Assembly (NCBI GenBank): GCA_014163555.1 | Contig: JACJGO010000004.1 | Coordinates: 62,001-126,000, forward strand | Source of the DNA: Flavisolibacter longurius | GTDB taxonomy: Bacteria; Bacteroidota; Bacteroidia; Chitinophagales; Chitinophagaceae | DNA: 64,000 nt | Reading direction: 5' to 3' | Shown here: positions 1-64,000 of the stretch, in pieces | How positions within the stretch are numbered: the first letter of the stretch is position 1 | How the letters are laid out: each line of letters starts with the position of its first letter | The notes under the pieces: model-generated | What the model was told of the DNA's origin: nothing | The model's database searches: none | The model's input: only the letters and a program-made list of their open reading frames with translations | Position numbers and translations under genes: made by a program

Positions 1-160
1 TAGAAGCTACTTCAGGCAGTTGCTCACCAGCAGCCGCAGCATCAGTTACCGCTCTCAGATCACGGATGGCATTACGGGTAGTTTTGCCATAATAACGGTT
101 GCGTTCGCGGCGCTTAGCAGATTGACGTACATCTTTTTTTGTTGCCTTATGATTAGCCAT
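1..160 (-). CDS. rpsT: 30S ribosomal protein S20 (5' part, runs off the window)
   Basis: Reading the minus strand from the ATG at 158-160 gives MANHKATKKDVRQSAKRRER followed by a basic helix typical of bacterial S20 (MANxKSAxKRxRxxxxRRxRN). S20 is a primary binding protein of 16S rRNA in the small subunit. Only 53 codons are inside the window; the frame is open to base 1, so the C-terminal third is missing. It diverges from sucA, with a good promoter candidate at 183-213 on its own strand. Confidence 0.93.
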   Translation of the reverse strand, partial: MANHKATKKDVRQSAKRRERNRYYGKTTRNAIRDLRAVTDAAAAGEQLPEVAS

Positions 161-182
161 GTTCTTTTTGAATTTCGGAGGG

Positions 183-213
183 CAAATGTAGGGGAAAGAT
201 TTGAAAATACAGA
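183..213 (-). promoter_or_regulatory. Candidate Bacteroidota promoter for rpsT
   Basis: On the minus strand TACATTTG (183-190) matches the TAnnTTTG -7 box of Bacteroidota, and TCTG (210-213) lies 19 bases upstream where TTTG (-33) is expected. The implied start is about 20 bases upstream of the rpsT ATG. Confidence 0.55.
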
Positions 214-319
214 TTGATAAGGCCAAATTTTTTGTTAACTGAAGCCGCTTTGCGCCAATACCCACCTCTTTCAGAGGCGTTTACACGTTTTCGCTGCCAA
301 CTAATCCACGCTTCCGCGG

Positions 320-327
320 TATATTTG
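320..327 (+). promoter_or_regulatory. Candidate -7 box for sucA
   Basis: TATATTTG fits TAnnTTTG perfectly and lies 26 bases ahead of the sucA ATG. No convincing TTTG -33 box is found at the right distance, so the call rests on one element. Confidence 0.4.
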
Positions 328-353
328 CCCTCCCAATCCAAATTACTCCGCTC

Positions 354-3119
354 ATGAAGGATTTTTCGTACATCACGCATTCTCATCCGTCATATATCGA
401 AGGGCTTTACCAGGATTTTGTGAAAGATCCGGAAAGTGTTGACCCGGACTTCCGCCGCTTTTTCGAAGGCTTTGATTTTGCCCTTGCCAGTGGTAAGTCT
501 GCCAATGGTCATGCCGCCGCAGAAGTGGCTCAACCTGCCGGTGCCGCCACAACCGATGCCGGCCAATTGGTAAAGGAATTTTCCGTTTACCAGCTCATTC
601 AGGCTTACCGCACAAAGGGACACTTGGTGGCAGATACCAATCCCATTCGGAAGCGCAAGGACAGGGGCGCCAATCTTGACCTGAAATATTTTGGTCTTGA
701 CGAAGCCGACATGGGTAAAACGTTTGTGGCCGGTCGATTCATTGGCTCAGAAGGTGCAACCCTGCAACTGATTCTTGACAAGCTCAAATCGATTTATACA
801 AGCCATGTAGGTGTTGAATACGGTTATATTTTAAAACAAGACCGGCTTGAATGGCTGCAGAAAGAACTTGAAGCAAACTTGGGTGAACCTGTTTCGCTGG
901 AAAAGAGAAAGCGTATCCTGCAGAAGCTGAACCAGGGTGTGATCTTCGAAAAATTCCTGCATACAAAATACATCGGACAAAAGCGCTTTTCCCTGGAAGG
1001 TGGCGAAACAACGATCGCCGCGCTGGATTCCATTATTAATACAGGAGCGGAAGTTGGCGTGAAGGAAGTGGTGATTGGTATGGCCCACCGCGGCCGTCTG
1101 AACGTATTGGCCAACATTTTAGGAAAGACATACGAGCAGATCTTCAGTGAGTTTGAAGGCACGGCTATTCCCGATCAAACCATGGGCAGCGGTGATGTAA
1201 AATACCATCTTGGTTTTGCCTCGGAGGTGGAAACACCCGCCGGCAACAAAGTTCATCTGAAACTGGCACCCAACCCCTCTCACCTCGAAGCGGTTGACCC
1301 GGTGGTACTGGGTTTTTCACGGGCCAAAGCCGATTGTTTGTACGACTCCGAATTTGATGCGGTACTACCAATTCTTATTCATGGCGATGCTTCCGTTGCC
1401 GGACAGGGAGTTGTATATGAAATCATTCAAATGAGCAACCTGGATGGGTATTATACCGGTGGCACCATTCATTTTATCATCAATAACCAGATTGGCTTTA
1501 CAACGGATTTTGACGATGCCCGAAGCTCTGATTACAGCACCTCTGTAGCGGCCACTATCCAGGCACCGGTTCTCCATGTAAATGGCGATGACCCGGAAGC
1601 AGTGGTGAAATGTGTGGAGATGGCCACCCGCTACCGCCAGGAATTTAATTCGGATATTTTTATCGATATGGTTTGTTATCGCCGTCATGGTCACAACGAA
1701 GGCGATGATCCGAAATTTACGCAGCCGCAGTTGTATGCCGTCATCGACAAGCATTCCAATCCCCGCGAAACCTATGTTCAGTACTTGCTGGAGAACGGAA
1801 AGCCGGACGCCCAGCAACTGGCAAAGGACATGGAAAAGCAATTCTGGAGCGATTTGCAGGAGCGGCTGGATGAAGTAAAACAAAATCCGCTTCCGTATAC
1901 CTACCAGCAACCGGAATTGTGGTGGAAAAGCCTGCGTCGTGCAAACGAAGATGACTTCGACCAATCGCCCATCACGGCAGTTTCCGAAGAAAGCTTCCGC
2001 CAGCTTTTCAATGGATTGATGCAGTATCCTGATGGCTTTAAGCCACTGCGCAAGGTGGACAAAATTTTACAGGACAAAGTAAAATTGTTCGAGGGCGAAC
2101 AAAAAGTAGATTGGGCTACAGGCGAACTTTTGTCTTACGGCAGTTTGCTGGTAGAAAATAAAAATGTGCGTATGAGTGGGCAGGATGTCAAGCGGGGAAC
2201 CTTCTCGCATCGGCACGCTGTTATCTATGATGAAACCAACAACGAAGAATACAACCGCCTGAACCATTTTCAGGAGGGACAGGGAAAACTTCGTATCTAT
2301 AATTCGCTCCTGAGCGAGTTTGCGGTGCTTGGATTTGAATACGGGTATGCCATGGCAAACCCCAATAATCTTGTGATTTGGGAAGCGCAGTTTGGCGACT
2401 TTGCCAATGGCGCCCAGATTATCATCGACCAGTTTATCACCTCTGCAGAGCAGAAATGGCAGCGCATGAGCGGTGTGGTGATGCTGCTGCCGCACGGTTA
2501 CGAAGGGCAAGGCCCGGAGCACAGCAGTGCAAGGCTCGAACGCTTTTTACAACTTTGTGCCGAATTGAATATGGTAGTGACCAACATCACCACGTCAGCC
2601 AATTTCTTCCATGCACTGCGCCGCCAGATGACCTGGCCTTTCCGCAAGCCGCTGGTCAATTTTTCACCAAAAGCCAACCTGCGCCTGCCGGCAACCTATT
2701 CGCACATCAGTGAGTTTACGGGCAGCACCCGTTTCCTGGAAGTAATTGACGATAGCTTTGTAAAAAGCGCCGACGAGGTGAAGAAAGTGTTGTTCTGCAG
2801 CGGTAAGGTTTATTATGACCTGGCCGAACGCCAGCAAAAAGAATCCCGCACCGATGTGGCCATTGTTCGGGTAGAACAATTGTATCCTTTGCCCTACAAG
2901 CAACTGGAAGCCTTGTACCAGAAGTACAACAAGGCTACCTGGTTCTGGGTGCAGGAGGAGCCGCTGAACATGGGTGCCGCCAGCTTTATGCAAATGAACC
3001 TGAAAAGTATCAACTACGGCATTATCAGCCGGCAACCCGGTGCCGCAACCGCTACCGGTTACAGCAAAGTGCATGCACAGGAGCAGGCAGAGATTGTGGA
3101 AACTGCTTTTACCATTTAA
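354..3119 (+). CDS. sucA: 2-oxoglutarate dehydrogenase E1 component
   Basis: Thiamine-diphosphate-dependent E1 subunit that decarboxylates 2-oxoglutarate and passes the succinyl group to lipoyl-E2 in the TCA cycle. At 921 residues it has the full family length. The N-terminus carries the E2-binding segment (PSYIEGLYQDF near residue 12, ending in FFEGFD). GMAHRGRLNVL (H245) and HGDASVAGQG (343-351) followed by NNQIGFTT (377-384) form the ThDP/Mg site. PHGYEGQGPEHSSAR (713-727) is the conserved transketolase-pyrimidine segment. sucB follows 116 bases downstream, but a terminator lies between the two, so they may be only partly co-transcribed. Confidence 0.97.
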   Translation: MKDFSYITHSHPSYIEGLYQDFVKDPESVDPDFRRFFEGFDFALASGKSANGHAAAEVAQPAGAATTDAGQLVKEFSVYQLIQAYRTKGHLVADTNPIRKRKDRGANLDLKYFGLDEADMGKTFVAGRFIGSEGATLQLILDKLKSIYTSHVGVEYGYILKQDRLEWLQKELEANLGEPVSLEKRKRILQKLNQGVIFEKFLHTKYIGQKRFSLEGGETTIAALDSIINTGAEVGVKEVVIGMAHRGRLNVLANILGKTYEQIFSEFEGTAIPDQTMGSGDVKYHLGFASEVETPAGNKVHLKLAPNPSHLEAVDPVVLGFSRAKADCLYDSEFDAVLPILIHGDASVAGQGVVYEIIQMSNLDGYYTGGTIHFIINNQIGFTTDFDDARSSDYSTSVAATIQAPVLHVNGDDPEAVVKCVEMATRYRQEFNSDIFIDMVCYRRHGHNEGDDPKFTQPQLYAVIDKHSNPRETYVQYLLENGKPDAQQLAKDMEKQFWSDLQERLDEVKQNPLPYTYQQPELWWKSLRRANEDDFDQSPITAVSEESFRQLFNGLMQYPDGFKPLRKVDKILQDKVKLFEGEQKVDWATGELLSYGSLLVENKNVRMSGQDVKRGTFSHRHAVIYDETNNEEYNRLNHFQEGQGKLRIYNSLLSEFAVLGFEYGYAMANPNNLVIWEAQFGDFANGAQIIIDQFITSAEQKWQRMSGVVMLLPHGYEGQGPEHSSARLERFLQLCAELNMVVTNITTSANFFHALRRQMTWPFRKPLVNFSPKANLRLPATYSHISEFTGSTRFLEVIDDSFVKSADEVKKVLFCSGKVYYDLAERQQKESRTDVAIVRVEQLYPLPYKQLEALYQKYNKATWFWVQEEPLNMGAASFMQMNLKSINYGIISRQPGAATATGYSKVHAQEQAEIVETAFTI

Positions 3120-3138
3120 ATCACCGGTTTTTATACTA

Positions 3139-3174
3139 CAGAAAAGAGGCTTTCAATGGCCTCTTTTCTGTTTC
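3139..3174 (+). terminator. Terminator between sucA and sucB
   Basis: A 12-bp perfect stem, CAGAAAAGAGGC (3139-3150) with GCCTCTTTTCTG (3159-3170), has an 8-base loop and is followed by TTTC. The T-tract is short, so termination may be partial and set the E1:E2 ratio. Confidence 0.65.
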
Positions 3175-3235
3175 AGGATTTACCTGTTTATGGTAAGTCA
3201 TTTTATCCGAAATTTGCGCCACCTAGAATATTGTT

Positions 3236-4471
3236 ATGATAGAAATCAAAGTCCCCACCGTAGGCGAATCCATAAATGAAGTCACACTGGTAAAATGGTT
3301 GAAGAATGATGGTGAGTATGTAGAGCGAGACGAAGTGATTGCAGAACTGGAAAGCGAAAAAGCAACCTTTGAACTGAACGCTGAACAGGCTGGTGTACTG
3401 AAAACAGTAGGCAAAGAAGGCGATACGTTGAATATAGGCGATACGGTAGCACAGATTGACGAAACCGCAGCAAAGCCGGAAGGAAGTTCTCAGCCAGAAG
3501 TTCAAAGTTCAAATCCGGCTGAATCGAAAAAAGAAGAAACCAAGCCTGCAGAACAACCCAAAACGCAGGAAGCCAAACCGCAAACTGATGTAAAAGCAAC
3601 GCCGGTAGCGTCGGCTATCATCGCCGATAAAAAAGTTGATCCGAAGGCCATTCAACCCAGCGGGTACAATGGAAAAATCCTAAAAGAAGATGTGCTGAGC
3701 GCATTGGAAAATCCCGGCCGCAAACCCGGACAGGAACTTTTCAGCCGCGGTGAAGACCGGCAGAAGATGAGCAACCTTCGCAAAACCGTCAGCCGTCGCC
3801 TGGTGGAAGCCAAGAATACAACCGCCATGTTGACGACGTTTAACGAAGTAGACATGAGCCGCATCATGGCCATCCGTGCTGCCAACAAGGACAAGTTCAA
3901 GGAAAAGCATGGGGTGAACCTTGGCTTTATGTCCTTCTTTGCCAAGGCAGTTTGTTATGCATTACAGGAATGGCCGGCCGTAAACGCCTACATCGACGGC
4001 GACAATATTATTTATCATAATTACTGCGATATCTCTATCGCCGTTTCGGCGCCAAAAGGTTTAGTGGTTCCCGTGATCCGAAATGCCGAAAGCCTGAGCA
4101 TGCAGGAGATTGAAAAGAAAGTGGTGGAACTGGCTACCAAAGCCCGCGACAACAAATTGAGCATGGAAGAAATGCAGGGCGGAACCTTTACTATCACTAA
4201 TGGTGGTGTGTTTGGTTCGCTAATGAGTACTCCTATTATCAACATTCCGCAATCGGCTATTTTGGGGATGCACAAAATCCAGGAGCGTCCGGTGGTGATT
4301 GACGGCCAGATTGTTGCCCGCCCCATGATGTATGTAGCCCTTAGTTACGATCACCGCATCATTGACGGCCGCGAGTCAGTTTCTTTCTTAGTAAGGGTGA
4401 AGGAACTCCTGGAAAATCCAGAATTGCTGCTTTTCGGAAAAGATCCGCTAAAAACTTTGCTCGAGATATAA
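3236..4471 (+). CDS. sucB: 2-oxoglutarate dehydrogenase E2, dihydrolipoyllysine succinyltransferase
   Basis: Core acyltransferase of the 2-oxoglutarate dehydrogenase complex, 411 residues. Domains in order: one lipoyl domain (1-80) with the lipoylated lysine K42 in [11 protein letters not shown]; a Lys/Glu/Pro-rich linker (about 83-120); a short E3/E1-binding domain (about 121-157, ending [12 protein letters not shown]); the catalytic domain from about 175 with the active-site HxxxD in [12 protein letters not shown] (H373, D377). A single lipoyl domain plus this catalytic motif and the adjacent sucA identify it as the succinyl rather than the acetyl enzyme. No E3 (lpd) gene is nearby. Confidence 0.96.
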
Positions 4472-4531
4472 GAATTGGTAGGTTGAAACGTTAAATAAAA
4501 TAAGATTAACTTACTATCTGAATACTTTACA

Positions 4532-5401
4532 ATGAGAAAACTATTGATTGCTTTAAGCGCAGTGATGCTGGTAACAGTTGCCTGCCAAAAAGAAGCAAGC
4601 CTTGAAAATCCCGATCCCACAACAGGCGGCGGAGGCGGAAACACTCCTACCGGACAGCTAACCAGAATGGTGCTGGTTACCCCAACGGATTCTTTGGCAT
4701 ATAATCTTTTTTATGATGCTGCCGGCCGCCTTATTTTTATCGATGCGTCTGCTATCAGCTATACGGAGCAAGTTCGTTTTAAACGGAACGCAAGCGGAAT
4801 CATAGAGCAAATTGTATTGAAGAATTCCGGGCTACAAAGCGCAAATATTGACAGCGTCGTAACCCGTTATTACTACAATACAGCAAAAAGTCGTTACGAA
4901 TACGGAATATTTGAACTTGATATATTGGGAGCAACCTATATCGATAGTACTGAATTTGTTTACAATACGGCTGGTAACCTGACCAGCAGAATCAGTCATG
5001 CGGGTGGAACAGGGACACAATTTGAACCTGCCGCCATGCTGGAATACACCCAAGCCGGTGCAAATCTGAACAGCGTAAAATCTTATAGCTATTCTGGTTC
5101 TGATTGGGATATAGATTATACAATTAACTATTCATTTGATAGTAAAATAAACCCATTGCGACTGGGCATTGAAACCTTATTAATTGATCCATACATTTCA
5201 CCTGCTTTTGGATTGAATAGCTCCATTTATTTTGGCGCCAATAATGCTACAGTTATCGATTATATTGATCCGGTTGATCCGGGTGAGAACTACAAGATAA
5301 CAACAACCTATTCTTATAATAGTGTTGATAAACCAGCGGGTGCCACTGCAGTAGAATCTCCTGGAAACTTGAGTTCCTCTTGGCGTTTTTATTACAGGTA
5401 A
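4532..5401 (+). CDS. Lipoprotein of unknown function (RHS/YD-like strands)
   Basis: The 289-residue product starts with a lipoprotein signal (MRKLLIALSAVMLVTVAC; lipid-attached Cys18), then a Gly-rich tether (about residues 33-40). The body has recurrent short beta segments such as LFYDAAGRLIFID and FVYNTAGNLTSRI, like the YD/RHS-type strands found in many Bacteroidota outer-membrane lipoproteins. No catalytic motif is visible. It begins 60 bases after sucB but is unrelated to the TCA cycle; it may simply share the transcript. It ends at a strong terminator. Confidence 0.8.
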   Translation: MRKLLIALSAVMLVTVACQKEASLENPDPTTGGGGGNTPTGQLTRMVLVTPTDSLAYNLFYDAAGRLIFIDASAISYTEQVRFKRNASGIIEQIVLKNSGLQSANIDSVVTRYYYNTAKSRYEYGIFELDILGATYIDSTEFVYNTAGNLTSRISHAGGTGTQFEPAAMLEYTQAGANLNSVKSYSYSGSDWDIDYTINYSFDSKINPLRLGIETLLIDPYISPAFGLNSSIYFGANNATVIDYIDPVDPGENYKITTTYSYNSVDKPAGATAVESPGNLSSSWRFYYR

Positions 5402-5421
5402 CTTATTTATATTTTTTTGGC

Positions 5422-5452
5422 AAGGTGACTGTTTCCGGTCACCTTTTATTTT
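5422..5452 (+). terminator. Rho-independent terminator
   Basis: AAGGTGAC (5422-5429) pairs perfectly with GTCACCTT (5438-5445) around an 8-base loop and is followed by a TTATTTT tract, 20 bases after the lipoprotein stop codon. Confidence 0.75.
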
Positions 5453-5458
5453 GCGGTC

Positions 5459-6607
5459 TTGGAACATTTCAATGCATCCTTACTTTCATCCTTACGAATC
5501 ATTAACGATTACAATGGTACTATGCCCTTTGCCACCTGGCTGAAAACCTATTTCAAGAACCATAAAAAATTCGGCTCAAAAGACCGCAAACGGGTGGCCG
5601 ACCTTTGTTTTTGTTATTTCCGGTTGGGCCATGCGTTGAAACAATTTTCCTTGGAGGCCCGCATCTTAGCCGGGCAGTTTCTTTGCCATCCGAACAGCAG
5701 TTTAGTGGCGTCAGTCAAACCGGAATGGGAAACGATGATGCATGCTTCGCCGGAAGAAAAGCTGGCTTTCCTGGATACCCCAGCGATTCAACAACTTTTT
5801 CCCTTTCCGGACAGAATAAGCCCTCAAATTGATAAGCAAGCTTTTGTTCTTTCATTTTTGCAGCAACCTGATATGTTTCTCCGCTTGCGGCCGGGAAAAG
5901 AAAAAATCGTTGTTGATAAATTAAAAGACGCGGCAGTGCCGTACCTGCAGGAAGGAGCCTGCATTCGGTTGGCTTCGGGAACAAAAGCAGACGAAATCCT
6001 GCGCATGGATGAAGAGGCCGTAGTTCAGGACATCAGTTCGCAACAGGTGCTGGAACCCTTAAGGGCACATCTTACCAAAAAGCAGTTTTCGGCCTGGGAT
6101 TGTTGTGCGGCCAGCGGGGGCAAAACCATATTACTGCACGATGCCTATCCCAAAGCAAGTCTAACGGTTTCAGATATACGGGAAAGTATTATCCTGAACC
6201 TTCGCAACCGGCTAAAGCGTGCCGGCATCACAAACTACCGATCCTTTGTGGCGGATGTTTCTTCACCACCGTTTTCCCTTTCGCAGCAGTTTGATGTTAT
6301 CCTTTGTGACGCACCCTGTAGTGGTTCGGGTACCTGGGGACGAACCCCGGAGCAATTAGTTTATTTCAAAAGGGAGAAGATTGCACATTATGCAAGCCTG
6401 CAACATAGCATTGCGGTCAATGCCAGCCGCCACCTGAAAAAGGGCGGATTTTTCCTTTACATTACCTGTTCGGTACTGGTGGATGAAAATGAAGAGATAA
6501 CAGAGCGCCTTTCACAAACCACGGCCCTGCAGCTTCTTTCGCAACAGTATTTTAAAGGCTACGATAAAAGGGGAGATACGCTTTTTGCAGCCCTGTTTAC
6601 AGTTTGA
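5459..6607 (+). CDS. RsmB/NOP-family 16S rRNA (cytosine-C5) methyltransferase
   Basis: SAM-dependent RNA m5C methyltransferase of the RsmB/NOL1/NOP2 family. SAM motif I is DCCAASGGKT (from D214; AAS where AAPGGKT is usual). Motif IV DAPCSGSG holds C287, and motif VI YITCS holds C337: the two cysteines used for base release and nucleophilic attack. The N-terminal 130 residues look like the NusB-like RNA-binding domain (SKDRKRVADLCFCYFRLG). I use the TTG at 5459 because the conserved helix NASLLSSLRIINDYNG precedes the first ATG (5522); ATG 5522 remains possible. The 3' end overlaps the convergent subtilase gene by 11 bases. Confidence 0.88.
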   Translation: MEHFNASLLSSLRIINDYNGTMPFATWLKTYFKNHKKFGSKDRKRVADLCFCYFRLGHALKQFSLEARILAGQFLCHPNSSLVASVKPEWETMMHASPEEKLAFLDTPAIQQLFPFPDRISPQIDKQAFVLSFLQQPDMFLRLRPGKEKIVVDKLKDAAVPYLQEGACIRLASGTKADEILRMDEEAVVQDISSQQVLEPLRAHLTKKQFSAWDCCAASGGKTILLHDAYPKASLTVSDIRESIILNLRNRLKRAGITNYRSFVADVSSPPFSLSQQFDVILCDAPCSGSGTWGRTPEQLVYFKREKIAHYASLQHSIAVNASRHLKKGGFFLYITCSVLVDENEEITERLSQTTALQLLSQQYFKGYDKRGDTLFAALFTV

Positions 6608-8582
6608 TAAATTCTTTTGTGGTCAGCCGGATTTTGTCTTTAAAAACCTCGAGGTAATAGGTTCCTTTTGCCAGGTGCGAAACGGGAAAATCAAAGGTTT
6701 CTGTACCGGGTAGTTTGCTTTGTTTTTCTACCAGCAAAATACGGCCTTTATTGTCTGTTATCCGGAAGCTGAGGGCGGGTACCGCGTAAGGTGTAGACAT
6801 GCGCAGGGTTAGTTTGTTGTGTGCCGGGTTGGGCATCAGCGTGTATTCTTCACTGGTCAGGGGCACATTGATCACCGGCGTGGTCGTGCAGGTAGCAGCC
6901 AGCGAAACTGAAACCGTATCGATATAATCTGCCGTGGTGCTGGCGGCGGCCGTATCAATCACCTGACGGATACGATAGGTAATGGTACCGGCTTGTATGT
7001 TGAGTAAACTGTCAGCAAACTGATACGATTGTGTACTGAAGGTTATTCCTTTTGCCGCCTGCTCGCCGATTTTCGAAAACGCCGCTTCTCCGGGAGCCTT
7101 TCTTTCTATCGCGAAGCTCATTCCCTGGATGTCTTTGCTGGTCCATGAAATTGTGTTTTTGCAGGAAGTTGCTGAAATGCTGGTAGTGGCAACTTCCTTC
7201 AATAGGATCAAAACAGCTTTTTTCATATCCGGGATGCCATAACCTATGCGGTTGTCGGGAGCTGTAAATTGATTGCCTGCCTGCCTAAGGGTTCGAATGA
7301 TCTGCATGTTGTTGACCTCCGGAAATCCTTGCCACAGACACGTAGCCAGACCGGCCATATTGGGACAGGCAAAAGAAGTTCCGTTATTGGTTCCAATCGT
7401 GTTTCCGGTTGTTTGTACAACCGTGGCCACACCTACAGAAGCAACATCCGGTTTTACTTGCCCGTCTGAAGAAGGCCCATAACTCGAAAAGCCGCCTGGT
7501 TGCCCGTTACTGTTAACGGCACCAACCGCCAAAACACTATCAGCATCCGCCGGAGTTGCCAGGTATTTAAACGGTTCGTTCCCCTGGTTGCCGGCTGCAT
7601 TCACTACCAGCAAGCCTTTTTTGGCAGCCATGTCAGCACCTCTTGCCGCAATGGTGGTGTTCCCATTCAGCTGTGCGTAGGTATGATTAAACTGCGGATC
7701 GCTCATGCCATCCGAATAGCCCAGCGAAGAAGAAATGACATCACCGCCGCTGCTGTCCACCCGTTCAGCACCACATACCCAGTTGTGTTCTTCTATAGGG
7801 TATTCTGTAGCAGCATCTTCGGTGCGGAACAGATAAAAGCCCGCCTTCGGGGCGGTACCCACAAATTGCGAGGGAATATTGGCTGCGATAACGGATAGAC
7901 ATTGCATGCCATGCGAATTGTCTTCGCTGACACTGGTTTCCTTTGCCACAAAATCATACGTGCCCAGTACCTGGCCGTTTTGATTGATGCTGTCAAAAGC
8001 TTGCAGGGAATTGTACCGGAAAAAACCGGCATCCAGCATACCGATCACCATGCCTTGTCCACGAAGACCAATATTGTGCAGGAACTGCCCATTGTGAAGG
8101 GCAATCTGCGGCAAAGAGGAGCCGTAGTCATAAGCATCTGCGGTTAATTTAAACACCCTTTTTTTCGAACGTTTATTTTTTATAGCTATCGACTGGATTC
8201 CTTTGCCGCTTTCTGCCTTACGGGCTGCAATGGGAGCAGCCGTTTCTACAAATGAAAACGTTCGGATCTTGGCCAATGCGACTGCATCCGAGGTTTGAAT
8301 GGAAACCTGGTTCAGCCATTTGGATACATTCAGGATGGTAATATTGCCTGCCAACTGTACACTGTCGAGATAGCGGGGGGTAACTGGCAAATCGATACTG
8401 TCGATAGCGATGCCATGCCGGGTTCTGCGCTCAATAGCCCGGGGCGATAAATAGGCTTCCGGGTTTGAAAAGGTATAGGGAGTGGTTGCCTTGTTTTTGA
8501 AGGTAATGATGTACCGGCTAAGCGTTTGCGCTTCACTGTTCGCGGCAAAAAATAAGAGCAGGCATCCAATCAGTTTTTTCAT
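6597..8582 (-). CDS. Secreted S8 (subtilisin-like) serine protease with T9SS sorting domain
   Basis: 661 residues. Signal peptide MKKLIGCLLLFFAANSEAQ; propeptide-like region to about 150; S8 catalytic domain with the triad D184 (GMLDAGF), H224 (DNSHGMQ) and S403 (GTSFACPNMAG) and oxyanion N332 (AAGNQGN). A linker of Ig-like strands follows, then a C-terminal type-A sorting domain (YTLMPNPAHNKLTLRM...LAKGTYYLEVF...FIKL) that directs export through the type IX system and surface anchoring. The gene starts two bases after the stop of the upstream lipoprotein gene, so the two form a tight operon. Likely role: extracellular or cell-surface proteolysis. Confidence 0.93.
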   Translation of the reverse strand: MKKLIGCLLLFFAANSEAQTLSRYIITFKNKATTPYTFSNPEAYLSPRAIERRTRHGIAIDSIDLPVTPRYLDSVQLAGNITILNVSKWLNQVSIQTSDAVALAKIRTFSFVETAAPIAARKAESGKGIQSIAIKNKRSKKRVFKLTADAYDYGSSLPQIALHNGQFLHNIGLRGQGMVIGMLDAGFFRYNSLQAFDSINQNGQVLGTYDFVAKETSVSEDNSHGMQCLSVIAANIPSQFVGTAPKAGFYLFRTEDAATEYPIEEHNWVCGAERVDSSGGDVISSSLGYSDGMSDPQFNHTYAQLNGNTTIAARGADMAAKKGLLVVNAAGNQGNEPFKYLATPADADSVLAVGAVNSNGQPGGFSSYGPSSDGQVKPDVASVGVATVVQTTGNTIGTNNGTSFACPNMAGLATCLWQGFPEVNNMQIIRTLRQAGNQFTAPDNRIGYGIPDMKKAVLILLKEVATTSISATSCKNTISWTSKDIQGMSFAIERKAPGEAAFSKIGEQAAKGITFSTQSYQFADSLLNIQAGTITYRIRQVIDTAAASTTADYIDTVSVSLAATCTTTPVINVPLTSEEYTLMPNPAHNKLTLRMSTPYAVPALSFRITDNKGRILLVEKQSKLPGTETFDFPVSHLAKGTYYLEVFKDKIRLTTKEFIKL

Positions 8583-8584
8583 GG

Positions 8585-9355
8585 CTAGTTATGCTCGATC
8601 ATGGATCGTTTTACGCCGAAACCGGTGCGGTAACCACTGTTGCCACCGGGGTTTGGCTGGTATTCCCACATGGTCACCTCTTCAAACACAAGACCAATAC
8701 CTTTGGCATATTGTGCCTTTGCGAAATTGATAAAACCATAGGCCCCGGGAAGATCCACCGGCGCATTGGCGCTTTCGTTGATCTGTTCAACGGAGATGAC
8801 ATCGTCGATAGTGTGCCCGTTTAGGTTGATGGTCTCGCCGGTGTTGGTGTAGGTATAATCCCAGTCGGCCATGTTATCATCATTGCTAAAGGCAAACGTA
8901 CCGGTATAAGGTTCATCCGGGAGAAAGCGGTTGCCTTTCCAGGTACCTTCCGCTTTTACCGGTGCGGCCAGTCGTACAAAACGAAGATTGTTCTCAATCA
9001 CTTCCACCGAATTGCGTTGCGGGATGATGGCAAATGTTCCGGCAGGCGCCCAGGGGCCGGTGCCGTTGGCAGCCCGCAGGGACCGGAAAACGCGATAAGC
9101 CTTCCTGCCTTCACCATCGGTAAATTCAGCATCCACCTCGTGTTTTTCCTGGTAAGAACGCAGTTCCACCGAGGTACCGAAGTTGGTGAAAACAGTGGAG
9201 TCAAGTTGGTAAATAATGTATTTGCCGGTTTGTGTTGGCAGGTAGTCGGAGAGTGGTTCTACACTCAATTCTTCCGTTTCTTTTTTACAGCCCATGCAGG
9301 CAACAGCAAATAGCAGGGGAAAAAAGAGGAATCTTGTCAAAGTAACAGTCTTCAT
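8585..9355 (-). CDS. Lipoprotein of unknown function, co-transcribed with the subtilase
   Basis: About 256 residues from the ATG at 9353-9355. The lipobox (FAVACMGC) gives a processed Cys near residue 23. The body reads as a beta-rich outer-membrane lipoprotein (YLPTQTGKYIIYQLDSTVF near the start). An upstream in-frame codon would add ten residues, but starting with MKTVTLTRF gives a proper signal sequence. The stop is two bases before the subtilase start, hence translational coupling; it may be an accessory or inhibitor of that protease, which is inference only. Confidence 0.8.
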   Translation of the reverse strand: MKTVTLTRFLFFPLLFAVACMGCKKETEELSVEPLSDYLPTQTGKYIIYQLDSTVFTNFGTSVELRSYQEKHEVDAEFTDGEGRKAYRVFRSLRAANGTGPWAPAGTFAIIPQRNSVEVIENNLRFVRLAAPVKAEGTWKGNRFLPDEPYTGTFAFSNDDNMADWDYTYTNTGETINLNGHTIDDVISVEQINESANAPVDLPGAYGFINFAKAQYAKGIGLVFEEVTMWEYQPNPGGNSGYRTGFGVKRSMIEHN

Positions 9356-9384
9356 GGAAATTGGTTGCTTTTTGGCGAACGGCA

Positions 9385-9415
9385 CTAAAGTAGCAAAAAT
9401 GTTCAGGAATTAAAA
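9385..9415 (-). promoter_or_regulatory. Candidate promoter for lipoprotein-subtilase operon
   Basis: On the minus strand TACTTTAG (9385-9392) is one mismatch from TAnnTTTG, with TTTT 19 bases upstream in the -33 place. It lies between the repeat arms at 9415-9493 and the lipoprotein ATG. Confidence 0.35.
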
Positions 9416-9493
9416 GGATGATAGATGACAGATGGCGGATGAAAGCGGAAAAAATCTTCACTCTCATCTGTCACCCATCATCTGCCATCTATT
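9415..9493. repeat. Facing imperfect repeat arms, GATGACAG family
   Basis: Left arm 9418-9450 is built of GATGA/AGATGG units (AGATGACAGATGGCGGATGA at 9423-9442); the right arm 9461-9493 is its imperfect reverse complement. The right arm contains the mnmA stop codon (cta, 9489-9491). The same 20-base core recurs with one mismatch downstream of rpsK at 37587-37606. Confidence 0.75.
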
Positions 9494-10586
9494 GTCTTTG
9501 GATAATTCCGCCGCCAATCACATCGTCGCCTTCGTAAAAAACGGCACTTTGGCCGGGAGCAATGCCTTTGGCCTTTTCAAAAAAGCGAACGGAAACACCA
9601 CCGTTTTCGGCTGCAGAGATCAACGAAGCCGAACCTTTGTCCTTATAACGGATTTTGGTAATGGTTTCTATCGGTTCTGTTAGCCCATCGTACTTTATCC
9701 AGTTTACTTTGCTCACCCGCATGTCCTCTTTTTCCAAGTCGGCTTCATCGCCCAGCACCACCGTATTGTTATCGGGGTTAATAGCGGTAACATATACGGG
9801 TTTACCAAACGTAATGTCCAGTCCTTTGCGCTGCCCGATGGTATAAAACGGGTAGCCTTTGTGCTGTCCAAGGATCTTCCCTTCCTTGTCAACAAAATAA
9901 CCGCCTGCCACTTTTTCTTCAAGCCCTTCCACTTTCCGTTTCAGGAAACCGCGGTAATCGTTATCAGGCACAAAACAAATTTCATAGCTCTCGCTTTTTT
10001 TCGCCAGTTCCGGATAACCAAAGTCATGTGCCATCTGGCGGATCTCCGTTTTGCGGAAAGGCCCTAATGGTAACAGGGTACGGGAGAGCAGGTCCTGCTG
10101 CAACCCCCATAGAACATAACTCTGGTCTTTGGTTTCGTCAACACCTTTGCTGATGAAAAAGCGGCCGTTGTCGTGCTGACGAACTTGTGCGTAATGACCG
10201 GTCGCAATAAACTCGCAACCCAGGGCATCGGCTCGCTTTAGGAGGGCCCGCCATTTAATATGTGTATTGCACAGCACACAGGGATTGGGGGTGCGACCCG
10301 CCAGGTATTCATCCACAAAGTTCTCTACCACGAAAGAGCCAAACTCGTCGCGGATATCCAGTATATAGTGCGGAAAGCCGTGCTGCACGGCTGCCATGCG
10401 GGCATCGTTGAACGAATCGAGGTTGCAGCAGCCGGTCTCTTTTTTCGAGCCGCCGCTGGCCGCATAGTCCCATGTTTTCATGGTAATGCCTACCACTTCG
10501 TAGCCTTGCTCATGGAGCATCAGAGCTGTAACGGTACTGTCGATACCGCCGCTCATGGCTACCAAAACTTTTCCTTTTTTGCTCAT
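9489..10586 (-). CDS. mnmA: tRNA-specific 2-thiouridylase MnmA
   Basis: Catalyses s2U formation at wobble position U34 of tRNA Lys/Glu/Gln using ATP and a persulfide sulfur. 365 residues from the ATG at 10584-10586. The PP-loop is VAMSGGIDSTV (9-19). The catalytic Cys pair is C103 (NPCVLCN) and C204 (YEICFVP), as in the disulfide-relay type; ATGHYAQ (128-134) is conserved. The long upstream extension of the open frame has no family similarity and is not used. The stop codon lies inside a repeat arm. It is probably transcribed alone. Confidence 0.96.
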   Translation of the reverse strand: MSKKGKVLVAMSGGIDSTVTALMLHEQGYEVVGITMKTWDYAASGGSKKETGCCNLDSFNDARMAAVQHGFPHYILDIRDEFGSFVVENFVDEYLAGRTPNPCVLCNTHIKWRALLKRADALGCEFIATGHYAQVRQHDNGRFFISKGVDETKDQSYVLWGLQQDLLSRTLLPLGPFRKTEIRQMAHDFGYPELAKKSESYEICFVPDNDYRGFLKRKVEGLEEKVAGGYFVDKEGKILGQHKGYPFYTIGQRKGLDITFGKPVYVTAINPDNNTVVLGDEADLEKEDMRVSKVNWIKYDGLTEPIETITKIRYKDKGSASLISAAENGGVSVRFFEKAKGIAPGQSAVFYEGDDVIGGGIIQRQ

Positions 10587-10780
10587 AATGAAGTTGGCAA
10601 AGATACGAAGCGGAAAATGTGGTGGCGAAACAAGGTTGTTAAGGTTGCTGCACGCTGTAAACTGAATTAATGCATAAGGCTGAGGGTGGTTGCCGCTTGT
10701 ACAGAAATGCATCTTTTCATCCAGAAACCGGCCCGATACACGAAAGTTGTCGTAATTTAAAAGTCCCAAAACCAGAAATC

Positions 10781-12037
10781 ATGAAAAGATCTTTACTTCT
10801 TCTTCTAACAGTAGTTGCATTTCAGCTTTCCCAGGCGCAAAAACAAAAAAGTACGGCCTACGCCATTACCAGTGTGGAGAAAGGCGCCAGCAAATGGACA
10901 GAAGTCCGGCTGGTAGACCTGGCCACCGGCGAAGAAATAAAAACCATTTACCAAAGCGCATCGGAAGCAGAAATACGAAATGCCCGCAGCGGAAAGCCAA
11001 TTGCTACAACTGCGGCCGATGCCCGCACGGCAGCAAACAGTAAGCCGTTTGCCACCAACTCGGCTGCTTGTGCGTACGATAAAAAGAACAACCGGCTTTA
11101 TTACACACCCATGGGCATTCCACAACTACGCTATATTGATCTGAAAGCAAAAACGCCCAAGGTTTATTATTTTGAAGACGAGGCTTTTGGTGTAGTGAAA
11201 GGCTCCGGCGATGTGGCCTCACAAATTACCCGCATGGTGATAGCGGCTGACGGCAACGGCTATGCGTTAACCAACGATGGTAAGCACCTGATTCGTTTTA
11301 CCACAAAAAAGAAACCTGAGATTACTAACCTGGGTGCGCTGACCAATGACCTGACCAACGGACGCCATTCCATTCACAGTTATGCCAGTTATGGTGGTGA
11401 TATGATCGCTGATAAATCGGGCAATCTTTACCTGATCACCTCCAACAACAGTGTTTTCCTGATCAACATCAATAGCCGCATGGCATCGTATATAGGGCGC
11501 ATCAAAGGACTGCCCCGCGGCTATAGTACCAATGGTGCCATTGCCGAAGGCGCCAGCAGTGTAATTGTCAGCAGCTCCCGAAGCACGGAAGGCTATTTCC
11601 GGTTTGACCTGAATACCCTGAAGAGTGAAAAAATCTCCGGCGCGGCTGCTGTTTTTAATGCATCGGATTTAGCCAATGGCACTTTTGCTTTTGAACAAAC
11701 CGAAGAAGAAAAGCCGAAGGAACAAGTGGCGTTGGCGGAACCTTCTATCATTCAAAAACCAGTGGTTGTTCCCAATACAATCTCCGTGTATCCGAATCCT
11801 GTGACATCGGGCTTTTTCAAGATTTCGTTTGCCGACCAGTTGCCCGGACGCTATAACGTACAACTGGTGGACGCCGGCGGTAAAGTGGTAAGTGCACGAA
11901 ACTATAACCTTGTCAATAAAGTACAGGTTGAGGAGTTTCGACTGCCGCAGCAACTGGCTGCCGGCAATTACCTTGTACGGGTGGTGAATGAAAATACAAA
12001 AGCGCCTATCGTTCACCAGGTCGTTGTTCAGCAATAA
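10781..12037 (+). CDS. Secreted protein with T9SS C-terminal sorting domain, beta-propeller-like
   Basis: 418 residues from ATG 10781 (MKRSLLLLLTVVAFQLSQAQ is a clean signal peptide; the upstream in-frame extension is discarded). The middle has repeated strands that resemble a propeller (for example DGNGYALTNDGKHLIRFTTK and DKSGNLYLITSNN), without a recognisable catalytic site. The end (VYPNPVTSGFFKISF...LAAGNYLVRVV) is a type-A T9SS sorting domain. It therefore is a cell-surface or secreted protein; substrate unknown. A strong terminator follows. Confidence 0.85.
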   Translation: MKRSLLLLLTVVAFQLSQAQKQKSTAYAITSVEKGASKWTEVRLVDLATGEEIKTIYQSASEAEIRNARSGKPIATTAADARTAANSKPFATNSAACAYDKKNNRLYYTPMGIPQLRYIDLKAKTPKVYYFEDEAFGVVKGSGDVASQITRMVIAADGNGYALTNDGKHLIRFTTKKKPEITNLGALTNDLTNGRHSIHSYASYGGDMIADKSGNLYLITSNNSVFLININSRMASYIGRIKGLPRGYSTNGAIAEGASSVIVSSSRSTEGYFRFDLNTLKSEKISGAAAVFNASDLANGTFAFEQTEEEKPKEQVALAEPSIIQKPVVVPNTISVYPNPVTSGFFKISFADQLPGRYNVQLVDAGGKVVSARNYNLVNKVQVEEFRLPQQLAAGNYLVRVVNENTKAPIVHQVVVQQ

Positions 12038-12056
12038 AATTCTCATGTTTGTTTAT

Positions 12057-12087
12057 AAACGACCCATTTTGGAAGGGTCGTTTTTTA
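12057..12087 (+). terminator. Rho-independent terminator
   Basis: AAACGACCC (12057-12065) pairs with GGGTCGTTT (12075-12083) across a 9-base loop, followed by T residues. It stands between two convergent genes. Confidence 0.8.
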
Positions 12088-12100
12088 TTGCACAATTTCA

Positions 12101-12862
12101 TTACGGAATCACCAGTGTAGTTGTTTGTGAAGGTGTAACCGTTTGGGGTTTGAAAGCCAGTAACTGCCGCAGTGAAAGAATATGCAGGAAGATTGCCGAT
12201 GAAGCCAGGAACACAATCAGCACACCGGGAAAATAAGCCGCCAGTTGCATGGGTTCGTACACCCGGAAAGGAGACGGCATGGCGGGTATCACAATCGTAA
12301 AAATATTCACCAGCGAAAGCAAACCAAGTATGTTGAACAGGGTGCCCCCTTTTTTTGCCCATGCCGTTTGCCGCGAAACAAGATAGCCAAAGGGAATGGC
12401 CAATACGCCTATCCAGAGATCATAGTTTCGGCCATGTATTGACAACTCAACCGGGATGATTTTTTCATTGGCAAACTGTATAAACGCCAGCTCAATAAAA
12501 AGCCGGTACACGTGTACAAAAACCAGCATGGCCGGCGGAATGAAAGGCAGAAAACTGAGGGCCCCGCTTTGTTCTGCCCTGCTCAAAACAATAACACTGA
12601 GCAACAGCGGTACAAACACAAATAGAAACCTGGGCGGCGTGGTAACAGCTTGGAAGAACTGGTTAGTGGCCAACAAACAAAGCAAAAGCATAAAAGCAGT
12701 ATATACAGCTGCAAAGCCGCGAACCGGTTTTTTAAATAATTGAAATTCCTGTTGCGGTGCTTTTTGCTTCACTAGTTGCCAGATGCGGAGATAATAGACT
12801 ATCAGGCCGGCGCTAAGCAGTACCAGGCAAAGGTTTGGGATGGAAAAGGAATGGAATGACAT
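12101..12862 (-). CDS. Seven-helix membrane protein of unknown function
   Basis: 253 residues from the ATG at 12860-12862. About seven hydrophobic segments are visible (LCLVLLSAGLIVYYL, FMLLLCLLA, FLFVFVPLLLSVIVL, FLPFIPPAMLVFVHVY, IGVLAIPFGYLV, ILGLLSLVNIFTIVI, FPGVLIVFLASSAIF) with short loops and no large soluble domain. I do not recognise the family. It sits 69 bases after the Crp/Fnr gene on the same strand, and a perfect 20-bp palindrome lies in that gap, which suggests local control by that regulator. Confidence 0.75.
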   Translation of the reverse strand: MSFHSFSIPNLCLVLLSAGLIVYYLRIWQLVKQKAPQQEFQLFKKPVRGFAAVYTAFMLLLCLLATNQFFQAVTTPPRFLFVFVPLLLSVIVLSRAEQSGALSFLPFIPPAMLVFVHVYRLFIELAFIQFANEKIIPVELSIHGRNYDLWIGVLAIPFGYLVSRQTAWAKKGGTLFNILGLLSLVNIFTIVIPAMPSPFRVYEPMQLAAYFPGVLIVFLASSAIFLHILSLRQLLAFKPQTVTPSQTTTLVIP

Positions 12863-12910
12863 AAGCGTTGTTTTTATTACCCTCAAAATTCAACGCTTTC
12901 AAAACGAATC

Positions 12911-12930
12911 TTCTTGCCAATTGGCAAGAA
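12911..12930. promoter_or_regulatory. Perfect 20-bp palindrome, candidate operator
   Basis: TTCTTGCCAATTGGCAAGAA is a perfect dyad. It lies one base beyond the Crp/Fnr stop codon and about 48 bases upstream of the membrane protein start. There is no T-tract on either side, so an operator or processing site fits better than a terminator. Confidence 0.5.
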
Positions 12931-12931
12931 A

Positions 12932-13522
12932 TCAACGGGTGGCCAATTCTTTGCGGATCCGGCTAAGCGAGGTGTCGGTGATGCCAAGGTAAGAAGCAAT
13001 ATATTTCAACGGCACATGCTGGAAGATCTCGGGATGGGATGAGAGGAGAGAAGCATACCGTTGTTCCGCTGTTTGGTTAATCATGGAAAGGGTTCGCATT
13101 TTCAGCGAAACCAGGGTTTTGACCAGGATGGCACGGCCGGTTTCCCGAAAAGCAGGAAGAGCATGAAAAAGTGTGTTCAATTCTTCAAAGGAAAGCGTCC
13201 AGCCGGTGCAATCTGTCATGGCAATAATGTTCTCCTGCGAGGGTACCCGCTGAAAGAACGAAGCTGCTTCAAATACAACGTTGCCGGACGTATAAAAATT
13301 GGTGGTGACCTCTGTGCCTTCGGTATCAAAAAGAAAAGACCGCAACATGCCTTTTTCCAGGAAAAGATAATCCTGGCTCCGGATACCTTCCTGCAAAAAA
13401 TAATCACCTTTTTTCATCTGCAACGGGGTGAAATGCGCTGCAATTTCCGTAGCAATGGCTTCTGAAGAGGGATAAATACTTTGAAAGAATTTCCGTAAAG
13501 CAGTGGTGTCAGGCGCCGTCAT
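12932..13522 (-). CDS. Crp/Fnr-family transcriptional regulator
   Basis: 196 residues. The N-terminal cyclic-nucleotide-binding-like beta-roll (about 20-120) includes MKKGDYFLQEGIRSQDYLFLEKG; a connecting helix (about 125-155) follows, then a C-terminal helix-turn-helix (PLKYIASYLGITDTSLSRIR, about 171-190). The canonical cAMP phosphate-binding RxS motif is not evident and there is no Fnr Cys cluster, so the ligand is unknown. This subfamily is very common in Chitinophagaceae. Divergent or convergent partners are absent; the next gene downstream on the same strand is the seven-helix membrane protein. Confidence 0.9.
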   Translation of the reverse strand: MTAPDTTALRKFFQSIYPSSEAIATEIAAHFTPLQMKKGDYFLQEGIRSQDYLFLEKGMLRSFLFDTEGTEVTTNFYTSGNVVFEAASFFQRVPSQENIIAMTDCTGWTLSFEELNTLFHALPAFRETGRAILVKTLVSLKMRTLSMINQTAEQRYASLLSSHPEIFQHVPLKYIASYLGITDTSLSRIRKELATR

Positions 13523-13548
13523 AACGGATTTTGTTTTGTCGTAATTTT

Positions 13549-13935
13549 TTAATTGCGGGCCCAGTAATCAACAACAAGCACTTTATCGAGGTGTGGCTTT
13601 AATACTTCTACAAAAGCCTGGTGAGCGGGATGCGGAAGATAGATGGCCCGGTCGGCTTCGCTGGCAAATGTTACCAAAAAACAATGGGTGAAACCCTGGT
13701 TCAGGTTTTCCGGGCTGTTATTTAGTCCCCATTCAAAGCTTTTTATTTCCTTGATTTTTGAAGGCAAGGCCCTGAAGGCTTCTTCCACTTTTTTCACGTC
13801 ACTCTCTGAGCTGGTCTTTTTAAATGAAAACAAGACAACATGCCGCAGTTGTTTGCCAGCTTGATTTTCCGTTTGTGCAAAGAGTGTTGCCGACATTGTA
13901 ATCAGGATAAGCAAGGTTAGATAAATAGATTTCAT
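13549..13935 (-). CDS. Exported Dabb (stress-response A/B barrel) domain protein
   Basis: 128 residues from the ATG at 13933-13935: signal peptide MKSIYLTLLILITMSATLFAQ, then a Dabb ferredoxin-like domain (LRHVVLFSFKKTSSESDVKK through ASEADRAIYLPHPAHQAFVE). Dabb proteins form dimeric alpha/beta barrels; most have unknown substrates, and a periplasmic form such as this one is common in Bacteroidota. Starting at the upstream codon would add seven residues ahead of the signal peptide. Confidence 0.88.
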   Translation of the reverse strand: MKSIYLTLLILITMSATLFAQTENQAGKQLRHVVLFSFKKTSSESDVKKVEEAFRALPSKIKEIKSFEWGLNNSPENLNQGFTHCFLVTFASEADRAIYLPHPAHQAFVEVLKPHLDKVLVVDYWARN

Positions 13936-14018
13936 GGCGCTGAATTTATGATTCACATTTCACTGGGATTAAGTTAGTCCAAGCTTTGCAGAAATGCGGC
14001 ATTTTCTTGCTTTCTCTT

Positions 14019-14399
14019 TCAGCCACAGCTTTTGGGTTCCGGCTGGAATTTTTCAAAATAGAACTTCCCGTCGAAAGGCTTTACTTCCGCAATGCCAAAA
14101 TCAATGGCCACTTTCATAATGTAAATGCTTTCAATGCGTTCGTGCAGGGTTGCCATCAGCTCACGAAACTGTTTGGGTGTGCGGGCCCGCTTGTAATGAT
14201 TGCAACGCCGGCAGGCCGGCATCAGGTTGGCCTCGGCATGCACATCTTTTTTAAAGCGATTGGAATAAAACCGCTCCCTGCACTGCGGCAGGTAATGATC
14301 CACCTGCATGCTCTTGTATTCTATCGGTTTGCCACAGTAGGCACAACAACCACCAAATTTCTGGTGAACCCTCTCTCTAACTGCTTTTGCCAGCGCCAT
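14019..14399 (-). CDS. HNH endonuclease family protein
   Basis: 126 residues from the ATG at 14397-14399 (a TTG two codons upstream is an alternative). The Cys pair CAYC (residues about 19-22) and CRRC (about 63-66) form a zinc knuckle around an HNH core: MQVDHYLPQ, then ANLMPACRRCNHYK. This is the McrA/HNH type of stand-alone nuclease often found as a single gene without a methylase; the cellular role is unknown. The gene is just downstream of the ABC-F gene on the same strand. Confidence 0.85.
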   Translation of the reverse strand: MALAKAVRERVHQKFGGCCAYCGKPIEYKSMQVDHYLPQCRERFYSNRFKKDVHAEANLMPACRRCNHYKRARTPKQFRELMATLHERIESIYIMKVAIDFGIAEVKPFDGKFYFEKFQPEPKSCG

Positions 14400-14465
14400 G
14401 TACAACTAAAATATGCAGAGCAAAATACGCTGTTCCGAATTATAAAAATTACTGGTGGAAAACAT

Positions 14466-16058
14466 TTACCGCTCCAACAGGATATCCCTTTCAATGCCCA
14501 CCTGCTCCAAAAAAATATCATCATGCGATACCACCACCAAGGTGCCCTTGTAGTCGTTGATAGCGGCTGTCAGGATCTCGATGTTTTGAATATCCAGGTT
14601 GTTCGTGGGTTCATCCAGAATCATCAGATCCGGCGCCTGTTGCGATATGGTCAGGCAACAAAGCATCAGCCGCATTTTTTCGCCGCCGCTTAAAGCGTTG
14701 CAGGGTTTTTCCCAATCATCTTTGGTGAATAAAAACCGGTCAAGACGGATCTTCACTTCATGCTCCTGCAAAGCCATGGTGTTAAAACCTTCGGCCTGCT
14801 TATACACTGTCTTGTGGTTATTGATCAGCGAATAATCCTGGTCGATATAGATCGATTTGCCAATGCCCCGGTAGATCGTACCGGTTGGCGGCGCCAGTTC
14901 ACCCAGAATCAATCGTATCAGCGTTGTTTTTCCTGAACCGTTTAATCCCTTTAGCGCAATCCTTTCACCACTCCTAATTTCCAGATCGAGGTTTTGGGAC
15001 CATAGCAACTGATCGTGAAAAGTAAAATTGATATTCTGTGCACTGCATAAAATCTTACCCTTGTGCAGCGAAGAATGATCGAAACCGAGCCGCATTTTAT
15101 CAACATCCGGCAGTTCTTTGCGCAAGGTCTGCAGGTCCTGAAACAACCCGTCTATTTTTTCCTCGTGCACGCCTTTCAGTTTCGAGGTGCTTTTTTCGGC
15201 CCTGTTCCGCAAGGTGTTCATCATGATGGTGGGCACTCCGGCTTTTTCCTGCTTTTTCTTTCCACGGGCATCCAGCCGTTGTTGCCGTTCCAACGTTTCG
15301 CGGCTTTTTTCTTTTGCTTTTCGTAAGTCTTTTTCTTTGCTTTTCACATCATGATGCAGCGCTTCCATTTCCAGCTTTTTTTGCGAAGCATAAAAATCAA
15401 AATTGCCGCCGTATACCGTGATCCCACGACTACTTAATTCACACACAGTATCCAACAGGTTTAGCAATTTCCGGTCGTGACTCACCACCATTACCGTGCA
15501 GGAGGTCTGGTTGATAAACCGGTAAAGTTTTTCACGGCCTGCAGTGTCCAGGTGATTGCTGGGTTCATCCAGTAGAACCAACTTGGGTTGATGAATATCG
15601 ATACCCGCCAGAAATACTTTCGTTTTTTGTCCGCCACTGAGACTGCCCATCTTCTGTAACAAATCCAGCCCATCCAGCCCCCAATGGTGAAGGGCTTCCT
15701 GGCAACGTTCTTCAATCGTCCAGTCATCATCTAAAACAGTCATGGCCTCTTCAGTTACCTGGCCTTGGAGAATGGCTTTTAAAGCTGCTAATTTGTCTGC
15801 AATCTGCAGGGCCTCTGCTACACTGAGATGATTATACTGTCCAAAATGCTGCGGCACAAAATAAGGGGACGCTTCACGAATCACTTTTCCGCCGGAAGGA
15901 GAAAGGCTGCCTGTGATGATTTTTAATAGCGTTGATTTTCCAACCCCATTGTTTCCAACCAGCGCCAGTTTTTGATGAGTTGCCACTGTAAGCTGAAGGT
16001 TGTCGAATAAAACGTCTCTATTGGGATGTTGGTAGGAAAGATTTTGCAGAATCAACAT
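14466..16058 (-). CDS. ABC-F family ATPase (ribosome-associated or antibiotic-resistance type)
   Basis: 530 residues, two ABC cassettes and no membrane domain. Walker A motifs GNNGVGKST (35-43) and GLNGSGKTT in the second half; signature motifs LSGGQKTKV and LSGGEKMRL; Walker B LVLLDEPSNHLD and LMILDEPTNNLD. A long charged inter-domain linker (about 225-320, rich in K/R/E) is the part that enters the ribosomal P/E site in this family. Members either act as translation factors or protect ribosomes from antibiotics; the sequence alone does not tell which. A leader of about 100 bases precedes the ATG. Confidence 0.92.
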   Translation of the reverse strand: MLILQNLSYQHPNRDVLFDNLQLTVATHQKLALVGNNGVGKSTLLKIITGSLSPSGGKVIREASPYFVPQHFGQYNHLSVAEALQIADKLAALKAILQGQVTEEAMTVLDDDWTIEERCQEALHHWGLDGLDLLQKMGSLSGGQKTKVFLAGIDIHQPKLVLLDEPSNHLDTAGREKLYRFINQTSCTVMVVSHDRKLLNLLDTVCELSSRGITVYGGNFDFYASQKKLEMEALHHDVKSKEKDLRKAKEKSRETLERQQRLDARGKKKQEKAGVPTIMMNTLRNRAEKSTSKLKGVHEEKIDGLFQDLQTLRKELPDVDKMRLGFDHSSLHKGKILCSAQNINFTFHDQLLWSQNLDLEIRSGERIALKGLNGSGKTTLIRLILGELAPPTGTIYRGIGKSIYIDQDYSLINNHKTVYKQAEGFNTMALQEHEVKIRLDRFLFTKDDWEKPCNALSGGEKMRLMLCCLTISQQAPDLMILDEPTNNLDIQNIEILTAAINDYKGTLVVVSHDDIFLEQVGIERDILLER

Positions 16059-16166
16059 GATTTCTTTTTAATGATGAAGAATCGTGCAAGGCGTGATGCT
16101 GTGTGCACGTTTTATCAACCGGAAGAAATCAGATTCTACATTGTTTTTTGTTTGTCTTGAAGACTG

Positions 16167-16174
16167 CAAATATA
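16167..16174 (-). promoter_or_regulatory. Candidate -7 box for the ABC-F gene
   Basis: TATATTTG on the minus strand matches TAnnTTTG, with TTTT 18 bases upstream. It predicts a 5' leader of roughly 100 bases before the ABC-F start. Confidence 0.45.
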
Positions 16175-16233
16175 CACCCTCTCCTGAAATGGAAAATTAC
16201 CGGCATCATCACAACTTATCTTGCACTAATCAC

Positions 16234-16264
16234 CACAAAAAAAGCCACTCCAGAGAGTGGCTTT
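16234..16264 (-). terminator. Terminator of the HupE-M1 operon
   Basis: AAAGCCACTC (16241-16250) and GAGTGGCTTT (16255-16264) form a perfect 10-bp stem with a CAGA tetraloop. On the minus strand it is followed by a run of T (bases 16234-16240), 20 bases after the M1 peptidase stop. Confidence 0.85.
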
Positions 16265-16284
16265 GTCAATTGTATTTTAAAAGC

Positions 16285-18681
16285 TTAGAAAGCTCCTTTT
16301 TCTCCTGCTTGTTGCATGGGGTTCGGACCTGTGCTTTGGCCTCGAGTGGCGCCCTGGCGCATTTTGAACGCCTGCAGTCGCGAAGGCTGTGCTGGCAAGC
16401 TACCCCAGGCATTGTTGGATTCATCAATATCGGCCGTTTCCCGCATTGGATCCAGGCGAATGGAACCAACTTCTTTATCCTTGGCATAGGCCTTTACCAC
16501 GTGGTTTTCATTGTACCGCCAAACCTGTGCAGGAATGCGGTCTACTTCCTTGCTGCCATCTTTGAAAGTCCATTCTATGATAAGTGGCATCGGTAGCCCG
16601 CCTTTGTTGCTAAAGCTGATTTCGTAAAAATGTTTGTTGCGCAGCTTTTCCCTTGTTTCGGCATCCAGCTTATCGGCCCGTTGCGGAACGGTGATGGTAA
16701 CAGGGGTAGAATCGTAAGGAACAATGCCACGGTCGTACTTCCAGTAAAAATCACGCAGGCTGGTGTCCACATCCGTTTGAAACTTGATGTTGGGATCCTG
16801 CAGGTTGCGCAGACGGGAAATATCACCGGGCCAGTTAACCATCGGTTCTGCCAATCTTACCTGGCCGGTACGTTCCCGCATACTGGCTGGAATTTCGGCA
16901 TCCAGGTCAGCCTTGGCATATTTCACTGAATCGATGGCAATGTCCACCACGTCGGTGCTGTAAAACCATCCCCTCCAAAACCAGTCAAGGTCTTCACCAC
17001 TGGCATCTTCCATGGTGCGGAAAAAGTCGGCCGGCGTGGGATGCTTAAAGGCCCAGCGGCGAGAAAATTCTTTAAAGGCATAATCAAAAAGCTCACGGCC
17101 CATGATGGTCTCCCGAAGGATGTTCAACCCGGTTGCCGGTTTGGCATAAGCGTTGGGACCGAAATTGATGATATTTTCCGAATTGGTCATGATGGGCTCC
17201 AATTGGTCTTTGGTGAGCTTCATGTAATCGGTAATGAGGTAGGCCGGACCACGGCGGGAGGGGAAATTGTTGTCCCACAACTGCTCGGTAATAAACTGCA
17301 CAAAAGTGTTCAAGCCTTCGTCCATCCAGGTCCACTGCCGTTCGTCGCTGTTGATGATCATCGGGAAGAAATTGTGACCTACTTCATGAATGATCACCCC
17401 AATCATGCCATACTTGGTGGCTTCGCTATAGGTACCGTCCTTTTCGGTGCGGCCATAGTTAAAGCAGATCATCGGGTATTCCATACCGTTAGCCGCTTCT
17501 ACACTTTGCGCTACGGGGTAGGGGTAAGGAATGGTAAAATCGGAATAGGTTTTAATGGTATGCGCCACAGCTTTTGTAGAGAAGGGGCGATAAAGGCCAT
17601 AGGCTTCTTTTCCATACAGCGACATACACATCACCTTTTTGCCTTCTACCGTTACCGGCATGGCATCCCACACAAATTTGCGGCTGGAAGTCCAGGCAAA
17701 GTCACGAACGCTGTCAGCCTTGAACAGCCAGGTTTTGGTGCCCGTGAGCTTTTTGGTTTCCGCCAGTTTGGCTTCTGCCAGCGTTACAATCTCAATGGGG
17801 TCTTTGGCGGTTTGTGCTTTCTGCCAGCGGCTGTATTGCGCAGGCGTCAGTACCTGCTGAAAGTTTTGTCCCATGCCGGTTGAGCCTACAATATGGTCAG
17901 CCGGTACGGTCATTTGTACTTTGAAATTTCCAAACGTCAGCGCAAATTCACCGCGACCGGTAAACTGCTGGTTCTGCCATCCTTGGTAATCGCTGTACAC
18001 GCAAAGACGCGGATACCATTGGGCAATGGTGAAAAGGTAGTTGCCGTCTTCAGGAAAGTATTCATAACCGCCACGTCCGCCCTGAACCATACGGTCGGAG
18101 ATCTTGTAGTTCCAATCGCAACGGAAAATGAACTTGCTGCCCGGCTTCAATGGTGCCGGAAGTTCTACCCGCATCATGGTTTTATTGATGGTATAACGCA
18201 GGGCTTTACCGGCGGCATCAGTGAGTTTGATAATGTTGAAACCAAAATCATTCTTTTGTTTTGAAAGCTTCAGCAGGTCATTGGCGTCGGTTGCACGACG
18301 GGGCAAGGTATTGCTGGTTTGATAATTGGCGTTGTTCTCGGAGCTGTGCTCGTTCTCGTCCAGTTGCAACCAGAGATAGGTCAGCGTTTCGCCTGAATTG
18401 TTGTAATAGGTCACCGTTTCAGAACCGGTCAGCTTCAGGTTCTTCTCATCCAGTGTTGCCTTGATGTCGTAGTCGGCACGTTGCTGCCAGTACTTTGGAC
18501 CCGGCGCCCCGCTGGCCGCCCGGTATTCGTTTGGTGTGGGCAGAATGGTGCCCAGTTGCTCAAACTTATTTCCGTGGTTGGAGCCGGGATTGTTCTGGAT
18601 AACCTGCGCCCAGCCGGTGGTTGCCAGGGCAACGCCGGTGAGTGCGGTCATCACACGTCTTATGGTTGTTTTCTTCATCAT
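16285..18681 (-). CDS. Secreted M1-family (aminopeptidase N-like) metallopeptidase
   Basis: 798 residues with an N-terminal signal (ending TTGWAQ at about 26). The zinc site is HEVGH (432-436) with the third ligand E455 in WTWMDEGLNTF; the NGMEYPM segment (399-405) corresponds to the GAMEN exopeptidase motif, here altered. An N-terminal beta-sandwich precedes the catalytic domain. It overlaps the upstream HupE-like gene by four bases (ATGA), which indicates translational coupling. The altered GAMEN motif makes strict aminopeptidase activity uncertain. A terminator follows closely. Confidence 0.92.
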   Translation of the reverse strand: MMKKTTIRRVMTALTGVALATTGWAQVIQNNPGSNHGNKFEQLGTILPTPNEYRAASGAPGPKYWQQRADYDIKATLDEKNLKLTGSETVTYYNNSGETLTYLWLQLDENEHSSENNANYQTSNTLPRRATDANDLLKLSKQKNDFGFNIIKLTDAAGKALRYTINKTMMRVELPAPLKPGSKFIFRCDWNYKISDRMVQGGRGGYEYFPEDGNYLFTIAQWYPRLCVYSDYQGWQNQQFTGRGEFALTFGNFKVQMTVPADHIVGSTGMGQNFQQVLTPAQYSRWQKAQTAKDPIEIVTLAEAKLAETKKLTGTKTWLFKADSVRDFAWTSSRKFVWDAMPVTVEGKKVMCMSLYGKEAYGLYRPFSTKAVAHTIKTYSDFTIPYPYPVAQSVEAANGMEYPMICFNYGRTEKDGTYSEATKYGMIGVIIHEVGHNFFPMIINSDERQWTWMDEGLNTFVQFITEQLWDNNFPSRRGPAYLITDYMKLTKDQLEPIMTNSENIINFGPNAYAKPATGLNILRETIMGRELFDYAFKEFSRRWAFKHPTPADFFRTMEDASGEDLDWFWRGWFYSTDVVDIAIDSVKYAKADLDAEIPASMRERTGQVRLAEPMVNWPGDISRLRNLQDPNIKFQTDVDTSLRDFYWKYDRGIVPYDSTPVTITVPQRADKLDAETREKLRNKHFYEISFSNKGGLPMPLIIEWTFKDGSKEVDRIPAQVWRYNENHVVKAYAKDKEVGSIRLDPMRETADIDESNNAWGSLPAQPSRLQAFKMRQGATRGQSTGPNPMQQAGEKGAF

Positions 18682-19340
18682 ATGTTATTTGTATTCAAAG
18701 AGTGTTTACGTGGTAAGTAGATTTCGTGCCAGAATGATTTTAGAGCCGTTTGCTCCGCATCGCTTCCGGGAACCCGTTCCAACGCCATCTGCAGCGAAAG
18801 GCTGAAAACGGCCGCCGAAAGAAAGATGACCCAGTGCCGGCGCTCTACTTTAAAAAGCTGGATCAGGACCTGTGCCAGTACCAGCATCAGCAAAACCACA
18901 AGGATCTGTCCCGCTTCCAACCCAAGGCTAAAGCTGAACATAGCCAGTGCAAAACTTTGGTCGGTAGCCAGAATCATCCGCAGGGTTTCAGCAAAGGCCA
19001 TCCCGTGAATCAGCCCGAAGAAAAGCGCCAGGAAATAATTGATGCGAACTGCTTTTGGCGTGAAGGATTTTTGAAACAGGTTAAAAATGGCCGTCAGGGC
19101 AATGGTGCAGGGTACCAGAAATTCAACGGTAGCAATGTCTACCCGAACCAGTTCTTTTGCACTTAAAAAAAGTGTAATGGCATGACCGACGGTAAAAGCT
19201 GTAATGAGAATCAGCACCTGCTTCCAGTCTTTTAAGAGGTAAATAGCCGAAAGGGCCGCCACAAACAAGATGTGGTCCAGAGCTTCCAGGGTCATGATAT
19301 GGTGCCAGCCGATGTTGAAATAAAAACTAAAATCGTTCAT
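18678..19340 (-). CDS. HupE/UreJ-like membrane protein
   Basis: 220 residues with about six to seven hydrophobic helices. Conserved family motifs are present: GWHHI...LDHILFV near the N-terminus, TAFTVGHAITL, and FFGLIHGMAFAE. The buried His/Asp pattern resembles the HupE/UreJ permeases linked to nickel or other metal uptake, but the distant 'UreJ_2' branch seen in Bacteroidota has no proven substrate. It overlaps the M1 peptidase start by four bases and diverges from a DUF6702-like gene, an arrangement I recall as recurrent in this phylum. Confidence 0.87.
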   Translation of the reverse strand: MNDFSFYFNIGWHHIMTLEALDHILFVAALSAIYLLKDWKQVLILITAFTVGHAITLFLSAKELVRVDIATVEFLVPCTIALTAIFNLFQKSFTPKAVRINYFLALFFGLIHGMAFAETLRMILATDQSFALAMFSFSLGLEAGQILVVLLMLVLAQVLIQLFKVERRHWVIFLSAAVFSLSLQMALERVPGSDAEQTALKSFWHEIYLPRKHSLNTNNI

Positions 19341-19493
19341 GTGCGTTCCGGATCAAAGAAGATGGTTAACAAATAACCATAGGTTTCGTCATGATTTGTT
19401 ATTCCTTCTTCCTCATCAATTTTTTAACCTTTCAGAGTATAGCGTGCTTAAAAATATGGCAGAAATTTGTTTGCACCGTAAATCACGTCCAGA

Positions 19494-20015
19494 ATGACCA
19501 TTCTTTTGCAACTCTTTTTCATTCTCCTGTACCCATTCACTGTAACCGAACAGCCAGGCGATAAAGAACCGAGCGTTCACCCGTTTTATGTTTCCGTAAC
19601 AGAGGTTACCCAAAACAGCACGGCCCGGTCGCTGGAGGTGAGCTGTAAATTTTTTGCCGATGATTTTGAAGAAACCCTTCAGAATGCCTATAAAACGCAG
19701 CTTGATGTTACGGCAGACAGCGAACGGCCAACATTCGACAAGTTGATTCCCGATTATGTATCCAAACGCCTGCAAATGATTGCCGACGGAAAGCCCCTGA
19801 AGCTTTCTTACATTGGCTATGAAAGGGACAAAGAAGCGGTACATTGCTACTTTGAAGTCACTGAGCAACCGTCGGTAAAAAGCCTGGCTATTATGAATAC
19901 GCTGCTGCACGATTTCAAGCCCGAACAGATTAATATTATGCATGTAACCATTGGTGGAAAACGTCAAAGTGTCAAGCTCGACTATCCCACCAACAAAGCT
20001 GGGTTCAAATTTTGA
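19494..20015 (+). CDS. DUF6702-like exported protein
   Basis: 173 residues. A hydrophobic N-terminus (MTILLQLFFILLYPFTV) is followed by HPFYVSVTEV and a compact alpha/beta domain ending in LDYPTNKAGFKF. The HPFYVSVTE pattern matches my memory of the DUF6702 family, which is often next to HupE/UreJ-like and M1 peptidase genes; function unknown. It is divergent from that pair across 153 bases, so a shared control region is likely. Confidence 0.78.
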   Translation: MTILLQLFFILLYPFTVTEQPGDKEPSVHPFYVSVTEVTQNSTARSLEVSCKFFADDFEETLQNAYKTQLDVTADSERPTFDKLIPDYVSKRLQMIADGKPLKLSYIGYERDKEAVHCYFEVTEQPSVKSLAIMNTLLHDFKPEQINIMHVTIGGKRQSVKLDYPTNKAGFKF

Positions 20016-20052
20016 TGGTAAGGTTCACTCATCAAAAATCTTTTAAACATCT

Positions 20053-20550
20053 ATGAAACCAGCTCCAAAACCCATCAAGCGCAGCAAAGAGCTTGTCCCG
20101 CTTTCCAAAGAACACCACGAAGGCCTTTTATTCGGATGGAAAATAAAGCAGGGTCTCCGCAACGGCACGGACCTCAGTGTTATCTCTGAATTTACGCAAT
20201 GGTTCTGGGAAGCTGACCTGGAGGAGCATTTCCGGCGGGAAGAACAGGTATTGGTTGTGCACCTGCCATCAGAAAATCCTCTGGTAGTGCGAATGTTTGA
20301 CGAGCATGAGCAAATTGAGGCGCTTGTTCGACTAAGCGCAAATGTTCAGGATGAGGACATTTTTATACAATTGGCCGACACCATTCATAATCACATCCGT
20401 TTTGAAGAAAGGGAGCTCTTCCCTTACGTGGAAGAAACACTTCCACCACAGGCCATGGAAGTCGTCAGCAGGGAGTTGCTGCAAGAAAAGCCGCATTCCC
20501 GTAAATGGGAAAACCCATTTTGGGAGGGCAAAGAAAAAAATAATTCATAA
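20053..20550 (+). CDS. Hemerythrin HHE-domain protein
   Basis: 165 residues, all helical. Iron-site candidates in order are H21/H22 (SKEHHEG), H59 and E63 (EEHFRREEQ), H85 (FDEHEQIE), H112/H114 (IHNHIRFEERELFP) and E118. This spacing is the hemerythrin four-helix-bundle pattern for a di-iron O2/NO-binding site. It has no signal peptide and is cytoplasmic. It starts 37 bases after the DUF6702-like gene and is probably co-transcribed with it. Confidence 0.88.
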   Translation: MKPAPKPIKRSKELVPLSKEHHEGLLFGWKIKQGLRNGTDLSVISEFTQWFWEADLEEHFRREEQVLVVHLPSENPLVVRMFDEHEQIEALVRLSANVQDEDIFIQLADTIHNHIRFEERELFPYVEETLPPQAMEVVSRELLQEKPHSRKWENPFWEGKEKNNS

Positions 20551-20606
20551 ACTCTTTTGTCCGGATGCAGGAAGCAATGAGAAAGCTAAACTTTATTTTT
20601 TGAGTC

Positions 20607-23108
20607 TTACCACCTGGCTACAATTTTAAAATTGATGAGCCTTGGCGTAAGCCGGTTGGGAAGTGTAAAAATGTTGTTGGCAAAATCTTTCACCAGTAAA
20701 TACGAGATGGTATTGGGCCGGTCGATTAGATTGAAGATCTCCAGGCTGGCCCAGATGTTCTCAAAGTTGCGGAAGGGGGAGTGGCTGCGGCGGGAGGTTT
20801 TTTCACCATCCAGCAGCAGGGCACTAAAGCCAATGTCTACCCGTATATAGGGTTCAATGCGAAGCGCATTGCGGTAGCGTACATTGCCGGGAATATTATA
20901 GGGGAGATTGGTGCCGTAAAGGGTATTGATATAAACCTTAAAATTTTTGTTGGTAGCCAGGTAATCCTGGAAAAACATACCAAAGGTGATCGTTCTGTCG
21001 GTGGGCCGGCGAAACCAGCCACCTTCCACGGTAGCGCTGTCAATGGGTTTGCCCAATGAGTCTACAGTATAGGCTGTGTAAAAGTCATTTGTCAGGTTTT
21101 CCCGTGTCCGCATCAATCCTAGGCTCACCCAACTTTCAGCATCTTTCACCAGTTCACCAAACAGGCGCATCTCAATACCGGTTGCATAGGCTTTGGCATT
21201 GTTCTCACCGGAATAACGGATCCGTACGTTGTCAATATCATACGGCACCACGTTGGTCATGTGCTTGTAATACGCTTCGGTGCTAAGCCGTAGCGGCCGG
21301 TTCAGTGCAAAAAAATTATAATCCATGCCGGCTACAGCCTGCCAGCTTCGTTGCGCCTTCAACGCTGAGTTCAGGGTTCCGTCATACCGGCGCAGTTCAC
21401 GGTAAAACGGCGGCTGGTGATAAGCGCCTCCGGCCAGCCGGAAAACAATGTCTTTTTCCCAGCCCGGCTTCCAGGAAGCACTGGCCCGGGGTGCCAGCAG
21501 CCATTCTTTGTTCAGGTCATTGTAATTGAACCGCAGACCCCCCTGCAGCGTGTAGGTGCTTTTACCGCGGTTCAAAACCACATTGTCCTGGATGTAGCCA
21601 TTGAACTTATTGATGGCAAGATCGGCCGCGGATTTGGTGACTTTATTCAACTGTAGCAGGGCCGGGTTGTAAGGCAGGGAATAGCCAGCCGAATCCTGAT
21701 ATTCCCATTCGTTCAGCTTGTCGTTGATCAGGGTGCGGTTATACCCCAGTCCCCATTGGATAAGATGAGCACCTTTTGTCAGGCTGCCTTTATGCGAAGC
21801 GTTGTAGTCAATAATGTTCAGGCGGTTACGGGCGAAAGTTTGGTAAAGCCCGCCACCCAAAGGATTGACGATAGAACCAAAGGTGGAGGAACTCTGGTCA
21901 AAATCGCGGTCGCCAAAAAGGTAGGCGCCGGTTATATCGATATTCTCGCTTTCGTTGTTCTCAAAGCGGGAAAGGAGCCATTTCAGCCTTAAATTTTTAT
22001 TAGCCTGGTAAGTGGTAGAAAATCCCAACATCCCGGTGCTGTACTGGTCTTTTTCCCGGCCATCAAAATAAATATCCACACCAAGGTTAGCTGTGAAAAA
22101 AGGCGAGAACACACTGGAGGTGAGTTGACTGGTTTGCGGGATCAGCGAAAAGCGGGTGGCCGAAATATTTCCCAGCAATTCCATGCTAATCCGGTTGCTC
22201 AGTTGGTAGGTAAAAAGTCCCTGCAGGTCAGAAGAAGAAGGCACATAGGAGCCTACCGTTTCTTGGCTGCTCAGCAGGTTGCGATTGCTTCGGTTGCGGG
22301 CACCCACCAGGTACGTAAAACGTTTTCCGGCCCCTTCGAGGTGAAGCCCTTGTTCCAGAATGCTGATATAAGCAGAGCCGCCAAATTTTTTCGGGGTCGT
22401 ATACTGGATATCCAATACCGAACTCATTTTATCGCCATATCGTGCTGAAAAGCCGCCATTGTAAAAGGAAATGTTTCGCACCATCTGCGGATTGATAAAG
22501 CTCAGGCCTTCCTGCTGCCCGCTACGAACCAGGTAAGGGCGGAAAATCTCAAAATCGTTTACGTAAATGAGGTTTTCATCATAACTGCCGCCGCGAACAT
22601 TGTATTGCGAGGTCAGTTCGTTGTTAGAGCCCACAAACACTTTCAGTGCTCCTTCCACACCCATAATCGGTGACGGCAGGTTGATGATGGATTTGGGATT
22701 GGGACGAATTAGTCCTACTTCGGTGCGTTCCCGCTGGTCGCGGACAATCACTTCCTGCAGGGTGGCTGCGCCGGGTTCCAACCGGATGATGATCGTTTCT
22801 TCTTCGCCTTCATTCAACAAAAAATTACGCTGGATGGCCTTGTAACCACTGTACGTAAATACCAGTGCAAAGGCCCGGTTGGCCGGTACAGGGAGGCGGA
22901 ATGTGCCGGAGTCGGAGGTGGTAATGCCTTTTTGTTGCCCCAGAATGGAAACTGAAACGCCTGTAAGCGTGGCTTCGTTTTCATCCACCACGCGGCCGGT
23001 TACGATGGCGCCTTTTTGCGCAAAAAGCGGAAGCGAAAAAAGAAACAGGAAAAAAAGCAGCAGGTGGTTTTTGTTCACAGAACCAGATTTGGGGCTAAAA
23101 TAATCCAT
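20607..23108 (-). CDS. TonB-dependent outer-membrane receptor
   Basis: About 833 residues. Signal peptide (core LLLFFLFLFSLPLFAQ), then a carboxypeptidase-regulatory-like domain (TGRVVDENEATLTGVSVSIL), a plug domain (VRGGSYDENLIYVNDFEIF) and a beta-barrel ending with an aromatic residue (IVARW), as outer-membrane barrels do. It lacks a neighbouring SusD, so it is a stand-alone receptor with unknown ligand. Start choice: ATG 23108 is used; GTG at 23078 (VNKNHLLLFF) would give a shorter signal peptide and is nearly as good; the open frame runs further to 23168. Confidence 0.9.
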   Translation of the reverse strand: MDYFSPKSGSVNKNHLLLFFLFLFSLPLFAQKGAIVTGRVVDENEATLTGVSVSILGQQKGITTSDSGTFRLPVPANRAFALVFTYSGYKAIQRNFLLNEGEEETIIIRLEPGAATLQEVIVRDQRERTEVGLIRPNPKSIINLPSPIMGVEGALKVFVGSNNELTSQYNVRGGSYDENLIYVNDFEIFRPYLVRSGQQEGLSFINPQMVRNISFYNGGFSARYGDKMSSVLDIQYTTPKKFGGSAYISILEQGLHLEGAGKRFTYLVGARNRSNRNLLSSQETVGSYVPSSSDLQGLFTYQLSNRISMELLGNISATRFSLIPQTSQLTSSVFSPFFTANLGVDIYFDGREKDQYSTGMLGFSTTYQANKNLRLKWLLSRFENNESENIDITGAYLFGDRDFDQSSSTFGSIVNPLGGGLYQTFARNRLNIIDYNASHKGSLTKGAHLIQWGLGYNRTLINDKLNEWEYQDSAGYSLPYNPALLQLNKVTKSAADLAINKFNGYIQDNVVLNRGKSTYTLQGGLRFNYNDLNKEWLLAPRASASWKPGWEKDIVFRLAGGAYHQPPFYRELRRYDGTLNSALKAQRSWQAVAGMDYNFFALNRPLRLSTEAYYKHMTNVVPYDIDNVRIRYSGENNAKAYATGIEMRLFGELVKDAESWVSLGLMRTRENLTNDFYTAYTVDSLGKPIDSATVEGGWFRRPTDRTITFGMFFQDYLATNKNFKVYINTLYGTNLPYNIPGNVRYRNALRIEPYIRVDIGFSALLLDGEKTSRRSHSPFRNFENIWASLEIFNLIDRPNTISYLLVKDFANNIFTLPNRLTPRLINFKIVARW

Positions 23109-23209
23109 CCAAGCGAATACAGCCTTTCCTAAGGCCAACATAATTCGACGGAAAAGCCCTAATGGCATGCGAATTGTCCGTTTTTAGAAGTTTAAAAAAA
23201 GGAGTGTGT

Positions 23210-23425
23210 ATGCGAACAGACAAAGGACAACCATCAGGTACAAACAAGAGTGACAAGGGGACCGGGATTCCTTCAAAATTTGACAAAGACCAGCAACGGG
23301 ATAAAGACCTGACACAGGAGTATACGGAGAATGACCAGGAAGTGTCGGACAGTGTGCGGCAAAACAATCCCAACCGCAATACGGATAAGCCCGATGCAAC
23401 CAATATTGGTGGTTACCGGCAGTAA
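23210..23425 (+). CDS. Small hydrophilic protein of unknown function
   Basis: 71 residues, rich in Asp, Asn, Lys, Gln and Gly, with no hydrophobic core (starts MRTDKGQPSGTNKSDKG, ends DKPDATNIGGYRQ). The ATG at 23210 has a purine-rich GGAGTG six bases upstream, better than any start for the longer open frame from 23162. It diverges from the TonB receptor. The composition resembles intrinsically disordered, stress-type small proteins. I do not recognise a family. Confidence 0.6.
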   Translation: MRTDKGQPSGTNKSDKGTGIPSKFDKDQQRDKDLTQEYTENDQEVSDSVRQNNPNRNTDKPDATNIGGYRQ

Positions 23426-23429
23426 GAAT

Positions 23430-23488
23430 AGATACTAAAAAGTAGGCAGTAGGCAGTAGTGATAAAACGTCATAATTTGTTTACTGCC
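23430..23488. repeat. Facing repeat arms, AGGCAGT family
   Basis: AGTAGGCAGTAGGCAGTAG (23440-23458) faces TTACTGCCTACTC near 23481-23493, an imperfect reverse complement. The pair fills the gap between the small hydrophilic gene and the rpe stop codon. Confidence 0.6.
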
Positions 23489-23498
23489 TACTCTTTCA

Positions 23499-24152
23499 TT
23501 ACCGGCCGATGTCTTTTAGTTTTTGAATGGTTTCGGTTGGATTGGATGAAGAAAACACGGTGTTCCCGGCCACCAGCACATCCACGCCGGCTTCTACGAG
23601 TGCATTGGCATTTTCAACGGTTACACCACCATCAACTTCAATTTTTACAGGCAACCCTTTTTCATCGATCATGCGACGCAGGGTTCTTATTTTTTCGTAG
23701 CTGTATTCAATAAATTTTTGTCCGCCAAAACCAGGGTTTACACTCATCACCAGCACCATATCCACATCCGCCAGAATATCCTGCAGCACTGAAACCGGTG
23801 TGTGTGGATTGATGGCCACACCGGCCTGCATTCCCAGTGATTTAATCTGCTGAATATTTCGGTGAAGGTGGCGACAGGCCTCGTAATGAACCGTCAGCAT
23901 ATCGGCACCGGCGGCTTTAAAATCCTCTGCATATTTTTCCGGTTCTTCAATCATCAGGTGCACATCGCAAAACTTTTTGCAGGCTTTGCGAACCGCTTTC
24001 AGCACCGGAAGCCCGAACGAAATGTTGGGAACAAAACGGCCATCCATCACATCAAAATGCAGCCAGTCGGCACTGCTTTCATTGATTAATCTGCATTCGT
24101 CTTCCAGGCGTAAAAAATTGGCGGCAAGCAGGGAGGGAGCGATGATGGGCAT
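23499..24152 (-). CDS. rpe: Ribulose-phosphate 3-epimerase
   Basis: Interconverts ribulose 5-phosphate and xylulose 5-phosphate in the pentose phosphate pathway; cytoplasmic TIM barrel of 217 residues from the ATG at 24150-24152. Family motifs: APSLLAANFLRLEDE, WLHFDVMDGRFVPNISFG with metal ligands H and D, VMSVNPGFGGQKFI (phosphate and active-site loop) and KIEVDGGV with the catalytic Asp. The longer open frame (14 extra residues) has no family match. Confidence 0.96.
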   Translation of the reverse strand: MPIIAPSLLAANFLRLEDECRLINESSADWLHFDVMDGRFVPNISFGLPVLKAVRKACKKFCDVHLMIEEPEKYAEDFKAAGADMLTVHYEACRHLHRNIQQIKSLGMQAGVAINPHTPVSVLQDILADVDMVLVMSVNPGFGGQKFIEYSYEKIRTLRRMIDEKGLPVKIEVDGGVTVENANALVEAGVDVLVAGNTVFSSSNPTETIQKLKDIGR

Positions 24153-24180
24153 GTGTGCTTTTTTAAATCGGCCGCAAGAT

Positions 24181-24310
24181 AAGTCAATAGGCAATAGTCA
24201 ATAGTCAATATGCAATTAGCAATGGGCAATAGGCAAGTCCTGTTATTCTGGTGCCCTTTCTAAATTTTCATCAAAAACATTCTCAGTTGCCTATTGTCAA
24301 TTGTCAATCG
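24181..24310. repeat. Facing repeat arms, GTCAATAGGCAAT family
   Basis: A left arm of AGTCAAT/AGGCAAT units (24182-24236) faces GTTGCCTATTGTCAATTGTCAATC (about 24286-24309). The right arm contains the stop codon (24297-24299) and last codons of the TPR lipoprotein gene; the left arm ends next to the rpe start region. Confidence 0.75.
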
Positions 24311-25061
24311 CCTCCGCGGCAGTTTTTGCTTCGGTCATGGTTTTATCCAGGGCAAAGGCCCTTTCGAAATTCATTTTTGCATCTGCTTTGTTGCCCATGG
24401 CCTCCTGGGTTTTGGCTACCCAAAAATAAAAATCGGCGGTACCGGGTGAAAGCTTTTGCCCGGTGGCAAAGGTTCGCAGGGCTTGTTCGTATTTTTTTTG
24501 TTCCAACAGCATTTGACCTTTATCGAGGTAGGTATCTAGAAAATTATAGTTGGCAACAATTGAGGAATCATAATAACGCAGTGCCTCTTTTTCGTTTCCT
24601 GTGTTTTTATAGTAGGATGCTTTGATATACCAGGCACGGGCAACAGTTTCTGTTTTATCGTATTTGATGAGGGTATCGGTGAGAAAGAGTGCTTTCGGGC
24701 TTTTGGCCTCGGCATATTCATAGGCCAGGTTGTAGGCAGTTTCCTTGTCCCGGGGCTGAAGTTCATACGCTTTTTCCAGCAGGGCCAGGGCTTGCTCTTC
24801 CTGCCCTTGCTGTTTTAAAATTTCCGCTTTAATGCCGATGGCATCTAACTGCCCGGGAAACTTTTGCAGCATGCTGTCTGCAATGGCCAAAGCTCTTGCT
24901 GGCTGCCCGGCTTCCTGGTACGAACGGGCCCTGCTCACCTGTGTAGCCAAACTGTCCATTGTTTTTTCTTCCGATGAAACGTTTTGTACGGAAGTTGGTT
25001 CTTCATTGCTGCATGAAAAGAGCAAAAACGAAATGAAAGCAAAGAAATAAATACGACCCAT
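24297..25061 (-). CDS. TPR-repeat lipoprotein
   Basis: 254 residues. Signal MGRIYFFAFISFLLFSC gives lipid-attached Cys17. About five TPR-like helix pairs follow (for example AGQPARALAIADSMLQKFPG, QEEQALALLEKAYELQP, GNKADAKMNFERAFALDK). TPR lipoproteins of this kind are scaffolds in the outer membrane or periplasm; no partner can be named. Its last codons (Ile-Asp-Asn-stop) lie in a repeat arm. It diverges from the PD40 lipoprotein gene. Confidence 0.88.
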   Translation of the reverse strand: MGRIYFFAFISFLLFSCSNEEPTSVQNVSSEEKTMDSLATQVSRARSYQEAGQPARALAIADSMLQKFPGQLDAIGIKAEILKQQGQEEQALALLEKAYELQPRDKETAYNLAYEYAEAKSPKALFLTDTLIKYDKTETVARAWYIKASYYKNTGNEKEALRYYDSSIVANYNFLDTYLDKGQMLLEQKKYEQALRTFATGQKLSPGTADFYFWVAKTQEAMGNKADAKMNFERAFALDKTMTEAKTAAEAIDN

Positions 25062-25128
25062 GTTTCAAAACTATTGCATGTGTTTTTCCGAAGGCCAAAA
25101 AACTATCCCGGAAACTGTCAGCAGCCAA

Positions 25129-25136
25129 TATTTTTG
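25129..25136 (+). promoter_or_regulatory. Candidate -7 box for the PD40 lipoprotein gene
   Basis: TATTTTTG fits TAnnTTTG and lies 31 bases before the ATG at 25168. No clear -33 box is visible. Confidence 0.35.
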
Positions 25137-25167
25137 CAATGCTTTTGCAAGTCGGAAAATCATCATT

Positions 25168-26262
25168 ATGAAATACGTTTGTTTGTACTTCGGTCTTTTA
25201 ATACTACTTTTTACCTCCTGCAAATCTGCAAATGTTGCCGCCCTTCCGACAGATGCGGTGAAAGATACCCTTCGTTATCCCGAAGAAAAATATTTCCGCA
25301 ATGTGCAGCAGCTCACCTTTGGCGGCGATAACGCGGAAGCCTATTGGAGTTATGATGGAAAAGCCATCGTGTTTCAGCGCACCTCGGTAAAAGATGGTAT
25401 TCCCTGCGACCAGATCTTTTACGGAAAACTGCCGGAAAGGGGAAAGAAGTTTACCTATCAACTGGTAAGCACCGGCAAGGGCCGCACTACCTGCGCTTTT
25501 TTTACAAAGGACAACCAGCATATTATTTATGCGTCTACACATGAAGGCAGTGAGGCCTGTCCGCCGGTACCCGACCGCAGCAAATACGGCAACCGGTACA
25601 TCTGGCCCTTGTACAGCAGCTACGATATTTATATGGCCGACCTGAAGGGGACCATCGTCAAAAAATTAACCAACACACCTGGCTATGATGCCGAAGCCAC
25701 GCTGTCTCCTGACGGAAAGAAAATGATTTTCAGTTCTGTTCGCAACGGCGATCTTGATCTCTATGTTATGGACCTGGCAAGCGGCGAAACCACTCAGGTT
25801 ACCAACGCATTGGGGTATGATGGTGGTGCCTGGTTTAGTCCGGACGGAGAAAAGATTATCTGGCGGGCCAGCCGTCCGAAAACAGAAGCAGAGATCAAAG
25901 AGTACAAAGAGTTGCTGGCGGAAGGACTGGTTGCTCCTACACAAATGGAGGTATTTGTGGCCAATGCCAATGGCAGCAATGCAACGCAGGTGACAGCCTT
26001 GGGGCAGGCCAACTGGGCGCCCAATTTTAAGCCGGACGGCAACATTATTTTCTGCAGTAACCATGAGTACAAGCGTGGATTTCCTTTTAACATGTACGTA
26101 ATGAAAGCTGATGGATCGGGCATGGAAAAGATCAGCCACGACAAAGGCTTTGATGCGTTTCCCATGTTTAGTCCCACCGGAAAAAAGATCATTTTCTCCA
26201 GTAACCGCAACAACGGCGGTACCCGGGATACCAATATTTTTATTGCCGATTGGGAAGAGTAA
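25168..26262 (+). CDS. PD40/TolB-like beta-propeller lipoprotein
   Basis: 364 residues from the ATG at 25168: signal MKYVCLYFGLLILLFTSC, lipid-attached Cys18. The body has repeated WD40-like PD40 blades (SYDGKAIVFQR, SPDGKKMIFSSVRNGDLDLYVMD, SPDGEKIIWRASR, SPTGKKIIFSSNRN), as in TolB and periplasmic propeller proteins. Such proteins bind peptides or sugars or support peptidases, but no catalytic domain is fused here. The longer upstream frame (36 residues) lacks a signal peptide and is rejected. Confidence 0.87.
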   Translation: MKYVCLYFGLLILLFTSCKSANVAALPTDAVKDTLRYPEEKYFRNVQQLTFGGDNAEAYWSYDGKAIVFQRTSVKDGIPCDQIFYGKLPERGKKFTYQLVSTGKGRTTCAFFTKDNQHIIYASTHEGSEACPPVPDRSKYGNRYIWPLYSSYDIYMADLKGTIVKKLTNTPGYDAEATLSPDGKKMIFSSVRNGDLDLYVMDLASGETTQVTNALGYDGGAWFSPDGEKIIWRASRPKTEAEIKEYKELLAEGLVAPTQMEVFVANANGSNATQVTALGQANWAPNFKPDGNIIFCSNHEYKRGFPFNMYVMKADGSGMEKISHDKGFDAFPMFSPTGKKIIFSSNRNNGGTRDTNIFIADWEE

Positions 26263-26373
26263 GATGGATGGTTTTGCGATTGATGGGTATGGAAGAACGT
26301 TACCTGTGGTAAGGTGAAACGGACAGTCATTCTTTTATTCTGTAATCATCACCCGGCATACTCATTTCCCGCC

Positions 26374-26381
26374 TATCTTTG
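26374..26381 (+). promoter_or_regulatory. Candidate -7 box for the four-helix membrane protein
   Basis: TATCTTTG matches TAnnTTTG exactly, 21 bases before the ATG at 26403; the -33 region is not recognisable. Confidence 0.4.
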
Positions 26382-26402
26382 ACCCAATCAAAATCAACAG
26401 GC

Positions 26403-26876
26403 ATGGATATGACTTTTTACAACGTAATGTTGCATGTGCACAGTGTAGGTCGATGGGTAGTTTTGCTGCTGCTGCTTTTTGCTATTTTCAACAGTTTGAT
26501 TGCCGGTAGCCGGCCTTATATCAAATCCGATAATCGTCTTGGGCTTTTTCTTACTATTGCGGCCGACCTGATGTTGCTGGTAGGTATCTACCTGTATGTG
26601 GTAGGGCCAAGAGGCTATAAAATGTTTCAACTGGAAGGCGGTATGGGTGCGGTAATGAAAGAACCTACCACCCGTTTTTTTGCTGTGGAGCATTTGATCG
26701 GTATGCTGATCGCCATTATCCTGCTACATATTGGTAAGGCACAGGGTCGTAAAGCCATGAGTGACCGGGCTAAGCACCGCCGCACGGTGATCTTTTACCT
26801 GCTGGCACTCCTGATCATACTGGTTTCCATCCCATGGCCTTTCCGTACCGTGGGGGCAACGAGTGGATGGTTCTAA
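26403..26876 (+). CDS. Four-helix inner-membrane protein (cytochrome b-like His pattern)
   Basis: 157 residues from the ATG at 26403 (an ATG two codons later is an alternative). Four hydrophobic segments are clear, with histidines near membrane boundaries: VMLHVHSVGRW in helix 1, FFAVEHLIGML and IILLHIGKAQ in helix 3, and a short basic loop SDRAKHRRT. Paired membrane histidines suggest heme binding like small cytochrome b561 proteins, but this is inferred. It is convergent with the phosphoesterase gene, with a bidirectional terminator between them. Confidence 0.75.
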   Translation: MDMTFYNVMLHVHSVGRWVVLLLLLFAIFNSLIAGSRPYIKSDNRLGLFLTIAADLMLLVGIYLYVVGPRGYKMFQLEGGMGAVMKEPTTRFFAVEHLIGMLIAIILLHIGKAQGRKAMSDRAKHRRTVIFYLLALLIILVSIPWPFRTVGATSGWF

Positions 26877-26878
26877 AG

Positions 26879-27148
26879 GCCCCTGTCCCCGGTGGGGAAC
26901 TTAGGTCTAAATGACTTTTGTTTTTCAATCAACCTGTTAGCAATAACTTTCGTTGTAATAAAAAATGCCTGTTCTAAAAACAGGCATTTTTTCATGTACT
27001 TACGTGAAGTGCTGCTATTGATCGTCTCTTTCATTGCATGTATAAATACTGGCATCAATTATTGAAAATCCTAATTATTTTGCTGTAAGAATAGATGCGT
27101 GTAAAAATGTAAAATCGATCTATGTTCCCCCACTGGGGGACAGGGGGC
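26879..27148. repeat. GC-rich inverted repeat pair around a convergent intergenic region
   Basis: GCCCCTGTCCCCGGTGGGGA (from 26880) and its near reverse complement (27125-27148) stand at the two ends of the gap between convergent genes. The left arm begins two bases after the membrane-protein stop codon. The right arm encodes the last nine or ten codons (GSPLSPSGGT) of the phosphoesterase. Confidence 0.8.
26960..26992. terminator. Bidirectional terminator
   Basis: AAAAAATGCCTGTT (26960-26973) pairs perfectly with AACAGGCATTTTTT (26979-26992) around a 5-base loop; T/A runs on both sides serve both convergent genes. Confidence 0.85.
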
Positions 27149-27650
27149 TTCCTCTCATCCCCAATTCAATCACTTCGGCATCCTTGATGTCAGAGCCTTC
27201 GATAGTGAAGCGCAAAAGGGTTCGCACCTTGTGCCAGCCCTGGTTGCCGGCTGCACCGGGATTCATGTGCAGGCATTTGATCTTATCATCATACATCACT
27301 TTCAGAATATGCGAGTGGCCGCATATAAAAAGCCGGGAACCGGTGTTCTGAAGGTCCTGTTTGATGCGGGGCGCATACCGTCCCGGGTATCCGCCGATAT
27401 GCGTCATGTACACCTTCACGGCCTCGCAGGTCCAAACCAGCTTTTCCGGGTAAACGCTTCTGACATCATGGCCATCAATGTTGCCAAATACTCCTTTGAG
27501 TGGCAGCCCTGTATTTTCCTGCAACCGGTTTGCAATTTCAAGGGAACCAAAATCGCCGGCATGCCAGATTTCGTGGCAGGAAGCAAAATGTCCGTAAATA
27601 GCCTCATCCAGGTAGTTGTGCGTATCCGATAGCAATCCAATCCGGGTCAT
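27120..27650 (-). CDS. YfcE/MJ0936-type metallophosphoesterase
   Basis: 176 residues, cytoplasmic calcineurin-like phosphodiesterase. Metal motifs: GLLSDTHN (D9, H11), IWHAGDFGS, VFGNIDGHD, and FICGHSHIL, then MNPGAAG. This small class hydrolyses phosphodiesters of unknown natural substrate. The last ten residues (GSPLSPSGGT) are unlike the family and are encoded by an intergenic repeat arm, which has replaced or extended the natural C-terminus. Confidence 0.92.
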   Translation of the reverse strand: MTRIGLLSDTHNYLDEAIYGHFASCHEIWHAGDFGSLEIANRLQENTGLPLKGVFGNIDGHDVRSVYPEKLVWTCEAVKVYMTHIGGYPGRYAPRIKQDLQNTGSRLFICGHSHILKVMYDDKIKCLHMNPGAAGNQGWHKVRTLLRFTIEGSDIKDAEVIELGMRGSPLSPSGGT

Positions 27651-27743
27651 TTTACAATAGGTTTGTGACGTTGATTATGGTTTGTTTATTGCAATGATCA
27701 GTAATTTTATAGGCTTTATTACTTCTTACCGAAAATAACCGTT

Positions 27744-29687
27744 ATGCTGGCATCTGCTGATGTGAACGAACAAACAATTTTTCAGACCATCGCAGATGAT
27801 GCACCGGTTATGATCTGGATCACAGACCCCACAGGGTACTGCACCTACCTGAATAAACAATGGCTTGAATTCACGGGGCAAACGCTGAAGGAGGGCCAGG
27901 GTTTGGGCTGGACCAACGCGGTTCATCCCGACGATCGCGAAGCTGCCGGCCAGGTATTTATGGAATGCAGCAATGAGCAAAAACCTTTCAATTTTGACTA
28001 TCGCATACGTCATAAAAGTGGCGAGTATCGCTGGGCCATCGATACGGGCAAACCACGCTTCGATAACGAAGGCAATTTCCTCGGCTTTATCGGTACCGTT
28101 ACAGACATTACCGAACGCAAACTGGCCGAAGCGAACCTGCAACTGAATGAAGACCGGTTACGTATCACCATCGAATCCACCGAACTCGGAACCTGGGATT
28201 TTTATCCTGAACACGGCAGGCTGAATTGGGATTCGCGATGCAAGGAAATGTTTGGATTAAAGCCGGATAGTTTTGTTGATTATGCAGTTTTTTTAAAAGG
28301 TCTTCATCCGGAAGACCGGGAACGGGTGGATGCCATCGTGCAAAACTCACTGCGACCGGAAAGTGGCGGTTTTTACAATACGGAATACAGAACCATTGGC
28401 CTGGAGGATGGCAAACTGCGCTGGGTTTTGGCAAGAGGAAAAACATTTTTTGACGAAAGCGGAAAAGCTGTTCGGTTTATTGGAACGGTGCTGGACATTA
28501 CGGATAAAAAAATTGCCGAAGAGGCGCTGAAAATGCAGGCCCGTGTGCTGGAGAGCATGGATGAAGGTGTTTCGGTATCCGACGAAGAAGGGATCATTGT
28601 TTATACCAACGCAGCCGAGGAAACCATGTTTGGTTACGAGGCCGGCGAACTTCTGGGACAACATGTATCCGTGCAAAATGCATATGACCCGGAAGAAAAC
28701 CAGCGCATTGTTTCTGCAGTTATTGATGAAATAAAGCAGCATGGCGTTTGGAATGGCGAATGGCACAACAAGCGAAAGAACGGGACAACATTTTATACGT
28801 ACTCACATATTACCCTTCTGGAGTTGGGCGAACGAAAAGTGATGGTTTGTGTGCAGCGGGATATAACCGAAGAGAAAAAATACAAAGAGGCGTTGCAGCG
28901 AAGTGCCGAGGAGTTGGAGAACCGTGTGGTTGAACGAACCCGTGAGCTGAAAGAGGCCAATGATCAACTGGAACGCTCAAACGAAGAACTGGAACAGTTT
29001 GCCTACATTACGTCGCACGACTTACAGGAGCCGCTGCGTAAAATAAAAACCTTTGCTTCCCGCATCGAAGATGAATTGTCAGGTTCGGACCAGGTGATGG
29101 CACAGAAGTACCTGGCGAAGGTGATCAATTCTGCCAATCGCATGTCGGTGCTGATTCGTGATCTGCTGAATTATTCGAAGCTCACAAGAGAGGGCCGTAA
29201 CATAGAGCCGGTAAACCTGAATGAAATTGCGGAAGAAGTGTTATCGGACCTTGAGGTGCTGGTGGCACAGAAAAAAGCCACCATCAACTTTACCAACTTA
29301 CCGGTGGTAAATGGCATCCGGTTGCAATTAAGCCAACTCTTTTTTAACCTGATCGGGAACAGTTTAAAATTTGCCCATCCTGATGTGCCGCCGGTTATTG
29401 CTATTGATACGTACACGCTAACGGCTGCTGAATCTACTGCCGTTGGATTACCCGCTGCCGATTATGTTGCTATTCGTTTCAAGGACAATGGCATTGGCTT
29501 TAACCCGTCTTACAAAGAACAGATCTTCGAAATCTTTCAGCGCTTGAATTCAAGAGACAGTTTTGCCGGAACGGGCATTGGATTGGCCCTGAGCAAGAAA
29601 GTGGTCGAAAATCACCGTGGCCGCATAACTGCCGAATCCGAAGAGGGGAAGGGGGCTGCGTTTACTGTTTACCTGCCCGCAGATTGA
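27744..29687 (+). CDS. Cytoplasmic PAS-domain sensor histidine kinase
   Basis: 647 residues without signal or membrane segments. Three PAS/PAC units (about 12-130, 136-258 and 264-380) each end in a typical DITxxK/RKxAE PAC tail. A coiled coil (380-418) leads to the HisKA domain with phospho-acceptor H425 in YITSHDLQEPLRK. The HATPase domain has NLIGNSLKF (N box), FKDNGIGFNP (G1) and GTGIGLALSKKVVENH (G2). No response regulator is adjacent, so it is an orphan. The first PAS is of the phytochrome-like PAS family; the signal may be redox or a soluble metabolite. Confidence 0.93.
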   Translation: MLASADVNEQTIFQTIADDAPVMIWITDPTGYCTYLNKQWLEFTGQTLKEGQGLGWTNAVHPDDREAAGQVFMECSNEQKPFNFDYRIRHKSGEYRWAIDTGKPRFDNEGNFLGFIGTVTDITERKLAEANLQLNEDRLRITIESTELGTWDFYPEHGRLNWDSRCKEMFGLKPDSFVDYAVFLKGLHPEDRERVDAIVQNSLRPESGGFYNTEYRTIGLEDGKLRWVLARGKTFFDESGKAVRFIGTVLDITDKKIAEEALKMQARVLESMDEGVSVSDEEGIIVYTNAAEETMFGYEAGELLGQHVSVQNAYDPEENQRIVSAVIDEIKQHGVWNGEWHNKRKNGTTFYTYSHITLLELGERKVMVCVQRDITEEKKYKEALQRSAEELENRVVERTRELKEANDQLERSNEELEQFAYITSHDLQEPLRKIKTFASRIEDELSGSDQVMAQKYLAKVINSANRMSVLIRDLLNYSKLTREGRNIEPVNLNEIAEEVLSDLEVLVAQKKATINFTNLPVVNGIRLQLSQLFFNLIGNSLKFAHPDVPPVIAIDTYTLTAAESTAVGLPAADYVAIRFKDNGIGFNPSYKEQIFEIFQRLNSRDSFAGTGIGLALSKKVVENHRGRITAESEEGKGAAFTVYLPAD

Positions 29688-29990
29688 TGGGTGTGGAAAT
29701 GCGGTGACAGGAGAGTGGTAGGGGTGCTCTCTGCTGCCAATCCGGTTAGGCCAGAAGCCTTACCTTTAAGCCAACATTGCTTCTGTATGCCGTTTCATCG
29801 AAACTTTACCTATTGGATTGACAAGCGCCGGTGGAAATATGTCTTTCTACTACAAACCCTTGAACTTTCCTATTCTGCATGATCCCTTCTGCAGTAGGTA
29901 GATCTGCACAACTGCAGCTCATTATCCAATTATCACATTATCGCATTATCACATTTGCTTATTTTCTCATTTTCAAATTTGCACATTCTC
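29688..29990 (+). other. 303-base gap upstream of hmgA
   Basis: No gene is supported here. The first 220 bases show nothing clear. The last 70 (about 29918-29990) are AT-rich tandem units (ATTATCACATT, TTTTCATTTT, TTTGCACATTC) like one arm of the facing-repeat loci, reaching into the hmgA start codon; no matching opposite arm was found. Confidence 0.5.
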
Positions 29991-31148
29991 ATGCCTTATT
30001 ACTATAAACTCGGCCAGATCCCGCACAAGCGCCACACACAGTTTCGCAAACCCGATGGCAGCCTGTACTCGGAACAGTTGTTTTCCACGGAAGGTTTTTC
30101 CAACGATTATTCGCTTCTCTACCATGTCAATCCGCCTACACAGATCATTAAAACCGAAAAACCGGTGGACGTGGCACCGAAAATTGCCGAAGAAAAAATG
30201 CTCAGCCACCGCAGCTTCGACGGGTTTAGAGTAAAGCCGGTGAATGATTACCTGGAAAGCCGTGTGCCGGTGCTGGTGAATAACGACGTACACATTGTAT
30301 TGGCAGCGCCACAGCAAAGTGTAACAGACTATTTCTATAAAAATGCTGATGCCGATGAAATGATTTTTGTGCACGAAGGCAGCGGCGTCCTAAAGACCAT
30401 GTACGGCAGCCTCCCGTTTGCTTATGGCGATTACCTGGTGATTCCCCGCGGAACCATCTATCAGATCCATTTCAACGACCAAGCCAACCGCCTCTTTATT
30501 GTGGAAAGTTTCAGTCCCATCCGGTTCCCGAAGCGGTATATGAGTAAATATGGCCAGTTGCTGGAACATTCGCCGTTTTGCGAACGGGATATTCGTCCGC
30601 CGCAGGACCTGCAGACGCATACCGAACGGGGTGACTTTATGGTGAAAACCCAAAAGCGCAGTATTCTTTACAATATCCATTATGCCGGTCATCCCTTTGA
30701 TGTAATCGGCTGGGATGGGGCCTGCTATCCCTTTGCGTTTTCCATTCACGATTTTGAACCCATAACCGGCCGGGTGCACCAGCCACCGCCGGTGCATCAA
30801 ACCTTTGAAGCAGCCAATTTCGTGGTTTGCTCCTTTGTACCCCGCTTATTTGATTATCATCCGGAAGGAATTCCTGCTCCGTATAATCACAGCAATATCG
30901 ACAGCGACGAACTGCTGTATTATGTTGACGGCGATTTCATGAGCCGCAAAAACGTCACCCGGGGCATGATGACCTTGCACCCGGCGGGCATTCCGCACGG
31001 ACCACATCCCGGCGCTGTAGAAAAAAGTATCGGTGCAAAGGAAACAAAAGAACTGGCAGTGATGGTAGATACCTTTCATCCGCTGATGCTGACAAAACAG
31101 GCATTGGAAATTGAAAACGATGGGTACGTCATGAGCTGGGCGGAGTAG
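29991..31148 (+). CDS. hmgA: Homogentisate 1,2-dioxygenase
   Basis: Opens the ring of homogentisate to maleylacetoacetate in tyrosine and phenylalanine breakdown. 385 residues from the ATG at 29991, where the sequence MPYYYKLGQIPHKRHTQFRKP matches the family start; the 12-residue extension upstream is repeat DNA. The cupin core carries the iron-binding region: YNHSNIDSDELLYYVDGDF (H300, E307) and HPAGIPHGPHPG (H336). The Fe-ligand spacing differs by one from the mammalian enzyme, as in other short bacterial homogentisate dioxygenases. No fumarylacetoacetase gene is next to it. Confidence 0.94.
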   Translation: MPYYYKLGQIPHKRHTQFRKPDGSLYSEQLFSTEGFSNDYSLLYHVNPPTQIIKTEKPVDVAPKIAEEKMLSHRSFDGFRVKPVNDYLESRVPVLVNNDVHIVLAAPQQSVTDYFYKNADADEMIFVHEGSGVLKTMYGSLPFAYGDYLVIPRGTIYQIHFNDQANRLFIVESFSPIRFPKRYMSKYGQLLEHSPFCERDIRPPQDLQTHTERGDFMVKTQKRSILYNIHYAGHPFDVIGWDGACYPFAFSIHDFEPITGRVHQPPPVHQTFEAANFVVCSFVPRLFDYHPEGIPAPYNHSNIDSDELLYYVDGDFMSRKNVTRGMMTLHPAGIPHGPHPGAVEKSIGAKETKELAVMVDTFHPLMLTKQALEIENDGYVMSWAE

Positions 31149-31200
31149 AAAGAATGGCCTTGCGAGACAACCGAAACCAACGCCACCCACCAAAATAAAA

Positions 31201-31234
31201 AAAGCTCTCAACCGATAAGTTGAGAGCTTTTTAG
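31201..31234. terminator. Bidirectional terminator after hmgA
   Basis: AAAGCTCTCAAC (31201-31212) and GTTGAGAGCTTT (31219-31230) form a 12-bp perfect stem with a 6-base loop and A/T runs on both sides; it lies between convergent genes. Confidence 0.85.
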
Positions 31235-31282
31235 TGAATGGGCTTGTCTTACCAATGCTCACTACGCCGCAACGTGCCGCGT

Positions 31283-32839
31283 TTATGAATTCAGCTTTTC
31301 CATTCTGAATTCCAGTTTTTTATCTTTTTTGAAATATTCAATTAACAGTACCGTGCCGGGTTTGCCGGGAAGTATAACCAACTGGCTGGCTTCAGATTTT
31401 AAATTTATCTGGTCGGTAGTAATCTTGCCTTCATTGTAGTTGATGGAATGAAACACCATGCCTTTATACCCTTTGCTTTTTTCATAATCGGTATAAGCGC
31501 TGTTAAAGGAGGCATTGTTTTTCCCCATTTGCGTGTAGTTGTAATCAAAGGCACCATACGCCTTGGCAAACAAAGCCAGTGAGTGCGGCGATGAAAAGTC
31601 GGAGCCGGTTCCCAGGCTGAAGTTGTTTGAATTTTTTTCGTAAATCTTAGCCTTGGTCAGGTCAAAATCTTTTGAAAGTTCAAGCATCATCATGTTGGTT
31701 ACTTTCAGTTTGGTAACACCGGCGCTGTACGACTGGGTTAAAATATTCAAGGCAATCCCAACGCCATCGGCCACTTTCTTGTAGCCTTCGCCAATGGCAA
31801 ATATTTTTCCATCTTCGGTTTGCATCAGCTTGTGTATGTATACATAGCCCATGTCTTCAATGCGGCCTTTTTCATTCACTGTAAGGTGCTTGCCCAGGTC
31901 TTTTGTCCACGACATGTATTTGCTCCTCACAATCTTTCCCTTATTATCCATCATCCAAATGCCAAGTCCCTGGCTTTTATCCTGCATAATTCTTTCGGTT
32001 CCTTCGTAATACAGGCCGGTTATCAAAAACTCATTTTGGTCTTTCAGCATATAAATATTCATGGGGTAAAGCTGGTGTTTGCCATCCTGGGTGCGCACTT
32101 CAAATACTTTTTTGCCGGTGGCAAGGCTGATCCCCAGAATGGTGGACTCAACTTCTTTGGACATCAGCTTTTCTTTGGAAAGTACTTCCACCAGTGCTAT
32201 GGAGTCGTTGGCACCTAAATACTGGGCTTGTGTAAATTTGCCGTCTTCCAGCGGATCGTAGGTCCAGCTTTTTTTCTTGGCGGAAGAATAAAAGTTGATG
32301 TCGTAGGTGTATTTCTTATTCTCCCGTAACGGTGTAATGGAAAGGAAGCCTTTTTTCGGAATGTCGAAAACATTTTTGTTTTCCGACTCTTCGCTACTGC
32401 TCGTTTTTAACGCTTGTTTGAAATAGGCTTCTGACTTTTTATCCAATATCTTGGTATAGGTATAGGTTTGTTTTCCCTCCATATTGTACAGGCGATAATC
32501 CAAAGTGTTTTCTTCGTCGTTGTAAAAAAGAAAACTTATCGCATCACCGTTGTAAGAGGACTCCAGCAGAACTACGTCTTTTGAGTCAGTAAACTTGATG
32601 TCTTTACTATTTTTTAAATTTTCATCAAGGATCTGCAGGGTGTATTCATTTGTTTTTTTGTCAATCTTGTCAGACTGGTAGAGGAAGTAGTAGCCTTTTA
32701 TTTGTTCATTCTCCTGGATGGTGCCGGAGCCTCTCAACTTAACAGAGTATACTTTGTCAACCGTAAGCTTTTGAGCGGACAACTGCAGGCTGAATGCCAT
32801 AAAGGCGAATAGGAAGTAACGGACGTGGTTCTTGTTCAT
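31283..32839 (-). CDS. Secreted protein of unknown function (possible DUF6770)
   Basis: 518 residues with signal MNKNHVRYFLFAFMAFSLQLSAQ. Beta-rich repeats with alternating hydrophobic strands (for example YFLYQSDKIDKKTNEYTLQIL, EFLITGLYYEGTERIMQDKSQGLGIWMMD) suggest a propeller or beta-helix. No enzymatic motif is visible. The length and start resemble my memory of the DUF6770 family, which is not confirmed. It lies 30 bases after the M48 gene on the same strand, so they are likely co-transcribed. Confidence 0.75.
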   Translation of the reverse strand: MNKNHVRYFLFAFMAFSLQLSAQKLTVDKVYSVKLRGSGTIQENEQIKGYYFLYQSDKIDKKTNEYTLQILDENLKNSKDIKFTDSKDVVLLESSYNGDAISFLFYNDEENTLDYRLYNMEGKQTYTYTKILDKKSEAYFKQALKTSSSEESENKNVFDIPKKGFLSITPLRENKKYTYDINFYSSAKKKSWTYDPLEDGKFTQAQYLGANDSIALVEVLSKEKLMSKEVESTILGISLATGKKVFEVRTQDGKHQLYPMNIYMLKDQNEFLITGLYYEGTERIMQDKSQGLGIWMMDNKGKIVRSKYMSWTKDLGKHLTVNEKGRIEDMGYVYIHKLMQTEDGKIFAIGEGYKKVADGVGIALNILTQSYSAGVTKLKVTNMMMLELSKDFDLTKAKIYEKNSNNFSLGTGSDFSSPHSLALFAKAYGAFDYNYTQMGKNNASFNSAYTDYEKSKGYKGMVFHSINYNEGKITTDQINLKSEASQLVILPGKPGTVLLIEYFKKDKKLEFRMEKLNS

Positions 32840-32869
32840 ATTGAAGATTTAAGAAAGTTTGGATTTGAA

Positions 32870-34024
32870 TTATTTGTCAAAATGGTTTTTGCTGGTAACC
32901 CAGGCGGATACAAAGTCTTTGTTGGTGCTGAACTGCGGCTGTACCGCTTCCAGGTAGTAATAGGAAAGGGCGGCCAGTTCTGAAAGGCGGATATTCTGAA
33001 GAAGGCGCAACAGGTTGTTGTAATCTTTGGTATAACTGTTGTCGGGCAGATCAACAATCTTTCCTAGCTCATGCGCTTTTTGCCGGGTGTAAATTTCATT
33101 CAGGCACCTGCCTACCATGGTATGGAGGAAAACATCATCCGGCTTTTTGTTCAGCATTTGCAGACCCAAATACAGGGCCTTGGATACACGGTTCGACTGA
33201 AAGCAATGCTCGACAATCTCGTAATCGAATTGATTTTTTAACCGGTCGAATTTCGCTTTGTCCACAACAAATTTTTTCCCTGTTGTTTTCTGGTAGTGCT
33301 GCTGTTTCTGCTGCACCGCTTTTATTCGGCTTTTGCAATCGGGGTGCGTCTTTAGCGAATCCGTTTCATTGTTTGCTTCTTCTGTACTTTTTGTAAAAAA
33401 GAGGCTCTCAGATTCCAGCCAGCTTTTCTTAAAGGGGTATGAAGTAAAGTGAAACCGCTTTTCGAGTTGGAGAGGGGCACTGAATTTGTCCGTCTCTGCT
33501 GTGTCCAGTAAAGCCAATGTGCTTACAACTCCGTTCAGGTCAAAAGGCGTGTTCTTCATTAATTCCAGCGCCATGGAGTCCGCTGCCTGCTCGTATTCCC
33601 GGCTATGGCGGCGGCTGCGGAAAAGCAGGCATTTTGCCAGTTGTTCCAGTTGCTGGTTCTGCCGGTACGCCGACTTTTGAATGTTTTTAAGCTGTTTCTG
33701 AAATTCATCGGAATACACCGTGTTCACGTACTTATGTATGGTGCTGTTTCCGTGGTCTAATAGATAATGCGCCAGCTCGTGGCAAAGCGCAAACGCAACC
33801 TGCGCTTCGTTTTCCATCCGGTGAAACAGCCCGATATTGAACAAAATGGTTCCTTCGCCCATACTGTACGCATTGGCTGCCGCGGATTTGGAGAAGAGAA
33901 TCCGGATTTCCCGGCTGTTGAGTGAAGGATTGCCTTTGAAAATTTCCTTTGCCAACGCATTCAGGTAGTAGTTTGCTTCGTCTGCCGTCAGTATTTCCTT
34001 TTCGGTAAAGGAACGGGTTATCAA
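32870..34024 (-). CDS. M48-family zinc metallopeptidase, N-terminus displaced by frameshift
   Basis: The open frame here is 384 residues and carries the zinc motif HELAH in ALCHELAHYLLDHGN, with downstream EYEQAADSMALELM supplying the third ligand: an M48 (HtpX/Oma1/BepA-like) peptidase with TPR-like helices near the C-terminus. Its first codon at 34022-34024 is TTG, and the frame remains open upstream to about 34255 without any ATG. A signal peptide lies 70 codons upstream in the neighbouring frame; see the entry at 34025-34238. A full-length product would be about 455 residues. Confidence 0.82.
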   Translation of the reverse strand: MITRSFTEKEILTADEANYYLNALAKEIFKGNPSLNSREIRILFSKSAAANAYSMGEGTILFNIGLFHRMENEAQVAFALCHELAHYLLDHGNSTIHKYVNTVYSDEFQKQLKNIQKSAYRQNQQLEQLAKCLLFRSRRHSREYEQAADSMALELMKNTPFDLNGVVSTLALLDTAETDKFSAPLQLEKRFHFTSYPFKKSWLESESLFFTKSTEEANNETDSLKTHPDCKSRIKAVQQKQQHYQKTTGKKFVVDKAKFDRLKNQFDYEIVEHCFQSNRVSKALYLGLQMLNKKPDDVFLHTMVGRCLNEIYTRQKAHELGKIVDLPDNSYTKDYNNLLRLLQNIRLSELAALSYYYLEAVQPQFSTNKDFVSAWVTSKNHFDK

Positions 34025-34238
34025 CTCGTGCCGTTCTTTGTAAATAGCAGCGAGGTATTTCCTGAACTTTCCGTCAAGGCGGGCAATGTCTTCCTTGTTT
34101 CTCTTATTTATTTCAGTGAGGATATTTTGTTCGACTGCCGGGATTGTTTGCCAATGGGGTAAAACCTGACTGGCTGAACGTTGTAAACGGCAACAGGCCG
34201 AACAACAGCAGTTTCCATTGTTTGGGATTAAGCAGCAT
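34025..34238 (-). pseudogene. Displaced N-terminal segment of the M48 peptidase (frameshift)
   Basis: ATG at 34236-34238 begins MLLNPKQWKLLLFGLLPF followed by TTFSQSG, a signal peptide, but this frame stops soon. In the next frame, the continuous sequence PHWQTIPAVEQNILTEINKR runs into the M48 body. Removing one base in TTTT (34161-34164) or CCCC (34156-34159, minus-strand reading) joins both frames to give ...TTFSQSGLPHWQTIP.... A sequencing error in a homopolymer, a true inactivating mutation, or programmed slippage could each explain it. Confidence 0.75.
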
Positions 34239-34628
34239 AATTTTGGTGTGGGGTGCTAATGTAATACCCGCAAGCGAGACTTTATATTGGTTGTGAAGAT
34301 TTTATTGAAGCTAAACGACCATTTGAGCCTTTGTGGGAAGGATAGGGGCAGAGTTAGAACGTACAACTGCCATCTGTGCATTCGGGTTTCGAATCATTTC
34401 CATAATATCTATCCTGATGTATAATTATAGTTTACCGGTGGTTATTTTTTCAGCCGCAAAGCGTTAGTAGAAGGTACGCAGCTGGCAGTTTGCGGAGAGA
34501 TGATGAATGGATGGCGCAGTTCAACCCTCTTTTCTACGACTCACTGCACGCTTTTGCATCTTCAGGCAGAATGCGGTTTTCATCGGCAACAGTTGCCGGT
34601 AGTTTTGGTGAAAACAAACAACAAGTTT
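34239..34628. other. 390-base gap between divergent genes
   Basis: Holds upstream regions of the M48 gene (minus) and the lipoprotein gene (plus). No supported gene, no clear repeat; open frames reaching into it from the right (34490, 34500) lack a signal peptide and are probably extensions. Confidence 0.5.
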
Positions 34629-35267
34629 ATGAAACCAATACTATTTGCAGCCCTTGCCACATTCTTATTAATCAGCTGCGGTCCCCAGATTTACAAGTCC
34701 ACCGAACTGGATGGCGCTCTTTCCAAACACAAAACTGTAGCCATCCTTCCGGCAGAAGTTACCATTCAACTGCGCCCCAACCAGGCCAAAAGCATGACAC
34801 CCGAACAAATGGAAGACATGCGGGTAAAAATGGCGTATGATATCCAGGAAAAAATGCAGGGCTGGTTTTTGCGCCGCGGCGAGAAATTCAATTACACCGT
34901 TTCCTTCCAGGATGTGATCAAAACCAACTCCATGCTGAAAGAAGCCGGTATTTCGTATGCCGACCTGAGTACAACCGACCGGGCTAAGATCGCTAAGGTC
35001 TTGGGTGTGGATGCGGTCATGCAGGATCGGCTGAACGCGGAAAAGCCCATGTCGGAGGGTGCTGCGGTAGCAGTGGGCCTGCTGGTAGGTGCCTGGGGCA
35101 ATACCAACAAAGTGGCCACCACCATTAATATACACGATGGGGCTTCGGGAAACCTGTTGTGGAAATACGATTATCAGGCTTCCGGTTCGGTAGGTTCTTC
35201 CACAACCCGCCTGGTTGATGCCCTGATGCGCAACGCCACTAAAAAGTTTCCTTACGCGGCCAATTAA
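34629..35267 (+). CDS. CsgG/DUF799-like lipoprotein
   Basis: 212 residues from the ATG at 34629. Signal MKPILFAALATFLLISC gives lipid-attached Cys17. The fold indicators (HKTVAILPAEVTIQLR; RAKIAKVLGVDAVMQDRL; ATTINIHDGASGNLLWKYDY) match CsgG/GNA1162-type periplasmic domains, which assemble outer-membrane secretion pores or lipoprotein complexes. No curli genes are near. A longer upstream frame (from 34500) lacks a signal and is rejected. Confidence 0.8.
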   Translation: MKPILFAALATFLLISCGPQIYKSTELDGALSKHKTVAILPAEVTIQLRPNQAKSMTPEQMEDMRVKMAYDIQEKMQGWFLRRGEKFNYTVSFQDVIKTNSMLKEAGISYADLSTTDRAKIAKVLGVDAVMQDRLNAEKPMSEGAAVAVGLLVGAWGNTNKVATTINIHDGASGNLLWKYDYQASGSVGSSTTRLVDALMRNATKKFPYAAN

Positions 35268-35356
35268 CTGAGCGTAGTGAAGCTGAATTCTAAGTAAAAA
35301 CCTTCTTTATCCGCCATTCATTATACACCATTGACAAACTGCTTTTGAACAAATCC

Positions 35357-35382
35357 AGCCGGGGTAATCCCCGGCTTTTTAT
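35357..35382 (+). terminator. Rho-independent terminator
   Basis: AGCCGGGG (35357-35364) and CCCCGGCT (35369-35376) with a TAAT loop, followed by TTTTATTT. Confidence 0.85.
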
Positions 35383-35455
35383 TTGCAGTTATGCAATACC
35401 CTTTGGCCAAATTGGCATTTGTGGTTATTTTAGAATGAACTAAAAACGGACAGAT

Positions 35456-35863
35456 ATGATTAAAATCTCAGATTTAAAAGAAGGCGATGTAGTCAAAGTA
35501 ATTGATGAAGGAGTAGAGCGGGATGGCATTGTAACCGATGTTGACAAAGAAGAAAACCAGGCCCAGATCGACAACGGGATCCAGGAGTTCTGGTACAATC
35601 CCGATCAGATTATTCCGGTACCCATGACCGAGGAACGGCTGATCAATATCCTGGGTTTTGAAAAAGAAGAGACGCCGGAAGGTGTAAAATTCAAGAAAGG
35701 TCCTTTCCGCCTGGTGGTGCATGATCCGGGGAATTACACCAATCTCGACATTTGGTACCGTGAAGATCACCGCCATTTCAATCATGCCTTGTACCTTCAT
35801 GAACTCCAAAATCACCATTTGGATATGACCAAAGTGCAGTTGCACAGGGTGGCGGCTCATTAA
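35456..35863 (+). CDS. Conserved protein of unknown function
   Basis: 135 residues, no signal peptide. The N-terminal 55 residues form a small beta-barrel-like segment (LKEGDVVKVIDEGVERDGIV), then a domain with a His-rich tail (NYTNLDIWYREDHRHFNHALYLHELQNHHLD). The histidine cluster suggests metal or nucleic acid binding. I do not recognise the family. It stands alone between two terminators, ahead of infA. Confidence 0.78.
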   Translation: MIKISDLKEGDVVKVIDEGVERDGIVTDVDKEENQAQIDNGIQEFWYNPDQIIPVPMTEERLINILGFEKEETPEGVKFKKGPFRLVVHDPGNYTNLDIWYREDHRHFNHALYLHELQNHHLDMTKVQLHRVAAH

Positions 35864-35981
35864 AGAAACAGTCCGTCAAACGGTCAAAAGCCTCGTTTTT
35901 TCAGCATTCAGGGCAGATTGCCGGTGGTTAGGTGCCTGAAAAAGCGAAAACTTCTTAAAAAATTGGGAAAATATAAAGGAG

Positions 35982-36015
35982 AAGAGCAGGAAAAATTCTG
36001 CTCTTTTCTTTTTAT
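35982..36015 (+). terminator. Terminator ahead of infA
   Basis: AAGAGCAG (35982-35989) pairs with CTGCTCTT (35998-36005), followed by TTCTTTTT. It isolates infA from the gene upstream. Confidence 0.6.
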
Positions 36016-36036
36016 AGCTGAAATATTATATCTTCG
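36005..36036 (+). promoter_or_regulatory. Candidate promoter for infA and the ribosomal operon
   Basis: TATCTTCG (36029-36036) is one mismatch from TAnnTTTG, with TTTC (36005-36008) 20 bases upstream near the -33 TTTG position. It overlaps the T-tract of the terminator; the ATG is 17 bases further on. Confidence 0.45.
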
Positions 36037-36052
36037 CGCCTCCAAATTCTGT

Positions 36053-36271
36053 ATGTCAAAACAGCCATTAATTAAACAGGACGGAACGATCATCGAAGCT
36101 TTGTCGAATGCTATGTTCAGGGTTAAGCTGGAAAACGGTCACGAAATTCTGGCAACGATCTCTGGAAAAATGAGGATGCACTACATACGGATTTTACCCG
36201 GTGACAAAGTAGGGGTGGAAATGAGCCCTTATGATTTGTCGAGGGGACGGATCATTTTCAGATATAAATAA
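36053..36271 (+). CDS. infA: Translation initiation factor IF-1
   Basis: 72 residues: [20 protein letters not shown], then [20 protein letters not shown] and [18 protein letters not shown], the S1/OB-fold pattern of IF-1. Binds the A site of the 30S subunit during initiation. The ATG at 36053 was chosen over a longer open frame (from 35918) that begins in the intergenic hairpin. secY and map, which precede infA in many bacteria, are not here; the operon starts at infA. Confidence 0.96.
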
Positions 36272-36380
36272 GCTATTAGCTGGTCATCCTGAGCGTGTCG
36301 AAGGAAGCTGTTAGCTGTTAGAAATACAGATTGTTTCATTTGCTAAAGGCCAGAAGCCAATAGCTAAAAGCTTAAATTAA
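36272..36380. repeat. Facing repeat arms between infA and rpmJ, with TCATCCTGAGCG element
   Basis: AGCTATTAGCTGG and AAGCTGTTAGCTGTTAG (36271-36322) face TTTGCTAAAGGCC...AATAGCTAAAAGCT (36339-36372). Inside the left arm is the widely seen intergenic element beginning TCATCCTGAGCG (36284) and ending TCGAAGGA (36305). Confidence 0.6.
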
Positions 36381-36382
36381 CT

Positions 36383-36499
36383 ATGAAAGTTAGAGCATCT
36401 ATCAAAAAAAGAAGCGCAGATTGCAAGATCGTGCGCCGCAAAGGGAAGCTTTACGTGATCAACAAAAAGAACCCTCGTTACAAGCAAAGACAAGGATAA
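36383..36499 (+). CDS. rpmJ: 50S ribosomal protein L36
   Basis: 38 residues, [20 protein letters not shown] then [18 protein letters not shown]. The zinc-ribbon positions are partly degenerate: only one Cys (C14) is present, where zinc-binding L36 has three Cys and one His. This Cys-poor (C-) form is a known paralogue type. It is too short for ordinary ORF detection and was found from its sequence between infA and rpsM. Confidence 0.95.
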
Positions 36500-36575
36500 A
36501 GAAGCTGTGAGCAATCAGCTTCGAGCTGTGAGCAAAGCGCTCAAAGCTCAAGGCTCAAGGCTCGTAGCTGTTTAA
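36500..36575. repeat. Facing repeat arms between rpmJ and rpsM
   Basis: GAGCTGTGAGC and CAATCAGC units (36501-36536) face GCTCAAAGC/GGCTCAAGGCTCG (36539-36566). The pair fills most of the gap; rpsM starts at 36603. Confidence 0.65.
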
Positions 36576-36602
36576 ATTTTAAAGTAAAACAGTAAATACA
36601 TT

Positions 36603-36983
36603 ATGGCTCGTATTGCCGGCGTTGACTTACCAAAAAACAAAAGAGGCGAAATCGGTCTGACCTACATCTTCGGTATTGGACCCGCTACTGCCCGTTACAT
36701 TCTTGACAAGCACAGCATTGACAGAAGCAAAAAAGTGCATGAGTGGAATGATGATGAACTGGCAGCTATTCGTGGTACCATTACTGACGAACTGAAAGTG
36801 GAAGGTGCCCTGCGTTCAGAAGTGCAAATGAATATCAAGCGTTTGCTGGATATCGCTTGCTACCGTGGACTTCGTCACAGAAAAGGTTTACCGGTAAGAG
36901 GTCAGCGTACCAAAACCAATAGCCGTACCCGTAAGGGCAAGCGTAAAACGGTTGCTGGTAAGAAGAAAGCTCCGAAGAAATAA
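36603..36983 (+). CDS. rpsM: 30S ribosomal protein S13
   Basis: 126 residues starting [20 protein letters not shown], with a central H2TH motif ([24 protein letters not shown]) and a basic tail ending KKKAPKK. Head protein of the 30S subunit that contacts the P-site tRNA and the 50S subunit. Separated from rpsK by 199 bases that contain a repeat locus. Confidence 0.97.
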
Positions 36984-37065
36984 GAAATGAGCTACGAGCT
37001 GTCAGCTTTGCGCTATGAGCCTTTTTTGCTCGCAGCGCAAAGCTCATGGCTCGCAGCTTTTTCTA
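36984..37065. repeat. Facing repeat arms after rpsM
   Basis: AGCTACGAGCTGTCAGC and GCGCTATGAGC (36989-37019) face GCTCGCAGCGC and AGCTCATGGCTCGCAGCTT (37029-37060). The arm begins three bases after the rpsM stop codon. Confidence 0.7.
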
Positions 37066-37182
37066 TATGCACCTGTCATTACCAGTTCAACTACGGATAC
37101 CCGGTGCAGGAGGAGGGTTGAAGTGGGTTCTCCGCCTCGGGGGGAGGATAAGTAAATCACAACAAAGACTACCTAAGTAATC

Positions 37183-37584
37183 ATGGCAAAAGCACAACAA
37201 AGCGCAAAAGCCGCTGCGAAAAAAAGGATTGTAAAGGTTGATGCCTACGGCGATGCCCACATCAACGCTACGTTTAACAACATCATTATCTCTCTGACCA
37301 ACAAACAAGGCCAGGTGATCTCCTGGTCAAGTGCCGGTAAAATGGGTTTCAAAGGTTCTAAAAAGAACACTCCCTATGCCGCACAAATGGCATCCAGCGA
37401 TGCAGCAAAAGTTGCCATCGACGCGGGTGTGAAAAGAGTGGATGTATTTGTAAAAGGCCCTGGTGCCGGTAGAGAAAGTGCCATCCGTGCACTGGCTCAA
37501 TCTGGTATCGAAGTAACCTCTATCAAAGACGTTACCCCGCTGCCGCACAACGGCTGCCGTCCTCCCAAGAAGAGAAGAGTATAA
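37183..37584 (+). CDS. rpsK: 30S ribosomal protein S11
   Basis: 133 residues. Lysine/alanine-rich N-terminus ([17 protein letters not shown]), then the S11 core: [37 protein letters not shown], and the C-terminus [17 protein letters not shown]. Forms the 30S platform with S18 and 16S rRNA near the mRNA exit. Confidence 0.97.
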
Positions 37585-37665
37585 GTAGATGACAGATGGT
37601 GGATGACAGATGATAGCAGTCGATTAAAACACTGTCATCGGTCATCTGCCTACTGTCATCCTTCA
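37585..37665. repeat. Facing repeat arms after rpsK, GATGACAG family
   Basis: AGATGACAGATGGTGGATGA (37587-37606) plus CAGATGATAG faces CACTGTCATCGG/GTCATCTGCC/ACTGTCATCC (37630-37662). The left core is 19/20 identical to 9423-9442 near mnmA, so these two loci are one dispersed family. Confidence 0.75.
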
Positions 37666-37775
37666 CAACATATTGAGCCGTATAGGTTTCATTTAACTAA
37701 AGGGTGCTTCATTAATTTTTACCGCTTTCAACGATGAACGCACCGGTTTTTAAAAAGCGGAAATGAAATAAAACT

Positions 37776-38381
37776 ATGGCACGTTACAATGGTCCTAAGA
37801 CCAAAATCTCCCGTATTTTCGGTGAGCCCATCTTGGGCAATGGTAAATGGTTAGGTAAAAATTCTAACCCTCCCGGTCAGCACGGCGCACAGCGCAAGCG
37901 CAAGACGTTGGGAGAATACGCTCTTCAGCTGCGTGAAAAGCAAAAAGCCAAGTACACATACGGTGTTCTGGAAAAGCAATTCCGCAAAACCTTTGAAGAA
38001 GCGTCTCGTCGGAAAGGTGTTACCGGTGAAAACCTGATTAAATTATTGGAAGCTCGTTTGGACAATACCGTGTTCCGCATGGGTATCGCTCCGAGCCGTC
38101 CTGCTGCACGCCAGTTGGTAAGCCACAAACACGTTACCGTTAACGGTGAAGTGGTGAACATTCCTTCTTTCCAATTGAAGCCCGGTGATATTGTTGCCCT
38201 GCGCGACAAGGCAAAGGATAACACAGCCATCACCAGCCATGTACGTGGCCGCAATCCTAAATTCACATGGGTTGATTGGAATGAAACTGACCTGCAGGGT
38301 ACTTTTATTACGTATCCTGAAAGAGACGCCGTTCCTGAAAACATCAAGGAGCAGCTGATCGTGGAATTGTACAGCAAGTAA
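37776..38381 (+). CDS. rpsD: 30S ribosomal protein S4
   Basis: 201 residues starting [20 protein letters not shown], with the S4 RNA-binding domain ([20 protein letters not shown], then [12 protein letters not shown]). An early 16S rRNA assembly protein and, in E. coli, translational repressor of its operon. No zinc-finger cysteines at the N-terminus (the C- form). Confidence 0.97.
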
Positions 38382-38385
38382 TCAA

Positions 38386-38458
38386 TAATGAGTGATCAGT
38401 GATGAGTGAAACTTCCTGTAAGGATACACTCATCATTCATCACTCATCACTCATAACA
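38386..38458. repeat. Facing repeat arms between rpsD and rpoA
   Basis: ATGAGTGATCAGTGATGAGTG (38388-38408, first bases AATGAGTG) faces CACTCATCATTCATCACTCA (38427-38446) and further CACTCAT units to 38455. The left arm starts five bases after the rpsD stop; the right arm ends about 20 bases ahead of the rpoA ATG. Confidence 0.8.
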
Positions 38459-38476
38459 TCAAATCTGAAATAACAA

Positions 38477-39478
38477 ATGGCAATTTTAAATTTTCAGAAG
38501 CCCGACAAAATCGTTCTTCAAAAAGTTACTGACTTCGAAGCACAATTCGAATTCCGTCCGCTGGAGCCAGGTTATGGCGTTACCATCGGAAATGCGCTGC
38601 GCCGTGTGTTGCTGTCTTCCCTGGAAGGCTATGCAATTGTAGGTGTAAGAATTGAAGGCGTTGATCACGAGTTTGCAACGATCAAAGGCGTTTCTGAAGA
38701 CGTGGTGGAAATCATCCTCAACCTCAAACAAGTTCGTTTGAAGAAAGTGGTTGATCACGACGTTCAAACAGAGAAGATTTCTCTTTCCATAAAAAACCGC
38801 GGTGAACTTACTGCCGGTGTATTTGCCGAAGGTACCCAGTCGTTCCAGGTGATGAACCCGGAGCTGCTGATTTGCACACTGGATCCTTCTACTACACTGG
38901 ACATTGAAGTAACCATCGGTCGTGGCCGTGGTTATGTTCCTGCAGAAGAGAACAAACCAAAAGATGCGCCGCTGGGTTATATCCCTGTGGATGCCATCTA
39001 TACGCCGATCAAGAATGTAAAATACAGCATCGAGAATACCCGTGTGGAGCAGCGCACCGACTATGAAAAACTTCTGATGGAAGTTACTACAGACGGTACC
39101 ATTCACCCGGAAGAAGCTGTTAAACAAGCTTCCCGTATTCTGATCCAGCACCTGATGATCATCACAGACGAGAATATCACTTTCGATACCAAAGAAGAGA
39201 AGAAAGAAGATATCGTTGATGAACAAACGCTGCAACTGCGCAAAGTGCTGAAGACACCACTGGAAGACCTCGATCTTTCTGTACGTGCCTTCAACTGCCT
39301 GAAAGCGGCCAAGATCAACTCCCTGAGCGAACTGGTACAGTACGAGCAGGAAGACCTGATGAAGTTCCGCAACTTCGGTCAGAAATCACTGAGTGAAATC
39401 GAGCAGGTATTGCACGAAAGAGGTCTGCACTTTGGTATGGACCTGAGCAAGCTGGGTGTGGATAAAGATGATTTCTAA
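38477..39478 (+). CDS. rpoA: RNA polymerase alpha subunit
   Basis: 333 residues. The N-terminal domain has [20 protein letters not shown] (dimerisation and beta-binding); after a linker near residue 240, the C-terminal domain has [20 protein letters not shown] and [16 protein letters not shown], the helix-hairpin-helix that contacts promoter UP elements and activators. Complete and typical. Confidence 0.98.
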
Positions 39479-39665
39479 TGAGCAAATGTGCAAATGTGAA
39501 AATCTGAAAATGAGATTCGCAATTGCACTTTTCATAAACGTAGGCTGCAAGTCCTTGACACGGTGCAGCTGAATATTTAATCACTAAGGTTTGAAGTAAG
39601 AAGAGGAGAAATGGTAGCCTAAGCCCATTTTCAAATTTTCAAATTTTCAGATTTTCAAATTCAAA
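39478..39665. repeat. Facing repeat arms between rpoA and rplQ
   Basis: Left arm AGCAAATGTGCAAATGTG...CTGAAAATGAG (39480-39513) begins on the rpoA stop codon; the right arm CATTTTCAAATTTTCAAATT...AGATTTTCAAATTC (about 39628-39662) is its imperfect reverse complement and ends 10 bases before rplQ. The 115 bases between the arms are unique sequence. Confidence 0.75.
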
Positions 39666-39671
39666 AACGTC

Positions 39672-40217
39672 ATGCGTCACGGAGACAAAATCAACAACCT
39701 CGGTCGGAAGAAAGAGCACCGCGAAGCGTTGTTAAGCAACCTGACTTGTGCCCTTATTCAGCACAAGCGTATCGTTACCACATTGGCCAAAGCAAAAGCA
39801 CTGCGTGTCTATGCTGAGCCGCTGATCACAAAAGCGAAGAAAAACGAAACCCACCAGCGTCGTGTGGTGTTCTCTTACCTGCAGGACAAAGTTGCCGTTG
39901 CAGAACTGTTCAGCACCATTGCTGAAAAAGTAGCCGGCCGTCCCGGTGGTTATACGCGTATTATCAAACTGGGCACACGTCCTGGTGATAACGCGGAAAT
40001 GGCTATGATCGAACTGGTTGATTTCAACGAAATCTACGGTAAAGCAACTGCTGATAAGAAAGAAGGTGCAAAACGTACCCGTCGTGCCGGTGGTAGCCGT
40101 AAGAAAGCTACTGCTGAAACAACAGCCAACCAGGAAGCTGCCACTACGGAAGCCCCTGCTGCTGATGCTAAGGCTGCCGATACAACACCGGAAGCTACTC
40201 AGCAACAACCTAGCTAA
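39672..40217 (+). CDS. rplQ: 50S ribosomal protein L17
   Basis: 181 residues: canonical L17 core ([20 protein letters not shown] to about 115) including [20 protein letters not shown] and [18 protein letters not shown]. The last 50 residues are an Ala/Thr/Pro/Glu-rich extension ([20 protein letters not shown]) that replaces the shorter tail of E. coli L17; such tails occur in other Bacteroidota. It is the last ribosomal gene; a terminator follows. Confidence 0.96.
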
Positions 40218-40238
40218 TGATTGTTCATTTTCTGATAG

Positions 40239-40268
40239 AAAGCACCCTTACCGGGGTGCTTTTTTTAT
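40239..40268 (+). terminator. Terminator of the ribosomal operon
   Basis: AAAGCACCC (40239-40247) and GGGTGCTTT (40254-40262) with a 6-base loop and a T7 run, 20 bases after rplQ. Confidence 0.88.
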
Positions 40269-40343
40269 TTTACGAACATATGGCAACACTACTTCCACTT
40301 CTTGAATCTGCGCAGTATATTGGCGGCTTAAAACTAACGTCGT

Positions 40344-41279
40344 ATGAGAATGCTTTTCCTGCTTACAGCCCTGTTCAGCGCTTTATTTTCGTTTGCCCGT
40401 GAACGTGAAGACTCAACCGAAATGCTGCTGGCCGCCATGGCACAGATCGACTCCATTGAAGCAAAACTTCATTACAAAACCGGTGCCGTCACCCTGGAGA
40501 ATGGCATGGCTACCATCAACATTGCCCCCGGCTTTAAATTCCTCGATGCCAAAGAAGCCCGTTATGTACTGGAAGAAGTGTGGGGCAACCTGAAAGGCCA
40601 GACTGCGCTGGGAATGATCCTTCCGGCTGATGCCAAAGTGGCCATTGCCGATTATGCTTTTATTGTGGAATACGATGCTATCGGTTATGTAAAAGACGAA
40701 GACGCCGATGACATCAATTATGACGACCTGTTAAAGGAGATGAAGGAAGAAACCATTCAGTCCAACGAGGAGCGCCGTAATGCCGGCATTGCCGAAATGA
40801 ACCTGATTGGCTGGGCGGCCAAACCGTTTTACAATAAAGAGAAAAAACTGCTGTACTGGGCCAAAGAGTTTAAGGTGGGAGATTCCGAAGAAAATACACT
40901 GAACTATGATATTCGTGTATTAGGCCGCAAAGGTGTATTGATTCTACAGGCCATTTCCGGCATCAGCCAGTTGGACAGCGTAAACAAAAACATCGACAAC
41001 ATCCTAGGCATGGTTGCCTTTAACGATGGTCACCGTTACCAGGATTTCGACTCCAATGTAGATGATGTTGCCGCCTGGACCATCGGTGGTCTTGTTGCTG
41101 GTAAAATGCTGGCAAAAGCAGGGATTTTGGCACTGATCCTGAAAAACATTAAACTCATTATTTTAGCCGTTGCCGGTATTGGTGGCGCTGCCTGGCGCTT
41201 CTTTACCGGAAGGAAGAAAAAAGAGGAAGAGGTGCTGGCAACGACTGAGCCGGCTCACGCCGAAGAGGTGCAATCCTAA
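40344..41279 (+). CDS. DUF2167 membrane protein
   Basis: 311 residues. Signal peptide MRMLFLLTALFSALFSFA; a periplasmic domain with the DUF2167 pattern (GFKFLDAKEARYVLEEVWGN, IADYAFIVEYDAIGYVKDED, ISGISQLDSVNKNIDNILGMV FNDG-like); one C-terminal membrane helix (ILALILKNIKLIILAVAGIGG) and a Lys/Glu-rich cytoplasmic tail. Function unknown. It sits between the ribosomal operon and carA, each separated by a terminator. Confidence 0.9.
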   Translation: MRMLFLLTALFSALFSFAREREDSTEMLLAAMAQIDSIEAKLHYKTGAVTLENGMATINIAPGFKFLDAKEARYVLEEVWGNLKGQTALGMILPADAKVAIADYAFIVEYDAIGYVKDEDADDINYDDLLKEMKEETIQSNEERRNAGIAEMNLIGWAAKPFYNKEKKLLYWAKEFKVGDSEENTLNYDIRVLGRKGVLILQAISGISQLDSVNKNIDNILGMVAFNDGHRYQDFDSNVDDVAAWTIGGLVAGKMLAKAGILALILKNIKLIILAVAGIGGAAWRFFTGRKKKEEEVLATTEPAHAEEVQS

Positions 41280-41300
41280 GAATGTGAAAAATATAACCAA

Positions 41301-41336
41301 AAGAAGCCCTGCAGATCGCAGGGCTTCTTTATTTTT
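41301..41336 (+). terminator. Terminator upstream of carA, overlapping its promoter
   Basis: AAGAAGCCCTGC (41301-41312) pairs with GCAGGGCTTCTT (41318-41329), 5-base loop, then TATTTTTG. The T-tract is also a perfect TAnnTTTG -7 box (41330-41337) placed 18 bases before the carA ATG. Confidence 0.85.
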
Positions 41337-41337
41337 G
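41330..41337 (+). promoter_or_regulatory. Candidate -7 box for carA
   Basis: TATTTTTG, overlapping the U-tract of the preceding terminator; no strong -33 box because the terminator stem occupies that place. Confidence 0.4.
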
Positions 41338-41354
41338 CGCAATTTGTTTTAAAA

Positions 41355-42464
41355 ATGACAACTCAACGTGAAGCTTTACTGGTGCTGGAAGACGGCACAA
41401 CATGCCGGGGACAAGCCTTCGGCGCTATTGGTACTACGGGTGGCGAAATCTGTTTTAACACGGGTATGACCGGTTACCAGGAAGTGTTTACCGATCCCAG
41501 TTACTATGGACAGGTGCTGATCATGAACAATGTGCACATCGGCAACTACGGTGTGAAAGACGAAGACGTGGAGAGTGACAGCATTAAGATCAAGGGACTG
41601 ATTGGCCGCAACCTGGAAGAACTCTTTTCCCGCCGGCAGGCAAAAGGCTCGCTGGACGAGTACCTAAAAAAACAAAACATTGTTGCCATTGAAGGCGTTG
41701 ATACAAGAGCGCTGGTGGCGCATATCCGCAGCAAAGGCGCCATGAACTGTATCATCTCGTCCGAAATCCTGGACGCAGAAGAACTCAAAAAGAAGCTGAA
41801 AGAAGTGCCGGATATGGGAGGCCTGGAACTGGCGTCAATCGTCAGCACGCAAGTGCCTTACGAGTTAGGCGATCCTTCTTCTGCCATCAAAGTTGCTGTG
41901 TTGGATTACGGCACCAAGCGAAATATTCTGAACTGCATGGTAGAGCGTGGCGCCCATGTAAAAGTATTCCCGGCCAAAACACCCGTGGAAGAATTAAAAG
42001 CGTTTAACCCTACCGGTTATTTTATATCTAACGGTCCCGGCGATCCGGCTGCCATGCCGTATGCGGTAGAAATCGTAAAAGGAATTCTGCAGGAAGACAA
42101 ACCAACGTTTGGCATTTGTCTCGGCCACCAGTTGCTGGCGCTGGCTAATGACATCCCAACCTTTAAAATGCACCACGGTCACCGCGGTATGAACCACCCG
42201 GTGAAAAACCTGCTGACCGGCCGTTGCGAGATCACCACACAGAACCATGGATTTGGTGTAGATCCGGAGGCGGTGAAAAATGCCGAGCACATCGAGATTA
42301 CGCATGTGAACCTAAATGATAATTCCATTGAAGGGATCAAGGTGAAAGGCAAACCGGCTTTTTCGGTACAATACCACCCGGAAAGCACACCGGGTCCCAA
42401 TGACAGCCGCTACCTGTTTGATGATTTTATCCAGATGATCAAAGAACACGTAAACACGAATTAA
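41355..42464 (+). CDS. carA: Carbamoyl-phosphate synthase small (glutaminase) subunit
   Basis: 369 residues. Supplies ammonia from glutamine for carbamoyl phosphate (arginine and pyrimidine synthesis). The class-I amidotransferase triad is C255 (FGICLGHQLLAL), H341 and E343 (QYHPESTPGP); the N-terminal half is the CPSase small-chain domain. The catalytic carB gene is not next to it. The last residues VNTN and the stop codon lie inside a CACGAATT repeat arm. Confidence 0.96.
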   Translation: MTTQREALLVLEDGTTCRGQAFGAIGTTGGEICFNTGMTGYQEVFTDPSYYGQVLIMNNVHIGNYGVKDEDVESDSIKIKGLIGRNLEELFSRRQAKGSLDEYLKKQNIVAIEGVDTRALVAHIRSKGAMNCIISSEILDAEELKKKLKEVPDMGGLELASIVSTQVPYELGDPSSAIKVAVLDYGTKRNILNCMVERGAHVKVFPAKTPVEELKAFNPTGYFISNGPGDPAAMPYAVEIVKGILQEDKPTFGICLGHQLLALANDIPTFKMHHGHRGMNHPVKNLLTGRCEITTQNHGFGVDPEAVKNAEHIEITHVNLNDNSIEGIKVKGKPAFSVQYHPESTPGPNDSRYLFDDFIQMIKEHVNTN

Positions 42465-42568
42465 TACACGAATTGCACGAATTTAGACGGCTCCAACTGG
42501 AGCCGTTTTTTTGTTTCTGTGAAATCAGAATAATTTGTGTAATCTGACTATCTATTTGTGTTTACATG
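42460..42568. repeat. Facing repeat arms, AACACGAATT family, joining carA to the GNAT gene
   Basis: GTAAACACGAATTAATACAC and GAATTGCACGAATT (42450-42483) face AATTTGTGTAATC and ATTTGTGTTTACATG (42532-42568). The left arm encodes the carA C-terminus and stop; the right arm ends in the GNAT start codon. The terminator lies between the arms. Confidence 0.8.
42487..42512 (+). terminator. Terminator after carA
   Basis: ACGGCTCC (42487-42494) and GGAGCCGT (42499-42506), loop AACT, followed by seven T. Confidence 0.85.
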
Positions 42569-43105
42569 TTTCCAGAATTAATGACTACACGTCTTTTGTT
42601 GCAGGAGATCAAGCCGGATGACCAGGCCTTTGTTTTTGAAGGGCTCAGTCATCCGCAGGTGATTCCTTTTTATGGTGTTCGGTACGATTCGTTTGAGGCA
42701 ACAAAAGCACAAATGGATTGGTACAAGCAATTAACAGAACAGGGCAGCGGACTGGCCTGGAAAATGGTGGAAACGCAAACAGGAGAGAAGATCGGTGTCA
42801 TTGCCACCTATGCCTACAAGCCGGAACATAACAAAGCCGAAGTTGGTTTTTGGTTGTTACCAACATTCTGGAACAAGGGCTATGCAGCAGAAGCACTGCA
42901 CACTGTCGTTGATTATTGGAAAGAAGAAAAATCGCTGCACCGGATGGAAGCCTTTGTAGAAGAAGGCAACACCGCCAGCAGCAAACTCCTTGAAAAATGT
43001 GGCTTTCAGTACGAAGGCACCATGCGTGACTGTGAGATAAAAAACAGCACCTATATCAGCCTGCGCATATATTCCATGATTCTAACAGAAGAAATGGATT
43101 CGTGA
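42566..43105 (+). CDS. GNAT-family N-acetyltransferase (RimJ/RimL-like)
   Basis: 179 residues. LMTTRLLLQEIKPDD at the start and AEVGFWLLPTFWNKGYAAEA are GNAT motif A and the acetyl-CoA binding loop; NTASSKLLEKCGFQYEGTMR is motif B, characteristic of the RimJ/RimL type that acetylates protein N-termini or small amines. Substrate not determinable. ATG and stop codon both lie in repeat arms of the AACACGAATT family. Confidence 0.9.
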   Translation: MFPELMTTRLLLQEIKPDDQAFVFEGLSHPQVIPFYGVRYDSFEATKAQMDWYKQLTEQGSGLAWKMVETQTGEKIGVIATYAYKPEHNKAEVGFWLLPTFWNKGYAAEALHTVVDYWKEEKSLHRMEAFVEEGNTASSKLLEKCGFQYEGTMRDCEIKNSTYISLRIYSMILTEEMDS

Positions 43106-43134
43106 AATTCGTGTTCTAAATTCGTGTTTACATG
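43103..43134. repeat. Repeat arm between GNAT gene and aroQ
   Basis: TTCGTGAAATTCG and ATTCGTGTTTACATG repeat the right-arm sequence seen ahead of the GNAT gene (ATTTGTGTTTACATG). It contains the GNAT stop codon and the aroQ start codon, in the same orientation as the earlier copy. Confidence 0.75.
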
Positions 43135-43548
43135 AAGATCGCTATCATCAACGGACCCAATCTCAACTTGCTCGGAAAACGGGAGCCCGATATTTACGGC
43201 AGTGAAACGTTTGAAGGCTATCTCCTGCAATTGAAACAAAAATACCCGCAGGTAGAATTCAATTATTTCCAAAGCAATATTGAAGGAGAACTCATTAACG
43301 AACTGCAGCGGGTGGGTTTCGACTATGATGGCATTATCATGAACCCCGGTGGCTATACCCATACTTCTGTTGCCATTGGCGATGCCATAGCTGCCATTAA
43401 AACCCCGGTGGTGGAAGTGCATATCTCCAATGTGCATGCCCGGGAAGAATTCCGCAAGCTTTCACATGTTTCCGGAAAATCAGCAGGCAGCATTATTGGG
43501 CTTGGACTGAAGGGATATGAACTGGCTTTACAGTGGTTTCTCCAATAA
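43132..43548 (+). CDS. aroQ: 3-Dehydroquinate dehydratase, type II
   Basis: 138 residues. Dodecameric shikimate-pathway enzyme converting 3-dehydroquinate to 3-dehydroshikimate. NGPNLNLLGKREPDIYG gives the catalytic tyrosine Y22 and the flexible lid; MNPGGYTHTSVAI (70-82) is the substrate loop; VHISNVHAREEFR (96-108) carries H102, the catalytic acid. The 3' end overlaps the convergent FUSC gene by 56 bases. Confidence 0.96.
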   Translation: MKIAIINGPNLNLLGKREPDIYGSETFEGYLLQLKQKYPQVEFNYFQSNIEGELINELQRVGFDYDGIIMNPGGYTHTSVAIGDAIAAIKTPVVEVHISNVHAREEFRKLSHVSGKSAGSIIGLGLKGYELALQWFLQ

Positions 43549-45661
43549 GTTCGCCGGCTGTTTTGGTAATGTCCTTGCTTAACTGGTGAATAAATTGCAG
43601 TTGTTCTTTTAAGAGCTCGTCGTCATCCGCCTGTTTTGTTTCTCCTTTTACCTCTTCTTCCGGCAGCGGAAGTTCTTCGGCTTCGCCAAACTTTTTGCGG
43701 CCTTCATCCAGCTTTTTGTAAACCTTTTTCGACAGGTGTAAAAGTTCAGGAGGATAACCCTTGCGGTCTTTGGTCAAAAGCGTGGTACCAATGTTGGCAA
43801 CATTGGAAAAGAAAATATGATTCAATACGACAAACTGCTGCATCAGTGATTGCGAGCTTTGTTTGCTTTTCGGTTCCGACAGCATTCGCTGAAACGCCGC
43901 AGAAAGGTTGGCCGAATGCAGGTACACTTCCTTCCGCGCTACTTTGTATTCGATGGTGCTAACGGTATGACCTGACAGTGCTTTGATGATCTTTTGCAGG
44001 TACAGCATGTTGGCCTGTAAAATATCCCGCATGTGGTTTTTCAGTTGTTCCCGCTCCCAGCTTGGGAAGAGAAAATAGCTGGCTGCAAAGGCAATGGCAC
44101 AGCCAATCAGTGTATCCAAAACCCGTTCCCAGGCAATCACCCGGAACTCGCTGCCGATAAAGGAAAACAGAATAAACACATACGGCGTTACACTCAACAC
44201 CATCGCCAGGTAATTCAGGCGCATAAAGGTGTAAGTTGACAGCATGAACAAAACCATGATGAGGAACAATGCGGTTTTATTTTCCACCAGCAACAATACG
44301 CCAACGCCAACGGCGGCGCCGATTACAGTGCCGATAATGCGTTCAATATTGCGTTGCTTAGTTAAACTAAAAGCTGGTTTGATGATAAAAGCGATTGTCA
44401 GCAAAACCCAGTAACTGTGATTGCCATAGGGCATCAGTTGAATGATAAAATAGCCCACTACGCAGGCAGCACTGACGCGGATGGCATGCCGGAAAGCAGC
44501 TGACTGAATATTCAGGTTGTTGGCAAAAATTTTTGGATCAAGGGGTTGATGTGTGATGAAATGCGAATGATCAACACCGCTTCGTTTGCGTTTGATGCCG
44601 GAGGTAAAATATTGTTCAATGGAAATAATGCCTCCTAAAAGATTCCGGATATTGACCACTATCTTGATCAGGACCACTTTGTTGATACCTTCTGCCAACG
44701 TAATGGCATCGATCTTTGCTTTCAGGGTTTTGATCTCTTTGTCATAATCAAAGCCTCTTTCAAACGAGGTATTGGTTTGAATGGCAATGCCGATGGCATG
44801 CAGTTCGTTGACAAGCTTTTTCAAGGTATCATGAATAAGGCTCAGGGCACCCGAATCGCCATAGATTTTTCGCAGCGATTTATAATCGTAGTAAGATGCC
44901 GTGATGTCTTCAAACAGGTCAACCGTTTCCACAAACGTGAAAACCAGTTTGCGACTGGCATCAGTGGATTCGTTGACAATCTTTCGTGTTTTGAAAAACA
45001 CTTCCCGTACCAGGTCCTGCTTTTCGTTGACCACGATCTGCTGCGAAACCATGCGCTTGTAGTCGGTCTCCAGGTCGGTGTTGCAATTGTAAAAATCGGC
45101 GCGGATGGAAAGGTAATTGGCCACTTCACGAATGCACTCACCCAATGCCCGCTGCGCACTGCGGTAAGGCAGTATCCGGTAAAGCAATAAACTCAGCGTA
45201 AAATAAAACAGTCCACCTGCTAAAATATAGCTCGCATGGAGCAGGATGTCGCCTGATTGAACCGGGTTATCCATGGTCAGGATCATTACCAGTAAAGCCG
45301 TGTTTCCGACACCGGTAGCCCGCTGTCCGTACACTACAAACATGGAAAAAAAGAAGGTCACCAGCAGCACCTCTATGCCCATCAGCAGTGGGCTAGTGCG
45401 GGCAAAGGCAGTTAGGATGGCTGTAATAAAAGCCAGCGACATGGCGATCAGCATGCCATTACGCTTGTTCAAAATTGGTCCAGGCGAATCGGTAAGACTC
45501 ACAACCATTGCACCCAGTGAAATAGTAAGACCAGTTTGAAAATAGCCAAGATAAGACCCCACCAGGGCCGGGATAAGAATAGCAACGGTAGAACGCAGGC
45601 CATCGGCAAAGGCCTGGCTATAAAAAAAATACTGTACTTCCTTTAGTGTCTGGTTCGTCAT
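43493..45661 (-). CDS. FUSC-family (YccS/YhfK-like) inner-membrane protein
   Basis: 722 residues in the aromatic-acid-exporter-like FUSC superfamily. Two clusters of membrane helices (about 18-160 and about 395-525) flank a large cytoplasmic region; conserved blocks include LVGSYLGYFQTGLTISLGAM and GTVIGAAVGVGVLLLVE. The C-terminus is charged (EEEVKGETKQADDDELLKEQ). The family includes efflux systems for aromatic acids and p-hydroxybenzoate; substrate here unknown. The last 18 codons overlap aroQ in antisense. Confidence 0.9.
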   Translation of the reverse strand: MTNQTLKEVQYFFYSQAFADGLRSTVAILIPALVGSYLGYFQTGLTISLGAMVVSLTDSPGPILNKRNGMLIAMSLAFITAILTAFARTSPLLMGIEVLLVTFFFSMFVVYGQRATGVGNTALLVMILTMDNPVQSGDILLHASYILAGGLFYFTLSLLLYRILPYRSAQRALGECIREVANYLSIRADFYNCNTDLETDYKRMVSQQIVVNEKQDLVREVFFKTRKIVNESTDASRKLVFTFVETVDLFEDITASYYDYKSLRKIYGDSGALSLIHDTLKKLVNELHAIGIAIQTNTSFERGFDYDKEIKTLKAKIDAITLAEGINKVVLIKIVVNIRNLLGGIISIEQYFTSGIKRKRSGVDHSHFITHQPLDPKIFANNLNIQSAAFRHAIRVSAACVVGYFIIQLMPYGNHSYWVLLTIAFIIKPAFSLTKQRNIERIIGTVIGAAVGVGVLLLVENKTALFLIMVLFMLSTYTFMRLNYLAMVLSVTPYVFILFSFIGSEFRVIAWERVLDTLIGCAIAFAASYFLFPSWEREQLKNHMRDILQANMLYLQKIIKALSGHTVSTIEYKVARKEVYLHSANLSAAFQRMLSEPKSKQSSQSLMQQFVVLNHIFFSNVANIGTTLLTKDRKGYPPELLHLSKKVYKKLDEGRKKFGEAEELPLPEEEVKGETKQADDDELLKEQLQFIHQLSKDITKTAGELIGETTVKPVHIPSVQAQ

Positions 45662-45950
45662 GTGTCATCTCCTGCAAATAGTCTCAACCAATTTGTGAAT
45701 ACCATTCCTGTTTTGCTGTGCGAAGGTAAATCCGACCATAGCGAAAGTACAAGTTGTGGCTTCACAAACTGTTCTGATCCTGAGCGTTCATTTGGGAAAA
45801 GCTCTCTTCTCTGGCTGCAAGGATCAGACCGTTGATCCTATTAACCTGATCAAAACAAGGTTAAATGAAGCTAAACCTGAGAACTCTCAACCTGGTTAAA
45901 AACACTGCTCAAGAATAAAGAATGAAAGGCTAGTTTTCTTTACACTACGC
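45662..45950. other. 289-base divergent gap with three small hairpins
   Basis: Between FUSC and the CoA-transferase gene. AGGATCA/TGATCCT (45820-45839), TTAACCT/AGGTTAA (45841-45864) and GAGA/TCTC near 45880 form three successive hairpins in the leader of the plus-strand gene, without a T-tract. Nothing else is supported here. Confidence 0.45.
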
Positions 45951-47237
45951 ATGAAAATACCTGTTGTTTACAAATCCGCCGAAGAAGCCTTGTCTATTAT
46001 CCAATCCGGGAACCGTGTGTTTATTCAGGGCAGTGCCCAAACGCCAACCTGCCTTTTGCGGGAGTTGGCCAAGCAGGCGCCACGGCTCAAGGATGTCGAG
46101 TTGGTGTTTATCTCTGTTTATGGCGATATCCATGTAGACAAGCCCGAATATGTGAAAAGTTTTAAGATCAATTCTCTGTTTGTATCGGCAACCATTCGAG
46201 AAGATGTACGGGAAGGGCGTGCCGACTATGTGCCGGTTTTCCTGAGCGAAATCCCCAATCTTTTTACGCAAGGCATCCTGCCAATTGATGTAGCCCTGGT
46301 ACAGGTATCACCACCTGACCAACATGGCTATTGTTCCCTGGGTGTTTCGGTTGACATTGCCCGATCGGCGGTGAACACGGCGAGGTATGTGATCGCACAG
46401 GTCAATCCGAATGTGCCGCGTACCCATGGCGATGGTTTGATTCACAGCAGTCGCTTTTATGCCATGGTGGAATGCAATGAGCCCTTGTATGAAAACAGTT
46501 TTGTTGAAAAGACAGGCCCCGATGAATTGCGGATTGGTGAATTTATCGCCAGCCTGATCGACGACCGCAGCACGTTGCAAATGGGGATCGGTTCCATACC
46601 CGACGCCGTCCTCCGTTCGCTTTCCAATCACAAAGACCTGGGTGTGCATACCGAAATGTGTAGCGACGGTATTGTGGATCTTTTTGAAAGGGACATCATC
46701 AACAATAAATACAAACGCATCCATCCCAACAAAGCCGTCACCGGTTTTGCCCTGGGAACACGAAGGCTCTATGATTATGTTGACGATAACCCCGCGTTCA
46801 ATTTCCTGGATATTGATTATGTAAACGATCCGCATATCATCCGGCGCAACAACAAGATGGTGGCCATCAACAGCGCCATTGAAATTGATATCACCGGACA
46901 GGTAGCTTCGGATTCGATCGGTACTTATCAATATTCGGGTGTAGGCGGACAAATGGACTTTATGCGGGGTGCGGCCCTCAGCGAAGGCGGGAAACCGATT
47001 ATTGCCCTGCCTTCCCGCACGGCGAAAGGTGTAGCCCGCATTGTACCATTCTTAAAACCCGGTGCCGGTGTGGTCACCACTAGGGCGCATGTGCACTACG
47101 TGGTAACGGAATACGGTATTGCTTATTTGTGCGGAAAGAACCTGCGCCAGCGGGCAAGAGCTCTCATTGGTATCTCCCATCCCGATGACAGGGAGGCATT
47201 GGAGAGATCCTGTTTTGAGCGGTTTAAGATATTTTGA
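45951..47237 (+). CDS. Acetyl-CoA hydrolase/transferase family protein (4-hydroxybutyrate/butyrate CoA-transferase type)
   Basis: 428 residues with two Rossmann-like CoA-transferase halves. Catalytic glutamate E235 in GVHTEMCSDGIVDL; the C-terminal loop GVGGQMDFMRGAALS and the GIAYLCGKNLRQRARALI segment match the acetate/4-hydroxybutyrate CoA-transferase group. Transfers CoA between acetyl-CoA and a short-chain acid; the acid is not clear from sequence. Stand-alone gene ending at a strong terminator. Confidence 0.9.
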   Translation: MKIPVVYKSAEEALSIIQSGNRVFIQGSAQTPTCLLRELAKQAPRLKDVELVFISVYGDIHVDKPEYVKSFKINSLFVSATIREDVREGRADYVPVFLSEIPNLFTQGILPIDVALVQVSPPDQHGYCSLGVSVDIARSAVNTARYVIAQVNPNVPRTHGDGLIHSSRFYAMVECNEPLYENSFVEKTGPDELRIGEFIASLIDDRSTLQMGIGSIPDAVLRSLSNHKDLGVHTEMCSDGIVDLFERDIINNKYKRIHPNKAVTGFALGTRRLYDYVDDNPAFNFLDIDYVNDPHIIRRNNKMVAINSAIEIDITGQVASDSIGTYQYSGVGGQMDFMRGAALSEGGKPIIALPSRTAKGVARIVPFLKPGAGVVTTRAHVHYVVTEYGIAYLCGKNLRQRARALIGISHPDDREALERSCFERFKIF

Positions 47238-47330
47238 TATTGGATATTGGGATATTTAGATATTGTTCAAAACAATCGAATCCTGTAGGAATCGGATATC
47301 CCAATATTCTAATTCCTTATCACTAGTCAA
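47237..47330. repeat. Facing repeat arms, GGATATT family
   Basis: GATATTGGATATTGGGATAT and TTAGATATTG (47235-47264) face CGGATATCCCAATATTC and TAATTCC (47296-47318), an imperfect reverse complement. The left arm starts within the last bases of the CoA-transferase gene. Confidence 0.7.
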
Positions 47331-47341
47331 TTCGATTGAAA

Positions 47342-47377
47342 AGAAAAGCCGTTCGCAAGGGAACGGCTTTTCTTTTT
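47342..47377 (+). terminator. Terminator after CoA-transferase gene
   Basis: AGAAAAGCCGTTC (47342-47354) and GAACGGCTTTTCT (47361-47373): 13-bp stem, 6-base loop, then TTTT. Confidence 0.88.
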
Positions 47378-47415
47378 CCAAATTCAACCTAAATCATCTA
47401 TCCTTTTTCCTGACT

Positions 47416-47820
47416 TTACGAAGCAACGGAATGGCGCACATCCAGTATGGTGAAGGTTTTTCTTCCGGCCGGTACCTGCCAGCTTACCTGTTCGCCTTTC
47501 GGGTAGCCGATAAGGGCAACACCTAAGGGTGACATAATGGATATTTTCCGTTGCTTGATATCAGCTTTTTCAGGGGTAACCACCATGAACTCCATCATCT
47601 TGTCAGCTTTTTCGTCTTTGATGGTTACATAACTGTTCAGCCGCACCACGTCGTCCGGCAGTTCCTCATCTTCCACCACTTTTGCTTTTTTCAATTCAGC
47701 TTCCAGTTCTTCAGCATCATGCTGGTTACAGGTCATTTTCCACTTGTTGCTTTTCAACGACAGCATGATGATTTCATAATCATTTTTCGACAGTGTCAAT
47801 TGTATTGCGGTCTTTTGCAT
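47416..47820 (-). CDS. GreA/GreB C-terminal-domain (Rnk-like) protein
   Basis: 134 residues. N-terminal coiled segment (MQKTAIQLTLSKNDYEIIML; AEELEAELKKAKVVEDEEL) and a FKBP-like GreA_GreB C-terminal domain (IMSPLGVALIGYPKGEQVSW, VPAGRKTFTILDV). Proteins of this build bind RNA polymerase like Gre factors or Rnk but lack the long acidic coiled coil; effect on transcription unknown. Last gene of a four-gene operon, 6 bases after the glutamate-synthase-like gene. Confidence 0.88.
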   Translation of the reverse strand: MQKTAIQLTLSKNDYEIIMLSLKSNKWKMTCNQHDAEELEAELKKAKVVEDEELPDDVVRLNSYVTIKDEKADKMMEFMVVTPEKADIKQRKISIMSPLGVALIGYPKGEQVSWQVPAGRKTFTILDVRHSVAS

Positions 47821-47826
47821 ATTTGG

Positions 47827-49392
47827 TTAATTTAATATGGTTTGAAACTTATTTTTAACAGCGCTGCTCTTCTGCGGGAAATAAATCTGGTCGAAGCTTT
47901 TTGTGTCATACTGATTCACCCGTCTGAAAAATTTATCTGGCTGTACGTCTTCTATGGATCGGAAACCACAGGCTTCCATGATCTCTTTTGTGGCTTCAAT
48001 TGTTTTTGCATGAAAATTGGCTACCCGTACCCGTTTGTCCGCCGGGTCCAGTCCTTTGTACAGGGCAGGGTTTTGCGTAGCCACGCCTACCGGACACCGG
48101 CCGCTGTCGCAAACAAGGGCCTGGATGCAGCCCAGTGCCATCATCATGCCCCTTGCACTGTAACAGGCCGAAGCACCCAAGGCAAATGCTTTCAGCATGT
48201 CAAAGCCGGTAATGATCTTGCCGGCGGCTATGATCCGTATGCTGTCGCTCAATGCAAAGCTTTCCAGGGTTTGCTTGACAAAAGCCAGCGCATCGTAAAG
48301 AGGCATTCCCAGGCTGTCGGTAAACTCGAGCGGCGCGGCACCGGTGCCACCTTCCGCACCATCCACGGTAATAAAATCGGGAACAATGCCGGTATTGGTT
48401 ATAGCATGGCAGATATCTATAAACTCCTGCTTGTCCCCGATACAGATTTTAAAGCCCACCGGTTTGCCGTTGCTCAATTCGCGGAAAAGCTGAATAAATT
48501 CTACCAAGCCTTCCGGTGTGTCAAATTCGGCGTGGCGGGTTGGTGAGTGCACCGTTGTTTGGGGCACCACCATGCGGATGGCGGCAATCTCCGGCGTATT
48601 TTTCGATGCAGGGAGAATGCCTCCATGTCCGGGCTTTGCCCCCTGCGACAATTTCAGTTCAATCATTTTTACCTCTGGCCGCAGCGCATTTTTCCGGAAT
48701 GCCATTGAACTGAATCGACCATCTGCATCGCGGCAACCAAAATAACCGGTGCCGATCTGCCAGATTAGATCGCCGCCGTACAGGTGGTATTCACTGATGC
48801 CACCTTCGCCGGTGTTGTGCGCAAAGCCACCCAGCCTGGCGCCTTCGTTCAACGACCGGATAGCTGTCTTGCTCAGGGCACCGTAACTCATGGCGCCAAC
48901 GTTATAAATGCTCGCATGATAGGGTTGCAGGCATTGCGAGTTGCCGATCCAAACCCGCAGATCTTTTTCCTGCAATGTGACAGGATAAATGGAATGGGCT
49001 GCCCATTCGTATCCGGGCACAGACGGGTCGGCCTGCATACCAAAGGCTACGGTTTGTTTTTCGTTTTTGGCCCGCTGGTAAACGATGGAGCGTTGACGCC
49101 GGTTAAATGGTTTCCCATCCAGGTCGGCCTCAAAAAAATATTGCCGCAGCTCGGGCCGGATCTTTTCAAAAAGATAGCGCAGATGGCCTACCACCGGGTA
49201 GTTTCGCAAAATAGCATGTTGTGTTTGACGGGCATCCCGTATCGCCAGCAGGAGCAATGGAAGCGTGAGCAGAAGCCACCACAAAAGGTCACTGCCAAAC
49301 AAAACGGCCAATGCAGCAACCGTTGCGTTGATGATACCCAACAGCACGACAATAAACCTGCTTAAAGGAATGGTTGTATTGTTCTTGTTCAT
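47827..49392 (-). CDS. FMN-binding glutamate-synthase-like protein
   Basis: 521 residues from the ATG at 49390-49392 with an N-terminal hydrophobic segment (about 10-45, IVVLLGIINATVAALAVLFG) and a glutamate-synthase FMN-barrel domain. The cysteine cluster CIQALVCDSGRCPVGVATQNP fits a 3Fe-4S site as in GltB. There is no glutaminase domain, so it is a GltS-domain-only enzyme of unknown substrate, membrane-anchored here. Codon choice for start: upstream extension of 17 residues has no support. Confidence 0.9.
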   Translation of the reverse strand: MNKNNTTIPLSRFIVVLLGIINATVAALAVLFGSDLLWWLLLTLPLLLLAIRDARQTQHAILRNYPVVGHLRYLFEKIRPELRQYFFEADLDGKPFNRRQRSIVYQRAKNEKQTVAFGMQADPSVPGYEWAAHSIYPVTLQEKDLRVWIGNSQCLQPYHASIYNVGAMSYGALSKTAIRSLNEGARLGGFAHNTGEGGISEYHLYGGDLIWQIGTGYFGCRDADGRFSSMAFRKNALRPEVKMIELKLSQGAKPGHGGILPASKNTPEIAAIRMVVPQTTVHSPTRHAEFDTPEGLVEFIQLFRELSNGKPVGFKICIGDKQEFIDICHAITNTGIVPDFITVDGAEGGTGAAPLEFTDSLGMPLYDALAFVKQTLESFALSDSIRIIAAGKIITGFDMLKAFALGASACYSARGMMMALGCIQALVCDSGRCPVGVATQNPALYKGLDPADKRVRVANFHAKTIEATKEIMEACGFRSIEDVQPDKFFRRVNQYDTKSFDQIYFPQKSSAVKNKFQTILN

Positions 49393-49455
49393 TGTTAACA
49401 CGGTTAAGGCAGCCCCAAATTGCTCTGAGGAACTGCCAATCATTTTTATAATTAT

Positions 49456-49983
49456 TTATGCAATTTTTTTTACGGGCATAGGGATCATTTTCGAAAGCAA
49501 CATCTCCCAGTGCCTTGCTTTTTTCTCAAGTCTTTCCAGTTCGTGAAGACCATTTTTCCTGTGTTGGTAAAACGGTATCTCGATGGATGGCTGGTTGCCT
49601 TCCCGCTCAAAGTGCAGGGTAATCAGCTCAAGGTAGGTTTCCAGTTTTTTGGCCCTTAATTCGCCGCCTTTGATGGTTCCGTATTGCTTGATGACGGAAC
49701 AGCTTTTAACGTCTGACAGCGCTATCAATTCGGCATGGGAGTTTCCATCTTCTGTGCGCTTTGTCACCAGAATCTTCCTGTTCATTCCATCCAAACCAAT
49801 AATGCGGTCATGCAGAATTTCCTGGCTGGAGAAAGTCAGGTCATAACGGGTTCCTAGTTCACTAAATTGATGCAATAGACGGTTCATACGCTTGCGTTTT
49901 TCTTTCCGGTAAATTGTTAGCAACAAGCGGCAGCTACCCAACAGGATAATTGCCGCCATCACTGCCATGGAAACGGTTGCCAT
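49456..49983 (-). CDS. Membrane-anchored protein of unknown function
   Basis: 175 residues, one N-terminal membrane helix (MATVSMAVMAAIILLGSCRL) and a charged cytoplasmic domain with a PH-like or beta-grasp pattern (ILVTKRTEDGNSHAELIALSD). I do not recognise the family. In the same operon as the glutamate-synthase-like gene (63 bases upstream of it); next upstream gene ends three bases before its start. Confidence 0.75.
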   Translation of the reverse strand: MATVSMAVMAAIILLGSCRLLLTIYRKEKRKRMNRLLHQFSELGTRYDLTFSSQEILHDRIIGLDGMNRKILVTKRTEDGNSHAELIALSDVKSCSVIKQYGTIKGGELRAKKLETYLELITLHFEREGNQPSIEIPFYQHRKNGLHELERLEKKARHWEMLLSKMIPMPVKKIA

Positions 49984-49986
49984 AAA

Positions 49987-50211
49987 TCATGAGTTGATGG
50001 TAAATGGCTTCAGCCGTTTCAGCCTTGGATGTTTCCACCCTTTCACAAGCGGGTACAGGTTTGCCGCAATCAGGAGCGGCACCGTTACATAGAGCAGGTT
50101 ATACCAGCCGGGATGAGACGTAAGGCCATATTTTAACGCAATGGCTGAAAGCAAAACCAGGAGCAGGATCACGGGTTTATAGACCGGGGATCTGCCAACA
50201 TTTTGTTGCAT
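49987..50211 (-). CDS. Small two-helix membrane protein
   Basis: 74 residues from the ATG at 50209-50211: KPVILLLVLLSAIALKYGL and YNLLYVTVPLLIAANLYPL are two hydrophobic helices, then a basic tail (KGWKHPRLKRLKPF). First gene of the four-gene operon. A longer open frame (20 residues more) lacks support. Function unknown; the pairing with the following gene by three bases suggests a joint membrane complex. Confidence 0.7.
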   Translation of the reverse strand: MQQNVGRSPVYKPVILLLVLLSAIALKYGLTSHPGWYNLLYVTVPLLIAANLYPLVKGWKHPRLKRLKPFTINS

Positions 50212-50668
50212 AACAGTAAATTTTACAGGATTAATTATTGGGTAAATAACTAAACAGCAAAAGTTTCCCAAGCCTCTCTGAAAGGTTTAGGCTTGGGCCA
50301 TCGTTTTAAAGGCCTTGAACGTAGAGAAGTAGTAAAGTTGCGGGCAGAAGGGGACAAACTCCGGGAAAGACCAAGTGTAACAATCACTCATGTCCACAAT
50401 GAGGCGTTGCGCCACATAGGAAGGTTTTCTATGATTGTTTTTGTTTGTCATCTATACAAACATACAACTTTAAATTATGAAAAATCGGTTAAGAAATGGT
50501 AGAATGAGGATTGCCGGGAAAGCAGAAGAAATAGCGTCAAAGAGGAGAAATATTGGGCTTTTCATAGGGATTGGCCGGAAGTTTTAGCAATATTTTGCGC
50601 ACAAAAAGAGCCGTTCTAACCAGAACGGCTCTTTTATCAGGATGCAATGAACAATTTACTTCTTTACT
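50212..50668. other. 457-base gap, two hairpins
   Basis: No gene is supported. CCCAAGCCT (50267-50275) pairs with AGGCTTGGG (50289-50297) with a 13-base loop, upstream of the two-helix protein on its own strand. A plus-strand open frame at 50293-50502 has no recognisable product. A strong terminator for the BNR-protein gene is at 50604-50635. Confidence 0.5.
50604..50639. terminator. Terminator of the BNR-repeat protein gene
   Basis: AAAAGAGCCGTTCT (50604-50617) and AGAACGGCTCTTTT (50622-50635) form a perfect 14-bp stem with loop AACC and A/T flanks on both sides. Confidence 0.85.
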
Positions 50669-53221
50669 TTATTTTTTCGTTTCAGATTTCTTTTTCTCCT
50701 CTTTTTTCTTCAGCCAGTCTTTATCGGTTTGCAACCCTTGCACATCATCCAGTTTGGCTACGTAAATGCTGCGGCCATGGGTCCCCAGAACAATCTCATT
50801 TTCGCGTTCCTGGATGGCAATGTCGTGAACCGGTACTGATTTGGGCATACCGGCATTCCAAAGCATAAAACTTTGGCCGCGGTTAAAACTAACATACAAC
50901 CCACCATCCGTTCCTACGTACAGAATGTTTTCATTCTTTGGATCTTCCCGCACTACATTGATGGGTTCCAACGGAAGGTCCTTTCCAAGCGGTTTCCAGG
51001 TGGCGCCATAGTCTTCACTCACATAGAGGTAGGGGGCAAAATCATCAAAGCGATAGCCGTTGAGTGTAGCATACACTCTGGGTTCTTTGTAGCGGGAGGC
51101 AACAACGCGGCTAACCCAAAGTCCTGACGTTAACGGCGCATCCGTCATTTTGGACGGTTTGTTGTTGACTAACGTCCAGGTGTAACCGCCATCTTTTGTG
51201 GCCTGAATGTTCCCGTCATCAGTGCCAGCATAAATCAGCCCAAAACGAAGGGGAGACTCAGATATAGTTGTGATGGTGCCATAGGGAACGTTTCCGCCCT
51301 TATCACCCCGTGTAAGGTCACCCATGTTTACCATGCTGTCGCCACGGTTCATTGAGCGGAAAAATTTATCGCCGCCAAAATACACTACATCCTGGTTGTG
51401 CGGGGAGAGCACAATCGGCGACTGCCAGTTAAAGCGATACGGTTTTTCGCCCATGGAATGGCGTGGCCTGATGCTTTTTGCCGTTTGCCGGGGTTGTGTG
51501 CGATTCATACGGGCATAGCTTCCAAATTGCGAACCGGTGTAGGTTGTCAGGTTATCGCGTTTGTCTACCTGCACCTGCATGCCGTCGCCACCCATCAGGC
51601 GTTTAAAACTGTAGTCTCCTTCTGCATGCCAGTCGGCCGATTCGCGGTTGTTGGAGGGGCCGTACCATACGCCATTGTCCTGCAAGCCACCGTAAACATT
51701 GTAAGGTTTAGCATCATCCACTGTGATGGCATAAAATTGTCCAACCGAAGGCGAATTGGCCAGGAACCAATTCTCCCCTTCGTCGTAAGTAATGTTCACA
51801 CCACCATCGTTGCCATTGATCAGGTGCGAATCTTTTTTCGGATTTACCCACAATGCATGATGATCGGCATGTACATTGGGTTTGTCCATGCTCTTCCAGG
51901 TTTTACCACCATCGGTGGAAAGAATAGAAAGCAGTCCCAAGGCATATACTTTATCGGGATTGTAGGGTGAGGTATACACCTTGGCGAAATAATAGCCGTA
52001 CGACATGTTACCGGGAATATCTTTTTCATGCGTTCTGCGCCAGGATTGGCCGCCGTTATCACTTCGATAAATCTCCATGCCAATTGGTGTTCCTTCAAAC
52101 CCGGTGTTGATGTAGAGATAATCGTACAAAGCCGTTGCTTTTAACTGCCCTGTTGCCACCTGTTCTTTCAATTGTTTGGCCGAATACCGTCCCTGCAGGC
52201 GATAACGTTTCAACAGCGTATCAATCTTGCGTTCTTCCAGCCGTGCAAACTGCTCTTTGGTAAGATTGTTCAGATCGGCCAGCGCATACACCAGCGTATC
52301 TTTTTTGGCCGTATCGGGTTTGTCTTTCTGGTTGTCAACAATAGCATAAACAATCTGTGGGTTTTTGGGAAAAACAGCCAGGCCGATTCTTCCCAACTGC
52401 TCATGCTGCGGAAAACCGGCAGCGCCTTTGGTTATGTTTGTCCAGGTGTTACCGCCATCGGTGCTTTTGTAGATACCGGTGGTTTTACCGGCCGCTTCAA
52501 AGTTCCAAGCACGACGGGTACGATACCACATGGCTGCGTAAACCTCGTTCGGATTTTGCGGGTTGATGTCCAGGTCTACGGCACCGGTATTGTCATCCAC
52601 AAACAGCGTCTTTTTCCAGGTCTGTCCGCCATCCGTTGTTTTAAAAACACCCCGTTCGCTGTTGGGAGAGTATAGGCGTCCGAGTACAGCCACCCAGGCT
52701 GTATTCTCATCCGTAGGGTGCAATTGAATTTTACCGATATGGTGCGAATCGGGCAGGCCAATCCATTTCCATGTTTTGCCTTTATCGTTGCTTTTGTAAA
52801 CGCCCATGCCTGCATAGGAGGAACGGCTGCTGTTTACTTCGCCGGTGCCTACCCAAATGGTGCCCGTTTTCCAGTTCACGGCAATGTCGCCAATGGTGAG
52901 CACATCAATGCTGTCGAAAACCGGTGTAAACGACTGGCCATTGTTGCGGGTGTACCAAACCCCGCCGGAAGCATATGCTGCAAAAAACTCGGTTGGATCA
53001 TCAGGATTGACATCAAGATCCACCACCCGGCCACTCATAACGGTAGGACCAATGTTGCGGAAAGAAATACTGTTGAGTACGGAAGCTTTTTCCAGTGCAG
53101 CCCGTTGCTGTGTTACTTTCATCCGGTCTTCAGCCGGCGTGGCTTTGCTCTGAGCATTTGACAAAATACTAACGCACAGAAAGGGAACGAGTAGGGAACA
53201 ATAAAGTAGTTTTGCTCGCAT
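50669..53221 (-). CDS. Secreted VPS10/BNR-repeat beta-propeller protein
   Basis: 850 residues. Signal MRAKLLYCSLLVPFLCVSIL followed by SNAQ; BNR/sortilin-type repeats with many Asp-box motifs (STDGGNTW, TTDGGQTW, SNDKGKTW, STDGGKTW, SEDYGATW) that make two large propellers. The C-terminus is Lys/Glu-rich (WLKKKEEKKKSETKK). Family members in Bacteroidota are exported proteins annotated as glycosyl hydrolase or sortilin-like; enzymatic activity is not evident from the Asp boxes alone. A TATGTTTG -7 box lies 35 bases upstream. Confidence 0.9.
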   Translation of the reverse strand: MRAKLLYCSLLVPFLCVSILSNAQSKATPAEDRMKVTQQRAALEKASVLNSISFRNIGPTVMSGRVVDLDVNPDDPTEFFAAYASGGVWYTRNNGQSFTPVFDSIDVLTIGDIAVNWKTGTIWVGTGEVNSSRSSYAGMGVYKSNDKGKTWKWIGLPDSHHIGKIQLHPTDENTAWVAVLGRLYSPNSERGVFKTTDGGQTWKKTLFVDDNTGAVDLDINPQNPNEVYAAMWYRTRRAWNFEAAGKTTGIYKSTDGGNTWTNITKGAAGFPQHEQLGRIGLAVFPKNPQIVYAIVDNQKDKPDTAKKDTLVYALADLNNLTKEQFARLEERKIDTLLKRYRLQGRYSAKQLKEQVATGQLKATALYDYLYINTGFEGTPIGMEIYRSDNGGQSWRRTHEKDIPGNMSYGYYFAKVYTSPYNPDKVYALGLLSILSTDGGKTWKSMDKPNVHADHHALWVNPKKDSHLINGNDGGVNITYDEGENWFLANSPSVGQFYAITVDDAKPYNVYGGLQDNGVWYGPSNNRESADWHAEGDYSFKRLMGGDGMQVQVDKRDNLTTYTGSQFGSYARMNRTQPRQTAKSIRPRHSMGEKPYRFNWQSPIVLSPHNQDVVYFGGDKFFRSMNRGDSMVNMGDLTRGDKGGNVPYGTITTISESPLRFGLIYAGTDDGNIQATKDGGYTWTLVNNKPSKMTDAPLTSGLWVSRVVASRYKEPRVYATLNGYRFDDFAPYLYVSEDYGATWKPLGKDLPLEPINVVREDPKNENILYVGTDGGLYVSFNRGQSFMLWNAGMPKSVPVHDIAIQERENEIVLGTHGRSIYVAKLDDVQGLQTDKDWLKKKEEKKKSETKK

Positions 53222-53255
53222 AAATGCAGTCTTTTTTCGTTTATTCGTAAAGAGT

Positions 53256-53263
53256 CAAACATA
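53256..53263 (-). promoter_or_regulatory. Candidate -7 box for the BNR-protein gene
   Basis: TATGTTTG on the minus strand matches TAnnTTTG exactly, about 35 bases ahead of the ATG at 53221. Confidence 0.4.
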
Positions 53264-53270
53264 CTAAACT

Positions 53271-53969
53271 ATGCGATACATCTTTTCCTTTATCCTCTTG
53301 CTTTCCCTTGGTGCCAATGCCCAATGGAAAACCTTTACCATTGGTGTGAAAGGCGATACCCTGAATCGTGTGGACATGCAGAGCCGCAAGCAAGGTCCCT
53401 GGGTAGTGCAAGTGCCGGAACTCCGAGGCGAAAGGGGCTATGAAGAAGAAGGCTTTTTTGTGAACGATAAAAAAGAAGGCCGCTGGGTACGGTATTCGTC
53501 CCAGGGCGATAAGCTGGCAGTGGAAAATTATCGCTGGGGACAAAAAGACGGCCGCTGCGAATATTATAACAACGTGGAGGATTTGGTAAGAGTGGAAAGC
53601 TGGCGGGCCATTAACCCGAATAGTCCATATGACACCATACCGGTAACGGACCCGAACAACCCCAATAAAGTGATTCGCTACGAGATTGTAAAAGTGGAAA
53701 GCCCTTCGGTAAAACACGGGTTCTGGCGTTTTTATGACCCGGGTACAGGAAGGGTAGAAAAAACCGAACAGTGGCTGTTCGACAAGCTCAAAAAAGATGA
53801 TGACGAAGAGGAGATTGATGTAGCCACGGTGGCAGCCGACGGTACACAAACCGTGGCCAAGAAAGAAGCAGAGCCAAAACCCAAAGTAAAGCCCAAAGAA
53901 GTGCTGGAGTATGAAAAGAAAAATTCCGGGAAAAAGAAAATCAAAGTTCGGGACGGAAGAACGGGTTAA
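53271..53969 (+). CDS. Exported YwqK/MORN-like repeat protein
   Basis: 232 residues. Signal MRYIFSFILLLSLGANAQ, then repeated strands with the YwqK/MORN character (GFFVNDKKEGRWVRYSSQGD; VENYRWGQKDGRCEYYN; SVKHGFWRFYDPGTGRVEKTEQW). The last 60 residues are charged and Lys/Glu-rich (EEEIDVATVAADGTQTVAKK; PKPKVKPKEVLEYEKKN). Such proteins occur as antitoxin-like or surface repeat proteins; no partner is visible. Divergent from the BNR-protein gene. Confidence 0.8.
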   Translation: MRYIFSFILLLSLGANAQWKTFTIGVKGDTLNRVDMQSRKQGPWVVQVPELRGERGYEEEGFFVNDKKEGRWVRYSSQGDKLAVENYRWGQKDGRCEYYNNVEDLVRVESWRAINPNSPYDTIPVTDPNNPNKVIRYEIVKVESPSVKHGFWRFYDPGTGRVEKTEQWLFDKLKKDDDEEEIDVATVAADGTQTVAKKEAEPKPKVKPKEVLEYEKKNSGKKKIKVRDGRTG

Positions 53970-53989
53970 TACCTTGGTCTGATGATAAC

Positions 53990-54030
53990 AAAAAGCCTGA
54001 AGTTTGTCGCTTCAGGCTTTTTATTTTTTT
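53990..54030 (+). terminator. Rho-independent terminator
   Basis: AAAAAGCCTGAAG (53990-54002) and CTTCAGGCTTTTT (54010-54022) with a 7-base loop, then TTTTTTT; A-run on the other side serves the convergent epimerase gene. Confidence 0.88.
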
Positions 54031-54051
54031 GAGCTCACTTGTAGTACCTTC

Positions 54052-54978
54052 TCACAATCCTGCATCGACAACTTCTTTCACCCCCTTGCTGTAAGGCGTT
54101 ACCGTAAATTCCGGAAAACGCTTTAGGAACCTGGTGCTGTCGAAAAAATAATCCTGTTCGTTCTGGTATAGCATCTCCACCATTTCCTTCATCAGCGGGT
54201 TAAAAAGTCCCATCACCCGGATCATGAATTTGGGAATGGTCATTGCTTTTGGTTTCACCTGCATGGTATCGGCAAAAAGTAGGATCCAGTCATTGCCAGT
54301 CAGTTTTTCATCGCTGGTAGGCAGGTGCCAAACCTGGTTGTAAGCATCCGGTGTATTGCCCAGCAAAGCAGTTGCTCTTGCCGCATCGGGTGTATAGGTA
54401 AACGAGTGAATCTTTGTGCGGTTACCCATCCACACGGCCGTTTTTCCTTTGGTAAATGGCTTGTACACCGTTTCCTGCAGCACACTGTTGCTAATGCCCG
54501 GCCCGTAAAAATCGGCGGCACGTACAATCATTGCCGTTAGATTCCCGTTTTTTACTTCATCCATCAATTGTTGTGCAATGGCGGCTCTTACTTTGCCTTT
54601 TTGGGAAGACGGATTCACCGGCGACGTTTCGGTTAAATGACCAACAGCCTTTTCATCATAGAGATAAACATTGTCGAAGAAAACCAACTTTGCGCCATGC
54701 TGCTTGCAGGCCCTAATTACATTTTGCATGACCACCGGCCATTGCGTCTGCCACACTGAAAGTTTATACGGAAGCCCCGCTACCAGGTACACAACAGAGG
54801 CGCCGGCAACCGCATTGTTTACGGCAGTTTCGTCCAGCAGATCGGCAGAAACGGTTTCATCGCCTTCATTGACTTTTTCCGGTGTGCGGCTGACGATCCG
54901 TATTTTATGGGTGTATGTTTTCAACTCCCTGGCGAGCGCTGTTCCTATGGCGCCACCGCCACCTAAAATAACCTGCAT
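54052..54978 (-). CDS. NAD(P)-dependent epimerase/dehydratase-like protein
   Basis: 308 residues, extended short-chain dehydrogenase type. VILGGGGAIGTALARELK at the start is the Rossmann GxGGxxG; VVYLVAGLPYKL, FFDNVYLYDEK and VRAADFYGPGISN follow the SDR-extended pattern, with the usual YxxxK catalytic pair not clear (VYLYDEKAV). Without it, an NmrA-like or atypical function is possible. Starts 10 bases before the esterase stop; likely the same transcript. Confidence 0.85.
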   Translation of the reverse strand: MQVILGGGGAIGTALARELKTYTHKIRIVSRTPEKVNEGDETVSADLLDETAVNNAVAGASVVYLVAGLPYKLSVWQTQWPVVMQNVIRACKQHGAKLVFFDNVYLYDEKAVGHLTETSPVNPSSQKGKVRAAIAQQLMDEVKNGNLTAMIVRAADFYGPGISNSVLQETVYKPFTKGKTAVWMGNRTKIHSFTYTPDAARATALLGNTPDAYNQVWHLPTSDEKLTGNDWILLFADTMQVKPKAMTIPKFMIRVMGLFNPLMKEMVEMLYQNEQDYFFDSTRFLKRFPEFTVTPYSKGVKEVVDAGL

Positions 54979-54987
54979 GCGTAAAAA

Positions 54988-55812
54988 TTAGTTGGCCGCA
55001 AAGTTCCGGTTAAAATAATTGCGGAAAAAAAGCAGTTGAAATTGCACAGCCTTTGCCCAATAGGCCCAGTCGTGTTTGCCGGGCCGCTCGGTATATTCGT
55101 GCGGAATTTTTAGCTCCAGCATTTTTTGGTGCGCCATGCGATTCATCTGCACCACAAAATCTTCGGTGCCGCAATCAATGATGATTTCAATGCTGTCTTT
55201 TGGATACTGCTCCATTTGTTTCAGGATGGAATAGTCGCGGTAACGCTCCTTGTTGGCCGTATCACCCAGCCGCCTTTCTACATGATAGCCACGGGTGATA
55301 TACTCAATAGTCAGGGCGCCACTCATGCTGCCGCAGGCGCCAAAGAAAGCCGCATGCCGGAAGCCAAGGAACAGCCCTCCATGGCCACCCATGCTCAGCC
55401 CCGTAATAGCTCTTGCCCTGCGGTCTTTGATAACGGGATAATTGGCTTCAATATATTGCGGTACTTCTTTGGCGATGTAGGTTTCATACCGCATGCTGCT
55501 GTCCACCGGACTGTCAAAATACCAACTGCTGAATTCTCCGTCGGGACAAACAATCACCAATCCAAATTCATCGGCATAACGAGTTAAGCTGGGAACCCTT
55601 CGTACCCAGTTGCTGTAGTTGCCACTAAAGCCGTGCAGAAGGTAAACGGTTGGAAATTTCTTATCCGTTTTTTTTGTGGTGCCCGGCGTGATCACAACAC
55701 AGTTGCGGGCCTTGTTCATGCTTGTGCTGAAAATGGATACCGTATCAACAATGGCAGCAAAACCGGAAAACGAAGCAAAAAAGAGGAGTGTGACAAGAAG
55801 AAGTTTTCGCAT
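54988..55812 (-). CDS. Exported esterase (S-formylglutathione hydrolase/esterase D-like, tannase-type fold)
   Basis: 274 residues. Signal MRKLLLVTLLFFASFSGFA; alpha/beta-hydrolase with nucleophile S140 in ITGLSMGGHGG, acid D218 in DCGTEDF, and base H247 in GKHDWAYW. The oxyanion loop is LLHGFSGNYSNW. Esterase-family proteins of this kind act on small or carbohydrate esters in the periplasm. Divergent from the histidine operon. Confidence 0.92.
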   Translation of the reverse strand: MRKLLLVTLLFFASFSGFAAIVDTVSIFSTSMNKARNCVVITPGTTKKTDKKFPTVYLLHGFSGNYSNWVRRVPSLTRYADEFGLVIVCPDGEFSSWYFDSPVDSSMRYETYIAKEVPQYIEANYPVIKDRRARAITGLSMGGHGGLFLGFRHAAFFGACGSMSGALTIEYITRGYHVERRLGDTANKERYRDYSILKQMEQYPKDSIEIIIDCGTEDFVVQMNRMAHQKMLELKIPHEYTERPGKHDWAYWAKAVQFQLLFFRNYFNRNFAAN

Positions 55813-55938
55813 TACCGAAAATAGTGAAAGTCAAACGCCTGCAGGGAGAAATCAAGCGCAAAAAAGCCTGATTGAAAAGCCTGTTTTGTGTTTTAACCTT
55901 TGCATTTGGGCCTCTGTTCGACATTTTCCGGAAAAACT

Positions 55939-55970
55939 TTTGCTCGCAATAGTTCCCCCGCTTATTTTTG
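55939..55970 (+). promoter_or_regulatory. Promoter of the histidine operon
   Basis: TTTG (55939-55942) and TATTTTTG (55963-55970) are separated by 20 bases, an excellent match to the Bacteroidota TTTG-N19/20-TAnnTTTG promoter. The predicted start lies at about 55975-55978, on the leader peptide ATG. Confidence 0.75.
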
Positions 55971-55977
55971 CGGCTCA

Positions 55978-56025
55978 ATGAATAAAAACGTACATATCCA
56001 TCATCATGCACTGCCTAACGGGTAA
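55978..56025 (+). CDS. hisL: Histidine operon leader peptide
   Basis: A 15-codon reading frame, MNKNVHIHHHALPNG, with four His codons in five positions (H6, H8, H9, H10), ending in TAA at 56023-56025. The only likely function is to sense charged tRNA-His. The promoter -7 box ends 7 bases upstream, so the mRNA is nearly leaderless. The stop codon lies in the antiterminator strand; see the attenuator at 56020-56089. It is too short for ordinary gene finding. Confidence 0.85.
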   Translation: MNKNVHIHHHALPNG

Positions 56026-56089
56026 GCTGTGATGTGATCTGTCATCTTATAAACAAAGGCTTACCCAACGGTAGGCCTTTTATTTTTTT
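56013..56089 (+). promoter_or_regulatory. Histidine attenuator: antiterminator and terminator
   Basis: GGGTAAGC (56020-56027) pairs with GCTTACCC (56059-56066), 8 perfect base pairs, and GCCTA (56013-56017) with TAGGC (56072-56076). The same 3' strand is also the 5' half of the terminator AAAGGCTTACC/GGTAGGCCTTT (56055-56065 with 56070-56080; one G-U pair; CAAC loop) followed by TATTTTTTT. A ribosome stalled at the His codons (up to 56007) leaves 56020 onwards free; one at the stop codon hides it, so the terminator forms when histidine is plentiful. Confidence 0.85.
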
Positions 56090-56092
56090 CGT

Positions 56093-56947
56093 ATGAATTT
56101 GAAATTAGCCATTCAAAAATCCGGCAGGCTGCACGAAGACAGCATCAAACTGCTCAATTTATGCGGCATCGCTGTAAAAAGCGGCAGCAACCAGTTGCGG
56201 TCACTGGCTGAAAATTTTCCGCTGGAAGTTTATTTTTTGCGCGACGATGATATTCCGCAGTATGTAGAAGATGGCGTAGCGCATATCGGCATTGTGGGCG
56301 AAAATGTGTTGTTTGAAAAAGACAAGGAAGCCGAGATTGTGGAATACCTGGGTTTTGGCAAATGCCGTCTTTCCATTGCCGTAAACAAAACCGATGCGTA
56401 CACATCCCCTGCATTTTTACAGGGAAAAAAGATTGCTACCAGCTACCCGGTGTTGACGCAGCGTTTTCTGGATGAAAACAGAATTCAGGCTGAGATTCAT
56501 GAAATCAGCGGTTCTGTAGAACTAGCGCCGGGCATTGGTCTTGCCGATGCGGTGTGTGACCTGGTCAGCAGCGGCTCCACGCTTTTTATGAACGGACTGC
56601 AGGAAGTGCAAACCATTTTAAAAAGTCAGGCGGTATTGGTGCGCAATAAAAATCTTAATGCCGACCAGCAAAAAATCCTTGACCAGATCCTCTTCCGCAT
56701 TCGTGCCGTTAACAAGGCAAAGAACAATAAATATGTACTGCTGAACGCACCCAACAGTTCGTTGCAGGAGATCATCCGGTTATTACCCGGTATGAAAAGT
56801 CCTACGGTATTGCCGCTGGCCGACAGCGACTGGAGTTCCGTACACAGTGTACTGCCGGAAGATGAGTTCTGGGAAAAGATTGAAGCCCTGCGCAATGCCG
56901 GTGCGCAAGGAATTTTAGTAGTACCGATTGAGAAGATGATCATTTAA
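56093..56947 (+). CDS. hisG: ATP phosphoribosyltransferase (long, HisZ-independent form)
   Basis: First enzyme of histidine synthesis, joining ATP and PRPP. 284 residues: catalytic periplasmic-binding-type fold with VEDGVAHIGIVGENVLFEK, GSVELAPGIGLADAVCDLVSSGSTL (PRPP loop) and a C-terminal ACT-like domain (LNAPNSSLQEIIRLLPGMKS; ILVVPIEKMI) that mediates histidine feedback inhibition, so HisZ is not needed. It follows the attenuator directly; the ATG is four bases after its T-tract. Confidence 0.97.
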   Translation: MNLKLAIQKSGRLHEDSIKLLNLCGIAVKSGSNQLRSLAENFPLEVYFLRDDDIPQYVEDGVAHIGIVGENVLFEKDKEAEIVEYLGFGKCRLSIAVNKTDAYTSPAFLQGKKIATSYPVLTQRFLDENRIQAEIHEISGSVELAPGIGLADAVCDLVSSGSTLFMNGLQEVQTILKSQAVLVRNKNLNADQQKILDQILFRIRAVNKAKNNKYVLLNAPNSSLQEIIRLLPGMKSPTVLPLADSDWSSVHSVLPEDEFWEKIEALRNAGAQGILVVPIEKMII

Positions 56948-56997
56948 TGTGCGGATAAGCAGAATTGCGGATTTGCGAATAAAGTAACCGAAAAGCG
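56948..56997. repeat. Short repeat arms between hisG and hisD
   Basis: TGCGGATAAGCAG and TTGCGGATTTGCGAATAAAG are two degenerate copies of a GCGGATAAG unit in the 50-base gap. The pair is weaker than other facing-repeat loci. Confidence 0.4.
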
Positions 56998-58278
56998 ATG
57001 CAAGTAAAAATCAATCCAGAAAGGAAGGAATGGAAGCAGATTTTGCAACGGCCCTATGCCGATAATTCGGCTGTGTTGCAATCGGTGCAGGAGATTTTGG
57101 CGGACGTGAAGGAGAGAGGTGATAACGCTATACGGGAATTGACAAAGCGGTTCACCGGAGTTACACTTGATAGCCTGCGGGTTTCTGAAGAAGAGATCAA
57201 CAGTGCAGCCAGCCGACTGTCAGAAGGTTTAAAAGCCGCTATTCAGCAGGCCAAAAAAAATATCGAAACCTTTCACCAGCCACAGTTGGGAACAACGGAA
57301 ATCATCGAAACCATGCAAGGCGTTCAGTGCTGGCGAAAAAGTGTTGGCATTGAAAAAGTCGGGCTTTACATTCCGGGAGGAACCGCACCACTTTTTTCTA
57401 CGGTGTTGATGCTGGCCGTACCGGCAAAACTTGCTGGCTGCAAAGAGATCATTCTTTGCTCACCCTGTGATAAAGAAGGCCGTCTGCACCCGGCAATTTT
57501 GTATGCAGCGCAGCTAACGGGCATTACGAAAATCTTCCGCATCGGCGGTGCACAAGCCATTGCGGCAATGGCCTATGGAACGGAAAGCATTCCGGCTGTG
57601 TATAAAATTTTTGGTCCGGGTAACCAATATGTAACCGCAGCCAAGCAACTGGTACAAATGCAGGGCATTGCCATCGACATGCCGGCGGGTCCCAGCGAAG
57701 TTTGTGTGATGGCTGATGAAACCGCCAATGCTGCTTTTGTTGCGGCTGATTTGTTGTCGCAGGCAGAACACGGTGCTGATAGCCAGGTGCTGCTGGTGAG
57801 CAATGACGAAAAAGTTATTCGTGATGTACAAGCGGAATTAGAGAAACAATTGGCGCTTCTTCCTCGAAAGGAGATGGCACAAAAAGCACTGGACAACAGC
57901 AAGGCCATCGTGGTACAAAACTGGGATGAGGGAGTTGAACTGGTAAATGAATACGCTGCTGAACACCTAATCATCAGTTGTGCCGATGCGGATGTTTTAG
58001 CAGAACGAATCACCAATGCCGGTTCGGTTTTCATTGGCAATTACTCGCCTGAAAGTGTAGGCGATTATGCCAGCGGCACCAATCATACCCTGCCAACCAA
58101 TGGTTTTGCACGGGCCTATAGCGGCGTGAGTGTGGATAGCTATGTCAAGAAGATCACTTATCAGAAACTATCGGCAGAAGGCTTGCAGAACATTGCGGAA
58201 ACCGTGATTCAAATGGCGGAAGCGGAAGGGCTGGAGGCGCATGCTAACGCTGTAAAAGTTCGCATAACAGGTGAATAG
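56998..58278 (+). CDS. hisD: Histidinol dehydrogenase
   Basis: Zinc-dependent NAD enzyme for the last two oxidations to L-histidine. 426 residues: VGLYIPGGTAPLFSTVLMLAVPA, GPGNQYVTAAKQLV, PAGPSEVCVMADE (catalytic histidine region), LLSQAEHGADSQVLLVS, and SGTNHTLPTNGFARAYSGVS with the zinc-binding H. Complete. Gap of 50 bases from hisG. Confidence 0.97.
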   Translation: MQVKINPERKEWKQILQRPYADNSAVLQSVQEILADVKERGDNAIRELTKRFTGVTLDSLRVSEEEINSAASRLSEGLKAAIQQAKKNIETFHQPQLGTTEIIETMQGVQCWRKSVGIEKVGLYIPGGTAPLFSTVLMLAVPAKLAGCKEIILCSPCDKEGRLHPAILYAAQLTGITKIFRIGGAQAIAAMAYGTESIPAVYKIFGPGNQYVTAAKQLVQMQGIAIDMPAGPSEVCVMADETANAAFVAADLLSQAEHGADSQVLLVSNDEKVIRDVQAELEKQLALLPRKEMAQKALDNSKAIVVQNWDEGVELVNEYAAEHLIISCADADVLAERITNAGSVFIGNYSPESVGDYASGTNHTLPTNGFARAYSGVSVDSYVKKITYQKLSAEGLQNIAETVIQMAEAEGLEAHANAVKVRITGE

Positions 58279-58346
58279 AATTGTTGCCGTACAAGAGTGC
58301 GACGCAACCGCCGTTTATTAGTACCACAAAAGCTAAGTACATAAAA

Positions 58347-59402
58347 ATGAGTTTCAATTTACATAATCTCATCAGGGAGAATATCAAAAACCTTAAACCT
58401 TATTCCTCTGCCCGTAGCGAGTTCAGTGGGCGTGCCAGTGTTTACCTGGACGCCAACGAAAACAGCTTTGGGTCGCCACTAACGAAGTGGTATAACCGTT
58501 ATCCCGATCCGCTGCAATGGGAAGTGAAAAAAAAGCTTGCCGCCATTAAAATGGTGGATGCTGAAAATATGCTCCTGGGCAATGGGAGTGATGAATGCAT
58601 CGACCTCCTGATCCGTGCTTTTTGCGATCCGCAGCGGGATAACATTATCATTTGTCCGCCAACCTATGGCATGTATGAAGTGTATGCCCACATCAATGAT
58701 GTTCCGGTAAAAGAAGTGCCACTGACACCAACCTATCAGCTCAACCTGGAAGCATTGGAAGAAGCGGTGGACGGGGACACCAAGGTCATTTTTTTCTGTT
58801 CGCCCAACAACCCAACCGGCAACAGTCTTGACCGCGAAGACATTGAAATGGTGCTGAACAATTTTGACGGCATTGTAGTGGTGGATGAAGCTTATATCAA
58901 TTACAGCCGCAGCCGTTCGTTTCTTACCGAGTTGAAAGACTATCCCAACCTGGTGGTGATGCAAACATTCTCCAAAGCCTGGGGGCTGGCGGCCCTGCGT
59001 TTGGGAATGATTTATGCGTCGAAAGAAATTGTAGAGGTACTGAACAAGATCAAGCCTCCCTACAACATCAACCAGGCCACGCAGGAGCTGGTGCTAAAGG
59101 CGCTGGACAATTTGCAGGATGTCAACACCATGATCACCGAAACCGTAAAGCTTCGGGACCAAATGGTAAAAGACCTGGTGGCAACACCTACTGTTCAAAA
59201 GGTTTATCCTTCCGACGCCAACTTCCTTTTGGTGAAAGTAACCGATGCCAATGCAATCTATGCCTGGCTTCGCGAAAGGGGCATCATTGTCCGTAACCGC
59301 AACAATGTGCTGCTTTGCGAAGGTTGTTTACGCATTACCATTGGTACGGAACGGGAAAATGCAGCCTTGCTGGAGGCGCTGAAAAATTATAAACAGGACT
59401 AA
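58347..59402 (+). CDS. hisC: Histidinol-phosphate aminotransferase
   Basis: PLP-dependent class-I/II aminotransferase for imidazole-acetol phosphate, 351 residues from ATG 58347 (MSFNLHNLIRENIKNLKPYS). GNGSDECIDLL, PPTYGMYEVYA, SPNNPTGN and VVVDEAYI are family motifs; K210 in TFSKAWGLAALRLG holds PLP. The open frame is longer upstream (TTG at 58281), but the family begins at MSFNLHNL. Ends 21 bases before the sugar dehydrogenase frame begins. Confidence 0.96.
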   Translation: MSFNLHNLIRENIKNLKPYSSARSEFSGRASVYLDANENSFGSPLTKWYNRYPDPLQWEVKKKLAAIKMVDAENMLLGNGSDECIDLLIRAFCDPQRDNIIICPPTYGMYEVYAHINDVPVKEVPLTPTYQLNLEALEEAVDGDTKVIFFCSPNNPTGNSLDREDIEMVLNNFDGIVVVDEAYINYSRSRSFLTELKDYPNLVVMQTFSKAWGLAALRLGMIYASKEIVEVLNKIKPPYNINQATQELVLKALDNLQDVNTMITETVKLRDQMVKDLVATPTVQKVYPSDANFLLVKVTDANAIYAWLRERGIIVRNRNNVLLCEGCLRITIGTERENAALLEALKNYKQD

Positions 59403-59438
59403 CGTATTTTAGTCGCTCTTTCAATGATACAACCACAA

Positions 59439-60680
59439 ATGAAAAAATTTCTGACGCTGGCACTTGCCGCAACCTTTTCTTCAGCCGCTATTGCACAAAC
59501 TGCAAAAGAGGTGACTATCACCCTTCCTGCCGGCTTTCGCACTGCCGTTGTAGCCAAAGACCTTGGCAGGGCCCGGCACCTTGCTGTAAACAGCAATGGT
59601 GATATCTACATTAAACTCGAACGCCTGAAAGGCGGCAAAGGCATCATTCGCCTGAGCGATAAAAACGGCGATGGCCGAATAGATGATACTACCGGGTTCG
59701 GGACCTACATTGGTACAGGCATCGCTATCAAAAATGGTTATCTCTATGCTTCGTCGAACAGTGAGGTGTACCGGTATAAATTCAACGGTGCCAATGTGGA
59801 TACGGCCAGTCGTGAAACGATTGTTACAGGTTTAGTAGACCGCAGGCAACATGCGTCCAAATCCATAACACTGGACAATAACGGGAATTTGTATGTGAAC
59901 ATCGGAGCGCCGTCAAACGTTTGCCAGGAAAAGGACAGGGCAACCGGCGAACCCGGACAGGATCCTTGCCCGCTGCTGGAAACCACCGGCGGGATCTGGC
60001 AGTTCAAGGCGGATAAACTGAATCAATCCTATGCCGAAGGCGTCCGTTATGCAACGGGTTTGCGCAACGTGGTCGGACTTGATTGGAACACTGCCACCAA
60101 CACCTTATTTGCCATGCAGCATGGCCGCGATGGCTTGCAGGATTATAAACTTTTTCCCGATTCGGTAGCGGTGGAATTGCCTTCGGAAGTAATGGTGGAA
60201 GTCACCAAAGCCGGTGATAATTTTGGCTGGCCCTATTGCTTTTACAACCAGTTTGAAGGCAAAAATGTACTCAATCCTGAATACGGCGGCGATGGCAAAA
60301 CAGTGGGCCGTTGTGCCGATGTAAAGCAACCGGTAGTGGCTTTCCCTGGTCACCTCGCACCAAATGCATTGCTGTTTTATACTGGCAACCAGTTTCCTGA
60401 AAAATACCAAAACGGTGCTTTTGTGGCTTTCCATGGTTCGTGGAACCGTACACCCTTAAATCAGCAGGGATTCTTTGTTGCGTTTGTACCGTTTAAAGAT
60501 GGCAAACCATCCGGTAAATGGGAAGTATTTGCCAACGGTTTTGCCGGCAGTGAAGCCATCACCGCACCACGGCAGGCCGTGTACCGTCCCTGTGGCCTGG
60601 CACAAGGTCCGGATGGATCGTTGTATGTTTCGGATGATGTAAAAGGAAATGTTTGGAAAATCAGTTATGCCGCGAAATAA
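59439..60680 (+). CDS. Secreted PQQ-type sugar dehydrogenase (sorbosone/glucose dehydrogenase family)
   Basis: About 413 residues from ATG 59439 (MKKFLTLALAATFSSAAIAQ signal; ATG 59424 is an alternative). Six-bladed GSDH-type propeller features: LSDKNGDGRIDDTTGFGTY, GLRNVVGLDWNTATNTLFAMQHGRD, GDNFGWPYCFYNQ, AFHGSWNRTPL, and GSLYVSDDVKGNVWKI. Oxidises aldoses or similar alcohols in the periplasm. Why it sits inside the histidine operon is unclear; the next gene is a cytochrome c that can take its electrons. Confidence 0.92.
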   Translation: MKKFLTLALAATFSSAAIAQTAKEVTITLPAGFRTAVVAKDLGRARHLAVNSNGDIYIKLERLKGGKGIIRLSDKNGDGRIDDTTGFGTYIGTGIAIKNGYLYASSNSEVYRYKFNGANVDTASRETIVTGLVDRRQHASKSITLDNNGNLYVNIGAPSNVCQEKDRATGEPGQDPCPLLETTGGIWQFKADKLNQSYAEGVRYATGLRNVVGLDWNTATNTLFAMQHGRDGLQDYKLFPDSVAVELPSEVMVEVTKAGDNFGWPYCFYNQFEGKNVLNPEYGGDGKTVGRCADVKQPVVAFPGHLAPNALLFYTGNQFPEKYQNGAFVAFHGSWNRTPLNQQGFFVAFVPFKDGKPSGKWEVFANGFAGSEAITAPRQAVYRPCGLAQGPDGSLYVSDDVKGNVWKISYAAK

Positions 60681-60681
60681 A

Positions 60682-61125
60682 ATGAGGATGAAAGCTCTTG
60701 TATTGCTGTTTTTGCTGCTGCCCTTTTTTGCTGTAGCACAAACGAAAAAAGTTCAGAAGATACCTGGGACAGCTACCACTGCCAGCCTGCAACAGTCTAT
60801 TGGCAATGGGAAGACCGTGTACACAACGTTTTGCCTTTCCTGTCACCAGGCCGATGGTTCCGGCGTGCCCAATTTAAACCCGCCGCTGATTCAAAATGAC
60901 TGGGTGTTGGGTCCAAAAAACGTGTTGATTGAACAGGTGTTGATGGGCTCAAAAGGAAAGGTGGAAATTGATGGAGAAACCTTTCACAATTCCATGCCAC
61001 CGATGGCTCACCTCACCGATCAGCAGATTGCCGATGTGATTACGTATATACGTAACAGCTTTGGCAACAAAGCCAGCCGTGTAGCGCCGGCTGAAGTAAA
61101 AGCACTCAGAGCAAAAACTAAATAA
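60682..61125 (+). CDS. Secreted cytochrome c
   Basis: 147 residues from ATG 60682: signal MRMKALVLLFLLLPFFAVAQ, heme c site CLSCH (51-55), and an axial-ligand Met candidate in HNSMPPMAHLTD (M105 or M108). Starts one base after the preceding stop codon (TAAAATG), which supports translational coupling to the sugar dehydrogenase and a role as its electron acceptor. Ends 6 bases before hisB. Confidence 0.92.
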   Translation: MRMKALVLLFLLLPFFAVAQTKKVQKIPGTATTASLQQSIGNGKTVYTTFCLSCHQADGSGVPNLNPPLIQNDWVLGPKNVLIEQVLMGSKGKVEIDGETFHNSMPPMAHLTDQQIADVITYIRNSFGNKASRVAPAEVKALRAKTK

Positions 61126-61131
61126 TACGCT

Positions 61132-62271
61132 GTGAAGAAATGTTTGTTTATTGACAGGGATGGTACGATGATCAATGAATTCCCGCCCTTGTACCAGATC
61201 GATTCGTTGGAGAAAGTGACTTTTTATCCAGGGGCGTTGAAGTACCTGGGAAAGATTTATGAAGAGCTGGATTATGAATTTATCTTGGTGTCTAACCAGG
61301 ATGGACTGGGTACGCCAACATTTACGGAAGAACAGTTTTGGCCGGCCCATAACCTGGTGATCAATACCTTCAAGGGTGAGGGTATAACCTTTAAAGAAGA
61401 ACTCATTGACCGCAGTTATCCCGAAGATGGACTGGACACCCGGAAACCGGGGATTGGCATGTTCAAAGCCTACCTGAATAATAAGGACTATGATATACCA
61501 AATTCCTACGTCATTGGCGATCGGATTACCGATGTGCAACTGGCAAAGAACTTAGGTTGCAAGGCTATCTGGATTAAAAACAATCCTGATTTAGGCGGCG
61601 CGGAGATCAACAATAAGCCGGAAGAACTGGAACAGGTGGTTGCGCTGGCCACAACGGACTGGAAAGAAGTTTACGAATTCCTGAAAAAGGAAGAAAGAAC
61701 GGTAGTGCATACCCGTAAAACCTCGGAAACGGAGATCACCATCGAACTGAACCTGGACGGCAGCGGGAAGGCGTCTATCCATACAGGTTTGGGCTTTTTC
61801 GATCACATGCTCGATCAGATTGCCCGCCACGGATTAATCGATCTTCGCATTGAGGCGAAGGGAGACCTGCACATTGACGAACACCATACAATTGAAGACA
61901 CAGGTATTGCGTTGGGCGAAGCCATCGCCAAAGCCCTGGGTGACAAACGCGGAATCGAGCGGTACGGGTTTGCCCTGCCGATGGATGAAGCCGAAGCCAA
62001 AGTGCTGATCGATTTTGGGGGACGAAACTGGATTGTCTGGAATACATCTTTCAGCCGGGAAAAAGTTGGCGATATGCCGACGGAGATGTTCTTTCACTTT
62101 TTTAAATCTTTCTCTGATGCGGCAAAATGTAACCTGAACATCGAATGCAGGGGAGAAAACGAGCATCATAAAATTGAAGCGATTTTCAAAGCCTTTGCAA
62201 AAGCTATCAAAATGGCCGTGAAAAAAGACCCGTTAAAGAATTATTTGCCCAGTACCAAGGGTGTTTTATAA
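61132..62271 (+). CDS. hisB: Bifunctional histidinol-phosphatase/imidazoleglycerol-phosphate dehydratase
   Basis: 379 residues, start GTG at 61132 (GTGAAGAAATGT). N-terminal HAD phosphatase ([21 protein letters not shown]8 and D10 catalytic; [18 protein letters not shown]) fused to IGPD ([56 protein letters not shown] with the metal histidines; [20 protein letters not shown]). Catalyses two steps of the pathway. Last histidine gene here; hisH, hisA, hisF and hisI are not in this window. Confidence 0.97.
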
Positions 62272-62301
62272 GACTTTCGTAATTATACAAGTAAGAATTT
62301 T

Positions 62302-62330
62302 AAAAGGAGCTTTGTAAGCTCCTTTTTTAT
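62302..62330 (+). terminator. Terminator of the histidine operon
   Basis: AAAAGGAGCTT (62302-62312) and AAGCTCCTTTT (62316-62326) with triloop TGT, then TTAT. It ends the transcript 30 bases after hisB. Confidence 0.85.
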
Positions 62331-62432
62331 GTGATTTCATTTTTAGGTACATTCCTGTTGCAGAAATAGTTTTTAACGCATATCAAGCGTGATGAGAATT
62401 GAAACCATTACCACAGTTGCTGCGCATTCAAC

Positions 62433-63869
62433 TTGAAAACAATGAAAGCATCTCCCTTAACAATCGGGCTTTTTGGCGTCGGCCTCGATACCTACTGGCC
62501 GCAATTTGATGGCTTAAAAGAAAGGCTGGAATCCTATCTGCAAATCGTAGCCAACCGGTTGCAAGCCATGCATCCATCCGTTATTAACCTTGGTTTGGTT
62601 GATACAGCCGAAAAGGCTTTTCGGGCCGGAAAAGAATTCCGGCAACAGGATGTTGACATCATCTTTTTGTATGTGACTACGTATGCTTTGTCGGCAACCG
62701 TACTGCCGGTGGTACAGCGGGCAAAAGTGCCAGTGATTATCTTAAATCTGTCGCCTGTTTCTTCGATTGATTATGCTGCTTTCAACAAGACGGCTGATCG
62801 GGGAAAGATGACAGGCGAGTGGCTGGCGCATTGTTCACCCTGCGCCGTTCCTGAGATCGCCAATGTTTTTAAGCGGGTGGGTATTCCCTTTTTCCAGGTA
62901 ACAGGTCTGTTGAATAAAGAAGATGCATGTTGGAAAGAGTTCGAGGAGTGGGTGGAAGCGGCCGCCGTGATGTGTAGTATGGCAAACAACCGGCTGGGTT
63001 GTATGGGGCATTATTACAGCGGCATGCTAGACATCTACAGCGATCTTACCCTGCAGTATGCACAGTTTGGCGGCCATATTCAATTGCTGGAAGTAGATGA
63101 ATTGGCCGCTTTGCGAAAGGAAGTAACAGCAGAACAAATAAGGGCTCGGGTCAATGATTTTTTTACATCGTTTGATGTGCAAAAGGATTGTGCCCAAGAC
63201 GAGCTGGAAAAAGCCGCCAAAACATCCGTGGCACTGGATCAATTGGTCGATCGTTATGGACTGGGCTCAATGGCCTACTATTACAGCGGCACCGGAAATG
63301 CAGACAATGAGGAAACCATTTCCTCCATTATTCTCGGCAATTCTCTTTTAACCGCTAGAGGCATTCCGATTGCCGGTGAGTACGAGATCAAAAATGCACA
63401 GGCCATGAAGATAATGGACAGCTTTGGTGCAGGCGGTTCCTTTACTGAGTTTTATGCCATGGACTTTGATGAAGATATTGTTCTGATGGGGCATGACGGT
63501 CCTGGTCATATTGCCATTGCGGAAGGCAAAACAAAAGTGCGACCCCTGGGTGTTTATCACGGTAAAGTAGGCAGGGGATTGTCGGTAGAAATGTCCGTGA
63601 AAAACGGACCGGTAACGCTTCTTTCTGTAGCTGAAAAAGGAGGAAAACTCATGTTGCTCATTGCGGAAGCCGAATCTGTACCGGGACCTATTCTGGAGAT
63701 CGGAAACACCAACAGCCGGTATCGTTTCCCAATAGGGGCGAGAGCTTTTGTCACTGCCTGGAACAGTCATGGCCCGGCTCATCATTGCGCCGTTGGTATC
63801 GGTCACATTGCTTCTAAACTAAAAAAGCTGGGCGCTTTGCTGCATATGGAAGTGGTCCAGGTTTGTTAG
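62433..63869 (+). CDS. L-fucose/L-arabinose isomerase family protein
   Basis: 478 residues (alternative ATG 62442). Contains the isomerase pattern TIGLFGVGLDTYWPQFDGLK, TVLPVVQRAKVPVIILNLSP, NNRLGCMGHYYSGMLDIYSD, GNSLLTARGIPIAGEYEIKN and metal-site region FTEFYAMDFDEDIVLMGHDGPGH, as in the AraA/FucI-like family. Substrate unclear: length agrees with L-arabinose isomerase (about 500), but the group also includes uncharacterised sugar isomerases. No kinase or transporter follows. Confidence 0.85.
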   Translation: MKTMKASPLTIGLFGVGLDTYWPQFDGLKERLESYLQIVANRLQAMHPSVINLGLVDTAEKAFRAGKEFRQQDVDIIFLYVTTYALSATVLPVVQRAKVPVIILNLSPVSSIDYAAFNKTADRGKMTGEWLAHCSPCAVPEIANVFKRVGIPFFQVTGLLNKEDACWKEFEEWVEAAAVMCSMANNRLGCMGHYYSGMLDIYSDLTLQYAQFGGHIQLLEVDELAALRKEVTAEQIRARVNDFFTSFDVQKDCAQDELEKAAKTSVALDQLVDRYGLGSMAYYYSGTGNADNEETISSIILGNSLLTARGIPIAGEYEIKNAQAMKIMDSFGAGGSFTEFYAMDFDEDIVLMGHDGPGHIAIAEGKTKVRPLGVYHGKVGRGLSVEMSVKNGPVTLLSVAEKGGKLMLLIAEAESVPGPILEIGNTNSRYRFPIGARAFVTAWNSHGPAHHCAVGIGHIASKLKKLGALLHMEVVQVC

Positions 63870-63879
63870 TGCCTTGTCT

Positions 63880-64000
63880 TTATTTGTAGACGTAAATTTT
63901 TCCGTCTTTCATGACAAAACTGAGGTTGCGAATGGCATTGATGTTTGTGGTTGGATCGTCTTGCACCGCAATGATATCGGCTAGCAGACCTTTTTTTATT
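63880..64000 (-). CDS. Amidohydrolase-family protein (3' end only)
   Basis: The minus-strand frame ends in TAA at 63880-63882 and reads ...[20 protein letters not shown] then [19 protein letters not shown]. This is the typical C-terminal strand of the imidazolonepropionase-like amidohydrolases (GxLADIIAVxxxPxxDI..V.FVMKxGKI). Start is outside the window; only 40 residues are seen. Confidence 0.85.

Follow-up and report, generated by a model that had tools for sequence, protein, structure and literature searches.

A putative histidine-responsive leader-peptide attenuator with an apparently (near-)leaderless leader ORF upstream of hisG in Bacteroidota

The enterobacterial his leader (RF00514) combines a run of His codons in a short leader ORF with alternative antiterminator and terminator structures in front of the his operon, and the element described here, located upstream of a hisG gene of Bacteroidota, is alike in each of these respects. 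It differs from RF00514 in that the leader appears to be (near-)leaderless, the leader stop codon lies inside the antiterminator strand, the promoter is of the Bacteroidota type and mostly five residues separate the last His from the stop codon. The enterobacterial anatomy is described in part in PMC9413887, which also reports His leader attenuators in the Bacillus cereus group, Peptostreptococcaceae and Erysipelotrichales. Like the present element, those Firmicutes leaders show a His-run peptide, a terminator and an antiterminator before his operons and no match to RF00514; unlike here, neither a stop-codon strand nor a leaderless feature is described in that portion of the article. Leader-peptide systems had been known only in Proteobacteria and Actinobacteria before the Bacilli case presented in PMC2965389 (2010), according to that paper. 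In S. meliloti, trpL is a transcription attenuator with the leader ATG at the very 5' end of its RNA (PMC7298713, in part); that system belongs to another phylum and concerns Trp, and leaderlessness is deduced here from promoter spacing across many loci.

Within Bacteroidota, the accessible part of PMC9723704 (2021) offers indications that leader peptides attenuate amino-acid operons in F. psychrophilum, and mentions 5' elements without an Rfam family before hisG and pheA in other Flavobacteriaceae. The present element shares with these the phylum, the genes and the lack of Rfam matches, and differs in that its anatomy is given here, anatomy being absent from what that part of the paper says of the hisG and pheA elements. 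The preliminary description of our locus had considered a compact two-state version of such control little described in Bacteroidota, which is roughly right, save that the same article, in the part seen, had already flagged hisG 5' elements without their anatomy. In one family of our own collection (f16, perhaps Flavobacteriaceae, which is a guess) the arrangement is different, the antiterminator strand lying 10-18 nt before the stop codon in 12/12 leaders. The Bacteroid-trp RNA (RF01692), a candidate cis-regulatory RNA of Bacteroidetes (PMC2864571, in part), is a trp element by name and matched neither the trpE leader of this genome (L258) nor the present element. Neither the window nor 60 further loci (57 hisG, and one each for pheA, thrA and trpE) gave an Rfam match covering the element, the only matches at gathering score in the further loci being three tRNAs and one SRP RNA. 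Membership in RF00514 was rejected, with no match at the gathering threshold in the window or the 60 loci and none below threshold in the window (E up to 10). Several names that appeared in the window far below their gathering scores (STnc430, STnc370, RefA9, MicX, Phe_leader, ctRNA_p42d and XIST_A_REPEAT) were taken as chance. A search of the literature, in the portions of the articles available, returned no description of this element's anatomy. What is new is the combination of features and its spread, the kind of attenuation itself being known. A survey of attenuation by Lopatovskaya et al. in 2010, cited in PMC4833913, may already list Bacteroidetes his leaders.

The window, that is the whole stretch of 64,000 nucleotides analysed, carries the following features, given in its own coordinates. 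The leader ORF, its His run and strands 2a, 3 and 4 are apparent from the sequence and its comparison with relatives, and the same holds for the conservation of these parts and for the ruler and promoter spacing considered below.

55938-55942, + strand: -33-like TTTTG, 20 nt upstream of the -7 box, read in the sequence
55963-55970, + strand: -7 box TATTTTTG, an exact TAnnTTTG, 7 nt 5' of the leader ATG
55978-56025, + strand: leader ORF MNKNVHIHHHALPNG, 15 codons, ATG at 55978-55980 and stop codon TAA at 56023-56025
55993-56007, + strand: His codons H6, H8, H9 and H10, starting at 55993, 55999, 56002 and 56005
56020-56027, + strand: antiterminator strand 2a GGGTAAGC, with the leader stop codon inside it
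56030-56043, + strand: strand 2b TGATGTGATCTGTC, candidate partner of the His-codon region, favoured by energies and not by column counts
56055-56080, + strand: intrinsic terminator hairpin of 11 pairs, -15.1 kcal/mol, composed of arm AAAGGCTTACC, loop CAAC and arm GGTAGGCCTTT
56058-56066, + strand: strand 3 GGCTTACCC, common to antiterminator and terminator
56059-56066, + strand: partner of 2a, GCTTACCC, by direct reading of the sequence
56081-56089, + strand: T-rich tail of the terminator, by direct reading of the sequence
56093-56947, + strand: hisG, long form with C-terminal domain (Pfam HisG, E 1.7e-52)
56998-58278, + strand: hisD
58281-59402, + strand: hisC-like aminotransferase (Pfam Aminotran_1_2), the name hisC being inferred from position
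61132-62271, + strand: hisB (HAD phosphatase and IGPD), with two unrelated genes between hisC and hisB

Every coordinate that the preliminary description had assigned to the leader, its His positions and stop codon, 2a and its partner, the terminator, the T-tract and hisG proved correct; its anatomy stands, and what it had overlooked is the exact -7 box, the 16-nt ruler and the spread of the element. The nearest named matches of hisG are in Flavisolibacter longurius (93%) and F. nicotianae (91%), of the Chitinophagaceae, and its ATG at 56093 lies only 12 nt past the end of the terminator, which leaves little room for a second promoter. The two genes between hisC and hisB (59424-61125) encode a glucose/sorbosone dehydrogenase-like protein and a cytochrome c, and hisB is followed by a sugar-isomerase-like gene (62433); hisH, hisA, hisF and hisI are thus not the next genes in the portion of the window examined. 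A folding energy of -31.9 kcal/mol was predicted for the 118-nt stretch, as against -19.5 (sd 3.2) for shuffled sequences (z -3.9), and 0/200 shuffles folded as well. The terminator alone is within chance, a simple scan of the 1-kb region giving 2 where 1.6 are expected, and the weight rests on its conservation.

We consider it very probable that the element attenuates transcription of the hisG operon in response to histidine, by means of a ribosome translating a (near-)leaderless leader ORF. From the features listed above we infer a start site, translation of the leader, stalling, antitermination and a response to histidine in the following sequence. Judging from the -7 box, transcription would begin about 3 nt 5' of the leader ATG, so that a ribosome could bind at the 5' end with no need of a Shine-Dalgarno sequence. 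When charged tRNA-His is scarce, the ribosome would wait at a His codon with its front edge short of 2a, and the free 2a would pair with the emerging strand 3 ahead of the synthesis of strand 4, allowing RNA polymerase to enter hisG. When histidine is plentiful, the ribosome would arrive at the stop codon inside 2a and cover that strand, in which case strand 3 would pair with strand 4 and transcription would stop at the T-tract.

The leader is widely conserved upstream of hisG, in counts of loci which, here and below, ignore shared ancestry. Two hisG searches together with the window's own locus yielded 99 loci, of which 98 were usable (L019, a hisG fragment, was left out) and 87 remained once 11 identical upstream regions were taken out; a His-rich short ORF lies 5' of hisG in 95/98 and 84/87, respectively. 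A search of the phylum found hisG in 325/392 genomes, and 100 loci were hand-picked so as to represent many families, among the best-scoring places that the search listed for these 325 genomes, a non-random draw. Under a strict definition of the His run (4 or more His within 9 codons), such an ORF is present in 83 of the 100 phylum loci, against 0/100 reverse complements and 3/1000 dinucleotide shuffles, a convincing result on which a chance origin of the His-run ORF was rejected; a loose version (at least 3 His), found in 88/100 loci, is also common in the controls (12/100 reverse complements and 242/1000 shuffles) and is therefore unconvincing alone. A short leader ORF with many codons for the operon's own amino acid, as expected of ribosome-mediated attenuators, is accordingly found at this locus and in its relatives. 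Carriers named beyond Chitinophagaceae include Saprospiraceae, Algoriphagus, Litoribacter, Lunatimonas, an Ignavibacteriales bin and two Neomarinimicrobiota bins.

Scanned with a covariance model of this element, the genome shows a single copy at E up to 0.001, at this locus, and the model's best match adjoins hisG on the 5' side in 15/15 other same-genus genomes that have hisG. Extra weak matches occur in two same-genus genomes (G005 and G007), the model gave no match in two hisG-bearing genomes of the same order (G018 and G025), and in a class-wide draw 74/198 genomes had a match, many of them weak and unchecked. This placement bears on the idea that the T-tract hairpin simply ends a standalone small RNA or peptide gene unrelated to hisG control. 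Action in trans of attenuated transcripts has been reported for rnTrpL and peTrpL of S. meliloti (PMC7298713, in the portion available), which lends the idea some plausibility. Nevertheless, besides the model's best matches lying beside hisG, the 12-nt gap means that hisG would need read-through or a promoter inside the leader, and the His run, the ruler and the antiterminator strand are conserved together 5' of hisG. On the grounds of the 12 nt to hisG and of the model matches beside it, a standalone RNA was rejected, and we regard it as extremely unlikely.

The two alternative helices were compared in 68 unique Chitinophagaceae-type loci (L001-L016, L025-L072, L079 and L100-L109), a subset of 93 distinct leaders that were pooled from leader-bearing loci and from family f1 of the phylum set. 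Some of the 68 come from bins labelled only Bacteroidetes and one (L034) is labelled Beijerinckiaceae; the set was drawn from leader-bearing loci, so loci without a leader ORF (e.g. L035) are excluded from it. The terminator was found in 68/68, by a finder run without a shuffled-sequence control. Without any use of the 2a motif, the best complement of the terminator 5' arm overlaps the leader stop codon in 60/68 loci, the overlap being absent in the other 8/68, and it outdoes at least 95 of 100 shuffles in 63/68. The preliminary description had proposed a His-leader transcription attenuator with the leader stop codon inside the antiterminator strand, and had named beforehand the loss of this pairing in close relatives as the finding that would speak against it; the motif-free count of 60/68 loci supports the proposal and shows the pairing retained.

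In the 55 aligned loci, which were selected by the 2a motif, strand 3 and the T-tract, 98.7% of 380 cells of the 2a:3 helix are paired, a figure that reflects a choice made partly by motif, compares with 98.8% in shuffles and includes double changes in 0/380 cells. Conservation without covariation is what would be expected if strand 3 pairs twice and 2a holds a stop codon, and the conservation of 2a:3 is thus no independent proof of the helix. The stop codons of these loci are TAA (33), TAG (14) and TGA (8), each keeping standard pairs with strand 3. Likewise, the seven bases around the stop codon in the 93 leaders are most often GGTAAGC (31), GGTAGGC (15) or GGTGAGC (9), each able to pair with GCTTACC, and among the 55 loci the heptamer pairs with strand 3 at 7/7 bases in 45 and at 6/7 in 10. 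In three Chitinophaga loci (L059, L065 and L066) the antiterminator strand is kept within the leader ORF and the stop codon comes about six codons later, which indicates that the strand, and not the stop codon, is the constant. The terminator itself does covary, with compensatory double changes in 16/435 cells, a value reached by 0/500 shuffles.

A strong hairpin might alternatively act on translation, by sequestering the hisG start rather than ending transcription. The start of hisG 12 nt past the hairpin would suit such a role, and attenuators that sequester a ribosome-binding site exist (PMC9413887, in the text seen). Against this, a strong hairpin followed by a T-tract is present in 68/68 Chitinophagaceae-type loci, and in several of them the match to hisG begins at least 100 nt past the leader stop codon, beyond the hairpin (103 nt in L005, 143 in L010, 146 in L028 and 209 in L050). 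We therefore judge translational control to be very unlikely and return to transcription attenuation.

The geometry of the leader fits attenuation of transcription as well. At this locus the last His codon starts at 56005, 16 nt 5' of 56021, where the core of 2a begins, by direct reading of the sequence; measured in the same way, from first base to first base, the last His codon and 2a are exactly 16 nt apart in 51/68 loci. Five residues follow the last His in 50/68, and this ruler is fixed despite variability across the 68 loci in the number of His (3-6), the N-terminal sequence and the intervening residues. Since a ribosome extends about 12-13 nt past the codon in its A site, one with the last His codon in that site would just leave 2a free. 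Fold prediction gives the antiterminator, at -16.9 kcal/mol, if a ribosome occupies the His codons before strand 4 has been transcribed, and the terminator if the ribosome sits at the stop codon. The predictions are alike in 55/55 relatives, an agreement that is partly circular since the 2a motif had a part in their selection. Complementarity, geometry and predicted folds thus all indicate an antiterminator that is mutually exclusive with the terminator.

The fold predicted before strand 4 is made favours the antiterminator also when no ribosome is present, which leaves termination without translation unexplained. In enterobacterial his and trp leaders, a protector hairpin leads to termination when the leader is not translated. 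A classical three-strand attenuator of this type, in which the His-codon region would pair with 2b and hold 2a so that the terminator wins without translation, is a version of our preferred explanation, not its opposite, and to our mind its chances fall a little short of even. The minimum free energy structure of the full leader does pair the His-codon region with the 2b stretch, and the leader:2b duplex averages -13.3, compared with -10.3 for shuffled 2b and -12.3 when partners are swapped between loci (permutation 0.00095). On the other hand, only 16/55 loci outdo 95 of 100 shuffles in this duplex, fixed-column pairing between His codons and 2b amounts to 69.8% against 71.0% in shuffles, and with strand 3 but no strand 4 the predicted minimum is the antiterminator. 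The compact two-state design named in the preliminary description is accordingly no more than a candidate: duplex energies suggest a third pairing and fixed-column counts do not.

The proposed start of transcription derives from promoter spacing. The Bacteroidota promoter consensus is TTTG / TAnnTTTG (PMC7366714, as far as available), and in F. psychrophilum the -7 box lies at -12 to -5 (PMC9723704, in part); such a position, taken from another family, would put the start at 55975, leaving 3 nt in front of the leader ATG. Among the 68 Chitinophagaceae-type loci, a -7 box (at least 5/6 bases) is found 4-11 nt 5' of the leader start in 60 and nearer in none; in 21 of the 68 it lies at exactly 4 nt, which would place the ATG at +1, in one it lies at 15 nt, and the remaining 7 lack it throughout the 24 nt searched. 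As a control, ATG triplets on the + strand of the window have such a box at at least 5/6 bases in 69/1161 cases and an exact one in 4/1161, and an exact box within 11 nt precedes 1/47 of the window's genes. The 4-11 nt spacing predicts a 5'UTR of 0-7 nt, and of 3 nt at this locus, so the leader is apparently (near-)leaderless. For comparison, leaderless mRNAs make up 5.5% in F. psychrophilum (PMC9723704) and 5'UTRs shorter than 10 nt about 3.7% in B. thetaiotaomicron (PMC7366714), both figures from the portions of these papers seen. A scan of the region for sigma70-type promoters found nothing, as expected for this phylum. In family f16, exact -7 boxes precede 5/12 leaders at 17-19 nt upstream of the start, and no exact -7 box was found before the leaders of several other families outside the Chitinophagaceae type.

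Leaders of comparable design were also seen at other amino-acid genes. In pheA, a Phe/Tyr-rich leader with a terminator starts 5-8 nt past an exact -7 box in 8/10 loci (L239-L245 and L247), and in this genome (L242) the leader MTKATTYRGFYFYFYFGKSRDCFC, with FYFYFYF, starts 8 nt past such a box. In trpE, all 3/3 stretches fetched (L258-L260, with L258 from this genome) carry a WWW leader with a terminator, the start codon lying 5-7 nt past CATATTTG, which is one base off the -7 consensus. The scans for leaders of trpE, thrA, asd and asnB were made without a chance control, and their counts are to be read accordingly: Thr-rich ORFs in 5/5 thrA loci, where a terminator was not found, Lys-rich leaders in 17/28 asd loci whose gene start was found, this genome included, and Asn-run leaders in 3/6 asnB loci. 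The asd leader, Lys/Thr-rich, resembling KHTKRTKK and accompanied by a terminator in loci among L298-L327 (L303 in this genome), is a candidate lysine leader-peptide attenuator. At asnB, leader peptides with an Asn run, accompanied by a terminator, were seen in L265, L268, L270 and L271. Exact -7 boxes are present before 2/17 asd leaders and 0/3 asnB leaders. Seven weak covariance-model matches away from hisG were examined, and three lead to leader candidates of biosynthetic genes: asnB with NNN (L265), asd with a Lys-rich peptide (L267) and asd cut by the contig end (L261). In a fourth (L263, an aminotransferase) no single amino acid is especially frequent in the peptide, and no leader was seen in L262, L264 and L266. 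Upstream of ilvD, a search of 4 loci turned up no convincing leader.

A second class of His leader has no detectable terminator. Of 106 strict His leaders from the phylum set and the other loci, 64 have a terminator and in 42 none was found, some of the latter (e.g. L166-L168) being doubtful ORFs. The median number of residues after the last His is 7 with a terminator and 2 without, and 3 or fewer residues follow it in 6/64 and 32/42, respectively (Mann-Whitney 9e-12, ancestry ignored). In the 80 nt past the stop codon, mean C and G are 0.25 and 0.14 in the terminator-less leaders compared with 0.16 and 0.19 in those with a terminator, and in family f35 G falls to 0.08 in the stretch past the stop. 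The terminator-less leaders at hisG are found at these loci:

L115-L120, L135-L138, L141, L142, L169-L178, L190, L191, L195 and L199
further loci: L078, L081, L083, L086-L089 and L093-L095

From composition and spacing, this class looks like a candidate for Rho-dependent control: a ribosome halted on the last codons of the leader would cover a Rho-loading site.

Bacteroidota do without Shine-Dalgarno sequences and have different promoters, and leader-peptide attenuation requires the first ribosome to be close behind RNA polymerase. A conserved attenuator with a 16-nt ribosome ruler is comparative evidence for such coupling of ribosome and RNA polymerase in this phylum, leaderless loading would be a simple possible answer to how it arises, and the coupling becomes testable in a genus with cultured members. 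More broadly, we put forward as a tentative generalization, which we think somewhat improbable as it stands, that Bacteroidota may have phylum-wide amino-acid attenuators, many of them leaderless, one class using an intrinsic terminator and a second a stalled ribosome that blocks Rho. If so, the first ribosome would load at the 5' end as the RNA leaves RNA polymerase, and the terminator class would include, in the same genome, his with its fixed ribosome ruler, pheA with FYFYFYF and trpE with WWW. An RNA family which was not found in Rfam here could also serve to annotate his operons across a large phylum, and the comparison has brought to light the terminator-less variant, whose mechanism is a candidate only, possibly Rho-dependent.

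A minor observation, made by eye, concerns thrA leaders (L249-L253) and three hisG leaders (L074, L081 and L084), in which an inverted repeat lies at or beside the leader stop codon and is followed by a CATATNGCC...GGGC-like stretch. The repeat and this stretch are common to the same-genus thrA leaders and to the his leaders of three other taxa, namely Litoribacter, Cyclobacteriaceae bacterium YHN15 and Nitritalea.
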